Shown piece after piece: positions 1 through 64,000 of a stretch of DNA of 64,000 nt. The notes below the pieces were generated by a model. The model did not search any database, was not told where the DNA came from, and worked only from the letters and a program-made list of their open reading frames with translations. The translations under genes and the position numbers were made by a program. Numbering within the stretch: position 1 is the stretch's first letter; each line of letters starts with the position of its first letter. The stretch comes from Dactylosporangium sp. AC04546 (lineage in GTDB: Bacteria > Actinomycetota > Actinomycetes > Mycobacteriales > Micromonosporaceae), in assembly GCF_022095675.1 (NCBI RefSeq), contig NZ_JAHYSG010000015.1, forward strand, positions 62,001 through 126,000, read 5' to 3'.

Positions 1-967
1 GCTGGAACGCGGCCCGGAACTTCGGCGACTGCGCGAGGCACAGGGCGATGACGACGATCGCCTTGAACAGCAGCGTGATCTCGGGCGGGACGCCGATCGT
101 GTAGATGGTGATGTCGAGGGTCTTGATGATGACCGCGCCCAGGACCGTGCCGAGGATGGAGAACCGGCCGCCGGCCAGGGATGTGCCGCCGATGACGACG
201 GCGAGGATCGCGTCGAGCTCGATGAGCAGGCCGGCGTTGTTGCCGTCGGCGCTGGACACGTTGGAGCTGATCATCAGCCCGGCGATGCCGGCGCACAGCC
301 CGGCGAAGACGTAGACGGTGAGGATCAGCCAGCGCGAGCGGATGCCGGCCAGGCGGCTCGCCTCGGCGTTGCCGCCGACGGCCTCCAGCAGCATGCCGAG
401 CGCGGAGCGGCGCACGAGCAGCACGGCGAGCACGACGACCAGCGCGGCGATGAGCACGTTGAGCGGCAGGCCGAACCAGTAACCGGCGCCGATCATCTTG
501 TACGGCGAGCTGTTGATCGTGATGATCTGCCCGTCGGTGATCAGCTGGGCGAGGCCGCGCCCGGCCACCATGAGGATCAGCGTCGCGATGATCGGCTGGA
601 TGCCGACGGTCGCGACCAGGAAGCCGTTCCACAGGCCGAGGCCGAGCGACAGCAGCAGCGCCAGGCCGACGGCGAGCAGCACGCCGGTGACGCTGTTCTG
701 GTCGCCGAGGTCGCTGATCTGCAGGCAGGCGAGGGCGCCGGCGATGGCCACGACCGCGCCGACCGACAGGTCGATGCCGCCGGTGGCGATGACCAGCGTC
801 ATGCCGAGCGCGACCAGGGCGAGCGGGGCGCTGGCGCGCAGGATGTCGATGAGGCTGCCGTAGAGGTGCCCCTCACGCAGCTCGATGTTGAAGAAGCTGT
901 GCGAGAACAGCACGTTGACGACCAGCAGGATCACGAGGACCACGAGGGGCCACAGGAAGCGCTTCAC
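1..967 (-). CDS. Sugar ABC transporter permease, YtfT-like (3' end outside window)
   Basis: Inner-membrane permease of a ribose/galactofuranose-type ABC importer; only the N-terminal ~322 residues are in the window because the gene runs off the left edge. Translation begins with a GTG that overlaps the ATPase stop by 4 bases (GTGA), so the two are translationally coupled. Hydrophobic helices alternate with family-typical stretches such as LGMTLVIATGGIDLSVGA and GNAEASRLAGI. With the YtfR-like ATPase and YtfQ-like binding protein upstream it forms one operon. The substrate (galactofuranose or a related sugar) is inferred from the binding protein, not shown here. Confidence 0.9.
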   Translation of the reverse strand, partial: MKRFLWPLVVLVILLVVNVLFSHSFFNIELREGHLYGSLIDILRASAPLALVALGMTLVIATGGIDLSVGAVVAIAGALACLQISDLGDQNSVTGVLLAVGLALLLSLGLGLWNGFLVATVGIQPIIATLILMVAGRGLAQLITDGQIITINSSPYKMIGAGYWFGLPLNVLIAALVVVLAVLLVRRSALGMLLEAVGGNAEASRLAGIRSRWLILTVYVFAGLCAGIAGLMISSNVSSADGNNAGLLIELDAILAVVIGGTSLAGGRFSILGTVLGAVIIKTLDITIYTIGVPPEITLLFKAIVVIALCLAQSPKFRAAFQ

Positions 968-2478
968 AACGGGCCACCTCCGCTCGCGATCGCCGCCATC
1001 AGCCGGTCGGTGTCCACGTCGTCGGTGTTGGGTAGCTCGGTGACCAGGCGGTGGTCCCGCAGTACCGCGATCTTGTGGCTCAGGCGGAGAACCTCTTCCA
1101 GTTCGGCGGAGATGAACAGCACGGCCATCCCGCCGTCGGACAGTTCGATGACGAGCCGCTGGATCTCGGTCTTGGCGCCGACGTCGATGCCGCGCGTCGG
1201 CTCGTCGAGGATGAGCAGCCGGGGCTCGGTGATGAGCCACCGCGCCAGCAGCACCTTCTGCTGGTTGCCGCCGGAGAGGTTGCGCACCGGCAGCTCCGGG
1301 TCGGCGGGGCGGATGTCGAGCGCCTTGACGTACTTCTGGACCAGCTCGTCCTGCCGCCGGCGCGACAGCGGCCGGGACCACCCGCGGGCGGCCTGCAGCG
1401 CGAGCACGACGTTCTCCCGGACCGACAGCTCCTCGACCAGGCCCTCGGTGCGCCGGTTCTCCGAGCAGTAGGCGATGTCGTGACCCATCGCGGTGCGCGG
1501 GCCGTGCATCGCGACCGACTTCCCGTCGATGCTGACCCGGCCGCTGTCGGCCTTGTCGGCGCCGAAGAACAGCCGGGCGATCTCGGTGCGGCCGGAGCCG
1601 AGGAGGCCGGCCAGGCCGACCACCTCGCCCTTGTGGATCGTGAGGCTGAACGGTTCCACCGCACCCGCCCGGCCGAGCCCGTCGGCCACGACGATGGGCT
1701 CGGCGGCGGACAGGTTGCGCTTCGGCTGGTCCTCGAGGCGCTCCAGCGCCGCGAGCTCCTTGCCGATCATGAGACTGACGAGCTCCAGCTGCGGCAGGTC
1801 GGCGACGCGGTGCTCGCCGACCAGCCGCCCGTTGCGCAGGATCGTCATGCGGTCGCACACCTCGTAGATCTGGTCGAGGAAGTGCGACACGAACAGGATC
1901 GCGATGCCCTGCTCGCGCAGCTGCCGCATGACCCGGAACAGCTGGGCCACCTCACCCTTGTCGAGGCTTGAGGTCGGCTCGTCCAGGACGAGCACCTTGG
2001 CCTCGACGTCGATGGCCCGGGCGATCGCGACCATCTGCTGGACCGCGATCGAGTAGGTGGACAGCGGCGCCGCCACGTCGAGGTCCAGCTCCAGGCGGTG
2101 CAGCAGGTCGGCGGCGCGGCGGCGCATCACCCCCCACCGGATGTGCCCGAAGCGGGTCGGCTCGCGGCCGATGAAGATGTTCTCCGCGACCGAGAGGTTG
2201 GCGCAGAGGTTCACCTCCTGGTAGACCGTGCTGATCCCGGCCTGGGTGGCCGCCAACGGGCCGGTGAAGCTCACCGGCTGCCCGTCGAGCACGATCTCGC
2301 CCGCGTCCGTGCTGTAGACCCCGGTCAGCACCTTGATCAGGGTCGACTTCCCGGCGCCGTTCTCCCCCATGAGGGCGTGGACCTCGCCGGGGTACAGGCG
2401 GAAATCCACGTCCTCGAGGGCCTTGACGCCCGGAAACTGTTTGCTGATACCGGTCATCGTCAGCATTGCTTCGGTCAT
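964..2478 (-). CDS. Sugar ABC transporter ATP-binding protein, YtfR-like
   Basis: 504-residue tandem ATPase powering import of a monosaccharide. The first cassette has Walker A GENGAGKST near residues 39-47 and Walker B VLVLDEPTSSL; the second has the degenerate P-loop GLLGSGRTEIARL, the signature LSGGNQQK and Walker B LLILDEPTRGID. A degenerate second P-loop and this length are normal for the RbsA/MglA/YtfR class. The start ATG lies 9 bases after the binding-protein stop, and the stop overlaps the permease GTG, consistent with one operon transcribed leftward from about 3.5 kb. Confidence 0.95.
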   Translation of the reverse strand: MTEAMLTMTGISKQFPGVKALEDVDFRLYPGEVHALMGENGAGKSTLIKVLTGVYSTDAGEIVLDGQPVSFTGPLAATQAGISTVYQEVNLCANLSVAENIFIGREPTRFGHIRWGVMRRRAADLLHRLELDLDVAAPLSTYSIAVQQMVAIARAIDVEAKVLVLDEPTSSLDKGEVAQLFRVMRQLREQGIAILFVSHFLDQIYEVCDRMTILRNGRLVGEHRVADLPQLELVSLMIGKELAALERLEDQPKRNLSAAEPIVVADGLGRAGAVEPFSLTIHKGEVVGLAGLLGSGRTEIARLFFGADKADSGRVSIDGKSVAMHGPRTAMGHDIAYCSENRRTEGLVEELSVRENVVLALQAARGWSRPLSRRRQDELVQKYVKALDIRPADPELPVRNLSGGNQQKVLLARWLITEPRLLILDEPTRGIDVGAKTEIQRLVIELSDGGMAVLFISAELEEVLRLSHKIAVLRDHRLVTELPNTDDVDTDRLMAAIASGGGPL

Positions 2479-2487
2479 GGCGGTGTC

Positions 2488-3477
2488 TCAGTACTTACGG
2501 TTCGGGAGGGCGGCCTTGGCCTGCTCGGGAGTGAACGTGGTCTCCTCGGTCAGCACGCGCTGCTCGACCGTCTCGCCCTTGACAACCTTCTTGGCCAGGT
2601 CCATCAGCTGAGGGCCAAGCAGCGGGGAGCACTCGACGATGAAGTTGATCTTGCCAGCGGCCAGGGCCGTCATGCCGTCCTTGACCGCGTCGACCGTGAT
2701 GATCTTGATGTCGACGCCGGGCTTCTTGCCGGCCGCCTCGATCGCCTCGATCGCGCCGAGACCCATGTCGTCGTTGTGCGCGTAGAGCACGTCGATCTTC
2801 GGGTTGGCCTTCAGGAAGGCCTCCATGACCTCCTTGCCCTTGGCCCGGGTGAAGTCACCGGTCTGCGAGGCGATCACCTTGAACTTCGGGTCGGCCTTGA
2901 TCACGTCGGCGAAGCCCGACTTGCGGTCGTTGGCGGGCGCCGAGCCGGTGGTGCCCTGCAGCTCGACGATGTTCACCGTGTCGGTCTTGCCCTGGTACTC
3001 CTTGACCAGCCACTCGCCGGCCTTCTTGCCCTCGAGCACGAAGTCGGAGCCGATGAAGGTCTTGTACAGCGAGGTGTCCTTGGAGTCCACCGCGCGGTCG
3101 GTCAGGATGACCGGGATCTTCGCGTCCTTGGCCTCCTTGAGCACGGTGTCCCAGCCCGACTCGACGACGGGCGAGAACGCGATGATGTCGACCTTCTGCG
3201 CGATGTAGCTGCGGATGGCCTTGATCTGGTTCTCCTGCTTCTGCTGCGCGTCGGAGAACTTCAGCTCGATGCCCGCGGCCTGTGCGGCCTCCTGGATCGA
3301 CTTGGTGTTCGCCGTGCGCCACCCGCTCTCGGCGCCGACCTGGGCGAAGCCCATCGTGATCTTGCCGTCGTCCGCGTTCCCGCCGTTGCTGCCGGCCTCG
3401 TTCTCGCCACCGCAGGCGCCCATGGCGCCGAGGACGAGCAGGCCGCCGAGCACGGCCGCGGACCATCTCTTCAACAC
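2488..3477 (-). CDS. Sugar-binding lipoprotein, YtfQ-like
   Basis: Extracytoplasmic solute-binding lipoprotein of the adjacent sugar ABC importer. I chose the GTG at 3477 because AAGGGA lies about 10 bases upstream and the product begins with a short signal peptide and a lipobox-like AMGAC. The mature part carries GFAQVGAESGWRTANTK, QQKQENQIKAIRSYIAQKVD and ELQGTTGSAPANDRK, which closely resemble E. coli YtfQ, the galactofuranose-binding protein. An in-frame ATG much further upstream would give a 414-residue form lacking a usable signal peptide, so I reject it. It is first in the operon and sits behind a perfect LacI-type palindrome. Confidence 0.92.
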   Translation of the reverse strand: MLKRWSAAVLGGLLVLGAMGACGGENEAGSNGGNADDGKITMGFAQVGAESGWRTANTKSIQEAAQAAGIELKFSDAQQKQENQIKAIRSYIAQKVDIIAFSPVVESGWDTVLKEAKDAKIPVILTDRAVDSKDTSLYKTFIGSDFVLEGKKAGEWLVKEYQGKTDTVNIVELQGTTGSAPANDRKSGFADVIKADPKFKVIASQTGDFTRAKGKEVMEAFLKANPKIDVLYAHNDDMGLGAIEAIEAAGKKPGVDIKIITVDAVKDGMTALAAGKINFIVECSPLLGPQLMDLAKKVVKGETVEQRVLTEETTFTPEQAKAALPNRKY

Positions 3478-3548
3478 TTGGGTGATGTCCCTTCGGGGAT
3501 GTTGGGGTGTCGTGCAGGGGGCGTGCGCTTGGTGCTGCTTCGCTGCTG

Positions 3549-3560
3549 GTGAACGTTCAC
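3549..3560. promoter_or_regulatory. LacI-type operator before the sugar ABC operon
   Basis: GTGAACGTTCAC is a perfect 12-bp palindrome with a central CG, the usual form of LacI-family operators. It lies 72 bases before the binding-protein start and between that operon and the divergent lacI gene at 3723. The regulator that binds it is inferred. Confidence 0.6.
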
Positions 3561-3657
3561 AATCAAGGGCGGATCGCCACGCCGCCGGGGTGTGCGGTGT
3601 GGGGTTCAGCCGCGTAGGCCCGTCGTTACATTGGCCATCGCGCTTGTATTTCGAGAG

Positions 3658-3671
3658 TGTTAGCGTTCTCA
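3658..3671 (+). promoter_or_regulatory. Candidate LacI half-site TGTTAGCG before the first lacI gene
   Basis: The octamer TGTTAGCG starts here and recurs at 5894 before the second lacI gene; neither occurrence has a good second half. Actinobacterial LacI operators often read TGTTAGCGCTAACA, so these could be degenerate autoregulatory sites. Weak evidence on its own. Confidence 0.3.
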
Positions 3672-3722
3672 TGCCGGGCGTCAAGTCCCGGCGCTCGGAT
3701 AGTTGCCGGAAGGAGACACTCG

Positions 3723-4817
3723 GTGGCTGCATCGGTCGTTGGGCCAGACCGCGATCGGCGGGGGCCAGTGGCGCACGGCGGCGGGCCCGAGCTCGACGCC
3801 GTGCAGCCCCCGCTGCGCAAGGTCGGCATGCGCGACGTCGCGCGGCTCGCGGGCGTGTCGCACCAGACGGTGTCCCGGGTGCTCAACAACCTGCCGAACG
3901 TCAGCCCGGCGACCCGCGGCCGGGTGCTCGACGCGGTGCGGGTGCTCAACTACCGCCGCAACCTGGCGGCCCGCACGCTCGTCACCGCCCGGTCCCGCAC
4001 GATCGGGCTGATCGGCTTTGAGACGACCCTGGCCGGCCCGGCGTCGATGATCTACGGCATCGAGAAGGCCGCCCGCGAGGCCGGCTACTACGTGAGCATC
4101 GCGACCGTGCGCTCACTGGACCGCCACTCGGTGCTCGACGCGGTCGAGCAGCTGTGCGCGCAGGCGGTGGAGGGGATCATCGCGATCGCCCCGAAGAACT
4201 CGGTGGCCGACGCGCTGACCCAGGTGCCGGCGGGCACGCCGGCGGTGGGCGTCGGCGGGGCCGATGACGGGTCGGTGCCGATGCTGCGGGTGGACAACGT
4301 CCGGGGTGCCAGCCTGGCGACGCGGCACCTGCTGGAGCTGGGCCATGCGACGGTCCATCACGTGCCCGGACCGGCGGACTGGCCCGAGGCACGCGACCGC
4401 ATCGACGGCTGGCGGCAGACGCTGCACGCGGCCGGCGCGATCGTCCCGCGGGTGGAGCCCGGAGACTGGAGCGCCCGGTCGGGCTACCTGCGCGGGCAGC
4501 GCCTCGCCGTCGACCCGGCCGTGACCGCCGTGTTCTGCGGCAACGACCACATCGCGCTCGGCGTCCTGCGGGCGTTCCACGAGGCGGGCCGCCTGGTGCC
4601 GGGCGAGGTGAGCGTCGTCGGCTTCGACGACACCCCGGAGTCCGGCTACTTCCTGCCCCCGCTGACCACGGTCCACCAGGACTTCGCCGAGCTGGGCCGG
4701 CGCAGCGTCGAGCTGCTCGTCGGCCAGCTGTCGGGCGCGCCGGCCCCGGCCGGCCCGGTCCACCTGGCCCCGCACCTGGTGGTGCGCGCCTCGGCCCGCT
4801 CGTCCCGCGCCGCCTAG
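3723..4817 (+). CDS. LacI-family transcriptional regulator
   Basis: 364-residue regulator with an N-terminal extension of ~35 residues, then the helix-turn-helix MRDVARLAGVSHQTVSRVLNN (about 36-56) and a periplasmic-binding-protein-like effector domain. The GTG at 3723 is chosen because AGGAGA sits about 8 bases upstream. Divergent to the sugar ABC operon, with a palindromic operator between, so it is the likely local repressor responding to the transported sugar. It is clearly paralogous to the next gene: shared HQTVSRVLN, GPASxxxGIE, GDWxARSGY and PPLTTxxQDF. Confidence 0.92.
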   Translation: MAASVVGPDRDRRGPVAHGGGPELDAVQPPLRKVGMRDVARLAGVSHQTVSRVLNNLPNVSPATRGRVLDAVRVLNYRRNLAARTLVTARSRTIGLIGFETTLAGPASMIYGIEKAAREAGYYVSIATVRSLDRHSVLDAVEQLCAQAVEGIIAIAPKNSVADALTQVPAGTPAVGVGGADDGSVPMLRVDNVRGASLATRHLLELGHATVHHVPGPADWPEARDRIDGWRQTLHAAGAIVPRVEPGDWSARSGYLRGQRLAVDPAVTAVFCGNDHIALGVLRAFHEAGRLVPGEVSVVGFDDTPESGYFLPPLTTVHQDFAELGRRSVELLVGQLSGAPAPAGPVHLAPHLVVRASARSSRAA

Positions 4818-4833
4818 GCGGGCGTAGACAGGC

Positions 4834-5871
4834 CTAGGCGGGCCGGGGCGGGGCGGTGCTGCGGCGCAGGATCAGCGTCGGCGTGACCTTCGGGTCGGGG
4901 TCCGGGCGGTCCGGGCCCTCGCGCAGGTCGGCCTCGATCAGCCGCAGCAGGGCCGCGATGCAGCGCCGGCCCACCTCGTCGAAGTCCTGGCGGATCGTCG
5001 TCAGCGGCGGCGAGAGGAACTCGGCCTCGGGGATGTCGTCGAAGCCGACGATGCTGATGTCGTCGGGGACGCGGATGCCGTGCTCGTGGAAGGCCCGCAT
5101 CATGCCCAGCGCCATCTGGTCGTTGCCGGCGAAGACGGCGGTGACGTCGTCGCGGGCGGCGAGTTCCAGGCCGGCGGTGTAGCCGGAGCGGGCGCCCCAG
5201 TCGCCGGTGATGAGCTTCGGCGCGGGCAGGCCGGCCTCCTCCAGGGTGGTGCGCCAGCCCTCGATGCGGCCGTGGGTCTCCAGCCAGTCGCGCGGGCCCG
5301 ACAGGTGCCACACCTTGCGGTGGCCGAGCTCCAGCAGGTGGCGGACCGCCAGGCGGGCGCCGGTGACCTGGTCGACCGAGATGGCCGGGATCTCCCCGCC
5401 GGTGTCGGACTCGACGGCGACGGCTGCCATGCCCAGCGGCATGTTGTGCAGGGCCGCGGCGGCCGCGGTCTGCGGTGCGATGACGACGACGCCGGCGACC
5501 GACTGGTCGGCCAGGGCGTTGAGCGCCTCCACCATGCCGGTGTGGTCGATGCGCTCCAGCGTGACGATGCTGACCCCGTAGCCGGCGGCGCGGGCCGCCC
5601 GCTCGATGCCGAGCAGGGTCGAGGCCGGCCCGTACAGGATCGTGTCGAAGCTGACCACGCCCACCACCCGGGACCGGCGCCCGGCCAGGCCGCGGGCCAT
5701 GGCGTTGGGCCGGTAGTTGAGCTGGCGCACCGCCTCCAGGACCCGCTCCCGGGTCGCCGGACTGACACTCGGATGGTCGTTGAGCACCCGAGACACCGTC
5801 TGGTGGGACACGCCCGCCAGCCGGGCGACGTCGTTCATCACCGCGGCTCTGTTGTGACTGGTCGCGCGCAT
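4834..5871 (-). CDS. LacI-family transcriptional regulator (paralogue)
   Basis: 345 residues with HTH NDVARLAGVSHQTVSRVLNDHPSVSPATRERV near the N-terminus, then a sugar-sensing core (VVGVVSFDTILYGPAS, FAGNDQMALGMMRAFHEHGI, VGFDDIPEAEFLSPPLTT). Converges tail-to-tail with the first lacI gene, leaving 16 bases between stops. The pair probably arose by duplication. Either could control the ABC operon; the near-identical recognition-helix region suggests overlapping operators. Conserved residues are intact. Confidence 0.92.
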   Translation of the reverse strand: MRATSHNRAAVMNDVARLAGVSHQTVSRVLNDHPSVSPATRERVLEAVRQLNYRPNAMARGLAGRRSRVVGVVSFDTILYGPASTLLGIERAARAAGYGVSIVTLERIDHTGMVEALNALADQSVAGVVVIAPQTAAAAALHNMPLGMAAVAVESDTGGEIPAISVDQVTGARLAVRHLLELGHRKVWHLSGPRDWLETHGRIEGWRTTLEEAGLPAPKLITGDWGARSGYTAGLELAARDDVTAVFAGNDQMALGMMRAFHEHGIRVPDDISIVGFDDIPEAEFLSPPLTTIRQDFDEVGRRCIAALLRLIEADLREGPDRPDPDPKVTPTLILRRSTAPPRPA

Positions 5872-5893
5872 CGCCCTCCCCCGCCGTTGATGA

Positions 5894-5907
5894 TGTTAGC
5901 GATGCCA
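5894..5907 (+). promoter_or_regulatory. Candidate LacI half-site TGTTAGCG before the second lacI gene
   Basis: Second occurrence of TGTTAGCG, 22 bases before the start of the leftward lacI gene and 54 before the rightward lipoprotein gene. Same caveat as the site at 3658: only a half-site is convincing. Confidence 0.3.
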
Positions 5908-5947
5908 CGATATGCCGATCGCACGGGGTTTGCGTACGGTGACACCT

Positions 5948-6226
5948 GTGCGGACGAAAACGGCATCCCTCGCGGCAGCCGCGCTGACCGCGGCGCTGCT
6001 CAGCGGCGGCTGCCTCGGACGGGACAAGATCTGCCGTAACGGCGAGTATCCGGCCAAGGCGGTCGGCAACCCGACCGGCCGGGTCTGCGTGCGCGACGGC
6101 CGGGACCCGCCGCCGGGCTACGTGCGCTACCCCGCCGGCAAGGTCCCCGCGCACGTCGACGACGAGTGGGACGTGTACTGGCGGGACAAGACCGTCGACG
6201 AGTCGGGCACCGTCGTCAGCTCGTGA
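5948..6226 (+). CDS. Small lipoprotein (SCO0607-like family)
   Basis: 92-residue predicted lipoprotein: signal peptide with lipobox LSGGC at residues 18-22, then a short mature part containing CRNGEYPAKAVGNPTGRVCV and GYVRYPAGKVPAHVDDEWDVYW. This pattern matches a small actinobacterial lipoprotein family of unknown role (called SCO0607-like from memory). The GTG at 5948 is favoured because TACGGT at 5935-5940 lies exactly 7 bases upstream, fitting a leaderless -10 box. The 3' end overlaps the convergent diguanylate cyclase/phosphodiesterase gene by 11 bases. Function unknown. Confidence 0.8.
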   Translation: MRTKTASLAAAALTAALLSGGCLGRDKICRNGEYPAKAVGNPTGRVCVRDGRDPPPGYVRYPAGKVPAHVDDEWDVYWRDKTVDESGTVVSS

Positions 6227-8447
6227 GGCTGGAGCCTTCGAGAATGGTGGCGATCTCGGCGGCCGCGCCCGGGCGGGCGAACAGGTAGCCCTGGCCGAAC
6301 TCGCAGCCGAGGTCCTGCAGGGTCGACCACTGCTCGTTGGTCTCGATGCCCTCGGCCACCGTCTGCAGCTGCAGGGCGCGGCCGAGCTGGACGACCGCCT
6401 CGGCGAGGGTGGCGTCGCCGTCGGCGGTGTCGATGCCGTCGACGAACGAGCGGTCGATCTTCAGGATGTCCACGGGGAAGCGCTTGAGGTACGACAGCGA
6501 TGAGTAGCCCGTCCCGAAGTCGTCGATCGCCAGGCGCACGCCCAGCGCCTTGAGCCGGCCCAGGGTGTCGATCGTCGAGTCGGTGTCCTGCATGAGCAGC
6601 GACTCGGTGATCTCCAGGACGATCTGGTGCGGGTTGACGCCGGTCTCGGCGAGGATGCCGTCGACCTCCTCGACCAGGCCCTCGTGCTGGAACTGGCGGG
6701 CCGAGAGGTTCACGTTGACCCGGATGCCGCGGGCGAGCGGGAACTCGGCGCTCCAGGCGGCCAGCTGGCCGCAGGCCTGGCGGAGCACCCAGCGGCCGAG
6801 CGGAACGATGAGGCCGGTCGACTCGGCGAGCGGGATGAACGTGTTCGGGCCGAGCATGCCGCGCTGCGGATGCTCCCAGCGGACCAGGGCCTCGACGCCG
6901 ATGAGGCGGCTCGTCGGCAGGTCGACGATCGGCTGGTAGTGCACGACGAACTCCTGGTCGGCCAGGGCGCGCTCCAGCTCGGCGCGGTCCTCGGCCTCGC
7001 GCATGATGTCGGCGTACATCGCCGGGTCGAACAGCGCGTAGCGGTCCCGGCCGGCGCCCTTGGCGGCGTACATCGCCAGGTCGGCGTTGCGCAGCAGCTC
7101 GCCCGGGTCGGGGCCGGCGTCGTCGTCGCCGGCCTTGGCGGTGGCCACGCCGATGCTCGCCGAGCACACGACCTCGCGGTTGCCGAGGCGCAGCGGGCGG
7201 CGGATCGCGGCGAGCAGCCGCTCGGCGAGGTCCATCGCCTCGATCTCGTTGATGTCCTCGACCAGGACGGCGAACTCGTCGCCGCCGAGGCGGGCCAGGG
7301 TGTCGGCGGCCCGCAGCTGCTGGTGCAGGCGCAGCGCGGTGGTCGCGATGAGCTGGTCGCCGGCGGTGTGCCCGAGGCTGTCGTTGACCATCTTGAAGTC
7401 GTCGAGGTCGACGAGCAGCAGGGTGATCCGGCCGCCGCCGCGGCGGTTGCGGGCGATGGCGTGCTCGAGGCGGTCGCGGAACAGGGCCCGGTTCGGCATG
7501 CCGGTGAGCGAGTCGGCGAACGCCTGCCGGGTCAGCTCCTCCTCGAGCTCCTTGCGTGCGGTGATGTCGCGGATGCCGAGCACGACGGCGTGCAGCGCCG
7601 GGTCGTGCTGGAGGTTGGTGCCGGTGACCTCGGCGTGGATGAAGCCGCCGTCGGCGCGGCGGACCCGCGACTCGATGAGCGCGCTCGCCCCGGGCGGGCC
7701 GCCGGCCAGGGCCAGCCACCACTCCATGACGACCGGCAGGAAGTCGGGGTGGGTGATGTCCATGAGCAGGTCGCTGCTCACGTACCCGGGGTCGTAGCCC
7801 AGCATCGTGCGCCACGACGGGCTGGCATACGTCACGCCGCCGCCCGGCTGCACCGCCAGGACCGCGTCGGAGGAGTTCTCCAGCAGCGCCTCGATCCTGC
7901 GCTCGGCCGCGCGGCGCATGGTGTCGAGCCGGCGGCGGTTGCTGGCGGTCCGCGCGCAGAACCAGGTCACGCCCACCATCAGCGCGACGGTCAGCGCCGC
8001 GAGGGTGCCGGTGACGGGCCGGTCGCGGGTGACGACGAGGCCGAGGTACCCCAGGACCGACAGCGACCCGATGCTGATCACGGCCCGCTCGGAGGCGAGC
8101 GCCGCGGTCGAGGCGAGCACGAGCGTGACGCCGGCCGGGTAGATGGCGAGGGCCGCCACGTCGTAGGCGCAGAAGCACAGCAGCAGCGCGACGTTGGCCA
8201 GCCACCAGGTGATGAGGGCCTGGTGCTGCCAGGGCCGGCCGGCCAGCTCCTGCCAGGGCAGGCAGGCGAGGAACGCCTGCGCGATGCCGGCGGCGGCGAT
8301 GAGCCCGACCAGCCAGGGCGAGCCCTGCCAGTCCATCTGGACGCGCACGGCGCCGATGAGGATCACGCCGACGGCGATCCAGGTGCCGAGCCTGATCTGG
8401 CGAGCCCGGTACTCGCCCTCGTGCTGCTCCAGCGCGCTCTCCGACAT
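6216..8447 (-). CDS. Membrane PAS-GGDEF-EAL cyclic-di-GMP protein
   Basis: 743-residue signalling protein. About six transmembrane segments occupy residues 20-165, followed by a PAS domain (~185-305), a GGDEF domain (~310-475) with intact RLGGDEFAVL, and an EAL domain (~490-735) with EALVRWEH, NLSARQF, EITES, DDFGTGYSSLSYLKRFP, KIDRSF and AEGIET. Both catalytic motifs are complete, so it may make and break c-di-GMP or be switched by the PAS/membrane sensor. The ATG at 8447 gives a sensible N-terminus; the open frame upstream of it is the cupin gene read in another frame. Apparently monocistronic. Confidence 0.93.
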   Translation of the reverse strand: MSESALEQHEGEYRARQIRLGTWIAVGVILIGAVRVQMDWQGSPWLVGLIAAAGIAQAFLACLPWQELAGRPWQHQALITWWLANVALLLCFCAYDVAALAIYPAGVTLVLASTAALASERAVISIGSLSVLGYLGLVVTRDRPVTGTLAALTVALMVGVTWFCARTASNRRRLDTMRRAAERRIEALLENSSDAVLAVQPGGGVTYASPSWRTMLGYDPGYVSSDLLMDITHPDFLPVVMEWWLALAGGPPGASALIESRVRRADGGFIHAEVTGTNLQHDPALHAVVLGIRDITARKELEEELTRQAFADSLTGMPNRALFRDRLEHAIARNRRGGGRITLLLVDLDDFKMVNDSLGHTAGDQLIATTALRLHQQLRAADTLARLGGDEFAVLVEDINEIEAMDLAERLLAAIRRPLRLGNREVVCSASIGVATAKAGDDDAGPDPGELLRNADLAMYAAKGAGRDRYALFDPAMYADIMREAEDRAELERALADQEFVVHYQPIVDLPTSRLIGVEALVRWEHPQRGMLGPNTFIPLAESTGLIVPLGRWVLRQACGQLAAWSAEFPLARGIRVNVNLSARQFQHEGLVEEVDGILAETGVNPHQIVLEITESLLMQDTDSTIDTLGRLKALGVRLAIDDFGTGYSSLSYLKRFPVDILKIDRSFVDGIDTADGDATLAEAVVQLGRALQLQTVAEGIETNEQWSTLQDLGCEFGQGYLFARPGAAAEIATILEGSSLTS

Positions 8448-8551
8448 GGCCCGATGATCGGTGCGGGCCGGGCCGACCTGAGCCGGAACGCACCGGTACC
8501 AGGCGCGTCCCGGTTGCGGTCGGGTTGCCGCGGTTGGCTGACGGTTCCCGG

Positions 8552-9022
8552 CTACACCGGGGGCGGCCCGAGCAGCTCGATGCCGTGGCGGGCGGCGGCC
8601 TGCGCGAGGGCGGCCGGATCGACCGGCTGCGGGTCGGGCAGCCGCCGCTCGGCCGCCGGGGTGCCCGCGGCCGCGGCGAAGCCCTCGAACCCGGCCGGCA
8701 CGGTGAGCTGCAGCGTCCGCAGCGGGCGGTCGGCGCCGACCACGAACGTGTGCGGGACGCCGGCCGGCAGCAGGACGAAGTCGCCCCGGCCCGCCTCGAA
8801 GACCTGCTCGCCGCAGTGGTACCGCGCGGTGCCGTCCAACACGTAGAACATCTCGTCCTCGTCGGCGTGGCGGTGCACCGGCGGGGCGAACCCGGGCGGG
8901 TTGACGAACTCGACGACGGTGAGCCGCCCGTGGGTCTCCCGGCCGGTCGCCTTGACCGTCACCAGGCTGCCCAGGAACCACAGTGCCTCGCCGTCGCCGT
9001 CGCGCCTGACGTACGCCTCCAT
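8552..9022 (-). CDS. Cupin-domain protein
   Basis: 156-residue single-domain cupin. Metal-ligand motif 1 reads PPVHRHADEDEMFYVLDG (two His, a Glu) and motif 2 PAGVPHTFVVG. These small cupins bind a metal and act as dioxygenases, isomerases or sensors; the exact reaction cannot be told. The ATG at 9022 is chosen over one 24 bases upstream because GGGAG precedes it at proper distance. Divergently transcribed from the tetR gene with only 47 bases between, so it is the probable target of that regulator. Confidence 0.85.
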   Translation of the reverse strand: MEAYVRRDGDGEALWFLGSLVTVKATGRETHGRLTVVEFVNPPGFAPPVHRHADEDEMFYVLDGTARYHCGEQVFEAGRGDFVLLPAGVPHTFVVGADRPLRTLQLTVPAGFEGFAAAAGTPAAERRLPDPQPVDPAALAQAAARHGIELLGPPPV

Positions 9023-9046
9023 TTGACCATACTCCCGTCTAGTCAA
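9023..9046. promoter_or_regulatory. Candidate TetR operator between cupin and tetR
   Basis: Inverted repeat TTGAC-N14-GTCAA abuts the cupin start. A second pair, CATACT at 9028 and AGTATG at 9056, brackets the same 47-base divergent spacer. One of these is probably the binding site of the TetR protein encoded to the right. Confidence 0.35.
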
Positions 9047-9069
9047 TGTTCCGTTAGTATGACGGATTG

Positions 9070-9702
9070 ATGGGAGAGGTCAAGCGGCGATACCACTCGC
9101 CGGTCCGCGAGGAGCACGCCCGGCGCACCCGGCAGGCGGTGCTCGCCGCCGCGGCGCAGCTGTTCGAGGCGCGCGGCTACGCCGCGACGTCCCTCGCGGA
9201 CGTGGCGGCCGTGGCCGGCGTGGCGCGCCCGACGGTGGCCGCCGCGTTCGGCTCGAAGCCGGCCCTGCTCAAGCAGGTCCTCGACGTGGCCCTGGCCGGC
9301 GACGACGAGCCGGTCCCGGTCGCCGAGCGCCCCTGGTTCGCCCCGGTGCTGCAGGCCGGCGACGCCGCGGCGGCCCTGTCGGCGTACGCGTACGTCTGCC
9401 TCGTCATCGGCCGGCGCGCGGCCCGGCTGTTCGAGGCGGTCCGCCGCGCCGCCGACGACGCCCCGGAGACGGCCGAGCTGTGGCGGACGCTGTGCGCGAA
9501 CCGCCGCGCGGGCGCGGCGATGGTCGTGCGCCGCGTCGCCACGCTGACGGCACTGCCGGACGAGGGCCGGGCGGTCGACGTGGTGTGGCTGTTCAACGAC
9601 CCGGCCCACTACGCGGCCCTGGTCCTCGACGCGGGCTGGCCGGAGGACGCCTACCGGGACTGGCTCGCCCGCATGCTCCGTACGGCGGTCCTCCCGAAGT
9701 GA
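9070..9702 (+). CDS. TetR-family transcriptional regulator
   Basis: 210-residue regulator. The N-terminal HTH reads RQAVLAAAAQLFEARGYAATSLADVAAVAGVARPTVAAAFGSKPALLKQ (shown in part: AATSLADVAAVAGVARPTV), followed by an all-helical ligand domain. The ATG at 9070 follows an alternative TTG by one codon. Divergent from the cupin gene, so it likely represses it and itself; ligand unknown. A perfect terminator hairpin follows at 9795. Confidence 0.9.
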   Translation: MGEVKRRYHSPVREEHARRTRQAVLAAAAQLFEARGYAATSLADVAAVAGVARPTVAAAFGSKPALLKQVLDVALAGDDEPVPVAERPWFAPVLQAGDAAAALSAYAYVCLVIGRRAARLFEAVRRAADDAPETAELWRTLCANRRAGAAMVVRRVATLTALPDEGRAVDVVWLFNDPAHYAALVLDAGWPEDAYRDWLARMLRTAVLPK

Positions 9703-9794
9703 CGCGGGCCGCCCGTCCACGGCGCTGCGCCGACTGCCCGACGCTGCCCGGAAGCCGTCAACCGACGTCCTGGCGACCCGGCCGCCACGCCCCC

Positions 9795-9830
9795 GTGGAG
9801 GCCGTGATCTGCGCTGACCACGGCCTCCAC
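9795..9830. terminator. Bidirectional hairpin terminator
   Basis: GTGGAGGCCGTG pairs perfectly with CACGGCCTCCAC across a 12-nt loop, between the convergent tetR and cadD-like genes. No long T-tract, as is common in GC-rich actinobacteria. Confidence 0.65.
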
Positions 9831-9862
9831 CGGTGGGCGGATGCGGCTGGAGTGCCGCCCGG

Positions 9863-10456
9863 CTACAAGCCGAAGGCCCCGCCTTCGATGAGGATGAGCA
9901 GGCCGATGCCGATCAGGACGATCGGCATCAGGATGTGCCCCCATCTGCTGAGCGCCTTGGCGATCACCGGGCGGGTCGCGAAGTACCGGCCGGCGGCGAT
10001 CCAGACGGCGAGCAGGATGAGGAAGACGACGACGTAGACGCTCATGCCGCCGGCGCCGGCGGTGGCGAAGACGGGGACGTAGACGCCGATGTTGTCGCCG
10101 CCGTTGGCGAAGGTGACCGCGGCCACCTCGAGGATCTTCGGGCCGCCCTGCTTGGCCTGGGTCTCCTCGTCGTCGCCGCGGCGCCGCCATGCCTGGACCG
10201 CGGCCTTGATGCCCAGGCCGAGCGGGAGAAGCCCGAGATACGGGACGGCGCTCTCGGGCAGGAACGTCGCGCCGAACGCGGCGGCCACGGCGGCGGCCAG
10301 GATGGCGGCGAAGCCGAGGTACTGCCCGACAGCGATGTTTCTCGCCGCGCCCTTGTGCCCGGCTCCCTGGGAGAAGTACAGGGCGAGGACGAGGATGTCG
10401 TCGATGTTCGTGACCGCGAACAGGCCGACCGCCTGCCCGATGACGCCGACGTTCAT
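9863..10456 (-). CDS. CadD-like cadmium resistance/heavy-metal transporter
   Basis: 197-residue membrane protein with about five to six hydrophobic helices. The N-terminal AVGLFAVTNIDDILVLALYFSQ and internal FANGGDNIGVYVPVFA are hallmarks of the cadmium-resistance transporter family (PF03596), which exports Cd2+ or related ions. The ATG at 10456 begins directly before the conserved first helix; the longer frame adds a non-conserved charged leader. No metalloregulator lies beside it. Confidence 0.88.
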   Translation of the reverse strand: MNVGVIGQAVGLFAVTNIDDILVLALYFSQGAGHKGAARNIAVGQYLGFAAILAAAVAAAFGATFLPESAVPYLGLLPLGLGIKAAVQAWRRRGDDEETQAKQGGPKILEVAAVTFANGGDNIGVYVPVFATAGAGGMSVYVVVFLILLAVWIAAGRYFATRPVIAKALSRWGHILMPIVLIGIGLLILIEGGAFGL

Positions 10457-10639
10457 GACCGCGCCGCCGCCAGTACGGCACGACCACGGGCGCGCGGACA
10501 ACCGGAATGTGTCTGCATGATCAACCTCAAGCTCTTCGTACCGGTCAGGACACTGATAGGCGCGACCGCGCAGACCGCCCTGGCCCCTGATGCCTCAGGG
10601 GCTCGCGTCGGTCAGCGTCGTGCCGCACACCGGCGGTGA

Positions 10640-11002
10640 TCAGCAGCGAAGTACTTGCAGGACATCCAGCCTGGGCCGCAGCGTGCCGAGAACTCGCCAG
10701 GCCATCGGCCGCGTACGGCGCCATCCGAGGACGGAGGCGACGCCCAACGCCGCACAGAGCGGTATCGGGACGTCCTGTTCGGTTGCCGGCCCCAGCACGA
10801 ACGAACGTGGCAGCAAGGTCACGCCATCCGAAGCCATCAAAGGCTGCCCGGAACGATCCCGGGCGGCGCTGTCGGACGCCGTCGCAGACCCGGTCAGCGC
10901 CGGACGATGCGGACCCTGCTCGGGGTACCGGTCCGACGTGATCAGGTAGAACGTCAGCGCGGCAACGATCAGCACGACGACACCCGACCATCGTCGTGCC
11001 AC
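10640..11002 (-). CDS. Small two-helix membrane protein, unknown
   Basis: 120-residue protein not recognised as any family. It has one hydrophobic helix near the N-terminus (SGVVVLIVAALTFYLITSD), a polar central segment of ~50 residues, and a second helix (IPLCAALGVASVLGWRR) before a basic tail. This layout suggests two transmembrane passes with an external loop. The GTG at 11002 is picked for the GGGAGG 5 bases upstream. Surrounding DNA is slightly less GC-rich and both flanks (10457-10639 and 11003-11203) show nothing else I recognise. Confidence 0.5.
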   Translation of the reverse strand: MARRWSGVVVLIVAALTFYLITSDRYPEQGPHRPALTGSATASDSAARDRSGQPLMASDGVTLLPRSFVLGPATEQDVPIPLCAALGVASVLGWRRTRPMAWRVLGTLRPRLDVLQVLRC

Positions 11003-11203
11003 CGAGCCTCCCACCAGCGCATCGTCAGCCACCAACCGAAGCCACAGCTTCCCACACGCAGCGCACGGCCTGGCCGGCTGCTCGTGGCGTTGCGCACGGT
11101 GCTGGTGAGCCTGCTGCCGCTCGCCCCTGCCCAGCCCGCTGGAGAGCGGCGCCGTCTCGGTCGCCAGGCCGACACAGATGATCACCGGGCCCGGCCGGGC
11201 GGC

Positions 11204-11209
11204 TATCGT
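11204..11209 (+). promoter_or_regulatory. -10 box of a leaderless promoter (HIT gene)
   Basis: TATCGT lies 7 bases before the HIT ATG, and no Shine-Dalgarno is present, so transcription probably begins at or next to the ATG. Confidence 0.5.
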
Positions 11210-11216
11210 GCCGGGC

Positions 11217-11567
11217 ATGAACCAGCCGGGTGAGGACTTCTACTGCGACGAGGCCCTCAGCGGCCGCACGCCGGTCACCGTCGTGGCCGAGACCGCCGAT
11301 GTGCTGGCCTTCGAGCACACCCGGCCGTTCTGGCCGGTGCACGTCGTCGTGGTCCCGAAGCGGCACGTGCCGTCGCTGACCGACCTCGGCGAGGCCGACG
11401 AGGCGCTGCTGGGCCGTGTCCTCGCGGTGGTCCGCCAGGTCGCCGCCGACGTCGAGCGGGAGCACGGGGCGTGCCGCGTGCTGACGAACCTCGGCCGCTA
11501 CCAGGACTCCAAGCACCTGCACTTCCACGTGTGCAGCGGGGCACCCCGCCACCCCGACACCGACTGA
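11217..11567 (+). CDS. HIT-family nucleotide-binding hydrolase
   Basis: 116-residue histidine-triad protein. It has the catalytic triad motif HLHFHVCSG near the C-terminus and the upstream PFWPVHVVVVPKRHVPSLTDL typical of HINT/HIT enzymes, which hydrolyse nucleotide phosphoramidates or dinucleoside polyphosphates. The start ATG at 11217 fits a leaderless promoter. Converges with the HEAT-repeat gene (9 bases between stops). Substrate not deducible. Confidence 0.88.
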   Translation: MNQPGEDFYCDEALSGRTPVTVVAETADVLAFEHTRPFWPVHVVVVPKRHVPSLTDLGEADEALLGRVLAVVRQVAADVEREHGACRVLTNLGRYQDSKHLHFHVCSGAPRHPDTD

Positions 11568-11576
11568 GGGGCCGGG

Positions 11577-12395
11577 TCAGGCGGAGCGGGCGGCGATGGC
11601 CGCCTGGATGCGGCGCAGGGTGCGCAGTGCCTTCTTCGCCGCGGCGCGGACCTCGCCGTCGAACACCGTCGAGCCGCGGTCCTCGGCCTGCAGGCGTTCC
11701 AGCGTCGGCGCGACCCGCTCGTCGCCGGTCGAGCCGAGCGCGACGGCCGCCCAGTAGCGCCGGTTCGGGTCGGGGTCCTGCGCCGCCGCGGTCAGCCTCG
11801 GGATGACCTCCGGGGCGAACTCGGCCAGGGCGCTGGCGATGTGCCCGATCCGCGCGAACCGGCGGTGCTCGAACTCGTACCACAGCGCCTCGAGCGCCTC
11901 CGGGCCGCCGATCTCGGCGAGCGCCTCGGCCGCCCGCAGCCGCAGCCAGTCGACGTCCTCGGCGAGCAGCGGCCGCAGCACGGGCACGGTATCGGCGTCG
12001 CCGAGGCGGCCGAGGGCCTTGACCGCCTCGTCCACGACGATCCACTGTGGATGGTCGAGCAGCTCCTCCAGCCGCGGCACCGCCTCGTGCAGCCCCATCG
12101 CGGCGCACCCCATCGCCGCCCAGGCCTGGCAGTTGTACCGCGTGTCGGCCAGCGCGGCGAGCAGCGCCGCCCGCAGGTCCTGCGGCGGGTCCGCGACGGC
12201 GAACGCGGCGGCCTGGTTCATCGCCCGGGTGTAGAGCGAGCGGTGGTAGTCGCGGTAGTCGCGGACCAGCGTGTGCAGAGCGGCGATAGCCGACGGGTCG
12301 CCGTCGTCGCGGGCCCGGTCGAGCAGCCCGTAGAGGTGCGCCTCACGCGTCTCGAGGTCGCCGGCGCGCAGGCCGTCAAGGTCGGTGCTGGTCAC
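11577..12395 (-). CDS. HEAT-repeat protein
   Basis: 272-residue all-helical protein built of HEAT/PBS-lyase-type repeats: AVPRLEELLDHPQWIVVDEAVKALGRLGD, then TVPVLRPLLAEDVDWLRLRAAEALAEIGG, and VIPRLTAAAQDPDPNRRYWAAVALGSTGD (each ~31 residues; only motifs quoted here matter: ALGRLGD, ALAEIGG, ALGSTGD). These form a solenoid for protein-protein contact. The GTG at 12395 is preferred because TAGGAT lies exactly 7 bases upstream; an in-frame ATG 9 bases earlier is the alternative. Partner and process unknown. Confidence 0.8.
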   Translation of the reverse strand: MTSTDLDGLRAGDLETREAHLYGLLDRARDDGDPSAIAALHTLVRDYRDYHRSLYTRAMNQAAAFAVADPPQDLRAALLAALADTRYNCQAWAAMGCAAMGLHEAVPRLEELLDHPQWIVVDEAVKALGRLGDADTVPVLRPLLAEDVDWLRLRAAEALAEIGGPEALEALWYEFEHRRFARIGHIASALAEFAPEVIPRLTAAAQDPDPNRRYWAAVALGSTGDERVAPTLERLQAEDRGSTVFDGEVRAAAKKALRTLRRIQAAIAARSA

Positions 12396-12471
12396 TCCGG
12401 CCATCCTACGGCCGGGCCCGCCGGTGGGCCCGGCCGGTGCTCGCCGGCCGGGCCCGCGCGGTCGCGGTGGG

Positions 12472-13794
12472 TCAGGCGGGGATGGTGAACGGGTCGCCGT
12501 ACACCTTCCAGCTCAGGGGCGGGTTGAGGTCGAAGTTGCGGTTGTTGAGGAAGACGCGCTGGGCGGTGTCCACGCGGCTGGTGTCGCTGTGGGCCTCCTC
12601 GGTCTTCATCGCCGCCACCCGGGCGTCCAGGAAGGCGTGCAGGTACGTGGCCTCGTCGCCGCCCTGGGCCGGGGGCTTGGCCTTGGCCAGGGCGGCCTTG
12701 CGGATGCCGCCGAAGCTGACGGCGCTGTTGCCCGGGCCGTGCATGACGATCGCGTCGTAGTAGATGAACTGGCCGAGCGCCCGCAGGCCGTCGGCCTTGG
12801 CCTGCTGGACGGACGGGTTGAAGTACACCCGGTCGCGTTCGTCGTCCTGGGCCTTGGTGAACTGCGGGTCCGTGGCCGCGGTGCGCCAGTCCTTCACGAA
12901 GTTCGGATCCAGGCCCGTGTGCGACGAGGTGCCGTTCACCTTCCGCAGGGCGGGAAGGTACTTGGCCAGGACGTTGCCGGGGACCCGCTGGGTGTACAGC
13001 TCCACCAGCTCCAGCATGTCGCCCGTGCCGGAGCAGAAGCCGATGATGCCGGCCGTGTAGCCGCGGCCGTCGCCGATGTCCTCGATGTACTTGTACTGCG
13101 CCTTCCAGTCGAGCGAGGAGTTCTCGGCCGAGGACACCAGCTGCATGGCGATGTCCTTCTTGCGGGGATCGGTGAGGTCCTTGCCCGCCGGGGCGGAGGT
13201 GGTCCGCGACGGGGACGCAGAAGCGGAAGCGGATCGGGACGGCGAGGGCGACGTGGAGGGGGACGCCGAAGCGGTCACCGAAGGACTCGGCGTCGCGGCC
13301 GGGTTGCCGTACACCTTGAACTCCCACAGCGAGTAGCCCCACTGGGTGGCGCGGGTCGTGCCGTAGAGCCGCACGTAGCGGCCCGTCCCGGTCAGGCCCG
13401 TGAGGTCGTCGGTACCGCCGTTGCCGCTCGTCGTGCTGTAGATGTCGGTCCAGGCGCTGCCGTCCGGCGAGGTCTGGATGCGGTACGCCGTGCCGTAGGC
13501 GGCCTCCCAGCTGAGGTTCACGTGCGTGACCGCGTAGGTCGCGCCGAGGTCGACGCGGATCCACTGCGGGTCGACGCCTTCCAGGCTGCCCCAGCGGGTG
13601 CCGCCGTTGCCGTCGAAGGCCTGGGCCGCGCCGAGGGACGCGGTCTCGACCGACGACGCGGTGGCGGGCCTGCCCTGGGAGAGCAGGGTCTCCGTCGCCG
13701 CGTCCGCCCCGCGCACGACGAGGAACGTCGTCACCGAGCCGACGAGGACCAGGGCCGCGGCGCCCAGGCCGGCCAGCCTGAGGGGGTGGTTCAC
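12472..13794 (-). CDS. csn: Secreted chitosanase, CBM32 + GH46
   Basis: 440-residue exported enzyme cleaving chitosan. The GTG at 13794 follows GGAGG by 6 bases and opens a signal/anchor helix (LAGLGAAALVLVGSVTTFLVV). Residues ~35-164 form an F5/8 type C (CBM32) sugar-binding domain, ~165-204 a Ser/Pro/Ala linker, and ~205-440 a GH46 catalytic domain. The catalytic Glu lies in VSSAENSSLDW and the Asp in IGDGRGYTAG; GFCSGTGDMLELVE and AIVMHGPGN also match Streptomyces chitosanases. The binding domain placed before GH46 is less common than a bare GH46. A palindrome lies just upstream. Confidence 0.95.
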   Translation of the reverse strand: MNHPLRLAGLGAAALVLVGSVTTFLVVRGADAATETLLSQGRPATASSVETASLGAAQAFDGNGGTRWGSLEGVDPQWIRVDLGATYAVTHVNLSWEAAYGTAYRIQTSPDGSAWTDIYSTTSGNGGTDDLTGLTGTGRYVRLYGTTRATQWGYSLWEFKVYGNPAATPSPSVTASASPSTSPSPSRSASASASPSRTTSAPAGKDLTDPRKKDIAMQLVSSAENSSLDWKAQYKYIEDIGDGRGYTAGIIGFCSGTGDMLELVELYTQRVPGNVLAKYLPALRKVNGTSSHTGLDPNFVKDWRTAATDPQFTKAQDDERDRVYFNPSVQQAKADGLRALGQFIYYDAIVMHGPGNSAVSFGGIRKAALAKAKPPAQGGDEATYLHAFLDARVAAMKTEEAHSDTSRVDTAQRVFLNNRNFDLNPPLSWKVYGDPFTIPA

Positions 13795-13818
13795 GAGCAG
13801 CCTCCAAACCAGAACTGT

Positions 13819-13829
13819 CAAGTAACTTG
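13819..13829. promoter_or_regulatory. Palindrome in the chitosanase promoter region
   Basis: CAAGTAACTTG is a perfect palindrome around a central A, 25 bases before the chitosanase start. TTGACA (minus strand, 13866-13861) lies further upstream and could be a -35 box. Position suits a repressor operator; the regulator is unknown. Confidence 0.4.
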
Positions 13830-13893
13830 CCTGACGAAGATTCCGATTCGGCAGCTTCGATGTCAACGGAGCTAAGGCGGACTTCATTTCACG

Positions 13894-14050
13894 TTATGGT
13901 TGCCAAACGACGGGCGCTGGAGGCATGTGCCGCTGGCGGTCGGTGAGCGGCCCGGCGCGCTCGTCGGCGAGCAGGTCGCGGTAGCCGCGCATCCCCGTCA
14001 GCGGGGTGCGCAGCTCGTGCGAGATGAGCCGCAGGAACGGAGCTTCCATG
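13894..14050 (-). pseudogene. Histidine-kinase remnant (HisKA H-box)
   Basis: A 51-codon open stretch reads FLRLISHELRTPLTGMRG then YRDLLADERAGPLTDRQR, the dimerisation/phosphoacceptor helix of a sensor kinase with its phosphorylatable His, and then stops. No sensor domain precedes it and no ATPase domain follows; neighbouring sequence is the LysRS start on one side and the chitosanase promoter on the other. It is a fragment of a lost two-component kinase rather than a working gene. Confidence 0.75.
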
Positions 14051-14158
14051 TCACCATCTACGATAGTTGTGGTGATTTGCCCGCATACCGGAAAACGGCA
14101 TCGAGGTCTGCCGGGCGCTGCGCGAGAGCGCCGGCACCGAGCTTGCTTGAATAGGGGT

Positions 14159-15811
14159 GTGACAGAAGGTATCGCCGATGACTGGGTGGCCCGCTTCGCC
14201 GACGAGGTCGTCGAGGCCGCCAAGGACCGCGCGCCCGGCACGCCGATCGTGTGCGCGTCGGGGCTGAGCCCGTCCGGCCCCATCCACCTCGGCAACCTGC
14301 GCGAGGTCATGACCCCGCACCTCGTCGCCGACGAGATCCGCCGCCGCGGCCACGACTGCGTGCACCTGCTGTCCTGGGACGACTACGACCGTTTCCGGCG
14401 GGTGCCGGCCGGGCTCGACGGCGTCGACGAGTCGTGGGCCGAGCACGTCGGCCGGCCGCTCACCGCGGTGCCCGCGCCGCGCGGCAGCGCGCACCCGAGC
14501 TGGGCCGAGCACTTCAAGGCCGCGATGGCCGCGTCGCTCGCCGACCTCGGCGTGACGTACCGGCCGGTCAGCCAGACGAAGATGTACACCGAGGGGGCGT
14601 ACACCGAGCAGATCCTGCACGCCATGCGCGAGCGGGTGCACATCGACGGGGTCCTCGCGAAGTACCGCACGAAGATCCGCCCGGAGGAGAACGACGAGGA
14701 CGGCGAGGGCGCCGCCGGCTACTACCCCTACCGGCCGTACTGCTCGGTGTGCGGGCGCGACACCACCACCGTCACCGCCTACGACGAGGACACCACCGAG
14801 CTCACCTACACCTGCGACTGCGGCCACGGCGAGACGGTCGTCCTGCGCGAGCACCGCAGCGGCAAGCTGGTCTGGAAGGTCGACTGGCCGATGCGGTGGG
14901 CCTACGAGGGCGTGCACTTCGAGCCGTCGGGCGTCGACCACACGTCGCCCGGCTCGTCGTACGTCGTCGGCAGCCAGCTCGTCGCCGAGGTGTTCGGCGG
15001 GCGGCCGCCCATCGGCCCGATGTACGCCTTCGTCGGCATCGCGGGCATGGCGAAGATGAGCAGCTCCCGCGGCGGCGTCCCGACGCCCGCCGACGCCCTG
15101 CAGATCATGGAGCCGTCGCTGCTGCGCTGGCTGTACAGCCGGCGCCGGCCGAACCAGTCGTTCAAGGTGGCCTTCGACGACGAGATCCAGCGGCTGTACG
15201 ACGAGTGGGACACGCTCGGGCGCAAGACCGCCGCCGGCACGGCCGCGCCGGCCGACGCCGCCGCGTACCACCGCGCGATCGGCACCGCCGACGGCCCGCT
15301 GCCGGCCACGCCGCGGCCGCTGCCGTACCGGATGCTCGCCTCCGTCGCCGACATCACGGTCGGCGACCCGGCGCAGATGCTGCGGATCCTGGCCGACATC
15401 GACCCGGCCGACCCGGTCGTGTCGCTCGACGAGGCCCGCCCGCGGCTGGACTGCGCGCTGCGGTGGGTCACCACGTGCGTCCCGGCGGAGCAGCGCACCC
15501 ACGTGCGCACCGGGCCCGACGGCGAGCTGCTGTCGTCCCTGACGCCCGGCCAGCGCGACGCCCTCGCCCGCCTCGCGGACGGCCTCGACGCGCACTGGTC
15601 CCTCGACGGCCTGACGACCCTGGTCTACGGCGTGCCGAAGCTCCAGCTGGGCCTGCCCCTCGACACGCCGCCCACGCCGGAGCTGAAGGTGGCCCAGCGG
15701 GAGTTCTTCTCCCTGCTGTACCGCCTGATCGTCGGCCGCGAGTCCGGGCCGCGCCTGCCCACGCTGCTGCTGGCGGTCGGCGCCGAGCGGATCCGCGCGC
15801 TCATCGCCTGA
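14159..15811 (+). CDS. lysK: Class I (archaeal-type) lysyl-tRNA synthetase
   Basis: 550-residue enzyme charging tRNA-Lys. It carries the class I signatures PSGPIHLGN (HIGH-type, residues 38-46) and AKMSSSRGG (KMSKS-type, ~297-305), and the zinc-like CSVCGRDTTTV...TCDCGHGE block. This is the archaeal/spirochaete-type LysRS, unrelated to the usual bacterial class II enzyme; some actinobacteria hold it as a second copy. The GTG at 14159 gives the conserved N-terminus; the longer upstream frame is the kinase remnant region. Ends overlapping the convergent NlpC/P60 gene by 11 bases. Confidence 0.93.
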   Translation: MTEGIADDWVARFADEVVEAAKDRAPGTPIVCASGLSPSGPIHLGNLREVMTPHLVADEIRRRGHDCVHLLSWDDYDRFRRVPAGLDGVDESWAEHVGRPLTAVPAPRGSAHPSWAEHFKAAMAASLADLGVTYRPVSQTKMYTEGAYTEQILHAMRERVHIDGVLAKYRTKIRPEENDEDGEGAAGYYPYRPYCSVCGRDTTTVTAYDEDTTELTYTCDCGHGETVVLREHRSGKLVWKVDWPMRWAYEGVHFEPSGVDHTSPGSSYVVGSQLVAEVFGGRPPIGPMYAFVGIAGMAKMSSSRGGVPTPADALQIMEPSLLRWLYSRRRPNQSFKVAFDDEIQRLYDEWDTLGRKTAAGTAAPADAAAYHRAIGTADGPLPATPRPLPYRMLASVADITVGDPAQMLRILADIDPADPVVSLDEARPRLDCALRWVTTCVPAEQRTHVRTGPDGELLSSLTPGQRDALARLADGLDAHWSLDGLTTLVYGVPKLQLGLPLDTPPTPELKVAQREFFSLLYRLIVGRESGPRLPTLLLAVGAERIRALIA

Positions 15812-16418
15812 GGCTGTCCAGCTCGCCGGCGACCCGGACGTAGGCGACCACCTTCGCCTCCGCCATCAGCCGCTGGCGGGACACCGAGACGCCCGTGTGG
15901 CCGGCGTTGATGATCTCGTTGTTGCCGATGTACAGGACCACGTGGCCGCCGTTGTTGGTGAAGACCAGGTCGCCCGCCCGCAGGGCGGCCCGCGTGATCC
16001 TCGTGCCCACCTTGATCTGCTCGTACGTCACTCTCGGCAGGTCCACGCCCGCGGCCTCCCACGCCCGCATCACCAGGCCCGAGCAGTCGAAGGTGTCCGG
16101 GCCCTCGGTGTCGAACCGGTACGGCTTGCCGACCTGCGCCTCGGCGTACGCCACCGCCAGGGCCACCTTGCGGGCCCGCGTGTCGGCCACCACCAGGGTC
16201 TGGCCGATCCTGATCAGCGTCGACGCGCCCAGGCTGTTGAGGCGCTGCAGCTCGGCCACCGTCGTGCCGTAGCGGCGCGACAGCGCCCACAGCGTGTCGC
16301 CCGGCTGGACCACCACCGAGTCCGGAGGCGCCACCGCCACCGACGCCGACGCCGACGAAACGGGCAGGAACAGCGCCAGCAGCAAGGCCACCACAGCGAG
16401 GGGTACGCGACAGCTCAT
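15801..16418 (-). CDS. Secreted LysM-NlpC/P60 peptidoglycan hydrolase
   Basis: 205-residue exported cell-wall endopeptidase. A signal peptide (VPLAVVALLLALFLPVSSASA) is followed by a LysM module (VVQPGDTLWALSRRYGTTVAEL) and an NlpC/P60 domain with catalytic Cys in DTFDCSGLV, His in GGHVVLYIGN and a third polar residue in NAGHTG. It is expected to cut stem peptides during growth or division. The start ATG at 16418 lies 6 bases after TACCGT, a leaderless -10, divergent from the peptidase gene to the right. Confidence 0.92.
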   Translation of the reverse strand: MSCRVPLAVVALLLALFLPVSSASASVAVAPPDSVVVQPGDTLWALSRRYGTTVAELQRLNSLGASTLIRIGQTLVVADTRARKVALAVAYAEAQVGKPYRFDTEGPDTFDCSGLVMRAWEAAGVDLPRVTYEQIKVGTRITRAALRAGDLVFTNNGGHVVLYIGNNEIINAGHTGVSVSRQRLMAEAKVVAYVRVAGELDSLRR

Positions 16419-16424
16419 CCTGGC

Positions 16425-16486
16425 ACGGTAGCGAACATTGCTCGCAAATACGGGCAATTCGCACCGAGAACGGCCGCCGGTAGCGT
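16425..16486. promoter_or_regulatory. Divergent leaderless promoters
   Basis: TACCGT (minus strand, 16430-16425) sits 6 bases before the NlpC/P60 ATG, and TAGCGT (16481-16486) sits 7 bases before the peptidase ATG. Neither gene has a Shine-Dalgarno sequence. Confidence 0.5.
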
Positions 16487-16493
16487 ACGAGCC

Positions 16494-17717
16494 ATGACGA
16501 CCTTCCGCCATCCGGGAACGGTGCTGACCGACCACACGTTCGCGGTGCCGCTCGACCATGCCAGGCCGGACGGGGAACGGATCGAGGTGTTCGCCCGCGA
16601 GGTCGTGGCGGCCGAACGCGCCGGGGACGACCTGCCCTGGCTGCTGTTCCTGCAGGGCGGGCCCGGCCACGGGTCGCCGCGGCCGATCGGGCGCGACAGC
16701 TGGCTCGACCGGGCGCTCACGGACTTCCGCGTGCTGCTGCTCGACCAGCGCGGCACCGGGCGGTCGACCCGGATCACCAGGCAGCGGCTGCGGGCGCGCG
16801 GCAATCCCCAGGCGCAGGCCGAATACCTCGCCCACTTCCGCGCCGACGCCATCGTCCGCGACGCGGAGCTGATCCGGCAGCGAACCGCCGGCCGGCCGTG
16901 GAGCGTGCTCGGGCAGAGCTTCGGCGGTTTCTGCGCGGTGACGTACCTGTCGTTCGCCCCCGGGGGGCTGCGCGACGTCATGATCACCGGCGGGCTGCCG
17001 GGCCTGCGGGCCACCGCCGACGACGTGTACCGCGCCACCTACCCGCGCGTCGAGGCCAGGAACGACGCCCACTACGCGCGGTACCCGGGCGACGCCGAGC
17101 TCGTCCGGGCCGTCGTCGGGGCGCTCGGGGAGACGGACGTCAGCGTCACGGCGTTCCGCTCGCTCGGCCTCGCGCTCGGGTCCAGCACCGGCTCGCACGA
17201 GCTGCACTACCTGGTCGAGGACGCGTTCGACGCGCCCGGCGTGCTGTCCGACGCGTTCCTCGCCGAGGTGCGCCACCGGCTCGACCTCACCGCCGCGCCG
17301 CTGTACGCCCTGCTGCACGAGGCGTGCTACGCGCAGGGCGGCCCGACCGCCTGGGCCGCGCAGCGGATCCGGGCCGAGTTCCCCCGCTTCGCGAGCGACC
17401 CCGCGCTGTTCACCGGCGAGATGATCTACCCGGAGACGATCGAGCCGGCCTTCGCCGAGGTCGCCGAGCTGCTCGCGGCCAAGGACGACTGGCCGGCGCT
17501 CTACGACCCGGCCCGGCTGAGGGACAACACCGTCCCCGTCGCCGCCGCCGTCTACTACGACGACATGTACGTCGACCGGGAACTGTCCGAGGGCACCGCG
17601 AAGGCGATCAGCGGCGCGCGAACCTGGGTCACCAACGAGTACGAGCACGACGGCCTGCGGGTCAGCCGCGGCGCGGTGCTCGACCGGCTCATCCGCATGA
17701 TCCGCGACGAGGTGTAG
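16494..17717 (+). CDS. Proline iminopeptidase-like alpha/beta hydrolase (S33)
   Basis: 407-residue serine hydrolase. LFLQGGPGHGSPRP forms the oxyanion region, LLDQRGTGRST is typical of the prolyl aminopeptidase family, and the nucleophile Ser lies in GQSFGGF (~residues 139-145). The His is probably in NEYEHDGLRVS near the C-terminus. These enzymes release N-terminal proline from peptides; cytoplasmic, with no signal peptide. Leaderless start at 16494. The PLP-enzyme gene follows on the same strand after 60 bases. Confidence 0.88.
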   Translation: MTTFRHPGTVLTDHTFAVPLDHARPDGERIEVFAREVVAAERAGDDLPWLLFLQGGPGHGSPRPIGRDSWLDRALTDFRVLLLDQRGTGRSTRITRQRLRARGNPQAQAEYLAHFRADAIVRDAELIRQRTAGRPWSVLGQSFGGFCAVTYLSFAPGGLRDVMITGGLPGLRATADDVYRATYPRVEARNDAHYARYPGDAELVRAVVGALGETDVSVTAFRSLGLALGSSTGSHELHYLVEDAFDAPGVLSDAFLAEVRHRLDLTAAPLYALLHEACYAQGGPTAWAAQRIRAEFPRFASDPALFTGEMIYPETIEPAFAEVAELLAAKDDWPALYDPARLRDNTVPVAAAVYYDDMYVDRELSEGTAKAISGARTWVTNEYEHDGLRVSRGAVLDRLIRMIRDEV

Positions 17718-17777
17718 CAGGCCACCCGTCCGCGGTTGGCCCTCAGACCGCCCGCGACGAGGGCAGATACTGGCCGC

Positions 17778-18929
17778 ATGGAGCACCCCAGCATGACCGA
17801 CCTGCTGCACCCGGCCGTCGACAACGGCCCGGGCGGCACGCCGCTGACCCTGCCGATCTACCAGACGAGCACGTACGAGCTGCCCCGCTCCCCCGCCGCC
17901 GCGCAGATCGCCGCCGCGGTCGCGCCGACCGCGTTCTACACCCGCTACGGCTCGCCGAACGCGCGGGAGGCCGAGACGATCCTCGCGAGGCTCGACGGGG
18001 CCGAGGCGGCGCTGCTCGTCGGCAGCGGGATGGCGGCGGTGAGCGCGGCGCTGCTGTCCAACGTCCGCGCCGGCACCCGGGTCGTGGCGCAGACCAGCCA
18101 CTACACGGCGGCGCTCACGCTCCTGCGCACCGTGCTGCCCTCGCTGGGGGTGGACGTCCAGCTGGTACCCCAGGACGCCGTGCCCGCCGCGGTGGGCCCC
18201 GGGACGGACGTCGTGTACGTGGAGACGCCGAGCAACCCGACGATGGCGCTCACCGACCTCGCCGCGGTCCGCGCCGCCGCCCCGGACGCGCTGCTGATCG
18301 CCGACAACACGTTCGCCACGCCGTACAACACCCGCCCCCTCGACCTCGGCGTCGACCTGGTCGTGCAGTCGGCGACGAAGTACCTCAACGGCCACAGCGA
18401 CGTGACCGCCGGCGTCCTCACCGGCTCGGCGCAGCTCATCGCCCGCGCGTGGGAGACGGCCCGGGTGCTGGGGCCGGTCTGCCACCCGTTCGAGGCGTGG
18501 CTGCTGGCCCGCGGGCTCAGGACGTTCCCGCTGCGGATGGCCCGGCACAACGCCAACGGCCTCGCGGTCGCGACGTTCCTGCGCGACCACCCGGCCGTGC
18601 GGGCCGTGCACTACCCCGGCCTGGCGGAGCACCCGCAGCACGACCTGGCCCGGCGCCAGATGGCGGGCTTCGGCGGGATGCTCAGCTTCACCGTCGGTAC
18701 CGCCGAGGCCGCCCAGCGCGTCATCGCCGGCACGAAGCTGGCGCACAACGCCGTCAGTCTCGGCGGCACCGAGACGCTCATCACCCACGCGGCGTCCCTG
18801 GTCTTCACCCACCAGACCGAGCAGGAGCGCCAGGAGTCCGGCATCGACCCCGGGATGCTGCGCATGTCGATCGGCCTGGAGGAGCCGGAGGACATCATCG
18901 CGGACCTCCGGCAGGCGCTAACGCCGTAG
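17778..18929 (+). CDS. Cys/Met-metabolism PLP-dependent enzyme
   Basis: 383-residue enzyme of the trans-sulfuration family (cystathionine gamma-synthase/lyase, methionine gamma-lyase). PLP-binding elements visible are YTRYGSPN, GSGMAAVSAALL, ETPSNPTM, IADNTFATPYN and the Schiff-base Lys in QSATKYLNGHSD (~residue 201). Later come GGMLSFTVG and SLGGTETLI. Which reaction it performs cannot be decided from sequence alone. The start ATG at 17778 lies 6 bases after GATACT. Converges with the next gene, overlapping it by 12 bases. Confidence 0.88.
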   Translation: MEHPSMTDLLHPAVDNGPGGTPLTLPIYQTSTYELPRSPAAAQIAAAVAPTAFYTRYGSPNAREAETILARLDGAEAALLVGSGMAAVSAALLSNVRAGTRVVAQTSHYTAALTLLRTVLPSLGVDVQLVPQDAVPAAVGPGTDVVYVETPSNPTMALTDLAAVRAAAPDALLIADNTFATPYNTRPLDLGVDLVVQSATKYLNGHSDVTAGVLTGSAQLIARAWETARVLGPVCHPFEAWLLARGLRTFPLRMARHNANGLAVATFLRDHPAVRAVHYPGLAEHPQHDLARRQMAGFGGMLSFTVGTAEAAQRVIAGTKLAHNAVSLGGTETLITHAASLVFTHQTEQERQESGIDPGMLRMSIGLEEPEDIIADLRQALTP

Positions 18930-19790
18930 CGCGAGGATCTCGCCCAGGAACTCGCGGGTGTACGTCGCCACGGTGTCGAAGTCGCTCTCCAGCAGGAAGT
19001 GGCCGCCGTCGCGCAGGTGCACCTCGGCGTCGGGGACGTCCTCGCGGAACGCGAGCGCGCCCGCCGGGTCGAAGATCCGGTCGTTGCGGCCCCACACGGC
19101 CAGCACCGGCGGGCGCTCCCGGCGCAGGTACTCGTGCAGCCGCGGGTACACGCGCAGGTTCGACGGGTAGTCGCGGAACAGGGCGAGCTGGATGGCGTCG
19201 TTGCCGGGGCGGCGCAGCAGGTCGTGGTCGTGCAGCCAGGTCTCCGGCGCGATGACGCTCGGGTCGGGTGTGCCCTCGAGGTACTGCCACTTGACCGCGT
19301 CGAGCTCCAGCGCCGAACGCACGGGCGCCTCGGTCGCCGGGGACGGGTCGGCGGCGTAGGCCCAGATCGGGGCCCAGAACTCGGGGTTGAAGCCGGCCTC
19401 GTAGCCGTTGCCGTTCTGGGTGACGATCGCCGTCACCGGCCGCTCCGGGCGCAGCGCCAGCCGCCAGCCGACGGGCGCGCCGTAGTCCTGGACATAGATG
19501 GCGTACCGCCGCAGGCCGAGCTGGTCGAGCAGGCCCGCGGTGAGCTCGGTGAGCGCGTCGAACGTGTAGCCGAAGCCGTCCGGCGCGTCGGAGAGGCCGA
19601 AGCCGAGCATGTCCGGGGCGATGACGTGGTACCGGTCGCTCAGCGCCGGGATGAGCCGCCGGAACATGTACGAGCTGGCCGGGAAGCCGTGCAGCAGCAC
19701 GACCGCGGGGGCGTCGGGCGGCCCGGCCTCGCGGTAGAACAGCTGGTGGCCGCCGACGACGGCGTAGCGGTGGTGGGTTGGACGGTCCAT
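18918..19790 (-). CDS. Haloalkane dehalogenase/epoxide hydrolase-like alpha/beta hydrolase
   Basis: 290-residue hydrolase. It has VVLLHGFPASSYMFRRLIP (HG-x-P oxyanion motif), MLGFGLSDAP, and a nucleophile elbow YVQDYGAPVGW where the nucleophile is Asp, the mark of haloalkane dehalogenases and epoxide hydrolases rather than esterases. VWGRNDRIFDP and DGGHFLLES supply the acid and the catalytic His. The natural substrate is unknown. The ATG at 19790 is chosen because the longer frame adds a non-conserved leader. Confidence 0.85.
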   Translation of the reverse strand: MDRPTHHRYAVVGGHQLFYREAGPPDAPAVVLLHGFPASSYMFRRLIPALSDRYHVIAPDMLGFGLSDAPDGFGYTFDALTELTAGLLDQLGLRRYAIYVQDYGAPVGWRLALRPERPVTAIVTQNGNGYEAGFNPEFWAPIWAYAADPSPATEAPVRSALELDAVKWQYLEGTPDPSVIAPETWLHDHDLLRRPGNDAIQLALFRDYPSNLRVYPRLHEYLRRERPPVLAVWGRNDRIFDPAGALAFREDVPDAEVHLRDGGHFLLESDFDTVATYTREFLGEILALRR

Positions 19791-19960
19791 GCCAGCAGCC
19801 TGCGCCACGGCGGGCGGGTGGGCCCGCGGCACGCGAGCCGGTCACCCGGCTGATCGCCTCCTGATGAGCGGTGGCACGTTTCCGGGATTCGTCCGGCGCC
19901 GCACGTCCGTACCGTTCTTCTCAACGGCAACGACCACCACAGAGCTTCAGGGAGATACGG

Positions 19961-20347
19961 ATGAGCGACGTCGACTACGGCCACTTCGAGACGGGCGCCG
20001 AGAGCGGCGAGCTGGAGCAGCTGCACACCGCCGAGGGCAGCGAGGCTGACTACCAGAGCGACTTCAACGTCTACGAGCAGGACACCGAGTCGGCCGAGTC
20101 GACCGACTTCCAGCAGGGCAGCTCCGTCGAGTTCGACAGCCCGGACGGCACGCACTACGAGGAGCAGAACTTCACGAACTACAGCAACGACTCGTACGAC
20201 TCGAACCACATCTTCGCGGCCGAGGGCTCCGAGGAGTCGCACCAGTCGCAGTTCGCGGAGCTGGACGCGCTGCGTCAGTCCTTCGCCTCCGAGTTCACCC
20301 AGGGCACCGAGTACCACGGCGAGGGTGGCCAGCTGACCGCCAACTGA
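19961..20347 (+). CDS. Acidic, Ser/Gln-rich protein of unknown function
   Basis: 128-residue protein I do not recognise. It is strongly acidic, rich in Glu, Asp, Ser, Gln and aromatic Tyr/Phe, with no Cys, no membrane helix and no signal peptide. An approximate internal duplication is visible: HTAEGSEADYQSDF near residue 25 and FAAEGSEESHQSQF near residue 90. AGGGAG lies 6 bases before the ATG and a perfect terminator follows the stop, so it is an independent, probably well-expressed unit. Composition suggests a disordered, soluble protein. Confidence 0.8.
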   Translation: MSDVDYGHFETGAESGELEQLHTAEGSEADYQSDFNVYEQDTESAESTDFQQGSSVEFDSPDGTHYEEQNFTNYSNDSYDSNHIFAAEGSEESHQSQFAELDALRQSFASEFTQGTEYHGEGGQLTAN

Positions 20348-20370
20348 CCCGTCTTCCACACGCACGGCAC

Positions 20371-20403
20371 CGGCCGGTCGCCCCTCGCACGGGCGACCGG
20401 CCG
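20371..20403 (+). terminator. Strong hairpin terminator
   Basis: CGGCCGGTCGCCC pairs perfectly over 13 bp with GGGCGACCGGCCG around a 7-nt loop, 23 bases after the acidic-protein stop and followed by a pyrimidine-rich CTGTCTGTGTGTCTC run. It can also stop the convergent acetyltransferase transcript. Confidence 0.85.
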
Positions 20404-20440
20404 CTGTCTGTGTGTCTCTCTGTGTCTCAGGACGTCCCGG

Positions 20441-21337
20441 TCACGACCAGGTCATCACGATCTCGCGCTCGAAGTTCACGTAGCCGGCCCGCGCGAACGC
20501 GGCCGCCATCGGGGTGTTGCCGACGTCGGTCGTCGCCCGGATCCGGGGCACGTCCTGGGCCGCGAGCACCCTGGTGCCCTCCCCGAGGACGTCGTGGATG
20601 TAGCCGTGGCCGCGGTGGGCGGGCAGCACCCCTAGGTACGCGATGATCGGGTTGTAGTCGTTGCGGGCCGGGAACACGAACCCGACGGGCTCGCCGTCCG
20701 GCAGCGTCGCGACCCGCCACCAGTCCCGCGGGCCCGGCCAGCGCACCAGTTCGCCGTGGAAGTGCTCGGCCGCGACCTCCCGAGGCGTCGCCGAGGCCAG
20801 GTCGGCCCGGGAGTGCGCGTCGAGCGTGCCGTCCAGGGTCGCGGTCATGAGGTCGAGCGCCTCGGCGTCGTCGCGGAAGCCGCGGTACCGCAGCCGCCCG
20901 GAGTCCTCCGGCAGCGGCGTCCCGGCCCGCCATTCGAGCCGCAGCCGCTCCACCAGCAGGCTCGCCCCGGCCCGCTCGGCCACGGCCATGCGGCCCCGGA
21001 CCGGGCCGGGCTCGGTGTCGCGCCAGTCGGAGCGCAGGAACCTGGTGTAGGGCGGCCGGCCGGGCATCGCTGCGAGCGCGGCGGCCAGCACTGCGTCGGC
21101 GGCGTCCTGGTGCCCGTCGGCGTAGTCGAGGATGTCGAGCAGGTAGGGCTCGCCGGTGCGCGACCACCAGGCGAGCCGGGCGGCGAGCCGGTCACCGTCG
21201 AGCGCCACCCACATCCAGTCGGGGCGGCGGCGTCCCGCGGCGAGGTCGTCGTCGAGCTCGTCGTTCAGCTGATAGGGCAGCGACCGGAACAGGTCGAGCT
21301 CGTCCCGCCCGCGGATGGGGCGGATGTCGTACTGCAT
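20441..21337 (-). CDS. GNAT-family N-acetyltransferase
   Basis: 298-residue protein. The C-terminal half holds a GNAT fold: PVGFVFPARNDYNPIIAYLGVLPAHRGHGYIHDVL contains the acetyl-CoA pyrophosphate-binding R-G-H-G-Y loop, and IRATTDVGNTPMAAAFARAGY the Asn-x-x-Met/Ala helix. The N-terminal ~150 residues resemble a degenerate second GNAT domain. The start ATG at 21337 has GGAG about 8 bases upstream. Acceptor substrate unknown. Confidence 0.85.
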   Translation of the reverse strand: MQYDIRPIRGRDELDLFRSLPYQLNDELDDDLAAGRRRPDWMWVALDGDRLAARLAWWSRTGEPYLLDILDYADGHQDAADAVLAAALAAMPGRPPYTRFLRSDWRDTEPGPVRGRMAVAERAGASLLVERLRLEWRAGTPLPEDSGRLRYRGFRDDAEALDLMTATLDGTLDAHSRADLASATPREVAAEHFHGELVRWPGPRDWWRVATLPDGEPVGFVFPARNDYNPIIAYLGVLPAHRGHGYIHDVLGEGTRVLAAQDVPRIRATTDVGNTPMAAAFARAGYVNFEREIVMTWS

Positions 21338-21414
21338 GTGCTGTCTCCAAGGAGGACGAAGCGGTACATGGCGGGCTCCTCCTCCCTGGCGGTCGTTCGC
21401 CACCGACGAGAGTT

Positions 21415-22314
21415 CTACCGGGTGCGGGCCTGCGGATGCAAACGGGTTACGGTCGCGAGCATCTCGTCGACCGAGCCGGCCGGGTCGGTGACCGGGAACT
21501 GCACCGCCCGCACCACGGCGCCCGGGTCGGCCAGCAGCGTGAGCCGCTTGAAGCGGTCGACGCCGGCGGCCCGGAACGTCGGCAGCCGCAGCCCGGCGGC
21601 GAGCCGCCCGTCCTGGTCGGAGCGCAGCGGGAACGGCAGCCGCGCGTGGGCGGCGAACGCGTCGAGCTGGTCGGGCCGCTGGGTGCTGACCCCCTCGATC
21701 CGCACGCCGGCGGCGGCGAACTCGCCGGCCCGGCGCGCGTACGTGAGCGACTCCAGCGTGCAGCCGGCGGCGCCCGGGATGTCGCCCCAGCCCGGCGGGT
21801 GGCCCTGGGTGCCGGGGGCGAAGGCGCCGGGGAAGAAGTACAGCACCGTCCACCCCGGCAGGTCGATCCCGGGGATCCGCCGTCCGGGCAGCGCGTGGAC
21901 CCGGCGCACCTCGGCCTCGCCCGCCGCCCCGGTGAGGGTGCCGTCCCCGGCGACGTGCCGGCTGCCCCAGTCCTGCAGCGCCACGAGCACCGGCAGGAGA
22001 CCCTCCCCCTTCGCCGTGAGCAGGTAGTCGTAGCGCGGCGGGTGCGCCGAGTACGCCCGCCGTTCGAGCACGCCGTGCTCGACGAGGCTGGTGAGCCGCT
22101 CGGTGAGCGCCCGGCGGCTCACGCGGAGCTCGCGCTGCAGGCCGTCGAAGCGGGTGGTGCCGCCGGCGACGTCGCGCACGATGAGGAACGTCCACCAGTC
22201 GCCCATCACGCCGAACGCCTGCGCGATCCCGCAGTCGGCGTCGGCCAGGTCCTCGCGCCGCACCGCCGCACCTCCCGTCGCTTCCCCTCGGGCACCCAGT
22301 CTAGTAGGTTCCAT
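21415..22314 (-). CDS. HxlR regulator fused to a peroxiredoxin-like domain
   Basis: 299-residue two-domain protein. Residues ~15-115 form an HxlR/DUF24 winged helix (ADCGIAQAFGVMGDWWTFLIVRD, RFDGLQRELRVSRRALTERL, PRYDYLLTAKG). Residues ~135-295 form a thioredoxin-fold AhpC/BCP-like domain with TVLYFFPGAFAPGT and AAGCTLESLTYARR, where the Cys occupies the peroxidatic position. HxlR proteins often sense redox or electrophile stress through Cys, so the fused domain may be the sensor. ATG at 22314 or GTG at 22326 may start it. A near-palindromic operator overlaps the start. Divergent MFS gene is the likely target. Confidence 0.85.
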   Translation of the reverse strand: MEPTRLGARGEATGGAAVRREDLADADCGIAQAFGVMGDWWTFLIVRDVAGGTTRFDGLQRELRVSRRALTERLTSLVEHGVLERRAYSAHPPRYDYLLTAKGEGLLPVLVALQDWGSRHVAGDGTLTGAAGEAEVRRVHALPGRRIPGIDLPGWTVLYFFPGAFAPGTQGHPPGWGDIPGAAGCTLESLTYARRAGEFAAAGVRIEGVSTQRPDQLDAFAAHARLPFPLRSDQDGRLAAGLRLPTFRAAGVDRFKRLTLLADPGAVVRAVQFPVTDPAGSVDEMLATVTRLHPQARTR

Positions 22315-22328
22315 TTTGGAACTCACTA
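22302..22328. promoter_or_regulatory. Candidate HxlR operator
   Basis: TAGTAGGTTCC and GGAACTCACTA form an imperfect inverted repeat (9 of 11 positions pair) around a 5-nt AT-rich spacer. It overlaps the start of the HxlR-peroxiredoxin gene and lies 19 bases before the MFS gene, the right place to control both. Confidence 0.5.
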
Positions 22329-22346
22329 TTCCGACGGGGGTGGCGC

Positions 22347-23594
22347 GTGCCGGTCTTCTGGCGCTGGTGGACGGCCGGCACGGCCAGCCAGGCGGGTTCG
22401 GCGGTCGGTGCGGTGGCGCTGCCGCTCACCGCGCTGACAGTCCTTTCCGCGAGCCCGTTCGAGATGGGCCTGGTGGCCGCGGCCGGGTACCTGGCCTGGC
22501 TGGTGCTCGGGCTGCCCGCCGGGGTGCTCGTGCAGCGCCTGCCCATGCGCGGCACGCAGGTCGGCGCCGACCTGGCCCGCGCGGCGGCGGTCGCATCGGT
22601 CCCGCTCGCCTGGTGGCAGGGCGTGCTCACGGTGGCCCAGCTCGTCGCCGTCGCGCTGGTGGTGAGCGTCGCGAGCGTGATCTTCGACGTGGTGACCGCG
22701 ACGTACCTGCCCACGATCGTCGACCGCGACCGCCTCCAGGCCCGCAACAGCCTCAACTCGGCCACCCAGGCCGCGACCCAGCTCGGCGGCCCGTCGCTCG
22801 GCGGCGTCGCGGTCCAGGCGCTCGGCGCCGTGCCGACGCTGCTCGTGGACGCGGTGAGCTACCTGGTCTCGGCCGCGTTCCTGCGGACCCTCCCGGCCCG
22901 GCCCCGCACGACGCCCGCCGCGGCGGCGGGGCCCGGCGGGCTCGCCGCGATCCGGGAGGGGTGGCGGTTCGTGACGCGCCATCCGGTGATGGCACCCGGG
23001 ATGTGGGTCGCGACCGCGGTGAACTTCGTGTGCGGGGCGCAGCTCGCGCTGTACCCGCTGTACCTCGTGCGGGAGCTGCACGCGCCGGCCGCGGTGGTCG
23101 GCGTGCTGCTGGCCGCCGAGGGGGCCGGCACGCTCGCCGGGGCGGCGCTGACGCCCGCGGTCGCGCGGCGGTTCGGCACCGCGCGGGCGCTCGTCGCGGC
23201 CGCGGTCGTGGCGCTCGGCGGGGCGCTGCTCATCCCGGCCGGCGCCGGTCCGGGCGCCTACGCCGCGTTCGCCGTGGGCAACGTGGTCTTCGCCGGCGGG
23301 GTCGTGGTGCTCAGCGTGACGACGCGGACGTACCGGCAGCTCGCCAGCCCGCCGGAGCTGCTGTCCCGGGTGGTGGCCACGGTGCGGTTCGTGTCGTGGG
23401 GGGCGATCCCGGTGGGCGGGCTGCTCGGCGGTACCGTCGCCGGACTGCTCGGCGCCCGCTGGACGCTGGTCCTGTTCGCGGTCGCGGCCGCCGCCGCACC
23501 GGCCGTGCTGCTGCGCTCACCGATCCGCCGGCTGCGCGACCTGACCGACCTCGCCGTCGCCGACCCCGCTCCGTCACCGGTGGCCGTCCGGTAG
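22347..23594 (+). CDS. MFS exporter (EntS/MFS_3-like)
   Basis: 415-residue membrane protein with about twelve hydrophobic helices. The loop PTIVDRDRLQARNSLNSATQAATQLGGPSLGG is characteristic of the EntS-like drug/siderophore exporter branch of the major facilitator superfamily. GTG start at 22347. It is divergent from the HxlR-peroxiredoxin regulator with an inverted repeat between, so it is probably induced by a compound or oxidant that the regulator senses. The exported substrate is unknown. Confidence 0.88.
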   Translation: MPVFWRWWTAGTASQAGSAVGAVALPLTALTVLSASPFEMGLVAAAGYLAWLVLGLPAGVLVQRLPMRGTQVGADLARAAAVASVPLAWWQGVLTVAQLVAVALVVSVASVIFDVVTATYLPTIVDRDRLQARNSLNSATQAATQLGGPSLGGVAVQALGAVPTLLVDAVSYLVSAAFLRTLPARPRTTPAAAAGPGGLAAIREGWRFVTRHPVMAPGMWVATAVNFVCGAQLALYPLYLVRELHAPAAVVGVLLAAEGAGTLAGAALTPAVARRFGTARALVAAAVVALGGALLIPAGAGPGAYAAFAVGNVVFAGGVVVLSVTTRTYRQLASPPELLSRVVATVRFVSWGAIPVGGLLGGTVAGLLGARWTLVLFAVAAAAAPAVLLRSPIRRLRDLTDLAVADPAPSPVAVR

Positions 23595-23657
23595 CGCTGC
23601 CGCCGGGATCTCGGGCGCCCACCGCAACCATCGACGCCCGTCGCAGGTCCTACCGGT

Positions 23658-24446
23658 ATGCGCAGAACCCTGGCCGTCGTCGCGGCCCTGCTCGTCCTGG
23701 CCGGCTGCGGTTCGTCCCCGTCGCCCTCGAGCGCGCCGGCCGCCTCAACGGCCGCCACCTCGACGCCGGCCACCGAACCGGCGCCGAGCCCGACGCCCGG
23801 CCGGTGCTCCGACCCGCAGCTCGACGACCGGCAGGTCACGTTCGCCGACGCCCAGGGGGTGTACCTCACCGGCTACGTCCTCGGCACCGGGCGCACCGCC
23901 CTCGTCCTCGCCGCGCAGGCCAGCGCCAACGCCTGCTCGTGGCTGTCGTGGGCGAGGCAGCAGGCCGCGGCCGGCTACCGGGTCCTGGCCTTCGACTTCA
24001 ACGGCGAGGGCCGCTCCCGGCGCGGCCCCGGCTCGACGCTGCCCGGCGACGTGACCGCGGCGGCCGCGTTCGCCCGGGCGCAGGGCGCGACGGCCGTCGT
24101 GCTCATCGGCGCGTCCCGCGGCGGCACCGCCGTGCTGACCGCCGCGCCGGCGGTCAGCCCGACCGCGGTGGTGAGCCTGTCGGCGCCGTCGAGCTACAGC
24201 GGCATGGACGCCCTCGCGGCGGTGCCGAAGCTGACGGCCCCGGTGCTGTACCTCGCCGCGACGGGCGACAGCGGCTTCGCCGAGGACGCCAAGGCCCTGC
24301 ACGCCGCAACCCCGGGCGACCGGCGCACCCTCCAGCTCGTCCCCGGCGCCCTGCACGGCACGGCGTTCGTGACGATCAGCGCCGAGGGCGCCCCGGAGGC
24401 GATCACCGCCCTGACCGCGTTCCTCAAGGCCAACGCGCCGGCCTAG
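23658..24446 (+). CDS. Lipoprotein alpha/beta hydrolase
   Basis: 262-residue predicted lipoprotein: signal peptide with lipobox LVLAGC, a Ser/Pro/Ala-rich linker to ~residue 50, then an alpha/beta hydrolase core. The nucleophile Ser lies in LIGASRGGTAV, an acid in LAATGDSGF, and the His in VPGALHGTAF. It should be anchored on the outer face of the membrane. Substrate unknown. The last 4 bases overlap the convergent hotdog gene. Confidence 0.85.
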   Translation: MRRTLAVVAALLVLAGCGSSPSPSSAPAASTAATSTPATEPAPSPTPGRCSDPQLDDRQVTFADAQGVYLTGYVLGTGRTALVLAAQASANACSWLSWARQQAAAGYRVLAFDFNGEGRSRRGPGSTLPGDVTAAAAFARAQGATAVVLIGASRGGTAVLTAAPAVSPTAVVSLSAPSSYSGMDALAAVPKLTAPVLYLAATGDSGFAEDAKALHAATPGDRRTLQLVPGALHGTAFVTISAEGAPEAITALTAFLKANAPA

Positions 24447-24898
24447 GTACGGCGGACGCGCCAGTCGAAGGTGCCCTCGCAGACCGTGGTGCCCGACTCG
24501 TCGGTGATGACGGCCGTCGTCGTCAGGCGGGCGCGGTCGGTGCGGGACGCGAAGAGCTCCGCCAGGGCCGCGCGGGCCGCCGCGTCCAGCACGCACGTCG
24601 CGGTCAGGCGGCCGCGGGCCGGGGCCAGGAAGCGCAGCGTCGCCGACGCGCCCAGCGGGACCACGCCCGTGAAGTCCGACGGGCCGGTGCAGGCGGCGAT
24701 CACCGCGGCCAGGCCGGCCGCGTCGGCGAGGGCGGCCAGGCCGCTCGCGTGCAGGGAGCCGATGACGTTCGTCAGGGCGGCCGGCACGGTGGCGGCGACC
24801 TCGGCCGCGCCGTCCGCCGCGCGCAGCACCTCGACGCCGGCGGTGCGGTTGGCCGGGATCGGCTCCAGCAGGGAACGGGCCAGGGCGGTGGTGTCCAT
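24443..24898 (-). CDS. Hotdog-fold thioesterase-like protein (DUF4442-type)
   Basis: 151-residue protein with a hotdog-fold pattern: the central helix region IGSLHASGLAALADAAGLAAVIAAC followed by beta strands ATLRFLAPARGRLTATC and TTAVITDESGTTVCEGTFDWRV. The family includes acyl-CoA thioesterases of the PaaI/YiiD type. It is last in the leftward operon that also encodes the ferredoxin and 2-oxoacid oxidoreductase, so it may hydrolyse or bind the acyl-CoA made there (inference). Confidence 0.75.
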   Translation of the reverse strand: MDTTALARSLLEPIPANRTAGVEVLRAADGAAEVAATVPAALTNVIGSLHASGLAALADAAGLAAVIAACTGPSDFTGVVPLGASATLRFLAPARGRLTATCVLDAAARAALAELFASRTDRARLTTTAVITDESGTTVCEGTFDWRVRRT

Positions 24899-24927
24899 CG
24901 CGCGAGTCTGCGCGCGCCGGGTGACGC

Positions 24928-25155
24928 TCAGGTGGCCGGCGTGTAGCGGTACACCGCGAACACGAAGTCCGGGCAGACCAGCTGGCACGCCGTGCAGCCG
25001 GTGCAGCCGTCGTGCAGTTCGGGGTAGCGGTAGCCCTGCTCGTTGACGGTCGCCGACATCGTCAGCACGCTCGGCGGGCAGGCGGTGATGCACAGCTCGC
25101 ACCCCTTGCAGGCCTCGGCGTCGATCTGCAGCGTGCCGCGGGTGGTCCGGCTCAC
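24928..25155 (-). CDS. Two-cluster [4Fe-4S] ferredoxin (oxidoreductase delta subunit)
   Basis: 75-residue electron-transfer protein with two complete cluster motifs, CKGCELCITACP and CTGCTACQLVCP. It matches the delta subunit or dedicated ferredoxin of 2-oxoacid:ferredoxin oxidoreductases, accepting electrons from the TPP enzyme. The GTG at 25155 is preceded by GAGGAG and overlaps the GntR stop by 4 bases (GTGA), so it is translationally coupled to the regulator gene. Confidence 0.92.
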   Translation of the reverse strand: MSRTTRGTLQIDAEACKGCELCITACPPSVLTMSATVNEQGYRYPELHDGCTGCTACQLVCPDFVFAVYRYTPAT

Positions 25156-25862
25156 GACTCCTCCTCGATGACGGCCGCCACGTCGGTCCACAGTGGACCG
25201 TCCTGGCCGTCCGGTGCGACGAAGACCCCGCGGCGGCGCAGCGCGCGCACCGCGTTGTCGGCGGTCAGGTGCAGGTGGGCCAGGGCCGCGGCGCCCGCCG
25301 CGTCGACCCGGCCGTCGCGCAGCGCCACGTACTCGGCGTGCAGCGCGGTCCGCTCCTCGGGCAGCGCGTCGTCGATCGAGAACCGGGCCGCGGCCGGCAC
25401 CAGGCCGCTGAACGTGCGCAGCAGCGCCCGCAGGTGGTTGCCGGCGCCGGCGACGTTGACGACCCGGCGGAACTCGCGGGCCAGCGACTCGTACTCGGCC
25501 GGGTCGTCGCAGCGGGCCAGGGCCTCGTCGAGCTTGCCCAGCGCCTCGGCGACCGCCGGGTCGCGGCGGGCGGCGACGCGCCGGTTGGTCAGGGCGCTGA
25601 GCATGCCGTACAGCGCGAACGCCTCCCGGACCGTCTCCTCGCCGAAGGCGCCGACGTGGGCGCGGCGGTAGTGCGCCCGGTCGACGAGCCCGTCGCGTTC
25701 GAGCTGGATGAGGGCCTCGCGGACCGGCACCCGGCTCACGCCGAGCTCGGCGGCGACCTCGTCGAGGTCGATGCGCTGGCCGCTGCGCAGGCTGCCGTCG
25801 AAGAGCCGGCCCAGGATGTGCGCGGCCACGGCCTCGCTGGTGTTGGCGCGCTCCAGGGTCAT
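25152..25862 (-). CDS. GntR-family (FCD) transcriptional regulator
   Basis: 236-residue regulator. The winged helix reads LRSGQRIDLDEVAAELGVSRVPVREALIQLERDGLV, and the C-terminal helical FCD domain includes ALYGMLSALTNRRVAARRD, EFRRVVNVAGAGNHL and LHAEYVALRDGRVDAA. FCD regulators usually sense carboxylic acids. Unusually it lies inside the oxidoreductase operon, after the beta subunit, separated from it only by the 88-nt repeat whose last bases are this gene's ATG. A candidate operator lies before the operon at 28428. Confidence 0.9.
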   Translation of the reverse strand: MTLERANTSEAVAAHILGRLFDGSLRSGQRIDLDEVAAELGVSRVPVREALIQLERDGLVDRAHYRRAHVGAFGEETVREAFALYGMLSALTNRRVAARRDPAVAEALGKLDEALARCDDPAEYESLAREFRRVVNVAGAGNHLRALLRTFSGLVPAAARFSIDDALPEERTALHAEYVALRDGRVDAAGAAALAHLHLTADNAVRALRRRGVFVAPDGQDGPLWTDVAAVIEEES

Positions 25863-25947
25863 GCGCCCTCCGCTTCGCTCCGGCCGCATGCCGTCCAGAC
25901 TGAGCCCATGGTGACCGGCCTCCTCCGCTTCGCTCCGGAACCGGTCA
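25860..25947 (-). repeat. 88-nt stop-to-start intergenic repeat, copy 1 (MIRU-like)
   Basis: On the minus strand this element begins with the TGA stop of the beta-subunit gene and ends with the ATG of the gntR gene. It is the same length as the copy at 29635-29722 and identical at 79 of 88 positions, with no gaps. It folds into two hairpins, each containing CGGAGCG(A/G)AGCGGAGG. The first is closed by TGACCGG/CCGGTCA and the second by CATGCG/CGCATG, which buries the ATG. TGACC occurs at both ends. Confidence 0.85.
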
Positions 25948-26715
25948 CGGTGTCACCAGCTCGCCGAGCGGATAGGTGGCCTCCATCGTGCCCTGCTGGT
26001 ACTGCGGGCCCTCGGCGGTCGGCACGAACCAGCCCGTCGGGCACATCGTGAGGATCTCGACCAGGCTGAAGCCGGCGCCGCTGAGCTGTGTCTCGAAGGC
26101 CTTGCGGAGCATGCGCTTGGCCTGCAGTACCGCCGCCGCGTTGGACACCGCGCCCCGCGCCACGTAGGCCGTCCCGCGCAGCCCGGCGACGAGGTCGGCG
26201 ACGGGGATCGGGTAGCCGTGCGCGGCCGGGTCGCGCCCCTCGATGCTGGTCTTGGTCCGCTGGCCGAGCACGGTGGTGGCGGTCTGCTGTCCGCCGGTGT
26301 CGCCGAACACGCCGTTGTTGAGCATCACGCAGGTGATGTTCTCGCCGCGGGCGGCGGCGTGCAGCACCTCCTGCAGGCCCTCGTTGGCCATGTCGCCGTC
26401 GCCCTGGAGGGTGAAGACGGCGACGCCGGGCCGGACCCGCTTGATGCCGGTGGCGCAGGCCGGGGCCCGGCCGTGCAGGCACTGCAGCACGTCGACGTCC
26501 ATGATGCGCACGAAGCTGCCGTAGCAGCCGTGCCCGACGACCCCGATGGTCCGCTGCACGATGTCGAGCTCCTGCAGTACCTCCAGCAGGATGCGCAGGG
26601 CGACGGGCTCACCGCAGCCGGGGCACAGCGAGTGCTCGCCCAGGATCAGGTTCGGCTTGAAGTCGGCGACCTTGCGGGCGTCGCGGACCGGCGGGCCGCT
26701 GGTGTCGATGGTCAT
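25945..26715 (-). CDS. 2-oxoacid:ferredoxin oxidoreductase, beta (TPP) subunit
   Basis: 256-residue TPP-binding subunit. It has LCPGCGEPVALRIL near the N-terminus, GHGCYGSF, the TPP/Mg motif QGDGDMANEG...NN and TSIEGRDPAAHGYPI. The subunit catalyses oxidative decarboxylation of a 2-oxoacid to acyl-CoA with ferredoxin as electron acceptor. Its size and the separate alpha, gamma and delta subunits resemble 2-ketoisovalerate or 2-oxoglutarate enzymes; the substrate is not decided. ATG overlaps the alpha-subunit stop by 4 bases. Confidence 0.92.
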   Translation of the reverse strand: MTIDTSGPPVRDARKVADFKPNLILGEHSLCPGCGEPVALRILLEVLQELDIVQRTIGVVGHGCYGSFVRIMDVDVLQCLHGRAPACATGIKRVRPGVAVFTLQGDGDMANEGLQEVLHAAARGENITCVMLNNGVFGDTGGQQTATTVLGQRTKTSIEGRDPAAHGYPIPVADLVAGLRGTAYVARGAVSNAAAVLQAKRMLRKAFETQLSGAGFSLVEILTMCPTGWFVPTAEGPQYQQGTMEATYPLGELVTP

Positions 26716-27776
26716 GCGGTCGCCTCCAGGATGCGCTCACGGATGACGGGGGCGTCGAGCAGCGGCCCGTAGGACAGGCCCGACTCGGCGATGCTGACCC
26801 CGCCGATGAACCGCACGGCGCGGCGGTCGGCGGCGTGCAGCCGGACGTCGTCGAGCATCTGCCCGGCGTTGAGCTCGAACACCAGCACGTTCCGGGCGCC
26901 CTTCGTCGCGGCTTCGAGGGCCGCGCCGGGGAACGGCCACAGCGTCACCGGCCGGAACCAGCCGACGCGGTGCCCCTCGGCGCGCAGCTCGGCGACGACG
27001 TGCTCGACGAACTTCGCCGCCGAGCCGAACGCGACGACCACGGTCTCGGCGTCCTCGACGTGGGCCTGCTCGTGGCGGGCCTCCAGCTCGGCGATGCGGT
27101 CGAACTTCTCCGCGATCGCCCGCCAGTGCCCGTCCGGCCCGGGTCCGGGGTCGGTGGCCTTGCCCATCGCCCAGGTCCACACCTGCCGGCTGCGGCCGGT
27201 GCCGCCGCCGGTGCCGTCCAGCACCCAGTCCTTCGGCGGCAGCGGCCCGAAGTCGCGCGGCGAGACGTCCACGCCGACCCGGGTCTGGGCGAGCAGCGGG
27301 TCACCGTACAGCACGACCGGCGCCCGGTGCCGGTCGGCGAGGTGGAACAGCAGCTGGGTGTGCTCGACCGCCTCCGGCACGTCCTTCGGCGCCAGGGTGA
27401 TCGTGCGGTAGTCGCCCCAGCCGCCGCCGCGGGTGGCCTGGAAGTAGTCCTGCTGGTTGCGGGCCAGGTTGAACACGACGAACGGGGTCTCGTTGAGCGC
27501 GGCCTCGGCGATCGCCTCCTGCATGAGCGCGATGCCCTGCCCGCACGAGCCGGTGGCGGCCCGCGCGCCGGCGGCCGCGGCGCCGAGGGTCATGTTGACG
27601 CCCTCGATCTCGCTCTCCGCGTTGAGGCACACGCCGCCGGCCGCCGGCAGCCGCCGCGACATCTCCTCCAGCAGGCCGGTGAACGGCGACATGGGGTACC
27701 CCGCGAAGAACCGGCAGCCGGCCGCGATCGCCGCCTCGGCGATGGCGGCGCCGCCCTCGAGCAGCTGGAGCGTCAT
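26712..27776 (-). CDS. 2-oxoacid:ferredoxin oxidoreductase, alpha subunit
   Basis: 354-residue subunit contributing the pyrimidine-binding half of the TPP site. Visible markers are GCRFFAGYPMSPFTGLLEEM (the YPITPST-like motif), ESEIEGVNMTLGAAAAGARAATGSCG and FELNAGQMLDDVR. It overlaps both neighbours by 4 bases (gamma upstream, beta downstream), so the three subunits are translated in order gamma-alpha-beta. Confidence 0.92.
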   Translation of the reverse strand: MTLQLLEGGAAIAEAAIAAGCRFFAGYPMSPFTGLLEEMSRRLPAAGGVCLNAESEIEGVNMTLGAAAAGARAATGSCGQGIALMQEAIAEAALNETPFVVFNLARNQQDYFQATRGGGWGDYRTITLAPKDVPEAVEHTQLLFHLADRHRAPVVLYGDPLLAQTRVGVDVSPRDFGPLPPKDWVLDGTGGGTGRSRQVWTWAMGKATDPGPGPDGHWRAIAEKFDRIAELEARHEQAHVEDAETVVVAFGSAAKFVEHVVAELRAEGHRVGWFRPVTLWPFPGAALEAATKGARNVLVFELNAGQMLDDVRLHAADRRAVRFIGGVSIAESGLSYGPLLDAPVIRERILEATA

Positions 27777-28399
27777 GCGTCCGCCCCCGCCCGCAGCGCC
27801 CGGATGTTGGCCTCGGCGTGCTGGCGCCGGTACGGCGGGAGCAGCCTGGTCATCGCGTCCTCCAGCTCCTGCGCGGCGACGAGGCGCGCCCGCGCGTTGT
27901 AGGCCCCGAGCAGCACGAACCCCAGCGCGTTCGGGGCGCCGGCCGCCTGGGCGACGGCCTTCGCGTCGACCGTGACGACCCGCAGGTCGGCCCGCAGGTG
28001 CGCCGGGTCGACGAGCGGCGCGTTGGCCAGGACGAACGCCCCGGGCCGCAGCCGCTCGACGACGTGCTCACTGAAGCGGTGGTGGGCGAGGATCGCCGAA
28101 CCGGCGGTGGGCAGGATGGGCAGGGCCCGCAGCGGCGCCGCGCCGACGACGACCGATGCCTTCGACGGCCCGCCGCGCATCTCCCCGCCGTAGTCGGCGG
28201 CGAGCATGGCGTGGCGGCCCTCGCTGGTGGCGGCCTCGGCGAGGGTCTTGGCGAGCAGCTGGATGCCCTGGCCGCCGATGCCGCTGACCACGACCTCCCA
28301 CTCGCCGGTGCCGTCCCACGCGACCGGCCCGTCGCCGGCGCCCCCGGCCGCCGGATGCATCCCGGGGCCGCGGGCGGTCGCCACCTGAGTTCCGTCCAT
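27773..28399 (-). CDS. 2-oxoacid:ferredoxin oxidoreductase, gamma subunit
   Basis: 208-residue subunit with EVVVSGIGGQGIQLLAKTLAEAA near the N-terminus, then DYGGEMRGGPSKASVVVG, both diagnostic of the gamma domain. An N-terminal Gly/Pro/Ala-rich extension of ~35 residues precedes it. The ATG at 28399 is preceded by GGGAGG at 5 bases. First gene of the leftward operon gamma-alpha-beta-gntR-ferredoxin-hotdog. Confidence 0.9.
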   Translation of the reverse strand: MDGTQVATARGPGMHPAAGGAGDGPVAWDGTGEWEVVVSGIGGQGIQLLAKTLAEAATSEGRHAMLAADYGGEMRGGPSKASVVVGAAPLRALPILPTAGSAILAHHRFSEHVVERLRPGAFVLANAPLVDPAHLRADLRVVTVDAKAVAQAAGAPNALGFVLLGAYNARARLVAAQELEDAMTRLLPPYRRQHAEANIRALRAGADA

Positions 28400-28427
28400 G
28401 CTGGCCTCCCTTGACGCGGTTTGAATA

Positions 28428-28437
28428 TTGAATACAA
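28428..28437. promoter_or_regulatory. Candidate GntR operator
   Basis: TTGAATACAA differs by one base from the palindrome TTGTATACAA common among FCD-type GntR operators. It lies in an unusually AT-rich patch (28421-28444) between the divergent oxidoreductase operon and the alcohol dehydrogenase gene, so one site could control both. Confidence 0.5.
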
Positions 28438-28515
28438 AATCTGATTCGGCCGTCAAGGCCGCCCGGCACGGACGCGGGTGGCGGCGCGGCGGCACGAGAT
28501 GCTGGAGGTGGTGCG

Positions 28516-29637
28516 GTGCGGGCGCTCGTCATGCGAGGGTTCGGGGACGTTGCCGTCGAGGAGGTGGCCGACCCCGTCGCCGGGCCGGGTGAGGTGGTGA
28601 TCGACGTGGCCTGCGTGCAGCCGAGCGTCACCGAGTGCATGCTCATCGCCGGGGAGCCGGTCGCGATGCACGGCGTGCTCGCGGAGCGGCTGGCGGCCGG
28701 GCCGACCCGCTTCGGCGGGCACGAGTTCGCCGGTGTGGTGCGCTCGGTCGGTCCCGGCCCGTCCTCGGACGTCAAGCCGGGCGACCGGGTCACGGCGGTC
28801 GAGACCGCCGCCTGCGGGCGGTGCGCCGCCTGCCGCCGGGACCGGCCCGACGCCTGCCCCGCGCCGAGCGTGCTCGGCTTCAGCGGGCCGGGCGCGTTCG
28901 CCGAGCGGGTCCTCGTGCCCGCCAGGACGGTCGTGCCGGTCCCGGACGGGGTCGGCGCGTCGGCCGCCGCGGCCGTGCAGCCCCTGGCCGGGGCGATCCA
29001 CGGGCACGCCCTGGCCGACGTGCGGCCCGGCGAGACGGTGCTGGTGCTCGGCGCCGGGGTCATGGGTGTCCTGCACGTGCGGCTCGCCCGCCTGGGCGGT
29101 GCCGGTACCGTCGTCGTCACCGGCCGCAGCCCGGCCAAGCTCGACCTGGCCCGCCGCGCCGGCGCCGACCTCGCCGTCCAGGCCGGGGACGACGTCGAGG
29201 CGGCCGTCGCCGAGGCCACGGACGGGATCGGGGCCGACGTCGTGTTCGAGACCGCCGGGGGCGCCCCCGGTGCCGGGCTCAGCGGCACCTCCACCCTCGA
29301 CCTCGCCGCCCGCTGTGTGCGCCGCGGCGGCCGGATCGTCGTCGTGTCGGTGCTGCCGGACCGCTCGCCGGCGCCGCTCGGGCGGCTGCGGGAGCGGGCG
29401 GTCGCGCTGCTGCACCCGCGCTCGGGCGCCGGCGGCTACGCGCCCGGGGCGAGCGCCTTCGACCACGCGCTGGCGCTGGTCCGCCGCGGCGACGTCGACC
29501 TCGGTGCCCTGGTCACCCACCGGTTGCGCGGGATCGACGCGCTGCCCGAGGCCCTGGCGATCACCCGGGACAAGACCGCCCACGGCGCGCTCGGACCGGC
29601 GCAGGTGGACCTGCTCGACTGGGGATACCACACATGA
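28516..29637 (+). CDS. Zinc-dependent alcohol dehydrogenase family protein
   Basis: 373-residue medium-chain dehydrogenase. FGGHEFAGVVRSVG carries the catalytic-zinc GHE, CGRCAACRRDRPDAC the four structural-zinc cysteines, and VLVLGAGVMGVLHVRLA the NAD(P) Rossmann loop. GTG at 28516 has GGAGG 7 bases upstream. Together with the next gene, an acyl-CoA synthetase, and the divergent oxidoreductase operon, it suggests oxidation of an alcohol or hydroxy acid that then feeds acyl-CoA metabolism (inference). Its stop codon is the first triplet of the 88-nt repeat. Confidence 0.9.
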   Translation: MRALVMRGFGDVAVEEVADPVAGPGEVVIDVACVQPSVTECMLIAGEPVAMHGVLAERLAAGPTRFGGHEFAGVVRSVGPGPSSDVKPGDRVTAVETAACGRCAACRRDRPDACPAPSVLGFSGPGAFAERVLVPARTVVPVPDGVGASAAAAVQPLAGAIHGHALADVRPGETVLVLGAGVMGVLHVRLARLGGAGTVVVTGRSPAKLDLARRAGADLAVQAGDDVEAAVAEATDGIGADVVFETAGGAPGAGLSGTSTLDLAARCVRRGGRIVVVSVLPDRSPAPLGRLRERAVALLHPRSGAGGYAPGASAFDHALALVRRGDVDLGALVTHRLRGIDALPEALAITRDKTAHGALGPAQVDLLDWGYHT

Positions 29638-29722
29638 GCGGTTCCGGAGCGAAGCGGAGGAGGCCGCTCATCATGGGCTCAGTCTGGAGCTCGTGCGGCC
29701 GGAGCGGAGCGGAGGACGCATG
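29635..29722 (+). repeat. 88-nt stop-to-start intergenic repeat, copy 2 (MIRU-like)
   Basis: Begins with the TGA of the alcohol dehydrogenase gene and ends with the ATG of the acyl-CoA synthetase gene. Relative to copy 1, the first hairpin is closed by TGAGCGG/CCGCTCA: both sides of a base pair have changed together. The second hairpin is closed by CTCGTGCG/CGCATGAG (one G-T wobble), again covering the ATG. TGAGC occurs at both ends. No protein is encoded. Confidence 0.85.
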
Positions 29723-31123
29723 AGCCTCCTCATCGGTGACATCGTCACGGTCGCGGCGCTCAGCGGGGCGGGTCGCACGGCCGCGACCCTCGGCGGCGAG
29801 CAGCTCACGTTCGGCCAGCTCGACGAGCGCGCCGACCGCACCGCGAACGCGCTGGCCGGGCTCGGCCTACGCGCCGGGGACACGCTGCTGTGGAGCGCGC
29901 CGCCGACCCTGCGGGTGCTCGACGCGTTCGTGGCGTGCGCGCGCCTCGGGGTGCTCTTCGCGCCGGTGAACCCGGCGCTGCCGGCCGCCGAGCTGGACCG
30001 GGTGCGCGAGCTCGTCCGGCCGCGCCTGGCCGTCGCCGAGGGCGGGCTGCGCCCGTCCGACCTGGACGGCGGCGCGGCCGGCTTCGCGCCGCGGCCGCTC
30101 GACGACCGGGACCCGCACATCGTGTACCTCACCAGCGGCAGCACCGGCACCCCCAAGGGCGCGCTGGTCAGCCACCGGGCCAGCTGGCTGCGGGCGGCGC
30201 CGGGCGGCGGCACGTTCAGCGCGGGCCTGCGCGGCGACGGCGGCGTGGTCTGCACGTTCCCGCTGTACCACTACGGCGGCTGGCACTACGTCATGGAGGC
30301 CTGGCAGCACCGCACCGCGGTCCACCTGGTCCACAAGGCCTCCGCGGAGGAGATCGTCGACGTCGTGCAGCGGCGCCGCCCGTCGGCGCTGTACTGCATC
30401 CCGGCCGTCTGGGAGCGCCTCCTCGACCCCGAGCACCGCCGGGCCGACCTGCGCTCGCTGCTGCACGCCGACACCGGCACGTCGAGCGTCGCCCCCGACC
30501 TGGTGGAACGGATCAAGGCCCGGCTGCCCGGCACCACGACCACGATCCTGTACGGCTCCACCGAGGCCGGCCGGATGGCCGCGCTGCACGACCACGACCT
30601 GGCCCGCAAACCCGGCAGCGTGGGCCGCGGCGCCCCGCCGAACGCGCTGTGGGTCGACCCGGACGGCGAGGTGTGCGTGCGCGGCCCGGCCGTCATGAAC
30701 GGCTACCTGGGCAGCGCACCGCTCGACGGCACCTACCGCTCGGGCGACCTGGGGACGCTGGACGAGGAGGGGTACCTCTTCCTGACCGGCCGCAGCCGCG
30801 AGGTGATCCGCACGGGCGGCGAGTCGGTCGGCCCGGCCGACGTCGAGCACGCCCTGCGCGACCTGCCGGGCATCCTCGACGTGGCGGTCGTCGGCGTCCC
30901 CGACCCGCGCTGGGGCGAGCTGGTGTGCGCGGTGGTCGTGGTACCGCCGGGCACCGCACCGCCGACGGTGGCCGCGGTCCGGTCCCATGTGGACGGACGC
31001 CTGGCGGCGTTCCAGCACCCGCGGCTGGTGACGGCGGTGGCCGAGATCCCGCGGACCCCGGCGACGGGCCAGATCCAGCGCTCCCGCCTGCGCGAGCTCG
31101 TCACCCGTCCAGCACAGCCGTGA
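29720..31123 (+). CDS. Class I acyl-CoA synthetase (AMP-forming)
   Basis: 467-residue adenylate-forming ligase. The phosphate loop is YLTSGSTGTPKGALVSH, followed by YGSTEAGRM, TYRSGDLGTLDEEGYLFLTGR and the hinge R; the final catalytic Lys of the family seems replaced, since the C-terminus reads TPATGQIQRSRL with Gln where Gly-Lys is usual. That substitution could impair the adenylation half-reaction. It is shorter than most FadD proteins. The start ATG ends the 88-nt repeat. The 3' end overlaps the convergent ATP-grasp gene by 23 bases. Confidence 0.85.
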   Translation: MSLLIGDIVTVAALSGAGRTAATLGGEQLTFGQLDERADRTANALAGLGLRAGDTLLWSAPPTLRVLDAFVACARLGVLFAPVNPALPAAELDRVRELVRPRLAVAEGGLRPSDLDGGAAGFAPRPLDDRDPHIVYLTSGSTGTPKGALVSHRASWLRAAPGGGTFSAGLRGDGGVVCTFPLYHYGGWHYVMEAWQHRTAVHLVHKASAEEIVDVVQRRRPSALYCIPAVWERLLDPEHRRADLRSLLHADTGTSSVAPDLVERIKARLPGTTTTILYGSTEAGRMAALHDHDLARKPGSVGRGAPPNALWVDPDGEVCVRGPAVMNGYLGSAPLDGTYRSGDLGTLDEEGYLFLTGRSREVIRTGGESVGPADVEHALRDLPGILDVAVVGVPDPRWGELVCAVVVVPPGTAPPTVAAVRSHVDGRLAAFQHPRLVTAVAEIPRTPATGQIQRSRLRELVTRPAQP

Positions 31124-31946
31124 GAAGCTGCTCGGGCGGCGTGCTCGCGGGCCGGTCGCTGACCTGACCGTCGCCGAGCTCCACGACCCGCCAGGCGCCG
31201 TCGGCGCGCCGGGCGAGGTCGACGGTGACGAACGGCAGCCCGGTGACGGCCCCGGCGAGCCCGGGCGGGAGCTCCAGGTCGCCGGGCGGCAGCTGCTCGG
31301 GCGTGTCGGGGTGGGCGGTGACGAGCCGGCACCGCCCGCCGACCCACCAGGTGCGGACCTCGGCGCCCGTGAACGGCTCGAAGCGGCGCAGCACGAACCC
31401 GCCGGTGAACTCGTCACCTCGCAGCTGCGCGAAGCGCTCCCCGACGGCCCAGGCCGCGTCGGCGTCGGCGACGTCGGGGATGTAGGCGGCCTCGTGCCAG
31501 TAGTGCTTGAGGGACTTGCTGTAGTCCCGCAGTACCGCCGGGCCGTCGCCGATCGCCCGCCGCGCGGTGTCGAAGGCGGCGCGGGTGGGCGGCCCGCTGG
31601 TCCACGCGGACTCGGGCGTGAGACCTTCGAGGGTGTCGTACCACCCGGGCAGCTCGTGCCCCCGCCGGTACGCCTCCGGCGGGGTCCGCAGCGTCGTGCC
31701 CCGCTCGGCCAGCGCGGCGGCGAACGCGGCGTAGCGGTCGCTGCCGAGCATCCACCCCCGGTACACGGCGGTCGCACCACCGGGCACCCGCTCCACCGCC
31801 CGCCCGGCGTCACCCCGACCGGCGAGCGCGTCGTGGTCGACGAGCGCCACCGCCACCCCGGCCGCGCGGGCCGCGGCCGCCTCGTTGGCGAAGTGCGCGT
31901 CGACCCGCCGCGGGACGACGGGGTCGACCGGCACGAGCAGCATCAT
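31101..31946 (-). CDS. ATP-grasp protein of the R2K type
   Basis: 281-residue protein with motifs typical of the R2K ATP-grasp clade: VLRDYSKSLKHYWHEAAYIPD, FVLRRFEPFTGAEVRTWWVGGRC and WRVVELGDGQVSDRP. Such proteins ligate a carboxylate to an amine using ATP and are often found in peptide-tagging or defence-like loci. The substrate is unknown here. ATG at 31946 (or the next Met). Isolated gene; overlaps the convergent synthetase. Confidence 0.8.
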   Translation of the reverse strand: MMLLVPVDPVVPRRVDAHFANEAAAARAAGVAVALVDHDALAGRGDAGRAVERVPGGATAVYRGWMLGSDRYAAFAAALAERGTTLRTPPEAYRRGHELPGWYDTLEGLTPESAWTSGPPTRAAFDTARRAIGDGPAVLRDYSKSLKHYWHEAAYIPDVADADAAWAVGERFAQLRGDEFTGGFVLRRFEPFTGAEVRTWWVGGRCRLVTAHPDTPEQLPPGDLELPPGLAGAVTGLPFVTVDLARRADGAWRVVELGDGQVSDRPASTPPEQLLTAVLDG

Positions 31947-32026
31947 CCGCCCATCATCGCCGCCCGGTGCACGGCGTCCCCCACCCGGTCGGCGACCGCT
32001 GGGCGGGCCGGATCAGCGGGCACCGC

Positions 32027-32533
32027 TCAGTGGGGGCAGGCGGCGCCCGCGACCGCTGTCCACGGGGTGTCCGCGATGGCCACGAGGGGCTCGACGACGG
32101 ACCGGCGGCCGTCCGCGGTGCGCACGGTGAGGTGGAAGCGGACCGGGGTGAGCGGCACGGTCCCGCACGACAGCTGCACCCGGACGCCGACCACGACCGC
32201 TCGGCCCGGGCCGAGCGACCGCGGGCCGCCGTCGGCGTGGACGGTCAGGCCCTCCGCCTCGGCTGCGAGGTCCTCCAGCTCGACGGGCACGGCACCCGAG
32301 TTGACCACCGTCAGCTGGCTCTCGATGCGGACCGTTCCTGCGTCGTACGTCGCCGCGATCGGGCCCAGCTGGCCCGCGTCCACGACCACCGCAATGGACG
32401 GCGGGCGGTCGTCGGGGCGGGCCAGGACCAGGGCGCCGACCAGGAGCAGCGCGGCCAGCCAGGGCAGCCACCGCGGCATCCGGCGCCGGGGCGGCGCCGG
32501 CGGGGTGTCGAGGTCGACCAGGGGCTGGCCCAT
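32027..32533 (-). CDS. Membrane-anchored protein of unknown function
   Basis: 168-residue protein. A Pro/Arg-rich cytoplasmic N-terminus (~20 residues) precedes one membrane helix (WLPWLAALLLVGALVLA), and the rest is a beta-rich outer domain (SIAVVVDAGQLGPIAATYDAGTVRIESQL and similar) with two Cys. Its ATG overlaps the stop of the Clp-N/Hsp70 chimera gene by one base (TGATG), so the two are translationally coupled and may work together. No family recognised. Confidence 0.75.
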   Translation of the reverse strand: MGQPLVDLDTPPAPPRRRMPRWLPWLAALLLVGALVLARPDDRPPSIAVVVDAGQLGPIAATYDAGTVRIESQLTVVNSGAVPVELEDLAAEAEGLTVHADGGPRSLGPGRAVVVGVRVQLSCGTVPLTPVRFHLTVRTADGRRSVVEPLVAIADTPWTAVAGAACPH

Positions 32534-33702
32534 CAGTGCGGCGGGGACGGGGTCAGGGCGACCGTCGTCAGCCAGTCGCCGGAGGCGATCCGCGTGCCGG
32601 GGGCGGCCTGGTGCGCGACGACCATGCCGCCGGCGGCGGGGGCGGTCAGCCGGCGGACCGAGCCGTCGTCGCAGCGGACCACGGCCATCGGGGTGCCGCC
32701 GCGGTACCGCGTGTCGGCGTCGACGAGCCACCGCAGCAGCACGCCCGCACCGCCGGGCAGCGGCGGCACGACCGGCGGCGCCGCCGGGGACAGCCGGGCC
32801 TCGACCTGCTCGGCGCCGCTGAGACGGTGCTTGAGGCCGCGGACGACGTCGGCGACGTCCAGCCGGACCCGCAGGGCCGCGTCGCCGGTGAGGCCCGGCG
32901 GGGTGAGCGCGGCGGCCAGGCCGGGGCCGCCGGTGTCGCGCAGGTGGGCGGCGACGAGGTCCTCGGGCCGCGGGTCGCGCTCGCCGGGCGGGACCGGCGG
33001 GGCCGCGCCGAGGTCGCGCTTGAACTCGGCCCGGTACGCGGCCGGCACCGCCGGCCTCCGCCCGTTGGCGGCCGACCCGCCGAGCAGCGCGTCGCCGTCG
33101 CGGCAGACCGCGGACGGCCAGGCATACAACCCACTCAGGGGTTCTTGCAGCAGTCGTACCGTACCGTCGGCGCCCACCAGGGCCGCCGACGACGCCGACG
33201 TGCCCACGTCGACGACGAGGGTGGGCTCCTTCGCCGGCGGCGGACCGCTCCCGCGGACCACGGTGGTCACGGGCCCGGTGACCAGCTCGCCCACGCCCGC
33301 CGCCAGCGCGGCCGGCGGCACGCCGAGCGCGGTGAGGGTGCGCACCGCGGCGCCGCCGCCCTCACGGGCCAGCGCGAACAGCAGGTGCTCCGGGGTGACC
33401 TGGTGGTGGCCGAGGCGCAGCGCCTCGCGGAGGGTCAGCTCGAGGACGGTCCGCATCCGCGGCGTGAACGGCGGCCCCTGCGTGGTGCCGCTCACCGGCT
33501 CGCCGAACCCGGCGGCGCGGGCGAGCACCGCGGCGCGCGTGACCCCCGCCTGGCCGAACAGCCACGTCAGCCGGGCGTCGGGGTCGGCGAGCAGCCCGAG
33601 CAGCAGGTGCCCCGTGCCGATCCGGTCGTGCCCGAGGTCGGCCGCGGCCTGCTGGGCCTGCACGACGGCGTAGCGCGCCGCCGGGGCGAACCGCTCGAAC
33701 AT
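32533..33702 (-). CDS. Clp-N / truncated Hsp70-like / lipoyl-like chimera
   Basis: 389-residue composite. Residues 1-145 are a double Clp-N repeat like the N-domain of ClpC (RIGTGHLLLGLLAD, VTPEHLLFALAREGG). Residues ~160-260 match the first lobe of Hsp70-like actin-fold proteins (LVVDVGTSASSAALV, YAWPSAVC, AAYRAEFKRDLG). The text then jumps to the LKHRLSGAEQVEARLSP helix and ends in a lipoyl-like TAPAAGGMVVAHQAAPGTRIASGDWL. The central ATPase lobe (phosphate-2 and adenosine motifs) is absent, so it should not hydrolyse ATP. An in-frame deletion or an adaptor role are both possible. Confidence 0.75.
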   Translation of the reverse strand: MFERFAPAARYAVVQAQQAAADLGHDRIGTGHLLLGLLADPDARLTWLFGQAGVTRAAVLARAAGFGEPVSGTTQGPPFTPRMRTVLELTLREALRLGHHQVTPEHLLFALAREGGGAAVRTLTALGVPPAALAAGVGELVTGPVTTVVRGSGPPPAKEPTLVVDVGTSASSAALVGADGTVRLLQEPLSGLYAWPSAVCRDGDALLGGSAANGRRPAVPAAYRAEFKRDLGAAPPVPPGERDPRPEDLVAAHLRDTGGPGLAAALTPPGLTGDAALRVRLDVADVVRGLKHRLSGAEQVEARLSPAAPPVVPPLPGGAGVLLRWLVDADTRYRGGTPMAVVRCDDGSVRRLTAPAAGGMVVAHQAAPGTRIASGDWLTTVALTPSPPH

Positions 33703-33713
33703 GGTCCGGGACT

Positions 33714-34013
33714 CTACCGGGGCACGGCGACGGGTGTCCCGGTCCGCGCGGCGCGTCCCCGGCCCCAGTCGTACAGGGCCTGCAGGACGGGCGCGAGGGT
33801 CTCGCCCTCCTCGGTGAGCCGGTACTCGACGTGCGGCGGGACGGTGCCCAGGTCGGCCCGTGCGACGAGCCCGTCGGCCTCCAGCTCGCGCAGCCGCTGC
33901 GGCTCGCCGTGGCGGTGCACGCCTTCCTTGAGGTGGGCCAGGATCACCGGCCGCCACACGCCGCCGATGACGTCGATCGCGAGCTCCACCGGGCAGTGGT
34001 ACCGCTTGGGCAT
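33714..34013 (-). CDS. HxlR-family regulator with shortened DNA-binding helix
   Basis: 99-residue protein starting CPVELAIDVIGGVWRPVILAHLKEG and ending VEYRLTEEGETLAPVLQALYDWG, both clear HxlR/DUF24 features with the usual near-N-terminal Cys. Between GVHRHGE and PQRLRELEADGLV about 12 residues normally present are missing, which would be the turn and start of the recognition helix. It may be unable to bind DNA normally. Divergent from the truncated haemoglobin gene. Confidence 0.7.
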   Translation of the reverse strand: MPKRYHCPVELAIDVIGGVWRPVILAHLKEGVHRHGEPQRLRELEADGLVARADLGTVPPHVEYRLTEEGETLAPVLQALYDWGRGRAARTGTPVAVPR

Positions 34014-34078
34014 GGACGCCTCCTTACCGTTCGGTGCGTACTTGCCGGACAACCCGGCGGCGTGGTCGGCTGGTGCGC

Positions 34079-34543
34079 GTGACGACGCCGACGTTATACG
34101 AGTGGGCCGGCGGCACCGAGGCCCTGCAGCGCCTGTGCGACGCCTTCTACCGCCGGGTCCTGGCCGACGACCTGCTGGCCCCGCTGTTCACCCGGATGCA
34201 CCCCGACCACGCCCGCCACGTGGCGACCTGGCTGGCCGAGGTGTTCGGCGGCCCGGCCGCGTACACGACCGGGCACGGCGGCTACCCGCACATGCTCTCC
34301 AAGCACCTGGGCATGGCGATCACCGAGCCACAGCGCCGCCGCTGGGTCAACCTGATGCAGGACGCCGCCGACGAGGTGGCCCTGCCGCCGGACCCGGAGT
34401 TCCGCGCGGCGTTCGTCGGCTACCTGGAGTGGGGCACCAGGCTGGCGCTGGTCAACTCGCAGCCGGACGCCGACCCGGTCCGCGACGCCCGGATGCCGCG
34501 CTGGGGCTGGGGCGTGGCACCGCCGCACCAGCCGGGGTCCTGA
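34079..34543 (+). CDS. Truncated haemoglobin, group II-like
   Basis: 154-residue haem protein of the 2-on-2 globin family: TLYEWAGGTEALQRLCDAFYRRVLADDLLAPLF, then the F-helix region HGGYPHMLSKHLGMAIT holding the proximal His, and RRRWVNLMQDAADEV with the G8 Trp. Members bind O2 or NO and protect from nitrosative stress. GTG at 34079. The last 92 bases overlap, on the other strand, the 3' end of the large Hsp70 gene. Confidence 0.88.
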   Translation: MTTPTLYEWAGGTEALQRLCDAFYRRVLADDLLAPLFTRMHPDHARHVATWLAEVFGGPAAYTTGHGGYPHMLSKHLGMAITEPQRRRWVNLMQDAADEVALPPDPEFRAAFVGYLEWGTRLALVNSQPDADPVRDARMPRWGWGVAPPHQPGS

Positions 34544-36635
34544 TCAGTCGGCCGGGCTGCCGGCGCGTCCACGCCAGCACGAGCGCGTGCACGGCCAGTG
34601 CAGCCGTCAGGAGGATCGGCGGCGAGTACTCGCTATCGTCGGACAACATTCCGGCCGCGCCGAGCCACAGCGTGGCCAGGACCACCACCGACATCAGGTA
34701 CCAGCCCGTGAGCATGGCGACGCCGACGGACCTCGGCCGGACGGTGAGGGCCAGGAACTGGATGCCCGCGAAGGCCGCGGCGACGAGCGCGAGGATGAGC
34801 GGGTTCACGATCTGGAACGGAGCGAAGTACCTGAGCTCCCAGGGCACCTCGCCCTCCGGCCGGCCCGACCCGGCCGCGGCGGCCTCGATGAACGCGATCA
34901 CGGCCCCGGACAGCACCGGGACCCACACCTGCCACGGGTGCCCGATCAGCCGATCAGTCAGGCGATCGGTCTGCCGGCCGCGGCGGAGGTACATCACCAG
35001 GCAGACGCCGGCGGCCACCGAGAAGAGCGCGCCCAGATAGGACCAGTTGCTCAGGCCGACACCGCCCTCGCCGCCGGGGTCGAGGCCGTCGAGCCACTCG
35101 CAGAACGTGGCGAACCCCCAGGTCATCGCGCCCAGAAGCACGGCGGCGACACCCACACCGCCGCGGCGGAGCGCGAGTGCCGCGACGATGCCGATGCCCA
35201 CGAGGGCGTCGGCCTTCCCGACGAACCACGCCGGGTCCTTCCATGCGCCGGGCTCGTACTGCGGCCACAGCGTGATCACCGACCCGGCGAGCGCCAGGAC
35301 GGCGGCCGACACCAGCAGCGCCGTCGACACGGGCACGGTGACGCTGAGCGTGGGCGCCGCGTCGGCCGCAGCGGCCGGTCGAGCGGCCGGTCGAGCGGCT
35401 GGCCGCCGAACGATGGTCGTCACGCCCGCGTCGGCGTCCTGACCGGCGGGCGCACCCGGTGCCACCGCATCCGGGCCCGGCGGCACCAAGGCCGGTTCAT
35501 GCTCGTGGGCCGCGGGCGTGGCGGCGACCGGGGCCCCGGCGGCAACCGGCGGCGCAGCGGCCGGCACGGTCGCGCGATGCAGGCTTCCCTCGGCGACCAC
35601 GAGCTCCGGCTGCTCCATCACCGTGGGCGCGATGCCGAGCGCCCGGTGGAGCAGCGTCGACACCAGCGGGATGCGGCTGGAGCCGCCGACGAGGAACACG
35701 CCGGCCAGGTCGGACGACTGGAGCCGGGCCGCACGCACCGCCTGCTGCGTCGTCGTGATCGTCCGCTCCAGGATCGGCGCCGCGAGCCGCTCGAGCTGCT
35801 CGCGGCCAAGCGGCACGTCACGCTCGACGATCGGCACCGGTATGAGCGTGGAGGCGGAGCGGGACAGCACCTCCTTGGCGATCCGCACGTCCTCCCACAG
35901 CGTGCGGCGATGCCGTCGGTCGCCCGAGTTGACCGGCTCGGCCAGCCGGCGCCAGACATCGGGGGCGCCGTCGGCGAAGACCGTGGCCAAGTGGGCCATC
36001 ACGGCCGCGTCGACGTCCAGCCCGCCCGTGTCGGGCAGGCCCTCGGCGGCGAGTACTTCGAACCCGTCCGTGGTTCGGCGCACGACGCTCGCGTCGAAGG
36101 TGCCGGCGCCGAGGTCGTACACGAGGACCGCCCGCCCGGCGGGTATGTCCGCGCCGGGCAGCTGCGCGAAGTAGGAGGCCGCCGCCGTCGGCTCCGCAAC
36201 GAGCTGCCGGCTGCTGAACCCGGCGCGGCGGGCGGCCTCGACCAGGATGCCGCGACGTCGTTCTCCCCAGGCGGCTGGATGGGTCAGGGTGACATCGACG
36301 ACGGCTTCGCGGGCGACCGACTGTGCCTCGGCCGCGACCCGGCGCAGGACGGCCGCGAACAGGTCGACGACGGCCGTCTCGGTGCTGCCCAGCAGCACGA
36401 CGTGCTCGTCGATGCGCCGCTTCGGGTTGGGTTCGAAGCGTTCCGGCTCGGCTCGGGCGGCCTGCACCGCCTCCCGGCCGACCAGGAGACCACCGTCGGA
36501 CGTGGCGAACACCGCCGACGGCAGCAGCGGCGAGCCGTCGAACAGCAACGGCCGGACCCGCCCGTCCGGCCACGACAGCACCGCGACCGTGGTGGAAGTC
36601 CCGAAATCCACGCCCAAGCGGAACCGATCCGTCAC
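34452..36635 (-). CDS. Hsp70-like protein with multi-pass membrane tail
   Basis: 727 residues. The N-terminal ~345 form an Hsp70/actin-fold ATPase with intact phosphate-1 (GVDFGTSTT, 8-16), phosphate-2 (VYDLGAGTFDASVV, 172-185) and adenosine (VFLVGGSSRIP, 313-323) motifs. There is no substrate-binding domain. A Pro/Ala linker (~350-430) leads to about eight membrane helices (~434-690) and a basic tail. So an ATPase of chaperone type is tethered to the membrane. GTG/ATG region start at 36635. The tail overlaps the globin gene in antisense. Role unknown. Confidence 0.85.
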   Translation of the reverse strand: MTDRFRLGVDFGTSTTVAVLSWPDGRVRPLLFDGSPLLPSAVFATSDGGLLVGREAVQAARAEPERFEPNPKRRIDEHVVLLGSTETAVVDLFAAVLRRVAAEAQSVAREAVVDVTLTHPAAWGERRRGILVEAARRAGFSSRQLVAEPTAAASYFAQLPGADIPAGRAVLVYDLGAGTFDASVVRRTTDGFEVLAAEGLPDTGGLDVDAAVMAHLATVFADGAPDVWRRLAEPVNSGDRRHRRTLWEDVRIAKEVLSRSASTLIPVPIVERDVPLGREQLERLAAPILERTITTTQQAVRAARLQSSDLAGVFLVGGSSRIPLVSTLLHRALGIAPTVMEQPELVVAEGSLHRATVPAAAPPVAAGAPVAATPAAHEHEPALVPPGPDAVAPGAPAGQDADAGVTTIVRRPAARPAARPAAAADAAPTLSVTVPVSTALLVSAAVLALAGSVITLWPQYEPGAWKDPAWFVGKADALVGIGIVAALALRRGGVGVAAVLLGAMTWGFATFCEWLDGLDPGGEGGVGLSNWSYLGALFSVAAGVCLVMYLRRGRQTDRLTDRLIGHPWQVWVPVLSGAVIAFIEAAAAGSGRPEGEVPWELRYFAPFQIVNPLILALVAAAFAGIQFLALTVRPRSVGVAMLTGWYLMSVVVLATLWLGAAGMLSDDSEYSPPILLTAALAVHALVLAWTRRQPGRLIRTPAGAAVPRPSPSAASGRRGPGRRPAAS

Positions 36636-36719
36636 GGGTCCGAGCGTAAGGCGACCGACGGTGGAATGGACGGGACGATCGGCGGGTGTCGGCCGCCGTA
36701 TCGGTCAGCGGTGATCGAC

Positions 36720-38318
36720 TCAGCGGGCGGGGCGCAGGGTGCGGCGGAGTTCCGCCTTGGCGATCTTGCCGCCCGAGCCCCTCGGGAGGTCCTCCACCAG
36801 CTCCAGGCGCTCCGGCCAGTTCTCGCGGGACACGCCCCGCGCGTCCAGGTGGGTGCGCAGGTCGTCCAGTGTCAGCGGGTCCGGCGAGCGGGGCACGACG
36901 AAGACGCACACGCGTTCGCCGAAGGTCGGGTCCGGCATCGCCACCGCGGCGACCATCGCGACCTGCGGGTGCGAGCCCACGTGGTCCTCCACCGCCGCGG
37001 CGCTGATGTTCTTGCCGCCGCGGATGATGAAGTCCGACTTGCGGTCGACCACCCGCAGGTAGCCGTCCCCGTCGATCGTGCAGATGTCGCCGGTCAGCAT
37101 CCAGCCGTCGGGCGTGAACAGCGACGCGTTCGCGGCGTCGTCGTTGAAGTAGCCCAGGCACGTCGCCGGGCCCGCGCACGCGGCCTGGCCGGGGCCACCC
37201 TCGGCCGTGACGTCCGTGCCGTCGTCGGCGAACAGGCGGACCTGCATCGCGTCGATCACCCGGCCCGCGGTGCGCAGGCGCTGGTCCTCGGTGTCCGTCA
37301 CCGACGTGCGCGACAGCGCGCCCGTCTCGTTGGAGCCGAAGAACTGCAGGACCTTCGCGCCCGTGCGGCGTTCGAACTCCGACGCGCGCTCGAACGGGAC
37401 GGCCTCGCCGCCCGTGAACATGCAGCGCAGCGACGACAGGTCGACCTGGTCGGCGAGGGGCGAGTTCAGCATCATGATGAACTGGGTCGAGACGCAGCAG
37501 ACGACCGTCACGCGCTCGCGTTCGATGAGGCGCAGCGCCTCGTCGGCGTTGAAGCGGGGCATGACCACCGTCGGGGCGCCGAGCAGGGCCGGGGTGAAGT
37601 TGGCCGTCCACTGCGCGAAGCCGTACGGGGCCGGGATCACGGTCAGGAACACGTCGTCGGGGCGCAGGTCGCCGCACTCGACGGCCAGCTCGTGGTAGTA
37701 GAACCAGCGGTACTGGTCGTGGACCACGCACTTGGGCATGCCCGTGGTGCCCGACGTCGAGTTCAGCAGGTGGATCTCGTCGGGGGCCAGCTCGCGGCCC
37801 GGCAGCGGCGGGCCGGGCACGACGTCCCACGCCGGGTAGGGCGGCAGCACCAGGTGGGTCTCGATGCCCAGCCCGGAGGCGAGGTCCGCGACCGGCTCGT
37901 CGCGGTGGGCGGCGAAGCTGACCAGTGCCGTCGCGCCGCCGACCGTGAGCAGGTGTCGTACCTCCAGCCGCGCGGCCCGCGGCCCGATCGCCACGACGAC
38001 GACCCCGGCCTTGATCGCCGCCAGGTACACGACGTGCACCTCGACGCCGTCCGGCAGCAGCACCCCGACGCGGGCCCCGCGCGGCAGCCCGGCCTCGACG
38101 AGGCGGTGGGCGAACCAGGTCGAGTACTCGTCGAACTGCCGCCAGCTCAGCCGGTCCTGCCCGGCGACGAACGCGTCCCCGTCCGGGTTCGCGGCGGCGT
38201 GGCGCCGCACGACGTCGGCCAGGTTCTCGCCCGCGCCCGCGGCGTCGGCGAGGCGGTCGGCGACGTACCGCTCGTGGACGCTGCCGGGCGCCGGGGCGGT
38301 ACCGGGGGGAAAGGTCAC
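36720..38318 (-). CDS. Acyl-CoA synthetase (KstR2 regulon member)
   Basis: 532-residue AMP-forming CoA ligase: LLNSTSGTTGMPKCVVHD (P-loop), FFGSNETG, DGWMLTGDICTIDGDGYLRVVDR and the catalytic Lys in RGSGGKIAKAEL. It is a paralogue of the ligase at 38961. GTG start at 38318 with no Shine-Dalgarno and a TAGGTA box ~6 bases upstream, so possibly leaderless. A perfect KstR2-type operator lies 16 bases further on, shared with the divergent thioesterase gene. The substrate is likely a steroid-derived or alicyclic acid (inference). Confidence 0.9.
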   Translation of the reverse strand: MTFPPGTAPAPGSVHERYVADRLADAAGAGENLADVVRRHAAANPDGDAFVAGQDRLSWRQFDEYSTWFAHRLVEAGLPRGARVGVLLPDGVEVHVVYLAAIKAGVVVVAIGPRAARLEVRHLLTVGGATALVSFAAHRDEPVADLASGLGIETHLVLPPYPAWDVVPGPPLPGRELAPDEIHLLNSTSGTTGMPKCVVHDQYRWFYYHELAVECGDLRPDDVFLTVIPAPYGFAQWTANFTPALLGAPTVVMPRFNADEALRLIERERVTVVCCVSTQFIMMLNSPLADQVDLSSLRCMFTGGEAVPFERASEFERRTGAKVLQFFGSNETGALSRTSVTDTEDQRLRTAGRVIDAMQVRLFADDGTDVTAEGGPGQAACAGPATCLGYFNDDAANASLFTPDGWMLTGDICTIDGDGYLRVVDRKSDFIIRGGKNISAAAVEDHVGSHPQVAMVAAVAMPDPTFGERVCVFVVPRSPDPLTLDDLRTHLDARGVSRENWPERLELVEDLPRGSGGKIAKAELRRTLRPAR

Positions 38319-38333
38319 AACGCATACCTACCA

Positions 38334-38347
38334 ATCAAGCGCTTGGT
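38334..38347. promoter_or_regulatory. KstR2-type operator 1
   Basis: ATCAAGCGCTTGGT matches AnCAAGnnCTTGnT at every defined position. It sits between the divergent CoA ligase (start 38318) and thioesterase (start 38396) genes. Confidence 0.8.
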
Positions 38348-38395
38348 TGTGCAATTCTGTGATCGACCGGGAGACGATGTCAAGGAGCGCCGGGC

Positions 38396-38424
38396 ATGGA
38401 CACGGGCATGGACACGGGCATGGA
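38396..38424 (+). repeat. 12-bp tandem repeat spanning the start codon
   Basis: ATGGACACGGGC occurs twice in tandem and a third partial unit (ATGGACA) follows, encoding MDTG-MDTG-MD. Each unit brings an in-frame ATG, so slippage would add or remove start codons without shifting frame. Confidence 0.8.
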
Positions 38425-38974
38425 CAACAGCACGCATGTGGAGCAGGTCATCTGGCACGGCGACCTGAGCGGCGACCCGGACGGGCAGCTCACCGTCGGC
38501 GTCGCGCGGCGCGACGGGGACGTCGTGACGATCCGGCTCCGCGACGGCGACCGGCTCGTCGCCGACGTCCGCCTCCGCAACGGCCCCACGCGCCGGCCGG
38601 CCCCGCACGACCTGCTGCGCACCGACCTCGGCCCGGGCGCGGACTGCACCCGCACGTTCGTCGTCACCGCGGACGCGACCACCGACCACGTGCCCGGCGC
38701 CGTGCCGGTGCTCAGCACGCCCAGCCTGATCGCGTACCTCGAGGACACCGCCGCCGACGTGCTGCGCCCCCACTTCGGCCCGGCGACGGCGTCGCTCGGG
38801 ACCTGGATCGGCGTGCGGCACACCGGCCCGGCGCGCGCCGGCGACCAGGTGCTCGTCACGGCGGTGCTCGCCGAGGTGCGGGGCCGCCGGTACCTCTTCG
38901 ACGTGGAGGCGACCGTCGCCGGGCGCCCCGTCGGCGACGGCCAGGTGGCGCAGACGCTGGTCAGGCTGGGCTGA
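38396..38974 (+). CDS. FlK-like hotdog thioesterase
   Basis: 192-residue protein. The C-terminal ~115 residues show a fluoroacetyl-CoA-thioesterase-like hotdog domain: VPVLSTPSLIAYLEDTAADVLRPHF, then TASLGTWIGVRHTGPARAGDQV and YLFDVEATVAGRPVGDG. The N-terminal ~75 residues are a beta-rich extension I do not recognise. AAGGAG lies 8 bases before the first ATG, which sits in a 12-bp tandem repeat offering three in-frame ATGs. Divergent from a CoA ligase with a KstR2 operator between. Likely hydrolyses an acyl-CoA of the pathway. Confidence 0.78.
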   Translation: MDTGMDTGMDNSTHVEQVIWHGDLSGDPDGQLTVGVARRDGDVVTIRLRDGDRLVADVRLRNGPTRRPAPHDLLRTDLGPGADCTRTFVVTADATTDHVPGAVPVLSTPSLIAYLEDTAADVLRPHFGPATASLGTWIGVRHTGPARAGDQVLVTAVLAEVRGRRYLFDVEATVAGRPVGDGQVAQTLVRLG

Positions 38975-40490
38975 ACCGGCGGGCCGCGTCGGCGCGCAGG
39001 GCGGCCTTGTCGACCTTGCCACCGGTACCGATGGGAAGCCCGTCGAGCGGCACGAGACGCTCCGGCCAGTTCTGCTTCGACACCCCGCCGGCGTCCAGGT
39101 GCGCCCGGAGGTCGTCGAGCGTCAGCTCGCCCCGCACGGCGACGTAGGCGCAGACCCGCTCCCCCAGCACCGGGTCGGGCGCCGCGACCACGGCCACCTG
39201 CGCGACGAGCGGGTGGGTCGCCACCGCCTCCTCGACGACCAGGGCGCTCACGTTGTGCCCGCCGCGGATGATGAAGTCGGCGGCCCGGCCGGTGATCGAC
39301 AGGTAGCCCTCGTCGTCGATCGCGCCCAGGTCGCCGGTCAGCAGCCAGCCGTCGTCGCGGAACAGCGCGGCGTTGGCGTCCGGGTCGTCGAGGTACCCCG
39401 GCGTGCACCCGGGCCCCTTCGCCGCGACCTGCCCGCGCTCCCCGACGAGCCGCACCTGCATGGCCGGGATCGGCCGGCCGGCCGTCGACAGCCGCCGCTG
39501 CCGCGGGTCGGCGACGGAGGTGACCGAGATCGGGCCGGCCTCGTTGGAGCCGTAGAACTGCAGCACCGCGCAGCCGGTGCGCTCCTCGAACTCGGCGGCC
39601 CGCGACGCCGGGACCCGCTCGCCGCCGGTGAACAGCACCCGCAGCGACGAGAGGTCCGTCGAGGCGAACGACGGGTCGTTGAGCAGCATGATGAACTGGG
39701 CCGTCACCGCGCACAGCACCGTCACCCGGTGCCGTTCGATGAGCCGCAGCGTCTCGGCCGCGTCGAACTCGGCGCTGAGCACCGTCGGGTAGCCGTACAT
39801 CGCCGGCACGACGTGGGCGCTCCACAGCCCGAACCCGTACGGCGCCGGCAGCACGCTGGCGAACACCTCGTCCGGGCCCATCCCGCCGGCCGCGTGCGCG
39901 AGGGGGCCGAAGTACTTGCGGTTGTTCATCGTCTGCCGCACGCACTTCGGCACGCCGGTGGTGCCGGACGTGGAGTTGAGGAAGAACAGGTCGTCGGGCC
40001 CGAGGCCCGGTGCCGGCGCCGGCGTCGCGGCCGGCAGCGCGTGCAGGTCGAGCAGCACGTGCCGGCGGGCACCGCACCGCGCGGCGATCTCGGCGCCCGG
40101 GCGGCCCCGGTGGTGCGGCGCCGTCGCCAGACCGGCCGCGCCGGTGACCTGCAGCAGGTGCGTGATCTCGGCGTCGCCGGCGCGCGGGCCGATGCCGACG
40201 GTGACCAGGCCGGCCTTCTGCGCGGCGAGGTACGCGACGTGGGTGAGCGCGCCGCCGGTGAGCAGCACGGCGAGCCGGTCGCCGGGCGCGAAGCCGCGGT
40301 CCAGGTAGGACCGGGCGAGCCGGGACGACAGGTCGTCGTACTGGCCCCAGGTGATCGTGCCCTCAGGTGCGTGGAACGCGACCCGCTCCGGGTCGTTGCG
40401 CGCCACGAGGTCGGCGATCGTGTCGGCGGTCCAGGCGCCGTCGGCGTAGTGGCCGGCGCTCGTGTCCGCCGGGAACAGCGGCTCAGGCAC
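38961..40490 (-). CDS. Acyl-CoA synthetase (paralogue)
   Basis: 509-residue CoA ligase with FLNSTSGTTGVPKCVRQ, FYGSNEAG, DGWLLTGDLGAIDDEGYLSITGR and catalytic Lys in IGTGGKVDKAAL. Clearly related to the ligase at 36720 (shared VLPAPYGF, RLIERxRVTVLC and QFIMxLN). GTG at 40490 overlaps the SDR stop by 8 bases. Last gene of the long leftward operon that begins with ipdF at 46626, and its 3' end overlaps the convergent thioesterase by 14 bases. Confidence 0.9.
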   Translation of the reverse strand: MPEPLFPADTSAGHYADGAWTADTIADLVARNDPERVAFHAPEGTITWGQYDDLSSRLARSYLDRGFAPGDRLAVLLTGGALTHVAYLAAQKAGLVTVGIGPRAGDAEITHLLQVTGAAGLATAPHHRGRPGAEIAARCGARRHVLLDLHALPAATPAPAPGLGPDDLFFLNSTSGTTGVPKCVRQTMNNRKYFGPLAHAAGGMGPDEVFASVLPAPYGFGLWSAHVVPAMYGYPTVLSAEFDAAETLRLIERHRVTVLCAVTAQFIMLLNDPSFASTDLSSLRVLFTGGERVPASRAAEFEERTGCAVLQFYGSNEAGPISVTSVADPRQRRLSTAGRPIPAMQVRLVGERGQVAAKGPGCTPGYLDDPDANAALFRDDGWLLTGDLGAIDDEGYLSITGRAADFIIRGGHNVSALVVEEAVATHPLVAQVAVVAAPDPVLGERVCAYVAVRGELTLDDLRAHLDAGGVSKQNWPERLVPLDGLPIGTGGKVDKAALRADAARRFSPA

Positions 40491-41211
40491 CGGCACCCCC
40501 GTCGAGACGCAGGACGGCCCCGGTCGCGAACCGGGCCTCGGCCGCACCGAGGTACGCGATCGCCGCCGCCACCTCGTCGGGGTCGGCGACGGGCGGGTCC
40601 ACGAGCGCGCCCCCGCGCCCGTCGAGCTTCGGATGCGGATTCGGTACCGGCCGCAGGCCCGCCTTCAGCGGCGTGTCCACGGACCCTGGGCAGACGCAGG
40701 CGACCCGCACGCCGACGGGCGCGTACTCCACGGCCAGGGACCGGGTCAGCGCGACCACGCCGCCCTTGGCCGCCGAGTAGGCGGCGCTGTACCGCCAGCC
40801 GCGCACGCCGGCGAGGGACGACACGTTGACGATCGCGCCGCGGGCGGCGACGAGGTGCGGCAGCGCGGCCCGGCTGACCAGGAACGTCCCGGTGAGGTTC
40901 ACGCCGAGGATCCGGTCCCACTCGGCGAGCGTCACGTCGGTGGTGTGGGCGTACGCGGCGACCCCGGCCACGTTGGCGACCAGGTCGAGCCGCCCGCCCC
41001 AGGCGGCGACCCGCTCGACCGCCTCGGCGACCGCGGCCTCGTCGCGGACGTCGGCCCGCACCGCGAACACGCCGTCCTGGGCGGCGTCGGACACGTCGAG
41101 GCCGGCGACCCGCGCGCCCTCGTCGCGCAGGCGGGCGGCGGTGGCCCGCCCGATGCCGGAGGCGGCGCCCGTCACCAGCGCGACGCTGCCGGAGTACCGC
41201 TGCGGCATCAT
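40483..41211 (-). CDS. Short-chain dehydrogenase/reductase
   Basis: 242-residue SDR: cofactor loop TGAASGIGRA, NVAGVA, catalytic Ser in NVSSLAG and YxxxK as YSAAKGG, then PGSVDTPL. An Asp after the second strand (LDVSD) favours NAD. The ATG at 41211 overlaps the hydratase stop (ATGA). It probably oxidises a beta-hydroxyacyl-CoA or ring alcohol in the catabolic operon. Confidence 0.9.
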   Translation of the reverse strand: MMPQRYSGSVALVTGAASGIGRATAARLRDEGARVAGLDVSDAAQDGVFAVRADVRDEAAVAEAVERVAAWGGRLDLVANVAGVAAYAHTTDVTLAEWDRILGVNLTGTFLVSRAALPHLVAARGAIVNVSSLAGVRGWRYSAAYSAAKGGVVALTRSLAVEYAPVGVRVACVCPGSVDTPLKAGLRPVPNPHPKLDGRGGALVDPPVADPDEVAAAIAYLGAAEARFATGAVLRLDGGAGA

Positions 41212-42062
41212 CGGCCGCCGTCGCGCATGGTGCGGGCGTCGTGCCCGGCCAGGGCGTCGGTGCCGGTCTCGGCGTTGTGGGCGTGGGCCACGTGGTGCAG
41301 GCCGAACACCGAGTCCATCCCGGCCCGCAGGCCCATGAGGTCCTCGGCCTGGTTGACGGCCTTCTTCGTCAGCGCCAGCCCGAGCCGCGGCATCTTCGCG
41401 ATCCGCTGGGCGATGTCCATCGTCGACGTCTCGAGGTCGGCGCGGGGCACGACCCGGTTCACCATGCCCAGCTGCAGGGCCCGCTCGGCGCCGACGCGCT
41501 CGCCGAGGAACAGGAACTCCTTGGCGTAGCGGGGCCCCATGACCCACGGGTGGGCGAAGTACTCGACGCCGGGGATGCCCATCCGCACGACGGGGTCGGC
41601 GAAGAACGCGTCGTCGGCGGCCACGATGAGGTCGCAGCACCAGGCGAGCATGAGCCCGCCGGCGATGCAGGCGCCCTGGACCATGGCGATCGTCGGCTTG
41701 GGCAGCTCGCGCCAGCGCCGGCACATGCCGAGGTACACCTCGGACTCCCGGGCGAAGCGGCTCTCCGCGCCGGGCTTGCCGACGTGGTCCCACCACAGCC
41801 CGGCCCGCCGCTCGAAGCTGGTGTCGATGTCGCGCCCGGGCGTGCCGATGTCGTGCCCGGCCGAGAAGTGCTCCCCGGCCCCGCCCAGCACGATCACCTT
41901 GACCTCGTCGTCGGCCGCCGCGCGGTACAGCGCGTCGTCGAGGGCGTAGGTCATGGCGGAGTTCTGGGCGTTGCGGTACTGCGGGCGGTGCATCGTGACG
42001 ACCGCGACCGGCCCGTCGGTGCGGTACTGGACGACCTCTTCGTGGGTCTGTTCGTCGGTCAC
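41208..42062 (-). CDS. Enoyl-CoA hydratase/isomerase family protein
   Basis: 284-residue crotonase-fold protein: FSAGHDIGTPGRDID (oxyanion-hole segment), QGACIAGGLMLAWCCDLIVAADDAFFADPVVRMG (second oxyanion half and active-site region). Longer than EchA20 with an insert after GHDIG. GTG at 42062 overlaps the dehydrogenase stop by 4 bases. Acts on an enoyl-CoA of the pathway; exact step unknown. Confidence 0.88.
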   Translation of the reverse strand: MTDEQTHEEVVQYRTDGPVAVVTMHRPQYRNAQNSAMTYALDDALYRAAADDEVKVIVLGGAGEHFSAGHDIGTPGRDIDTSFERRAGLWWDHVGKPGAESRFARESEVYLGMCRRWRELPKPTIAMVQGACIAGGLMLAWCCDLIVAADDAFFADPVVRMGIPGVEYFAHPWVMGPRYAKEFLFLGERVGAERALQLGMVNRVVPRADLETSTMDIAQRIAKMPRLGLALTKKAVNQAEDLMGLRAGMDSVFGLHHVAHAHNAETGTDALAGHDARTMRDGGR

Positions 42063-43177
42063 TGGGTCTCCTGGAGGTGGAGGGCGGCGGCGATCCGGTC
42101 GAGGCGGGCCCCGGTGTCGCCGAGGGCCTCGATCGCCCAGGCCCGCTTGGCGTAGCGGTGCAGCTCGTACTCGACGGTGTAGCCGATGGCGCCGTGGCAC
42201 TGGATCGCGGCCCGGCTGGCGGCGTGCGCGGCCTCGGCGGCCTGCACGACGGCGGCGTCGACGGCCGTCTCGGCGTCCGTGTCGTGTTCGGCGGCCCAGG
42301 CGGCGGCGAGCACCACAGGCCGGGCGAACTCGATGCCGAGGGCGGCGTCGGCGAGCTGGTGCTTCACGGCCTGGAAGCTGCCGACGGGCACGCCGAACTG
42401 GTGGCGCTGCTTGACGTACTCGACGGTGAGCTCGACCATCCGCCGCCCGAGCCCGACGAGCTCGGCGGCGTAGGCGATGCCGGCCCTGCGCCGTGCGGTC
42501 GCGAGCAGGCCGGGGTCGGTGGTGAGCACGTCGCCGCCGGCCGCCCGGGCCGCGTGCAGGGCCGGGTCCACGGTGGCCACGGGCGCCCCGGCGCCGTCGC
42601 TGAGCCGGGCTTCGTTCTCGCCGAGGTGCAGGACCAGGTCGGCACCCTCCCCGAACGGCACCAGCCCGCCCGGCCCCGCGAGCGCGATCTGGATCCGCCC
42701 ACTGACGACACCGTCGAGCGTGGCGGCAATCCATGCGGGGTCAGCGGCCGGGGAGTTCGGTCGGTCGACCGACTCAGGGAAAGCGGTGTCACTCGGTCGG
42801 TCGACCGACCGAGAGGACGCGCTCTCATTCGGTCGGTCGACCGACCCAAGCGAACCGCTTTCGTTCGGTCGGTCGACCGACCGAGTGGCAGCGTTGACAC
42901 TCGGTCGGTCGACCGACCGAACGGGGTCGTGCAGCAGCGCCGCGAGGAGCGGGGCCGCCACGAAGGCCGTGGCCGTCACCGGAGCCTCCAGGGCGGCGGC
43001 GCCGATCTCCTCCAGGACCGCCACCAGGTCCGTCTCCGCCAGGCCCAGGCCGCCCTGCGAGGCCGGGACCAGGGCGCCGAACAGGCCCAGTTCGGCCAGC
43101 GCCGGCCAGCCCTTCGCGAGGGGCTCGCGGACGGCGTCGCGGAAGGCCAGCTGGTCTTCGGTCGGGGCGAATCGCAC
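42059..43177 (-). CDS. Acyl-CoA dehydrogenase with palindromic-repeat insert
   Basis: 372-residue FadE-type flavoprotein of the steroid heterotetrameric kind. The C-terminal helical domain is normal: YVKQRHQFGVPVGSFQAVKHQLAD and AIQCHGAIGYTVEYELHRYAKRA. Residues ~85-143 hold five copies of a 12-residue unit with SVDRP at its core, encoded by a 36-nt periodic DNA palindrome, in the middle beta domain. The N-terminus (FRDAVREPLAKGWPALAELG) looks about 20 residues shorter than usual. GTG at 43177 follows AAGGGGG. Partner of the next gene; function may be changed by the insert. Confidence 0.85.
   Translation of the reverse strand: MRFAPTEDQLAFRDAVREPLAKGWPALAELGLFGALVPASQGGLGLAETDLVAVLEEIGAAALEAPVTATAFVAAPLLAALLHDPVRSVDRPSVNAATRSVDRPNESGSLGSVDRPNESASSRSVDRPSDTAFPESVDRPNSPAADPAWIAATLDGVVSGRIQIALAGPGGLVPFGEGADLVLHLGENEARLSDGAGAPVATVDPALHAARAAGGDVLTTDPGLLATARRRAGIAYAAELVGLGRRMVELTVEYVKQRHQFGVPVGSFQAVKHQLADAALGIEFARPVVLAAAWAAEHDTDAETAVDAAVVQAAEAAHAASRAAIQCHGAIGYTVEYELHRYAKRAWAIEALGDTGARLDRIAAALHLQETQ
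42759..42918. repeat. Five palindromes at exact 36-nt spacing inside the dehydrogenase gene
   Basis: GGTCGGTCGACCGACC, a perfect 16-bp palindrome (one base off in the first copy), recurs with centres at 42766.5, 42802.5, 42838.5, 42874.5 and 42910.5. The 36-nt period equals 12 codons and keeps the host frame. Spacers differ, yet several are self-complementary at their ends: GAGAG/CTCTC, AAGCG/CGCTT and GAGTG/CACTC. Confidence 0.95.
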
Positions 43178-43188
43178 CGGTACCCCCT

Positions 43189-44328
43189 TCAGGCCCTCGG
43201 CAGGCCGAGCACCCGCTCGGCGACGATGTTGCGCTGGATCTCGTTGGTGCCCGCGTAGATCGGGCCGGCCAGGGAGAACTGGAAGCCCCGCGTCCACGGC
43301 GAGTCCAGGATCGCCTCGGCGCCCAGCAGCTCCAGGGCCAGCTCGTGCAGGTCGATGTCCAGCTGCGACCAGTACAGCTTGTTCAGGCTCGACCGGGCGC
43401 CCGGCGGGCGGCCCTCGACGAGGTCGGTGACCTGGTTGAGGGTGAACAGCTGGTAGGCGCGGGCCGCCAGCCAGGCCCTCGTCACGCGCTCGCGGGTGGC
43501 CGGGCGCAGGCGGTCGCGCTGCGCGGCCGCCAGGGCGATCAGGCGCGACGCGGTGTGCAGGAAGCGGCCCGGGGAGCGCAGGGTCAGGCCGCGTTCGGAG
43601 CCGGTCGTGGCCATCGCCACCCGCCAGCCCTCGCCGACGCCGCCGAGCACGGCCGACGACGGGACGAACACGTCGTCGAAGAAGACCTCGGCGAAGCCCT
43701 CGTCGCCGTCGAGGCGGCCGAAGCCGCGGACCGTGACGCCCGGGGTGTCGAGCGGGACGAGGAAGTACGTCAGGCCGCGGTGGCGGGGCGCCGACGGGTC
43801 GGTGCGGAACAGGCCGAACAGGTGGGTGCAGAACGCGCCGCGGGTGGTCCAGGTCTTCTGCCCGGACAGCCGCCAGCCGTCCGCGGCGGGCACCGCGCGG
43901 CTGGCGATGCCGGCCAGGTCACTGCCGGCGCCCGGCTCCGACCAGCCCTGGCACCACAGGTCCTGCGCCGCGGCCATCCGGGGCAGCAGCGTGTCGCGCT
44001 GCGCCGGGGTACCGAACTCGAACAGCGTCGGGGCGAGCAGGAAGATCCCGTTCTGGGTCACGCGCTGCGGCGCGCCGGCGGCGTAGTACTCCTCCTCGAA
44101 GATGAGCCACTCCCAGAGGGAGGCGTCCCGGCCGCCGTACTGCGCCGGCCACGACACGACGGACCACCGCGCCTCGAACAGCCGCCGCTCCCAGTCGAGG
44201 TGCGCGGCGAAGCCCTCGCGCGTGTCGCCCGACGGCAGCGGCGACGACGGGACGTTGGCGCGCAGCCAGGACCGGGCCTCGGCGCGGAACGCGGCCTCGG
44301 AGGCGGTGTCGGCGAGCTCGACCGTCAT
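43189..44328 (-). CDS. Acyl-CoA dehydrogenase (FadE-type alpha subunit)
   Basis: 379-residue flavoprotein: LWCQGWSEPGAGSDLAGI (FAD/substrate loop), GQKTWTTRGAFCTHLF, FAEVFFDDVFVP and the C-terminal IYAGTNEIQRNIVAERVLGLP. The full set of FAD-binding residues is present, unlike the smaller partner at 42059, so the two probably form an alpha2beta2 enzyme as in mycobacterial steroid dehydrogenases. ATG at 44328 overlaps the echA20 stop (ATGA). Confidence 0.92.
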   Translation of the reverse strand: MTVELADTASEAAFRAEARSWLRANVPSSPLPSGDTREGFAAHLDWERRLFEARWSVVSWPAQYGGRDASLWEWLIFEEEYYAAGAPQRVTQNGIFLLAPTLFEFGTPAQRDTLLPRMAAAQDLWCQGWSEPGAGSDLAGIASRAVPAADGWRLSGQKTWTTRGAFCTHLFGLFRTDPSAPRHRGLTYFLVPLDTPGVTVRGFGRLDGDEGFAEVFFDDVFVPSSAVLGGVGEGWRVAMATTGSERGLTLRSPGRFLHTASRLIALAAAQRDRLRPATRERVTRAWLAARAYQLFTLNQVTDLVEGRPPGARSSLNKLYWSQLDIDLHELALELLGAEAILDSPWTRGFQFSLAGPIYAGTNEIQRNIVAERVLGLPRA

Positions 44329-45059
44329 CGGCCGAACTCGTCGCGGACCTTGTCCGCCACGCCGGTCAGGTTGAGCTCGAACGTGAAGCCCTGCTCGTAG
44401 CGGTAGCTGCGCTTGGGGTCCCACGGGTCGATGCCGTTGAGCGACTCCTTGGCGGCGCGGATGACGGCCGGGTCCTTGCCGGCGATGTCGTGGGCGAGCT
44501 CGAACGCCGCGGCCCGCAGTTCGGCGCGGGGCACGACGCGCAGCACCGAGCCGAACGCGTGCAGCTCGGCGGCGGTCGCGGTGGCCGACGTGTACATCAT
44601 CGCGCGCATCTTGTGCTGCGGTACGAGCCGGGAGAGGTGCGTCGCGGCGCCCAGCGCGCCCCGGTCGACCTCGGGCAGGCCGAACGTGGCGTCGTCGGAC
44701 GCGACGATGATGTCGGCGTTGCCGACCAGGCCGATGCCGCCGCCCAGGCAGAAGCCGTGCACGGCGGCGATCACCGGGACCGGGCAGTCGTAGACGGCGG
44801 CGAACGCGGCGGCGCAGCCCCGGTTCACCCCGACGAGCGCGGCGTGGTCGGCGGCGGCCTGCAGCTCCTTGATGTCGACGCCGGCGTTGTAGCCGCGGCC
44901 CTCGGCGCGCAGCACGACGGCCCGCACGGCCGGGTCGGCGCCGGCGGTGGTGAGCGCGGCCGCCAGGTCGAACCAGCCCTTCACGGGCAGGGCGTTGACC
45001 GGCGGGTTGTTCATGACGATCTCCGCCACGCCCCGCTCGTCCACAGTGGTCTCGATCAT
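44325..45059 (-). CDS. echA20: EchA20-like ring-opening hydrolase of HIP degradation
   Basis: 244-residue crotonase-fold protein closely resembling mycobacterial EchA20: PPVNALPVKGWFDLA, RAEGRGYNAGVDIKELQ, VHGFCLGGGIGLVGNADIIVASDDATFGLPEVDRGALGAATHLSRLVPQH (motifs FCLGGGIGLVGN and GLPEVDRGALGA) and YEQGFTFELNLTGVAD. In mycobacteria EchA20 hydrolyses the D ring of the 5-OH-HIC-CoA derivative. Overlaps both neighbours by 4 bases in the ipdF operon. Confidence 0.9.
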   Translation of the reverse strand: MIETTVDERGVAEIVMNNPPVNALPVKGWFDLAAALTTAGADPAVRAVVLRAEGRGYNAGVDIKELQAAADHAALVGVNRGCAAAFAAVYDCPVPVIAAVHGFCLGGGIGLVGNADIIVASDDATFGLPEVDRGALGAATHLSRLVPQHKMRAMMYTSATATAAELHAFGSVLRVVPRAELRAAAFELAHDIAGKDPAVIRAAKESLNGIDPWDPKRSYRYEQGFTFELNLTGVADKVRDEFGR

Positions 45060-45442
45060 GCGTCTTCTCCGATGAAGGTCGCCCAGCCGTACACGGCGAC
45101 CGTGCCGTCCTGGGTGGTGCAGGTCAGTTCGAGGTCCACCAGCGGCGAGCCGTCCTCGGCGGTGTACCGCCGGGTCTCGGCGCCGTCGCAGGTGACGGTG
45201 TCGCCGGGGAACACCTGGGCGGCGAAGCGGACCCGGAACGAGCGGACGTTCCGCGCGCCGTACCGGTCGGTGGCCCAGGTCGCCATGAGCCCGGCCTGGA
45301 GCATGCCCAGCGACAGCGGCGCCCGCATGCCGGCGGCGCGCGCGAACTGCTCGTCGTGGTGGATCGGGTTGAAGTCGCCCGAGGCGCCCTGGTAGCGGAC
45401 CAGGTCGGTGCGGGTCAGCGGGCCGACGGTGAAGCTCGTCAT
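45056..45442 (-). CDS. MaoC-like dehydratase
   Basis: 128-residue hotdog protein with the hydratase 2 motif YQGASGDFNPIHHDEQFARAAG, holding the catalytic Asp and His, then SLGMLQAGLM. It pairs with the FAS1-type dehydratase encoded just upstream (4-base ATGA overlap), the usual two-subunit arrangement of (R)-type enoyl-CoA hydratases. Probably hydrates an enoyl-CoA intermediate. Confidence 0.85.
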   Translation of the reverse strand: MTSFTVGPLTRTDLVRYQGASGDFNPIHHDEQFARAAGMRAPLSLGMLQAGLMATWATDRYGARNVRSFRVRFAAQVFPGDTVTCDGAETRRYTAEDGSPLVDLELTCTTQDGTVAVYGWATFIGEDA

Positions 45443-45864
45443 GCGGTCTCCACCCCGGTCAGCTTGGCCGTCGCGACGAGGTTGCCGTCCTCGTCGTGGA
45501 AGTCGGTGACCATCACGGCGAACGTCAGCGTCCCCCGCCGGCCCTCCTTCCGCGTGACCGACTCGATGCGGGACCGGCCGGTCAGGCGGGTGCCGGCCCG
45601 CGGAGGCGGGCCGTGGAAGACGAACTCCTGCTCGGCGTGCAGACCCTTGCGCTGGTCCATGGCGACCGCCTCCCAGGGGTCGCTCTCGCCGGACTGCCAG
45701 AAGAACGCGGTGGTCAGGAATGTCGGCGGTACCACGGGATCCTCCGCCTCCAGGTAGGCGGGGTTGGCGGAGTGGGTGGCCCGGGCGAACTCGCGGATCT
45801 TGCCGCGTTCGACGTCGAGCGTGAAGGGCTCCCCCACCCGGCCCACGGCGCTGGCGTCCACCAT
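45439..45864 (-). CDS. FAS1-like dehydratase domain protein
   Basis: 141-residue hotdog protein starting GRVGEPFTLDVERGKIREFARATHSANPAYL and continuing VVPPTFLTTAFFW and LHAEQEFVFHGPPPRAGTRL, typical of the non-catalytic MaoC_dehydrat_N half. It supplies the structural partner of the MaoC subunit downstream. ATG at 45864, 9 bases after ipdF stop, with GGAG upstream. Confidence 0.85.
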   Translation of the reverse strand: MVDASAVGRVGEPFTLDVERGKIREFARATHSANPAYLEAEDPVVPPTFLTTAFFWQSGESDPWEAVAMDQRKGLHAEQEFVFHGPPPRAGTRLTGRSRIESVTRKEGRRGTLTFAVMVTDFHDEDGNLVATAKLTGVETA

Positions 45865-45873
45865 GAAGTGCTC

Positions 45874-46626
45874 CTACGGGTGCTGGCTGCTGACGGAGAC
45901 GACCTCGCCGGTCATGTACGAGCTGTACTCGCTGGCGAGGAACACGATCACGTTGGCCACCTCCCACGGCTCGGCCGGCCGGCCGAACGCCTCGCGCCCG
46001 GACAGCTCGCTGAGCAGCTCCTCGGTGGTGACCTTGGCGAGGTGCGGGTGCATCGCCAGGCTGGGCGCCACGGCGTTGACCCGCACCCCGGCCGGGGCCG
46101 CCTCGATGGCGGCGCAGCGGGTGAGCGCCATGACCCCGGCCTTGGCCGCGGCGTAGTGCGCCTGCCCCTCCTGCGCCCGCCAGCCGATGACCGAGGCGTT
46201 GTTGACCACCACACCCCGCCCGCGCGGGACCATGTGCCGCAGCGCGGCGCGGGTGCAGCGGAAGGTGCCGGTGAGCGTCACGTCCAGGACGGTGCTCCAC
46301 TGCTCGTCGGTCATGTCGACGAGCCGCGCGGTGCCGCCCAGGCCGGCGTTGTTGACGAGGACGTCCAGGCCGCCGTGGGTCGCCACGACGGTGTCGACGA
46401 GGTGCTGCACCTGCGACTCGACGGTCACGTCGCAGGGCACCCCGAGCACGCCCAGCTTGTCGGCGGACTCGGCGAGGCGCCGCTCGTGCCGGTCGCTGAT
46501 CACGACGGTCGCGCCCTCCTCGATGCAGCGCTCGGCGGTCGCGTACCCGATGCCCGTGCCGGCGGCGGCGGTCACGAGCACGGTCCGCCCCTCGAGCAGC
46601 CCGTGGCCTTTGGTCCTGGTCACCAT
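45874..46626 (-). CDS. ipdF: IpdF-like short-chain dehydrogenase
   Basis: 250-residue SDR matching mycobacterial IpdF over its length: GHGLLEGRTVLVTAAAGTGIGYATA, VVISDRHERRLAE, NNASVIGWRAQEGQAHYAAAKAGVMALTRC and YSSYMTGEVVSVSSQHP. IpdF acts on the 5-hydroxyl/keto group of HIP-CoA intermediates in C/D-ring breakdown. First gene of a nine-gene leftward operon. A perfect KstR2-type site ends 12 bases upstream of its ATG, inside the end of the preceding gene. Confidence 0.92.
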   Translation of the reverse strand: MVTRTKGHGLLEGRTVLVTAAAGTGIGYATAERCIEEGATVVISDRHERRLAESADKLGVLGVPCDVTVESQVQHLVDTVVATHGGLDVLVNNAGLGGTARLVDMTDEQWSTVLDVTLTGTFRCTRAALRHMVPRGRGVVVNNASVIGWRAQEGQAHYAAAKAGVMALTRCAAIEAAPAGVRVNAVAPSLAMHPHLAKVTTEELLSELSGREAFGRPAEPWEVANVIVFLASEYSSYMTGEVVSVSSQHP

Positions 46627-46630
46627 GACG

Positions 46631-47269
46631 TCAGCCTACCAAGCGCTTGTTAGGTTCGGAAGGGGTGGCCCGGGCCTGGTCCAGCGGGACGGCCACGTCG
46701 GCGGACGTGGACAGCGCCGGGCGGTCCGGCTCGGCCTGCGCCAGCGCCGCCACCTCGACGAGGGACGTCCGCGAGCGCTCGGCGAGATCCTGGTACACCC
46801 TGGTCCCGTTGGCCTTCCAGGCCAGCTCCGCGGGCGTCAGCGTGCGCACGACCTTGGCCGGCGACCCGGCGACCAGCGTCCGTGACGGGACGACGAAGCC
46901 GGCCTTGACCAGCGAGTGGGCGGCGACGAAGGCGTACGCGCCGATCAGCGCGTCGTCCATGACCACCGCGTTCATGCCGATGAGCACGCCGGGCTCGGTG
47001 ACGCAGCCGTGCAGGACCGCGCCGTGCCCGACGTGCCCGTCGCGGCCCAGGACGGCCTCGGTGCCGGGGAACGTGTGGAACACGCAGGAGTCCTGCAGGT
47101 TCGAACCCTCCTCCAGCACGATCCGGCCGAAGTCGCCGCGGAGGCTGGCGAGCGGCCCGACGTAGCAGCGCGGGCCGACGTGGACGTCGCCGATGAGCAC
47201 CGCGGTCGGGTGCACGAAGGCCGCCGGGTGCACGACCGGGACCACGCCCTCGATCGAGTACACCGGCAT
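46631..47269 (-). CDS. Gamma-carbonic-anhydrase-like hexapeptide protein (PaaY-type)
   Basis: 212-residue left-handed beta-helix protein with hexapeptide repeats: VHPTAVLIGDVHVGPRCYVGPLASLRGDFG, GHVGHGAVLHGC and VLIGMNAVVMDDALIG. It resembles PaaY/CaiE and gamma carbonic anhydrases, with metal-site His in HVGHGAVLHG. A similar gene occurs in mycobacterial cholesterol clusters. ATG overlaps the ipdC stop by one base. Its last codons (NKRLVG) are made by the KstR2 operator of the next operon. Confidence 0.85.
   Translation of the reverse strand: MPVYSIEGVVPVVHPAAFVHPTAVLIGDVHVGPRCYVGPLASLRGDFGRIVLEEGSNLQDSCVFHTFPGTEAVLGRDGHVGHGAVLHGCVTEPGVLIGMNAVVMDDALIGAYAFVAAHSLVKAGFVVPSRTLVAGSPAKVVRTLTPAELAWKANGTRVYQDLAERSRTSLVEVAALAQAEPDRPALSTSADVAVPLDQARATPSEPNKRLVG
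46638..46651. promoter_or_regulatory. KstR2-type operator 2 (inside a coding sequence)
   Basis: ACCAAGCGCTTGTT matches AnCAAGnnCTTGnT exactly. It overlaps the last codons of the PaaY-type gene and precedes ipdF by 11 bases, so it likely controls the ipdF operon. Confidence 0.8.
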
Positions 47270-48309
47270 CAGGCGAGCCGCTTCAGCGTGCCGGCGGCCT
47301 CCGCCATGATCCGCTCGACCAGCTCGGCGCAGCTCGGCAGGTCGTCGATCAGCCCGGCGACCTGGCCCGTGGCCATCACGCCCTGCTCCGGGCGGCCGTC
47401 GACCATGGCGGCCCGGATGAGCATCGGCGTGTTCGCCGCGAGCAGCACCTGGGAGTACTTCAGGCCGTGCTCCCGGTGCATCGCGCGGCCCTCCCGCATG
47501 AGGCTGAGCCAGCTGCGCCCGGTGAGCTTGCGGAAGGTCCGGGCGCTGCCGACGGCGCTGGCGAGGCGCCGGCCGCCGGTCAGCGTGTCGAGGAACGGCG
47601 TGCGCAGCACGCGCTGCGGGACGCCGTCGAGGGCGTCGGTGACCACCGTGTCCGTCAGCGAGGCCTTGAGGTACTGCTGCTTCACCTCGACCGGCACCGG
47701 GCTGTCGCTGGTGAGCAGGAACCGGGTGCCCATCGCGATGCCGGCGGCGCCGTACGCGAGCGCGGCGACCAGGCCGCGGCCGTCGAAGTACCCGCCGGCG
47801 GCGATGACCGGGATGCCGACGGCGTCGACGACCTGCGGCAGCAGCAGCGAGGTCGGCACCGGGCCGGTGTGCCCGCCGCCCTCGCCGCCCTGCACGACCA
47901 CGGCGTCGGCGCCCCACGCCGCGACCTTCTCGGCGTGCCGGCGCGCCCCGACCGACGGCACCACGACCGCGCCGGCCGACTTCAGCCGCTCGATCAGGTC
48001 GGGCTTCGGGGCCAGGGCGAACGAGGCGACCTTCACCCCCTCGCCGATGAGCAGGTCGACCCGCTTGCGGGCGTCGGGCGCGTCGGCGCGCAGGTTGACC
48101 CCGAACGGCTGGTCGGTGCGCCGGCGCACCTCGGCGACGGCGGTGGCGAGCTCCTCGAACGACAGCGTGGCGCTGGCCAGGATGCCCAGCCCGCCGGCGT
48201 TCGAGGTGGCGGCGGTCAGGGCGGCGTCGGAGACCCAGCCCATACCGGTCTGCACGATCGGGTACCGGACGCCGAACAGCTCGCAGATCGGCGTCCGCAG
48301 CGCGGTCAC
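47269..48309 (-). CDS. ipdC: IpdC, flavin-dependent reductase/dehydrogenase of HIP degradation
   Basis: 346-residue FMN barrel of the nitronate-monooxygenase superfamily, very like mycobacterial IpdC: PIVQTGMGWVSDAALTAATSNAGGLGILASAT (motif QTGMGWV), VQGGEGGGHTGPV, IPVIAAGGYFDGRGL and MGTRFLLTSDSPVP. IpdC acts on a CoA thioester after ring D opening. GTG at 48309 overlaps the ipdB stop (GTGA). Confidence 0.93.
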   Translation of the reverse strand: MTALRTPICELFGVRYPIVQTGMGWVSDAALTAATSNAGGLGILASATLSFEELATAVAEVRRRTDQPFGVNLRADAPDARKRVDLLIGEGVKVASFALAPKPDLIERLKSAGAVVVPSVGARRHAEKVAAWGADAVVVQGGEGGGHTGPVPTSLLLPQVVDAVGIPVIAAGGYFDGRGLVAALAYGAAGIAMGTRFLLTSDSPVPVEVKQQYLKASLTDTVVTDALDGVPQRVLRTPFLDTLTGGRRLASAVGSARTFRKLTGRSWLSLMREGRAMHREHGLKYSQVLLAANTPMLIRAAMVDGRPEQGVMATGQVAGLIDDLPSCAELVERIMAEAAGTLKRLA

Positions 48310-49061
48310 CCCCGCACCTCCCGGTCGCGGGTCGACCTCGGGTCGATCACCTCGCGGATCAGGGCCAGTTCGGCGTCGGTGGGCAGGCGGGTCTGCGCGA
48401 CGTCCGGCGGCACCACCAGATCGAACCCCGTCGCGTCCAGCACCTCCTGCACCGTCACGCCCGGATGCACCGAGGCGAGGCGCATTCGGTGGTCGGCGGT
48501 GTCGAAGTCGAACACGCCGAGGTTGCTGACCACCCGGCGCAGCTCGTGATACCGCCCGGCGGCGGGGTTGGCGGCGGCCCGGTCGTAGCCGATGCCGCTG
48601 ACCATGTCGACCGCCTCGACGAACGAGCGCCGGCCGTGCTTGGGCACCCAATAGCTGGTCGGGTGGCTGACCGTGTTGCCGGGCGCGCCGCGCACGCCGA
48701 GCAGGGCCCGGTCCGGGCGGGCGAAGTCGGCGCCGATGGCGGAGATGTTCGCGTTGCCGTAGCGGTCGATCTGGCTCGGGCCCATCATGACGTGCCGGCG
48801 GCCGCGGTACAGCAGGTCGAACACGACTCGGAACGGGAGCCAGCCCTCGATCACGGGCGGGGTGCCGCCGATCGCCCAGGTGCCCTGGGTGAGCAGCGCC
48901 TCACCGTCGGACACCAGCAGGTCGGGGGCGAACGTGGCGCGGGCCAGCCGGGCGGCGATCATCGGCACCAGCCCTATCCCGCTGGCCAGGATCTCGCCGT
49001 CGCCGCGCCACACCTCGGCGCACGCGACCACACAGACCTCGGCGCGCGTCGCGTCGCTCAT
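48306..49061 (-). CDS. ipdB: IpdB, beta subunit of COCHEA-CoA hydrolase
   Basis: 251-residue protein of the CoA-transferase fold: EVWRGDGEILASGIGLVPMIAARLA, MGPSQIDRYGNANISAIG and LGVRGAPGNTVSHPTSYWVPKHGRRSF. In mycobacteria and rhodococci IpdA and IpdB together open the last steroid ring rather than transfer CoA. ATG at 49061 overlaps the ipdA stop by 4 bases. Confidence 0.94.
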   Translation of the reverse strand: MSDATRAEVCVVACAEVWRGDGEILASGIGLVPMIAARLARATFAPDLLVSDGEALLTQGTWAIGGTPPVIEGWLPFRVVFDLLYRGRRHVMMGPSQIDRYGNANISAIGADFARPDRALLGVRGAPGNTVSHPTSYWVPKHGRRSFVEAVDMVSGIGYDRAAANPAAGRYHELRRVVSNLGVFDFDTADHRMRLASVHPGVTVQEVLDATGFDLVVPPDVAQTRLPTDAELALIREVIDPRSTRDREVRG

Positions 49062-49873
49062 GCCGCCACCCCCAGGTACTCCTCGTAGAACGCCGCCCAG
49101 GCCTGCGGGTCGGCGGCCGCCTGCGCGTAGCGGCGCTGGAACTCCTCGTCACGGCCGTAGTCGGGGTCGCAGCTGGTGAAGTGCGCGCCGCCGGGCGCCT
49201 CGACGACGCCGTGCACCATCCAGCGTTGCAGCAGCAGCGTCTGGACGGGGGCGTCCCGGGTGAGTTCCTCCGTCGGCACGATCCGCTCGACCGACACGTA
49301 GGCCTGCTCGGCGGCGGTGCAGAAGAGGTCGTCGAAGTACGGGTCGGCGCCGAGGTACTGCGCGTTGCCCAGCTCGTCGGCCCGGTTGAGGTGGACGAGC
49401 GCGACGTCCAGCGGCAACGCCGGCACCGCCACCAGCTCCTCGTCGCTGTACGGCGAGGCGATCGTGCGCAGCTCGGGGTTGACCCGCAGCACGTCGGAGC
49501 CGAGGCCCGCCCGGCTGGGCAGGAACGGCAGCCGGCAGCTGGCGGCGTACAGCCCCCAGCGCAGCATGCCCTCGTCGTACTCCGTGACATCGACCGCGCC
49601 GGCCTGCCGGGCCGCACGGAAGTGCGGCTCGAGCGGGATCGTGTCGAGCGACACGAACCCGTACACGAGGCGGCGGACCTTCTTCGCCGCCAGCAGCAGG
49701 CCCACGTCGGGGCCGCCGTAGCTGACGATGGTCAGGTCCGTGAGATCGGAGCGCAGGATCGCCCGCACGAGCGACATCGGCTTGCGCCGAGAGCCCCAGC
49801 CGCCGATCCCGATGGTCATGCCGGACCGCAGCCGGCCCACGACCTCGTCTTCGGTCATCCGCTTGTTCGCCAT
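49058..49873 (-). CDS. ipdA: IpdA, alpha subunit of COCHEA-CoA hydrolase
   Basis: 271-residue partner of IpdB with MTIGIGGWGSRRKPMSLVRAILRS, TIVSYGGPDVGLLLAAKKV, GFVSLDTIPLEPHFRAARQ and VHLNRADELGNAQYLGADPYFDDLF. First gene of the leftward ipdA-ipdB-ipdC-paaY operon. ATG at 49873 with GGCGGACC upstream. A perfect KstR2-type site lies 37 bases before it, shared with divergent kstR2. Confidence 0.94.
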   Translation of the reverse strand: MANKRMTEDEVVGRLRSGMTIGIGGWGSRRKPMSLVRAILRSDLTDLTIVSYGGPDVGLLLAAKKVRRLVYGFVSLDTIPLEPHFRAARQAGAVDVTEYDEGMLRWGLYAASCRLPFLPSRAGLGSDVLRVNPELRTIASPYSDEELVAVPALPLDVALVHLNRADELGNAQYLGADPYFDDLFCTAAEQAYVSVERIVPTEELTRDAPVQTLLLQRWMVHGVVEAPGGAHFTSCDPDYGRDEEFQRRYAQAAADPQAWAAFYEEYLGVAA

Positions 49874-49909
49874 GGTCCGCCTTCTTTGCCTAAGGACAAA
49901 GCTGACCGT

Positions 49910-49923
49910 ACCAAGCGCTTGCT
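49910..49923. promoter_or_regulatory. KstR2-type operator 3
   Basis: ACCAAGCGCTTGCT matches AnCAAGnnCTTGnT exactly. It lies between divergent ipdA and kstR2, fitting autoregulation plus control of the ipd operon. TACACT at about 49932-49937 may be the kstR2 -10 box. Confidence 0.85.
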
Positions 49924-50013
49924 TGATTACGCTACACTCACCGACGAGCCGTATCTCACGGCCCGGCACACGTACACTCCTGGTGCCGGCACACATCGAC
50001 AAGAAGGCACGGG

Positions 50014-50601
50014 ATGGCGCGAGAGCCTGGGGATCGACGCGAACGGATTCTCGCCAGCGCGGCGGGGTTGTTCGCCCGCAAGGGCGTGGCCGCCACGACC
50101 GTCCGCGAGATCGCGGACGAGGCCGGAATCCTGTCCGGAAGCCTCTATCACCACTTCGAGTCGAAGGAGGCGATGGTCGACGAGATCGTCACCTCCTACC
50201 TGGAGGACCTGCGGGCGCGGTACAAGCGGGTCCTGTCGGGCGACACCGACCCGAGGACGCGGCTGCACGACCTCATCGTGGCGTCGCTGGAGGTCGTCGA
50301 AGCCCACCCGCACGCCACCGAGATCTACCAGAACGACGTCAACTACCTGACCCAGATCGAGCGTTTCGGGTACCTGAAGAACGCCGGCAAGGAGGTCCAG
50401 GCGGCCTGGCTGCAGGTCATCGAGGCGGGCATCGCCTCGGGGGTGATCCGCAGCGACCTGGACCCGAAGATCCTGTACCGCCTGATGCGTGACGCGGTCT
50501 GGCTGTCGGTGCGCTGGTTCAAGCCGACCACGGCGTACCCGATCACCCGCCTGGCCGAGGACTGCACGTCGCTGTTCCTGGACGGCCTCGCCCGCCGCTG
50601 A
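50014..50601 (+). CDS. kstR2: KstR2-like TetR repressor of HIP catabolism
   Basis: 195-residue TetR protein. The HTH reads GVAATTVREIADEAGILSGSLYHHFESKEAMVDEI, almost the same as mycobacterial KstR2, and the ligand domain keeps ARYKRVL, EIYQNDVNYL, RFGYLKNAGKEVQAAW and LMRDAVWLSVRWFKP. KstR2 is released by HIP-CoA. AAGAAGG lies ~7 bases before the ATG. The operator at 49910 and three similar sites in the window support the assignment. Confidence 0.92.
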   Translation: MAREPGDRRERILASAAGLFARKGVAATTVREIADEAGILSGSLYHHFESKEAMVDEIVTSYLEDLRARYKRVLSGDTDPRTRLHDLIVASLEVVEAHPHATEIYQNDVNYLTQIERFGYLKNAGKEVQAAWLQVIEAGIASGVIRSDLDPKILYRLMRDAVWLSVRWFKPTTAYPITRLAEDCTSLFLDGLARR

Positions 50602-50605
50602 GTGC

Positions 50606-51070
50606 CTACACCGGGTGCTCGGGGGTGGCGCGCAGGACGGTGCCGAGGTGGTCGGCGGCGTCGCGCAGGGCCGTCACGGCGTCCGGGAGCATCGGGTGGG
50701 CGCCGCCGCGCTCCAGCAGGGCCGTCAGCGCGGCCAGCGTGGTCAGGGCGGCGTCCGTCACCGGGTCGGCGTGCTTGCCGCGCTCGCGCCACAGGCCGTG
50801 CTGGACGCGGGCCAGCCGGGCCACCTGAGCCCGGCGCAGCGGCGCCGCCGCGGCGCGGTCGGCGTCCCAGTGCAGGTCGGCGAGGTCCTCCACGCCCAGG
50901 TCGGAGCGCTCCTCGGCGGCCGCCAGGTGCGCTTCGAGGGCGGCGGTCAGGTGCGCCAGGAGGGCGAGGCGGCGGTGCTCGTCGTCGAGGTCGCGCATGA
51001 TGTACAGCGGGTCGCCCGGCGCGCCGAGCACGGCCATCGCCCGCAGCAGGTCGTCGGTGGTCGGCTCCAC
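50606..51070 (-). CDS. Hypothetical helical protein
   Basis: 154-residue, nearly all-helical, soluble protein of unknown function (PTTDDLLRAMAVLGAPGDPLYIM, then HRRLALLAHLTAALEAHLAAAEER and similar). No known motif. The GTG at 51070 is chosen since TACGAT lies exactly 6 bases upstream, fitting a leaderless promoter; an ATG 21 bases earlier lies inside that box. Converges with kstR2 and diverges from the reductase-like gene at 51136. Confidence 0.65.
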   Translation of the reverse strand: MEPTTDDLLRAMAVLGAPGDPLYIMRDLDDEHRRLALLAHLTAALEAHLAAAEERSDLGVEDLADLHWDADRAAAAPLRRAQVARLARVQHGLWRERGKHADPVTDAALTTLAALTALLERGGAHPMLPDAVTALRDAADHLGTVLRATPEHPV

Positions 51071-51135
51071 GGCGCGATCGTAGGCCGCCACCGCCCCGGC
51101 CGGGCGTGGCTGTACACCTTGTCACAGGAGCACCG

Positions 51136-51735
51136 ATGAGTTCGGCCGCCGCGGCTGGTCAACAGCGCATGGGACGCATCGAGGTGGACATCTCCGTATC
51201 CGTCGACGGCTTCGTCACCGGGCCGGGCGCCGACCTGCAGCCGGGGCTGGGGGTCGGCGGCGAGGCGCTGCACCACTGGGTGTGGCGGCACCCCGAGGGC
51301 CGGGCGCTGCTCGACGAGCTGCTGTTCCAGCGGTCCGGCGCCGTGGTCACCAGCCGGCGGGTGTACGAGGACACCGGCGGGTGGGGCGAGGACGGCTTCT
51401 ACGGGATGCCGGTCTTCGTCGTCACGCACCGCCCGCACGAGGTCGTGCGCCGGGGCGACACCACGTTCACGTTCGTGACCGGTGGGATCACGGCGGCCCT
51501 GGACGCCGCGCAGGCCGCCGCCGGGGCGCGCAACGTCCACGTCATGGGCGGCGCGTCGGTGGCCCGCCAGGTGCTCGCGTCGGGCCGCGCCGACCTCCTG
51601 CGCCTGCACGTCGCCCCGGTCCTGCTCGGCGGCGGCACACCCCTGTTCGACGGCTTGCAGCCGGTCCGGCTGGAGCACCTGTCGACGGTCGACACCCCCG
51701 AGGCCACGCACCTCACCTACCGGGTCGTCAACTAG
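51136..51735 (+). CDS. Dihydrofolate reductase/RibD C-terminal family protein
   Basis: 199-residue protein: IEVDISVSVDGFVTGPGADLQ, VTSRRVYEDTGGWGEDGFYGMPVFVVTH, VHVMGGASVARQVL and LHVAPVLLGGGTPLF are typical of the DHFR-like/RibD-C family, NADPH-dependent reductases of mostly unknown substrate. AGGAG lies 5 bases before the ATG at 51136. Converges with the DinB gene with a 4-base overlap of stops. Confidence 0.87.
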   Translation: MSSAAAAGQQRMGRIEVDISVSVDGFVTGPGADLQPGLGVGGEALHHWVWRHPEGRALLDELLFQRSGAVVTSRRVYEDTGGWGEDGFYGMPVFVVTHRPHEVVRRGDTTFTFVTGGITAALDAAQAAAGARNVHVMGGASVARQVLASGRADLLRLHVAPVLLGGGTPLFDGLQPVRLEHLSTVDTPEATHLTYRVVN

Positions 51736-52253
51736 CGCCGTTCGAGCAGGCCCCGCAGGTAGGCGGCCTGGCCGACGTGCTCCAGGCCCTCCACCAGCAC
51801 GCCGACGAGCCGGTCGCGGACCGGGACCGTGTCGCCCAGGGTGGGGCTGGTCGCGAGGCGGTCCGGGTCGCCGGCCGGGGCGGCGTCGAGGTACGTGCGG
51901 ACCCGCGCCGCGACCGCCCAGTGGTAGGCGCCGAGCACGGCCGGCTCCGGGCTCACGAACGCCGCCACCTGCTCCGGCGTGTGCCGGTAGCCGGTCTCGT
52001 CGGGGTCGGCGAGCCGGCCGAACCGGGCGTGCCAGCCGTCGGTGATCCACAGCTGGGGCAGGCCGGCCAGCTCGCTCACGTTGCGGTCGTGGCTGCGGGT
52101 GAGGTGCCACAGCAGCCAGCCGATCGGGTTGGTGCCGGGCACGGCCACCGCGTCGAGCAGCGCGGGGTCGAGCCCGTCGAGGACGGCGCGGACGTCACGC
52201 TCGACGCGGTCGGCCAGGGCGCCCACGAACGCCTTCCAGGTGCGGTCGGTCAC
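51732..52253 (-). CDS. DinB-like (DUF664/mycothiol transferase-type) protein
   Basis: 173-residue four-helix-bundle protein. Metal-ligand histidines appear in IGWLLWHLTRSHDRNVSEL and LVEGLEHVGQAAYLRGLL, the layout of DinB/YfiT enzymes that use bacillithiol or mycothiol, or detoxify electrophiles. GTG at 52253 overlaps the SDR stop (GTGA), so it is the tail of the thiolase-SDR operon. Confidence 0.82.
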   Translation of the reverse strand: MTDRTWKAFVGALADRVERDVRAVLDGLDPALLDAVAVPGTNPIGWLLWHLTRSHDRNVSELAGLPQLWITDGWHARFGRLADPDETGYRHTPEQVAAFVSPEPAVLGAYHWAVAARVRTYLDAAPAGDPDRLATSPTLGDTVPVRDRLVGVLVEGLEHVGQAAYLRGLLERR

Positions 52254-53131
52254 CCGCCCAAGTCTGCCTCATGGCGTGATCGGTGCAGCCCGACCGGCAT
52301 CAGCGGGCCGACGGCCCCGGCCTCGAACGCCGCCGCGACGCCGCCGACGGACCAGGACGCGTCGCGGGCGCCCTCCCCCAGTACCGTCGGATGAGCGATC
52401 ATCGACAGCTCGTCGCCGTCGATCCGCACGATCTGGCCGTGCAGCGCGGCCGAGGCGTCGGACAGCAGGTAGATCACCGCCGGCGCGTTCTGCTCCGGGG
52501 GCTTGTGCAGGTTCTGGCCCTGGGCCGCGGTGCCGAGGTAGGCCTCGAACGCGTCGGCCATGCGGGTGTGCGCGTTCGGGGAGACGGCGTTGACCCGCAC
52601 GCCGGTGCCGGCGAGGTCGGCGGCCCAGCAGTAGGTGAGGGAGGCGACGCCGCCCTTGCTGGCCCCGTACGCGCCCATCGCCGCCGACCCGGCGTGCGCG
52701 CCGGAGGTGACGTTGACGATCGCGCCGCCGCCCTGGGCGAGCATGGCCCGGATCGCGTGCAGGCCGCAGTAGGCGGTGCCGAGCAGGTTCACCTCGAGCA
52801 CCCGGCGGAAGTCGTCGGGGTCCTGCTCGGCGGGGTGCGCGAGGCGGAAGATGCCGGCGTTGTTGACCAGGCCGTCGATCCTGCCGAACGCCTCGACGCA
52901 GGCGCCGACGATCGCGCCGGCGCCCTCCCAGGTGGCGACCGTGCCGGCCACGGCGAGCGCGCGCCCGCCCGCGGACCCGATCCGCCCGGCCATCGCCGAG
53001 GCGAGCTCGACGTCGACGTCGTTGACCACCACCGCGGCCCCCTCGGCCGCGGCCAGCGTCGCGTAGGCGGCGCCGAGGCCCTGCCCGGCCCCGGTCACCA
53101 CCACCGCCTTGCCCTCCAGAGCACCGGTCAC
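52250..53131 (-). CDS. Short-chain dehydrogenase/reductase (hydroxyacyl-CoA type)
   Basis: 293-residue SDR with TGAGQGLGAAYA (cofactor loop), NDVDVE (NAD-favouring Asp), NNAGIF, catalytic Ser in NVTSGAHAG and YGASKGG (YxxxK). The C-terminal ~60 residues (VRIDGDELSMIAHPTVLGEGARDASWSV) extend beyond a classical SDR, as in the hydroxyacyl-CoA dehydrogenase branch. GTG at 53131 overlaps the thiolase stop; it likely provides the ketoacyl-CoA for that thiolase. Confidence 0.88.
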   Translation of the reverse strand: MTGALEGKAVVVTGAGQGLGAAYATLAAAEGAAVVVNDVDVELASAMAGRIGSAGGRALAVAGTVATWEGAGAIVGACVEAFGRIDGLVNNAGIFRLAHPAEQDPDDFRRVLEVNLLGTAYCGLHAIRAMLAQGGGAIVNVTSGAHAGSAAMGAYGASKGGVASLTYCWAADLAGTGVRVNAVSPNAHTRMADAFEAYLGTAAQGQNLHKPPEQNAPAVIYLLSDASAALHGQIVRIDGDELSMIAHPTVLGEGARDASWSVGGVAAAFEAGAVGPLMPVGLHRSRHEADLGG

Positions 53132-54318
53132 GAGAGCCGCTCCACGACCATGGCCATGCCCTGGCCGCCGGCCGTGCACATGGTCTCCAGGCCGAACTGG
53201 CCGTCCCGGTGCACCAGGCCGTTGATGAGGGTGGTGGCGATCCGCGCGCCGGTCATCCCGAACGGGTGGCCCACCGCGATGGCGCCGCCGTGGACGTTGA
53301 CCCGGTCCAGGTCGGCGCCCATCCGGCGGTACGACGGGATCACCTGCGCGGCGAACGCCTCGTTGATCTCGACGAGGTCGATGTCGGAGATCGACATGCC
53401 GGCGTGGGCGAGGGCGCGGCGGCTCGCCTCGACCGGGCCGAGGCCCATGATCTCGGGGCTCACCGCCGAGACGCCGGTGCTCACGATCCGCGCGAGGGGC
53501 GTCAGGCCCAGCTCGCCGGCGCGCTGGGCGCTCATGACGACGAGGGCGGCGGCGCCGTCGTTGAGGGGGCAGCAGTTGCCGGCCGTCACGGTGCCGTCGG
53601 GCCGGAACGCGGGCTGCAGCGCGGCGACCTTGTCGAGGGTCACGCCCGCCCGCGGCCCGTCGTCGCGGCGCACGACCGTGCCGTCGGGCAGCGTCACCGG
53701 CGTGATGTCGAGGTCCCAGAACCCGTCGGCCTGGGCCTTTTCGGCGTTGTTCTGCGAGCGCACGGCGAACTCGTCCTGTTCGTGCCGGGAGACCCCGCAC
53801 AGCTGGGCGACGTTCTCGGCGGTCTCGCCCATCGCGACGTACACGTCGGGCAGCTCGCCCCGCTCACGCGGGTCGGACCAGTGCGCCGAGGGCGCGAACG
53901 TGGGCCAGCGCGGGTTGCGGGTGTCCGGCATGCCGTCCGCCTTGCCGGCCGGGTAGTGCGAGACGATCTCGGCCCCGGCGGCGACGAACGCGTGGCCCTC
54001 CCCCGCGCGGATCGCGTGGAACGCCATCCGGATCGCCTGCAGCGACGAGGCGCAGTAGCGGTTGACGGTGGTGCCCGGGACCATGTCGAGCCCGAGGTGC
54101 ATGGCCACCTGGCGGCCCAGGTTGTACCCCTGCTCGCCCGCCGGCTGGGCACAGCCGAGGATCAGGTCGTCGAGCGTGGCCGGGTCGAGGGCGGGCACCT
54201 TGTCGAGCGCGGCGCGCACCATCTGGGCGGCGAGGTCGTCGGCGCGCACGCCGGCCAGCGAGCCCTTGTAGGCGCGGCCGATCGGGGAGCGCACCGCGGC
54301 GACGATCACGGCGTCCAC
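53128..54318 (-). CDS. Acetyl-CoA acetyltransferase (thiolase)
   Basis: 396-residue thiolase. Nucleophile Cys in VNRYCASSLQAIR (~residue 89), then DIDLVEINEAFAAQVIPSYRR, the base-carrying NVHGGAIAVGHPFGMTGAR and the second Cys in METMCTAGGQGMA-like LETMCTAGGQG. It is not the FadA5 or FadA6 type; more like FadA2/FadI-style long-chain thiolases. GTG at 54318 preceded by GGAAGG. An array of TGATGCATCA palindromes lies directly upstream, suggesting separate regulation from the KstR2 operons. Confidence 0.9.
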   Translation of the reverse strand: MDAVIVAAVRSPIGRAYKGSLAGVRADDLAAQMVRAALDKVPALDPATLDDLILGCAQPAGEQGYNLGRQVAMHLGLDMVPGTTVNRYCASSLQAIRMAFHAIRAGEGHAFVAAGAEIVSHYPAGKADGMPDTRNPRWPTFAPSAHWSDPRERGELPDVYVAMGETAENVAQLCGVSRHEQDEFAVRSQNNAEKAQADGFWDLDITPVTLPDGTVVRRDDGPRAGVTLDKVAALQPAFRPDGTVTAGNCCPLNDGAAALVVMSAQRAGELGLTPLARIVSTGVSAVSPEIMGLGPVEASRRALAHAGMSISDIDLVEINEAFAAQVIPSYRRMGADLDRVNVHGGAIAVGHPFGMTGARIATTLINGLVHRDGQFGLETMCTAGGQGMAMVVERLS

Positions 54319-54340
54319 GGATCACCTTCCTTATCAGTCT

Positions 54341-54392
54341 TGATGCATCACATCTGATGCATCAGTCGTGACGCATCAGCACCGATGCTTCA
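54341..54392. promoter_or_regulatory. Array of 14-nt-spaced TGATGCATCA palindromes
   Basis: TGATGCATCA (perfect palindrome) starts at 54341 and 54355; TGACGCATCA starts at 54369 and CGATGCTTCA at 54383. All are 14 nt apart. The block lies 22-74 bases upstream of the thiolase start, and its last unit overlaps the stop codon of the upstream SDR gene. Confidence 0.7.
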
Positions 54393-55040
54393 CTGCGTGA
54401 CCGTCCAGCCGCCGTCCACGGGCAGCAGGACGCCGTTGACGTAGGCGGCGGCCGGCGAGAGCAGGAACAGCACCGCGGCGGCGACGTCCTCGGGACGCCC
54501 GGCGCGGCGCATCGGGTTGCGCTCGACGAGCGCCCGGCCGAGCGGGCTGTCGGCGAAGCCGGCCATCCGCGGGGTCTCGATGAAGCCGGGCGCGACGGCG
54601 TTGGCCCGCACCTTCGGCGCGAGACGGGTCGCGAGGTGGCGGGTGTAGCCGGCGATGGCCGCCTTGCCGGCGCTGTACCAGGCCGAGTCGGTGCCGACGA
54701 GGTTCCCGGCGACGCTGGCGACGTTCACGACCGCGGCCCCGTCGGGCGGGTCCGTGGCGAGCCAGGCCGACGTGACGAGCTCGACGGATCCGGCGGTACC
54801 TTCGAGCCCCGCACTGAAGGTCAGGTTCGTGGAGCTCGCCGGGCCGGCGTTGTTCACCAGGTAGCGGGCGGGACCCACCTCGGCGAGGGCGGCCTCGACC
54901 GCGGCGCGGTCGCGGGTGTCGACCACCATGCCGCCCGGGCTCAGGTCCCAGACGACGGGGTTGAGGCCCTGCTCCTTCGCGAGGCGGACGATCGCGGCGC
55001 CGATGCCGCTCGCGCCGCCGGTGACGATGACGGTGTCCAT
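54390..55040 (-). CDS. Short-chain dehydrogenase/reductase
   Basis: 216-residue, compact SDR: VIVTGGASGIGAAIV, VVWDLSPGG, NNAGPA, Ser in NVASVAG and YSAGKAAI (YxxxK), then PGFIETPRM and NGVLLPVDGGW. The ATG follows the fadD3 stop with no gap, so the two are co-transcribed from the operator at 56560. Probably oxidises a ring or side-chain hydroxyl in the HIP pathway. Confidence 0.88.
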   Translation of the reverse strand: MDTVIVTGGASGIGAAIVRLAKEQGLNPVVWDLSPGGMVVDTRDRAAVEAALAEVGPARYLVNNAGPASSTNLTFSAGLEGTAGSVELVTSAWLATDPPDGAAVVNVASVAGNLVGTDSAWYSAGKAAIAGYTRHLATRLAPKVRANAVAPGFIETPRMAGFADSPLGRALVERNPMRRAGRPEDVAAAVLFLLSPAAAYVNGVLLPVDGGWTVTQ

Positions 55041-56543
55041 TCAGTGGCTCCGCAGGCTGGTCTTGAGCACCTTCCCGCTGGCGTTGCGGGGCAGGGCGTC
55101 GATGAGGACGATGTCGCGTGGGACCTTGTAGTTGGCGAGGCGCGCTTTACAGAATTCCGATATTTCGGAAATGTCGGGTGTGGTGCCCGCCCGTGGCACG
55201 ACGAACGCGCGGGCCACCTCACCCAGCCGGTCGTCGGGCCGGCCGATGACCGCGACCTCGGCGACCGCCGGATGCCGGGCCAGGACCTGCTCGATCTCCG
55301 CCGGGTAGGCGTTGAAGCCGCCGACGATGAACATGTCCTTGAGGCGGTCGGTGATGCGCAGGTAGCCCCGCTCGTCCAGCACGCCCACGTCACCTGTGTG
55401 CAGCCAGCCGTCCGCGTCGATCGCGTCGGCCGTCGCGTCGGGGTCCTCGAAGTACCCCCGCATCACGTTGTAACCGCGGACCAGCACCTCGCCGGTGGTC
55501 GCGTCCACCCGCACCTCAACCCCGGGGACCGCCGGCCCGCAGGTGGTCGACACGGTGAGCGGGTCGTCATCGGGGTGGCACATGGTCGCGGTGCCGCACG
55601 ATTCGGTGAGCCCGTACGCGGTGAGCACGGTCGCCAGCTTCAGCTCCTCGCGCAGCCGTTCGATCATGACGACCGGGACCGTGGTGGCCCCGGTGACCGC
55701 GACGCGGAGGCTGGACAGGTCGACGGCGGTGCGGTGCGGGTGGTCGAGGATCGACGTGTAGAGCGTCGGCGGTCCGGGCAGCACCGTGATCCGCTCGGCC
55801 GCGACGATGCGCAGCGTCTCCTCCACGTCGAACACCGGCTGGGGCACGATCGTCGCCCCGCGCAGCAGGCAGGCGATCACGCCGGCCTTGTAGCCGAAGG
55901 TGTGCGAGCAGGGGTTGACGAGCAGGTACCGGTCGCCGGCGGTGAGGCCGGCCAGCTCGCTCCAGGCGGCGTAGAGCTCGGTGGTCTGCCCGTGGGTGAG
56001 CATCGCGCCCTTCGGCCGCCCGGTCGTGCCGGAGGTGAAGAAGAGGTCTGCGAGGTCGTCGGGGCCGACGCTCACGTCGGGCTTCGTGGTGTGCCGGCCG
56101 AACTCGTCCCACTGCGCGACCAGGTCGACGACGGCCTCGACGGTGCGGTCCGGCTCCTCCTCCCACGCCTGCCTGAGCGAGGCGACGTAGGAGTTGCCGA
56201 GGAAACCGTCCTGCACGAACAGCAGCCGGGTGCCGCTGCGCCGCAGGATGTAGGCCGCCTCCGCGCCCTTGAGCCGTGTGTTCAGCGGCACCATGACCCC
56301 GCCGGCGGTGACAATACCGAGGGCGGCCACGATCCAGCGCCACGAGTTGGGCGCCCACAGCGCGACCCGGTCGCCCTTGCCGACCCCCCGGGCGGCAAGG
56401 GCGCCGGCGAACCGGGCGACCTCGTCGGCCAGCTGCGCGTAGGTGAGCCGGACGGGGCCGTCGACGATCGCCTCGCGGTCGCCGTGCTGTGCGGCGCCCG
56501 CCAGCACCAGATCGGGAATGGTCCGGGCGGCCAACGGTTCCAT
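55041..56543 (-). CDS. fadD3: FadD3-like HIP-CoA ligase
   Basis: 500-residue AMP-forming CoA ligase. Compared with mycobacterial FadD3 it shares RVALWAPNSWRWIVAALGI, LADLFFTSGTTGRPKGAMLTH, YLLVNPCSHTFGYKAGVIACLLRGAT, VLPGPPTLYTSILDHP, VLTAYGLTES, MCHPDDDPLTVSTTCG, DGWLHTGDVGVLDERGYLRITDRLKDMFIVGGFN and the catalytic Lys in NASGKVLK. FadD3 activates HIP, the first committed step of C/D-ring breakdown. ATG at 56543. Divergent from fadA6 with a KstR2-type palindrome between. Confidence 0.92.
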   Translation of the reverse strand: MEPLAARTIPDLVLAGAAQHGDREAIVDGPVRLTYAQLADEVARFAGALAARGVGKGDRVALWAPNSWRWIVAALGIVTAGGVMVPLNTRLKGAEAAYILRRSGTRLLFVQDGFLGNSYVASLRQAWEEEPDRTVEAVVDLVAQWDEFGRHTTKPDVSVGPDDLADLFFTSGTTGRPKGAMLTHGQTTELYAAWSELAGLTAGDRYLLVNPCSHTFGYKAGVIACLLRGATIVPQPVFDVEETLRIVAAERITVLPGPPTLYTSILDHPHRTAVDLSSLRVAVTGATTVPVVMIERLREELKLATVLTAYGLTESCGTATMCHPDDDPLTVSTTCGPAVPGVEVRVDATTGEVLVRGYNVMRGYFEDPDATADAIDADGWLHTGDVGVLDERGYLRITDRLKDMFIVGGFNAYPAEIEQVLARHPAVAEVAVIGRPDDRLGEVARAFVVPRAGTTPDISEISEFCKARLANYKVPRDIVLIDALPRNASGKVLKTSLRSH

Positions 56544-56553
56544 GCCGGCCACC

Positions 56554-56580
56554 TTACCAACCAAGCGCTCGCTTGGTAAG
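56554..56580. promoter_or_regulatory. KstR2-type operator 4 (extended palindrome)
   Basis: ACCAAGCGCTCGCTTGGT (56560-56577) has perfect 8-bp arms and fits AnCAAGnnCTTGnT with one mismatch. The flanks CTTACCA and TGGTAAG form a second nested palindrome. It separates fadD3 from fadA6. Confidence 0.75.
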
Positions 56581-56589
56581 GTGCTGGAC

Positions 56590-57738
56590 ATGAGCGCCTT
56601 CATTGTTGATGCGGTCCGGACCCCCGTCGGGCGGCGCGGCGGCGGCCTCGCCGGCGTGCACCCGGCCGACCTGGGGGCGCACGTCCTCAAGGCCCTGGTC
56701 GAACGCAGCGGCGTCGACCCGGCCGCGGTCGACGACGTGATCTTCGGCTGCGTCGACGCGCTCGGCCCGCAGGCCGGCAACATCGCCCGCACGTCGTGGC
56801 TGGCCGCGGGCCTGCCCGAGCACGTCCCGGGCGTCACCGTCGACCGCCAGTGCGGCTCGTCCCAGCAGGCCGTGCACTTCGCCGCCCAGGCGGTCCTGTC
56901 GGGCACCGCCGACCTGGTCGTGGCCGGCGGCGTGCAGAACATGAGCGCCATCCCGATCTCGGCCGCCATGCTGGCTGGCCGGGAGTACGGCTTCGACGAC
57001 CCGTTCCGCGGCTCGACCGGCTGGCAGGCCCGCTACGGCGACCAGGAGATCAGCCAGTTCCGGGCGGCGGAGCTGATCGCCGCCAAGTGGTCGCTGACCC
57101 GCTCGGAGATGGAGTCGTACGCGCTGGAGAGCCACCGGCGGGCCGCGGCGGCCGTCGACGCCGGCCGCTTCGACCGGGAGATCGCCCCCCTCGGCGACGT
57201 GCGGCACGACGAGGGCCCCCGCCGCGACACGTCCCGCGAGCGCATGGAGGCGCTGGCGACCCTCACCCCGGGTGGCGTAGTGACGGCGGCCCTGGCCAGC
57301 CAGATCTCCGACGGCGCGGCGGCCCTGCTGATCGCCTCGTCCCGCGCCGTCGACACCCACGGCCTGCGCCCCCGCGCCCGCATCCACCACCTGAGCGTCC
57401 GGGCGGACGACCCGGTGTACATGCTCACCGGCCCGATCCCCGCCACGGCGGTGGCCCTGCAACGCGCGGGCCTGACGGTCGAGGACATCGACCTCTTCGA
57501 GGTGAACGAGGCATTCGTACCGGTGGTCCTCGCGTGGCAGCGCGAGACCGGCGCCGACCCGGCCCGCGTGAACGTCAACGGCGGCGCGGTGGCCCTCGGC
57601 CACCCGCTCGGAGCGACCGGTGCGCGCCTCATGACCACCCTTTTGCATGAGCTGGAGGCCACCGGCGGGCGGTACGGTCTGCAGACGATGTGTGAGGGTG
57701 GGGGGACCGCGAATGTCACCATCATCGAACGGCTCTGA
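56590..57738 (+). CDS. fadA6: FadA6-like thiolase of HIP degradation
   Basis: 382-residue thiolase strongly resembling mycobacterial FadA6: IVDAVRTPVGRRGGGLAGVHPADLG, VTVDRQCGSSQQAVHFAAQA (nucleophile Cys ~88), GGVQNMSAIPIS, YGDQEISQFRAAELIA, RARIHHLSVRADDPVYMLTGPIPAT and GLQTMCEGGGTANVTIIERL. FadA6 performs the last thiolytic cleavages of the ring-derived acyl-CoA. The ATG at 56590 lies 13 bases after the operator. The following SDR overlaps it by 26 bases. Confidence 0.93.
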   Translation: MSAFIVDAVRTPVGRRGGGLAGVHPADLGAHVLKALVERSGVDPAAVDDVIFGCVDALGPQAGNIARTSWLAAGLPEHVPGVTVDRQCGSSQQAVHFAAQAVLSGTADLVVAGGVQNMSAIPISAAMLAGREYGFDDPFRGSTGWQARYGDQEISQFRAAELIAAKWSLTRSEMESYALESHRRAAAAVDAGRFDREIAPLGDVRHDEGPRRDTSRERMEALATLTPGGVVTAALASQISDGAAALLIASSRAVDTHGLRPRARIHHLSVRADDPVYMLTGPIPATAVALQRAGLTVEDIDLFEVNEAFVPVVLAWQRETGADPARVNVNGGAVALGHPLGATGARLMTTLLHELEATGGRYGLQTMCEGGGTANVTIIERL

Positions 57739-58489
57739 GCCCCGCTCGGCGCTCGTCACCGGCGGCACGAGAGGCATCGGCCGGGGCATCGCCGAGCGCC
57801 TGCTGGCGGCCGGCTACCAGGTCCTGGTCTGCGGCCGCAGGACTCCCGGCGACCTCCCGCCCGGGATGGTCTTCATGGCCGCGGACGTCCGCGAGCCCAC
57901 CGAGGCCCAGGCCCTGGTCTCGGCGGCCGTCTCCCACTTCGGCGGCCTGGACCTGGTGGTGAACAACGCGGGCGGCTCCCCGTCGGTCCCGGCGGCCACG
58001 GTGTCACCCAATCTGGTGACAGCGGTGGTGCGGTTGAACCTCCTCGCCCCGTTCTTCGTGGCCCAGGCCGCGAACGCGGTGATGCAGGACCAGCCGGACG
58101 GCGGCCTGATCATCAACATCGGCTCGGTCTCGGCGATGCGCCCGTCCCCCGGCACGGCCGCGTACGCGGCGGCCAAGGGCGGCCTGGAGGTCCTGACCCG
58201 GGCACTGGCCCTGGAGTGGGCCCCGAAGGTGCGGGTGAACCTGGTGACGGCGGGTGTGGTGCGCACGGACGACAACGAGGCCCACTACGGCGACGAGGAG
58301 GCCCTGGCCGCGGTGGCGGCCACGGTCCCGCTGGGCCGCATGGCAACGCCCGACGACGTGGCGGACGCGGTGCTCCTGCTCGCGTCGCCGCTGGCCGGCT
58401 ACATGACGGGCGCGGGCCTGCTGCTGGACGGCGGCGGCCAGCTCCCCCGCTACGCCGACACCTCGAAGCCCACCAACGGCCACCGGTAA
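57713..58489 (+). CDS. Short-chain dehydrogenase/reductase
   Basis: 258-residue SDR: SALVTGGTRGIGRGIAERLL, NNAGGSPSVPAATV, Ser in NIGSVSAMRP, YAAAKGGLEVLTRAL (YxxxK) and AGVVRTDDNEAHYGDEE. It uses the last 26 bases of fadA6 in another frame, so it is translationally coupled to it. An Arg in VCGRRTPG after strand 2 suggests NADP(H). Probably a pathway reductase/dehydrogenase. A strong hairpin follows. Confidence 0.88.
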   Translation: MSPSSNGSEPRSALVTGGTRGIGRGIAERLLAAGYQVLVCGRRTPGDLPPGMVFMAADVREPTEAQALVSAAVSHFGGLDLVVNNAGGSPSVPAATVSPNLVTAVVRLNLLAPFFVAQAANAVMQDQPDGGLIINIGSVSAMRPSPGTAAYAAAKGGLEVLTRALALEWAPKVRVNLVTAGVVRTDDNEAHYGDEEALAAVAATVPLGRMATPDDVADAVLLLASPLAGYMTGAGLLLDGGGQLPRYADTSKPTNGHR

Positions 58490-58520
58490 GGACCCGCGGG
58501 ACGGAACCGTTCCGCGAACG

Positions 58521-58559
58521 CGGCTCCCTAGGCTGATGTCTCCCCAGCCTAGGGAGCCG
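58521..58559 (+). promoter_or_regulatory. Perfect 15-bp hairpin over the NTPase ribosome binding site
   Basis: CGGCTCCCTAGGCTG pairs with CAGCCTAGGGAGCCG around a 9-nt loop and is followed by TTTC and the GTG start of the NTPase gene. AGGGAG, the only plausible Shine-Dalgarno, lies in the 3' arm. It can act as terminator of the fadA6-SDR unit and as a block on NTPase translation. A small CGGAA/TTCCG hairpin lies just upstream (58502-58514). Confidence 0.75.
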
Positions 58560-58563
58560 TTTC

Positions 58564-61500
58564 GTGCGCCTGAACCCGGAACTGACCTACCGCGGCGCCC
58601 TGCGGATCCTCGGCCACCACGACCACCCGACCCTGACCGCCCTGGACACGGTCCTCGGCGGCGCGATCCTGGCCGCCGGCATCCCCGGCGCGGCGGCGTT
58701 CGGCTGGGTCGACCAGGACAGCGAGGCCCTCGGCCTGATCCGCAAGCTCCTCGACGCGACGCCCGAGCGCCTGCGCGGGACGTCCGGGAGGCTGCGCCAG
58801 GAGCTCGTGGTCGCCGCCCACACCACGATCGTCGGCGCCGCGCTGTTCGAGGCACTGCGCACCGAGCTCGGCGGCGCCTACCGGCGCCTCGGGCTCACCG
58901 ACGCGCGGCGGCACCGCGTGGGTACGCCGGGCGACGGCGCGCTCGAGTCGCTCTACGAGGCACCGGCCCCGATCCCGACCGCCGTCGCCGGCTTCCAGGA
59001 GACGGCGAAGGGCCCGCTCAAGGAGTTCTTCGCCACGCGGGCCGAGCACGTCATGCGGTTCCTCGACGGGCTCGCCGCGCGCGAGGGCCGCGGCGAGCGC
59101 CCCGACCACGACCCCGACCACGACCGCCTCGCCGAGCGGGTCGCCGCCCGGGCCGGCGCGGTCTACCTGGACCACTACCTGCGCCTGGCCGGCGCCGTAC
59201 CGGAGTTCCTGGTGTGGACGCTGCTCGTCGGCCAGGCCGCGAGCTACGAGGCGGTCCGCGACGCGCAGGCGGACCTGCGCGACGCCGCGGCCGCCGCGTC
59301 CCAGGTCCTGCGGCGCCTCGAACTGCTCCTCACCGCGAGCCGCACCGTCGCCGCCCCGGCCGCCCACGACCCGCGGTCACTGCTGCACGACGCCAACCGC
59401 AGCGTCCTCGACCAGCCGATCCTGCCGCGCGACGCCATGCGGCACGTGGACTCGGTGGCCTTCCCACTGATCGGCGACGCCTACGTGACACCGAGCTTCC
59501 GGGCCGCCCGCAGCGGGTCCGGCGCCGGCCTCGGCCAGGAGCAGTGGTGGGACCAACAGTCGCAGCGCCCGGACCTCGACGCCTTCATCGCCGCCCACCT
59601 GGGCACCCCGGAGAGCGTCACCCGGCCGCTGCTGGTCCTCGGCCACCCGGGCGCCGGCAAGTCGCTGCTCACCAAGGTGATCGCGGCCCGGCTCCCGGCC
59701 CAGACCCACACCGTCATCCGCGTACCGCTGCGCAACGTCGACGCCGACGCTCCCGTGTACGAGCAGATCCAGCAGGCGCTGCGCGACGCCACCCACGGCC
59801 GGGTCGACTGGGCCCAGCTGACCGCCGCGGCCCGCGACACGACGCGGGTGGTGCTCCTGGACGGCCTGGACGAGCTGCTGCAGGCCTCGTCGGCCAACAA
59901 CAGCGGGTACATCCAGCGGATCGTCGAGTTCCAGCGGCAGGAGGCGCGCATGGAACTGCCGGTGGTCGTCATCGTCACCAGCCGCACCCTGGTCGTGGAC
60001 CGCGCCTCGATCCCGCCGGGCACACCGGTCCTGCGGCTCGACGACTTCACGAACGAGCAGGTGTCCGCCTGGCTCACCGCCTGGGGCGGCGCGAACGCCG
60101 CGGCCGCGCGGGCCGGTGCCGTGCGGCTGCTGTCCGCCGACGCCGCCCTCCGGTTCGTGCCGATCGCCCGCCAGCCGCTGCTGCTGCTCATGCTGGCCCT
60201 CTACGCCGCCGACCCGGGCGTCCCCGACCTCGACGCCGCGGCGCTGTCCACCGCGGACCTCTACGGCCGCCTGCTGGACAACTTCGTCCGGCGCGAGGTC
60301 GTCAAGACCGACCCGGGCGGCGACCCGGACGAGTTCGACCGGGCCGTCGAACTGCGGCTGTGGCACCTGGCCGTGGCCGCGTTCGCGATGTTCAACCGCG
60401 GCCAGCAGTCCGTGTCGGAGGACGCCCTCAACGCCGACCTGCTGGCGATGCCCGACCCGCCGAGCACCGACGGGATGCGCCCGGCCCGCCGGACCGTCGG
60501 GCAGTTCTTCTTCGTCCACACGGCCCAGTCCGACGGCCACCGCGACGCGCAGGCCGAGCGCTCGTACGAGTTCCTGCACGCCACCTTCGGCGAGTACCTG
60601 ATCGCCGACCACACCGTGCGCCTGCTCGCCGACCTGGCCGCCCGGATGCCGGCCGCCGGGCGTCACATCGACGACGACCTCGTCCAGGCCCTGCTGTCGC
60701 ATCAGACGCTCGCCACCCGCGAACGGATCCTCCCGTTCGCGCAGGACATCGCCGCCCGCCTGGACGAGCCCGGACGCGCCGCGGTCCTGAGGCTCCTGTC
60801 CCGGCTGCTGGCCCAGGCCCGCCGCCGCGTCGGCAACCAGCACTTCGCGACCTACATCACGACGGTCCCCGACCCGGTGGCCGCGCTCGCCGCCTACACC
60901 GCCAACCTGGTCCTGCTCCGCACCGCCCTCGCCCCGTCGGCGTCGGCCGCGCTGGAGGACCTGCTGCCCAGCGGCGCGGACCGCGCGGACTGGGAGGACC
61001 TGGTCTGGCTCTGGCGCTCGGCTCTCCGCGCGGACTGCCGTGCGGCACTGCTGGAGAACCTCAGCTTCGACCCGGAGCACAATGTCGCCCGCCATTCCGT
61101 GAGCTCCGGCATCAACATCTCGGAGCTGACGGGGTTCGCCTACCTGACCGGGGACCCGGCCGCGCTGTACGTGCGGGCCGGGTACGCCGTCATCCACCAG
61201 GGCGGCACCTTCGCGCCGCCGGCCGACGACGCGATCCTGAGCTACGCCGCGTTCCTGTCGACCACGAACGACCGCAAGGCCGGTGACGAGGAGCTCGACG
61301 ACCTGGTGCGCGACGGCGTCTCGCTGTCCGAACCGGCGGCGCTGATGATGCTGCCGAACCTCTGGAAGATCGAGCTCGACCGGGACGGCCACACGTTGAT
61401 GGTCCTGACCGACGCGACGCTGCGGGCCTTCGCGCATCCGGTCGACCACGCCGTCTCCGTCCACCTCGCGCTGCTGGTCGCACGCCGCCCCGAGATCATC

Positions 61501-61737
61501 GACCTCGTCCCCGGCCTGACCGACGCCCGGTGGTACCAGCCCGCCGCCACGTCCACGGCGACGATCCTGCGGCTGGCGGCCGCCCAGATGCTCAACGAGG
61601 CCGGGCGGGTGCTGGACAAGCTCTGCGCCCGCATCAGCCCGTCGACCGCCGCACAGCCGCCGAACGAGCTCGCCCTTGCCATCTGGGACCTGGTGCGCAG
61701 CGGCGACCTCTTCGACCCGCGCCGCGGGCTCAAGTGA
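58564..61737 (+). CDS. NACHT-type STAND NTPase
   Basis: 1057-residue NLR-like protein. The N-terminal ~270 residues are a helical domain beginning LNPELTYRGALRILG, resembling NACHT-associated helical N-domains. The NTPase has Walker A GHPGAGKSLLTK (~360-371) and the NACHT-style Walker B VVLLDGLDELL (~428-438), followed by VVIVTSRTL and a winged-helix region with YEFLHATFGEYLIA. The C-terminal ~400 residues are helical and unassigned. Bacterial NACHT proteins of this kind can be anti-phage sensors; no phage data here. Start GTG at 58564, with its ribosome binding site inside a hairpin. Confidence 0.85.
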   Translation: MRLNPELTYRGALRILGHHDHPTLTALDTVLGGAILAAGIPGAAAFGWVDQDSEALGLIRKLLDATPERLRGTSGRLRQELVVAAHTTIVGAALFEALRTELGGAYRRLGLTDARRHRVGTPGDGALESLYEAPAPIPTAVAGFQETAKGPLKEFFATRAEHVMRFLDGLAAREGRGERPDHDPDHDRLAERVAARAGAVYLDHYLRLAGAVPEFLVWTLLVGQAASYEAVRDAQADLRDAAAAASQVLRRLELLLTASRTVAAPAAHDPRSLLHDANRSVLDQPILPRDAMRHVDSVAFPLIGDAYVTPSFRAARSGSGAGLGQEQWWDQQSQRPDLDAFIAAHLGTPESVTRPLLVLGHPGAGKSLLTKVIAARLPAQTHTVIRVPLRNVDADAPVYEQIQQALRDATHGRVDWAQLTAAARDTTRVVLLDGLDELLQASSANNSGYIQRIVEFQRQEARMELPVVVIVTSRTLVVDRASIPPGTPVLRLDDFTNEQVSAWLTAWGGANAAAARAGAVRLLSADAALRFVPIARQPLLLLMLALYAADPGVPDLDAAALSTADLYGRLLDNFVRREVVKTDPGGDPDEFDRAVELRLWHLAVAAFAMFNRGQQSVSEDALNADLLAMPDPPSTDGMRPARRTVGQFFFVHTAQSDGHRDAQAERSYEFLHATFGEYLIADHTVRLLADLAARMPAAGRHIDDDLVQALLSHQTLATRERILPFAQDIAARLDEPGRAAVLRLLSRLLAQARRRVGNQHFATYITTVPDPVAALAAYTANLVLLRTALAPSASAALEDLLPSGADRADWEDLVWLWRSALRADCRAALLENLSFDPEHNVARHSVSSGINISELTGFAYLTGDPAALYVRAGYAVIHQGGTFAPPADDAILSYAAFLSTTNDRKAGDEELDDLVRDGVSLSEPAALMMLPNLWKIELDRDGHTLMVLTDATLRAFAHPVDHAVSVHLALLVARRPEIIDLVPGLTDARWYQPAATSTATILRLAAAQMLNEAGRVLDKLCARISPSTAAQPPNELALAIWDLVRSGDLFDPRRGLK

Positions 61738-61756
61738 CTGTGCGAACCTTGGCGGC

Positions 61757-62191
61757 GTGATCGAGGTTGCGGGGTTGCGGGAGAGCGATCGGGCCGTCTG
61801 GCAGGAGCTGTTCGCCGGGTACCACGAGTTCTACGGGCGGACCTGGCCCGCCGAGCGGTTCGACGAGGCCTGGCAGGCCTTCCGGGACGGGCAGCGGGTG
61901 CACGCCCTCGGGGCGCGGATCGACGGCGAGCTCGTCGGGATCGTGCACTTCCTCGTCCACGCCAGCACCAGCTCGCGGGACGTGTGCTACCTCCAGGACC
62001 TCTTCACCGACCCCGCGGTCCGGGGGCGCGGGGTCGGGCGGGCGCTCATCGGGGCCGTCGAGGAGTGGGCGCGGGAGCGGGGCCTCGACCGGGTCTACTG
62101 GCACACCAGGGCCGACAACGTCACCGCCCGGCAGCTCTACGACCAGGTCGCCGAGCACCGGGGGTTCATCAGCTACGTGATCCCGCTCTAA
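61757..62191 (+). CDS. GNAT-family N-acetyltransferase
   Basis: 144-residue acetyltransferase of the classical compact type: VCYLQDLFTDPAVRGRGVGRALIGAVEEWA holds the acetyl-CoA-binding R-G-R-G-V-G loop, and YWHTRADNVTARQLYDQV the Asn-rich helix. Amino-acceptor unknown. GTG at 61757, 20 bases after the NTPase stop. It may be co-transcribed with the NTPase. Confidence 0.88.
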   Translation: MIEVAGLRESDRAVWQELFAGYHEFYGRTWPAERFDEAWQAFRDGQRVHALGARIDGELVGIVHFLVHASTSSRDVCYLQDLFTDPAVRGRGVGRALIGAVEEWARERGLDRVYWHTRADNVTARQLYDQVAEHRGFISYVIPL

Positions 62192-62202
62192 ACTCCGCGA
62201 TC

Positions 62203-62292
62203 ATGCGGCGTCGGGTGCGGTGGATCGGTGCGGCCGTCGCGGCGGTCATGGTCGCGGCCACCGCCACCTTCAGCCGGCGGTGCACGTCCTAG
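62203..62292 (+). CDS. Possible 29-residue membrane peptide
   Basis: Encodes a basic N-terminus (MRRRVRW) and one hydrophobic stretch (IGAAVAAVMVAATATF) before a short polar tail. TAAACT lies 8 bases before the ATG and could be a leaderless -10 box. The stop overlaps the convergent small gene. Too short to be sure it is real. Confidence 0.3.
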   Translation: MRRRVRWIGAAVAAVMVAATATFSRRCTS

Positions 62293-62501
62293 CGGGGCAG
62301 GCGGGCCGCGCGGACCAGGACCCGGATCGGGCCGAGCTCGGTGCCGTCGGCGCGCAGCCGGGTGCCGTGGACGGTCACCCACGCCTCCCCGTCGAGGTGG
62401 AACTCCTCGCCGCGGACGACGCGCTCGACGCGCAGCCGCAGCGGGCCGGCGCCGTAGCGGTAGTCGTTCTCGGCGAGGACCACCACGGGCTGTGCGTTCA
62501 T
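62289..62501 (-). CDS. Small conserved-looking protein, unknown
   Basis: 70-residue protein (VVVLAENDYRYGAGPLRLRV then RVVRGEEFHLDGEAWVTVHGTRL and GPIRVLVRAARLP), predicted beta-rich, without Cys or membrane helix. It looks like a small barrel or nucleic-acid/ligand binding fold, but I do not recognise a family. The second of two adjacent ATGs (62501) lies 6 bases after TAGGGT, fitting a leaderless start. No partner genes. Confidence 0.6.
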   Translation of the reverse strand: MNAQPVVVLAENDYRYGAGPLRLRVERVVRGEEFHLDGEAWVTVHGTRLRADGTELGPIRVLVRAARLPR

Positions 62502-62547
62502 CATCCGACCCTAGACACGCACGGCAGCGGAGCACACCGGTAGATCG

Positions 62548-62574
62548 GGCGCGGATCGGGCCCTGATCCGCGCC
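62548..62574. terminator. Hairpin terminator
   Basis: GGCGCGGATC pairs perfectly with GATCCGCGCC around a 7-nt loop, downstream of the leftward acyl-CoA dehydrogenase genes and upstream of the small leftward gene. Confidence 0.65.
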
Positions 62575-62658
62575 AGAACCGGCCTTCCGGACGGTGCCGG
62601 GCGACGTTCAACCCCGGCCGTACCGTTGACCGAGCGTCACCAGAACAGCCAGTCATCC

Positions 62659-62700
62659 GGGGTACGCGCATCAGGGGTACGCGCATCAGGGGTACGCGCC
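62659..62700. repeat. 15-bp tandem triplication at the end of a dehydrogenase gene
   Basis: GGGGTACGCGCATCA occurs twice in tandem and a third copy covers the last codons and stop of the acyl-CoA dehydrogenase (…GAYP*). Each unit contains the TGA on the minus strand, so two redundant stop-containing copies lie past the true stop. Confidence 0.85.
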
Positions 62701-63651
62701 GGCCAGCAGGCGGCGCCGCAGCGCGACCGGGTCGAGGGCGAGCAGGCGGTTGGCGGTGGCGCGCTTGAGGTACCGGTGCGCCGGATGCTCCCACGTGAAG
62801 CCGATCCCGCCGAGCAGCTGGATGGCCTGCGTGGTGACCGTCCACGCGGCCTCGGTGGCCACCAGCTTGGCCAGCGGCGCGGCCGTCGCGAACTCCGCTG
62901 CGGGCGCCCGCAGGGCGTACCAGACCGTGGAGGTGGCCTGCTCGACGAGCACGTGCAGGTCGGCGACCCGGTGCCGCAGCGCCTGGAACGTGGCCAGGGG
63001 CACGCCGAACTGGCGGCGGGTGCGCAGGTGCTCGACGACCGTCGCCAGGGCGGCCCGGGCCACGCCGAGCGACTCGGCGGCCAGGCCGGCGTGCAGCACG
63101 GCCAGGGCGTGACCGGCACCGCCGGGCGCGACGAGCGAGGCCTGGACGGCGTCGAACACCACCGTCGCCTGGCCGCGGGTCTGGTCGAGCGTCGGGTGGA
63201 CGCGGACGTCGGCGACCGCGGCGGAGACGGCGTACAGGTCGTCGCCGGCCGCGACGACGAACACGTCGGCGGCGTCGCCGTCCAGGACGTGCCGGGCCGT
63301 GCCGGTGAGCCGGCCGCCGTCGACGGCGCAGTCCCCGCCGAGGGCGAGCGTGGCGATCGTCGTGCCCTCGGCGAGGGCGGGCAGCAGCGCGGCTGCCGCC
63401 GGTACCGACGGATCCAGGGCGGCCGACGCGGTCACCGTCGACAGCAGCGGGGCCGACAGCAGCGCCGCGCCCGCCTCCTCCAGGGCGATGCCGGCCTCGA
63501 GCAGGGTGGCGCCGAACCCGCCGTGCGACTCCGGGACCACGAGCGCGGTGAGGCCCAGCTCGCCGGTGAGCCGGGCCCAGCTGTAGCCGGGGTCGGCCAG
63601 GAAGGCACGGACGGACGCGCGCAGTTCGTCGTGTTCCGAGGAGGAGGACAT
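62686..63651 (-). CDS. Acyl-CoA dehydrogenase, small FadE subunit
   Basis: 321-residue FadE-type protein of the heterotetrameric steroid class: ALVVPESHGGFGATLLEAGIALEEAGAA, EHLRTRRQFGVPLATFQALRHRVADL and QAIQLLGGIGFTWEHPAHRYLKRA. The N-terminal helical region is short (AFLADPGYSWARLTGELG), lacking a stretch many relatives have. ATG at 63651 overlaps the upstream stop (TGATG). Expected partner of the next, FadE30-like subunit. Confidence 0.88.
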   Translation of the reverse strand: MSSSSEHDELRASVRAFLADPGYSWARLTGELGLTALVVPESHGGFGATLLEAGIALEEAGAALLSAPLLSTVTASAALDPSVPAAAALLPALAEGTTIATLALGGDCAVDGGRLTGTARHVLDGDAADVFVVAAGDDLYAVSAAVADVRVHPTLDQTRGQATVVFDAVQASLVAPGGAGHALAVLHAGLAAESLGVARAALATVVEHLRTRRQFGVPLATFQALRHRVADLHVLVEQATSTVWYALRAPAAEFATAAPLAKLVATEAAWTVTTQAIQLLGGIGFTWEHPAHRYLKRATANRLLALDPVALRRRLLAGAYP

Positions 63652-64000
63652 CAGCGGCTCCCGAGGACGAGGGAGGCGACGATGTTGCGCTGGATCTCGT
63701 CGGCGCCGCCGTAGATCGTGTCGGCCCGGGTGAACAGGAACAGCCGCTGGGCATCGGTCAGCTCATACGGCGCGGCATCGATCAACGTCGCTCCAGCGCC
63801 CTCCACCGCGATCGCCAGCTCCCCCAGTCGCTGGTGCCAGCCGGCCCAGAGCAGCTTGGCGACCGACGCGGCGGCCGGGTCGGGGTCCGACGAGGTCAGG
63901 GTCCGCAGCGCGTGGTGGCGCAGGCCCTGCAGGCCGACCCAGGCCTCGGCGATCCGGTCGGCGATCACCGGGTCGTCGAAGGTGCCGGTGGCGCGGGCCC
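63651..64000 (-). CDS. Acyl-CoA dehydrogenase, FadE30-like (5' end outside window)
   Basis: C-terminal ~115 residues of a FadE flavoprotein; the gene continues past the right edge. VAKLLWAGWHQRLGELAIAVEGAG and LFLFTRADTIYGGADEIQRNIVASLVLG closely follow mycobacterial FadE30, the HIP-CoA dehydrogenase acting after FadD3. Only the C-terminal domain is visible, so the FAD-binding middle domain cannot be checked. Confidence 0.8.
   Translation of the reverse strand, partial: ARATGTFDDPVIADRIAEAWVGLQGLRHHALRTLTSSDPDPAAASVAKLLWAGWHQRLGELAIAVEGAGATLIDAAPYELTDAQRLFLFTRADTIYGGADEIQRNIVASLVLGSR

Follow-up and report, generated by a model that had tools for sequence, protein, structure and literature searches.

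An Operator-Like Palindrome Array in an Acyl-CoA Dehydrogenase Gene

The window, that is, the whole stretch of 64,000 nucleotides of Dactylosporangium sp. AC04546 analyzed here, contains a gene of the acyl-CoA dehydrogenase family (42059..43177, minus strand; 372 aa, protein P0001). This gene carries in frame an array of five operator-like palindromes of the TCGGTCGGTCGACCGACCGA type (42757..42920; array and palindromes are assigned to no strand). Exact copies of GGTCGGTCGACCGACC start at positions 42795, 42831, 42867, and 42903 and form palindromes 2 to 5 (42795..42810, 42831..42846, 42867..42882, and 42903..42918), and the fifth copy, palindrome 1 (42759..42774), has a single mismatch, a T at its last base. 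Neighboring dyads are exactly 36 nt apart throughout. The five 16-bp palindromes with an exact 36-nt period announced in the original prediction are therefore confirmed as an array and in their period, with the correction that only four of the five are perfect. Matches to the motif TCGGTCGNNCGACCGA start within the array at 42757, 42793, 42797, 42829, 42865, 42869, 42901, and 42905. When up to three mismatches are allowed, GGTCGGTCGACCGACC has 10 matches in the window (eight in the array, two outside) vs. 3.03 expected, a number attained in none of 100 shuffles. Moreover, no other tandem array in the window scores as high (42757-42920; 195 at period 36; runner-up 85). Further short tandem repeats are found in the window at 54333-54401, 62654-62699, and 38391-38426, with units of 28, 15, and 12 bp, respectively.

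The best NCBIfam match of P0001 is IpdE2, with 102 bits, below the cut-off of 450 of this model, and the closest relatives of the protein belong to Dactylosporangium. In P0001, the array is translated as five 12-residue SVDRP units, which had been described as an addition to a FadE-type enzyme. Alignment with FadE relatives agrees with this description, since 23 of the 25 aligned proteins are devoid of the insert, the two carriers being the window's own protein and its orthologue from D. sucinum, where the array occupies the same position. P0001, identical to the window translation, is also recorded on a contig of 13,083,175 bases, and P0121, another array-bearing protein from a 13,083,175-base contig, is encoded exactly in a second locus of the present genome (L030). 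Because of these two records and of the D. sucinum array, it is unlikely that the window and L030 arrays are artefacts of a draft assembly.

AlphaFold2, run with the 25-sequence alignment, gave a mean pLDDT of 83.1 for the dehydrogenase and values below 50 for residues 86-142, which hold all five units. The insert is thus predicted to be a disordered stretch between the N-terminal helices and the beta domain, and not, as first thought, a part of the middle domain. In three other Dactylosporangium species, the dehydrogenase (P0027, P0028, P0029) has a second, unrelated and repetitive insert near its C-terminal domain, which is VHAHPTADAR-like or GERGVHVE-like (locus L154 in genome G001). That this second insert (P0027, P0029) is a related palindrome array was rejected, as it lies at a different place in the protein; in the G001 gene, where the insert is as in P0029, no stem of at least 6 bp with a loop of at most 8 was found. 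With loops at two places in different species, the gene appears to tolerate them at both.

Distribution of the Palindrome in Dactylosporangium and Related Genomes

The motif was sought in seven Dactylosporangium genomes, named G000 (this genome) to G006, and in a sample of 397 genomes of the order including G000. G002 is probably D. sucinum, a sister species. A genome-wide search recovered the palindrome in large numbers: TCGGTCGNNCGACCGA is present 235 times in G000, 42 times in G002, twice each in G005 and G006, once in G001, and not at all in G003 and G004, and the window array is one of at least 29 clusters. A reversed-motif control had no match. In the order sample, 50 of the 397 genomes contain the site, with one or two copies in each of the 49 besides G000. 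CGGTCGGTCGACCGACCG was found 62 times in G000 and 16 times in G002, and had no match in the 59 remaining genomes of the relatives sample. Two samples of G000, of 400 kb and 160 kb, are free of TCGGTCGNNCGACCGA sites; since 560 kb of sampled sequence holds none, the sites of this genome must be clustered.

In-frame copies lying in different genes are read in different frames, giving SVDRP, GRSTDR, or VGRPT. Because the frames differ, it is the DNA and not the peptide that the copies have in common. A protein search with the array region (E up to 1; candidates of about 205-651 residues) returned three proteins, two from G000 and one being the D. sucinum orthologue. An ordinary protein repeat, for which distant genera would share the peptide with different DNA underneath, is thus rejected: the same DNA is used in different frames and also stands between genes, and only these three proteins matched.

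A Putative Operator of a TetR-Family Regulator

On another contig of G000 lies a gene for a TetR-family regulator (G000:C38:73182-73745). This TetR is found in five of the seven genus genomes (E up to 1e-12) and in four of the 397 order genomes, namely G000, G071, G080, and G108 (E up to 1e-30), absence from the others being weak evidence since eight candidates per genome were scored. G003 and G004 have neither the regulator nor any TCGGTCGNNCGACCGA site. At all eight distinct TetR loci, an exact 16-mer precedes the regulator gene and lies 134-277 nt ahead of its HTH codon. Exact pairs of the 16-mer, 34-38 bp apart, occur at five of them (G000, G002, G005, G006, and G071); the second copy is degenerate in G001 and G108 and is partly masked by N in G080. 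G005 and G006 have no sites other than one pair, spaced by 34 bp, where the TetR-family gene and an mddA-like gene diverge. G071, a member of another family of the order, has a pair spaced by 36 bp at the same TetR/mddA-like position. The G005 neighbor passes the NCBIfam model of methanethiol S-methyltransferase MddA (319 bits, cut-off 270), and an mddA-like neighbor is seen, from translations, at five of the eight loci (G001, G005, G006, G071, and G080). In G000 and G002, the TetR promoters are themselves arrays (L021 and L145), with 12 and 9 overlapping 16-mer matches, respectively. The gene divergent from TetR is there alpha/beta-hydrolase and glycosyltransferase-like, and follows mddA in G005.

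The half-sites of the motif, TCGGTCG-NN-CGACCGA, have inverted symmetry around a variable center. By its position, the palindrome is very probably the operator of this TetR-family regulator, and TTCGGTCGGTCGACCGACCGAA would be the sequence bound. The occurrence upstream of the orthologous TetR gene at eight of eight loci lends strong, though indirect, support to the proposal that the gene conceals a protein-binding array. Presence of TetR and of the motif are associated in the order sample (Fisher p 0.0002) and in the genus (p 0.048). Of the 393 order genomes that gave no TetR match, 46 have the site as well. Among 10 such or related loci that were read, two are at this TetR and six are elsewhere; at the other two, L209 and L210, from two order genomes, the same 16-mer stands directly upstream of a different TetR-family gene. 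The motif is therefore not exclusive to this TetR, and related operators may serve more than one regulator.

Genomic Context of the Clusters

With a rough gene calling by codon position, 196 of the 235 G000 sites were analyzed as 29 clusters, which are spread over many contigs. Seven are coding or possibly coding, 19 are intergenic with both neighbors called, and three have one neighbor called, so that, within the accuracy of this calling, 22 of the 29 lie outside genes. Coding clusters are backed by related proteins in the window, L030, and L024; two clusters in L023 and those of L016 and L027 are coding by codon signature only, L016 and L027 being doubtful. In G002, seven of the nine clusters examined are read as lying in open frames, one is the TetR promoter, and one (L190) is unclassed. 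The 19 intergenic G000 clusters separate convergent genes in six cases, divergent genes in four (one being the home locus), and tandem genes in nine. This is not different from 1:1:2 (p 0.79), hence no promoter bias.

These orientations bear on the possibility that the regulon was truly expanded. TetR would then be a global regulator, and the multiplied operators would repress their host genes and flanking genes, among them FadE, by promoter occlusion or as roadblocks. The motif is indeed the candidate operator of a regulator, and both species have arrays at three places, namely in FadE, in the hydrolase gene of L030/L143, and in the promoter of TetR. Nevertheless, we consider this expansion unlikely, given the six clusters between convergent genes (by the rough calling), the functional mixture of the copy-bearing genes, as judged from translations, and an amidase array of G002 that is absent from G000. 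The spread over many contigs without promoter bias would suit a role at the scale of the chromosome, the arrays serving as a TetR sink or as positional marks on the nucleoid. SlmA and RefZ, of the TetR family, use dispersed motifs in this manner (PMC6657595). Such a role is nonetheless distinctly unlikely, the RefZ model NF037937 giving the TetR relative of G071 27.7 bits for a cut-off of 180.

Two other kinds of sequence were noticed in these genomes. In and beside intergenic arrays (L021, L022, L025, and L028), strings like CCATGATC or GATCATGG turn up repeatedly, perhaps as another intergenic repeat. In 240 kb of G002 (L131-L142), GTTTCACGTGAAAC, which we take to be the parS site of ParB, occurs five times.

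Evolution of the Arrays

Comparison of G000 with G002 shows arrays at the same place in FadE, in the L030/L143 hydrolase gene, and in the TetR promoter. The flanks are 210/243 and 425/500 bases identical for FadE, and 444/500 on the TetR side. At these three places, the palindromes are kept, while copy number and spacers differ. Within arrays the picture is similar: the palindromes, selected at up to five mismatches, are 0.95 alike between units of the window array and its spacers 0.55, the values for the D. sucinum array being 0.93 and 0.66. Some arrays have identical units, which implies tandem duplication. The persistence of the palindromes is compatible with selection for binding and with recurrent copying of intact sites.

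Compared with shuffles, the spacers of 36-nt units resemble one another more closely from locus to locus (0.658 vs. 0.565, sd 0.015; 33 spacers, 200 single-base shuffles). This likeness and the many loci, coding as well as intergenic, are what a MITE-like or other mobile palindromic element, unrelated to TetR binding and moved by an unrecognised enzyme, would produce. Such an element is highly unlikely in our view. None of the 124 distinct spacers is exactly common to two loci, no match to Y1_Tnp (RAYT) was found in G000 or G002, and the motif at eight of eight TetR loci would be left unexplained. In addition, comparison of four sites revealed no clean insertion boundary. G000 lacks the amidase array of G002, and the linker has no such boundary. 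The cobL-like gene, which has a related imperfect palindrome in G000, is equally long in G000 and G003-G006, with 12 nt fewer in G001. The gene of L146 is shorter than its G004 relative, the one used for comparison from a DNA search with the L146 flanks that gave mostly noise. Two relatives of the L024 TetR gene depart from its length by 9 and 3 nt. The isolated copies (in the cobL-like gene, L146, and the L024 TetR gene) are thus not net insertions, which argues against plain copy-and-paste.

The self-complementary look of the DNA had also led to the proposal of a chain of cruciforms. Palindromes retained because they form cruciforms or hairpins would account for the many perfectly palindromic copies. 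The 36-nt-unit spacers have a consensus, GGCAAGCGCTTCCA, with a weak dyad of its own, and at spacer position 13, counted from the palindrome dyad, complementarity of the two sides exceeds expectation (0.45 vs. 0.34, p 0.007; among 14 positions tested, this one stands out). The spacers of G000 arrays also carry a weak second dyad, AAGCGCTT. Yet in 109 distinct sites, no covariation was seen at arm positions 7-10, the inner 12 bases being fixed by the site selection. Because the arm positions vary independently, cruciforms gain no support; selection for them was rejected and this reading of the palindromes is extremely unlikely. Independent arms with a variable center fit the half-sites of a dimer.

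Proposed Origin and Significance

The window array is most likely an ectopic amplification of the TetR operator. Ancestrally, the promoter of TetR itself likely held the operator in two copies, spaced by 34-36 bp, the TetR gene being divergent, in most relatives found, from an mddA-like methanethiol S-methyltransferase gene. In the lineage of G000 and D. sucinum, a unit of operator plus spacer would have been duplicated in tandem at home, and would also have arisen at numerous further loci, some intergenic and others in frame within genes. TetR would bind the motif, and binding of the ectopic copies may still constrain their half-sites. The spread would have been mainly non-regulatory, a birth-and-death process of a repeat that bears the operator; TetR titration or local transcription roadblocks may have come as side effects. 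Conservation of the motif at the regulator, its lineage-specific excess, its clustering, the duplication of units, and palindromes that outlast their spacers are the observations behind this proposal. Array spacers that, to the eye, are unlike those of the home promoter weigh against it. On balance, we think it probable that an operator-bearing repeat multiplied in one lineage, is tolerated in linkers and intergenic DNA, and is still bound by TetR. A selfish, protein-tolerated repeat, as the original prediction had it, fits the clusters at unrelated loci and the disordered loop in the dehydrogenase. More tentatively, the operator may itself be the proliferating repeat, with arrays kept by regulator binding and entering genes, either selfish or acting as a TetR sink or positional mark.

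Short repeat families of bacteria are often of unknown origin. Here, one can name a likely source (the operator of a regulator), a protein that likely binds it, and congeners in which the site is not amplified, so that the transition from binding site to repeat is directly testable. If true, the proposal would provide a natural counterpart of engineered operator arrays. It would also call for caution, as motif-based prediction of regulons may take repeats for regulation.

Comparison With Known Systems

Several families of short palindromes resemble the present one in part. REP/REPIN sequences with their RAYT are likewise short palindromes at many loci, but a REP/RAYT system was rejected because Y1_Tnp is absent from both array-rich genomes, G000 and G002; two matches were found in the site-free G003. 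HIP1 of cyanobacteria is a short palindrome strongly overrepresented within one lineage (PMC4390886), a likeness that holds here. However, the present sites are clustered, with none in the 560 kb sampled, and a HIP-like dispersed palindrome was rejected on the 400-kb and 160-kb samples of G000. The RPEs of Rickettsia are palindromic repeats of about 150 bp tolerated in frame in unrelated genes (PMC10969869). The in-frame location in unrelated genes is shared, whereas the unit has 36 nt here, forms tandem arrays, is mostly outside G000 genes (seven of the 29 clusters being coding or possibly coding, and 22 not in genes), and has a likely operator origin. With isolated copies that are not net insertions, the comparison with RPEs drawn at the outset holds as an analogy only. 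Neither operator arrays of such kind nor palindromic repeats of Dactylosporangium appeared in the titles and abstract openings of the literature searched.

RutR of E. coli is a TetR-family protein with sites inside genes that are not known to be amplified into arrays; location within genes is shared with the present case, amplification is not. SlmA sites and RefZ motifs also are dispersed motifs of a TetR-family protein (PMC6657595), but they are single sites where arrays are found here, and the 27.7 bits of the G071 relative with NF037937 place it far below the RefZ-family cut-off. By its working, the nearest known system would be the TetR operator. As with TetR regulators having paired operators in a divergent promoter, the inverted repeat stands upstream of the gene, at eight of eight loci and as an exact pair at five of the eight. 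What sets the present case apart from ordinary TetR operators is the presence of at least 28 further clusters in one genome, many of them arrays and some inside genes.
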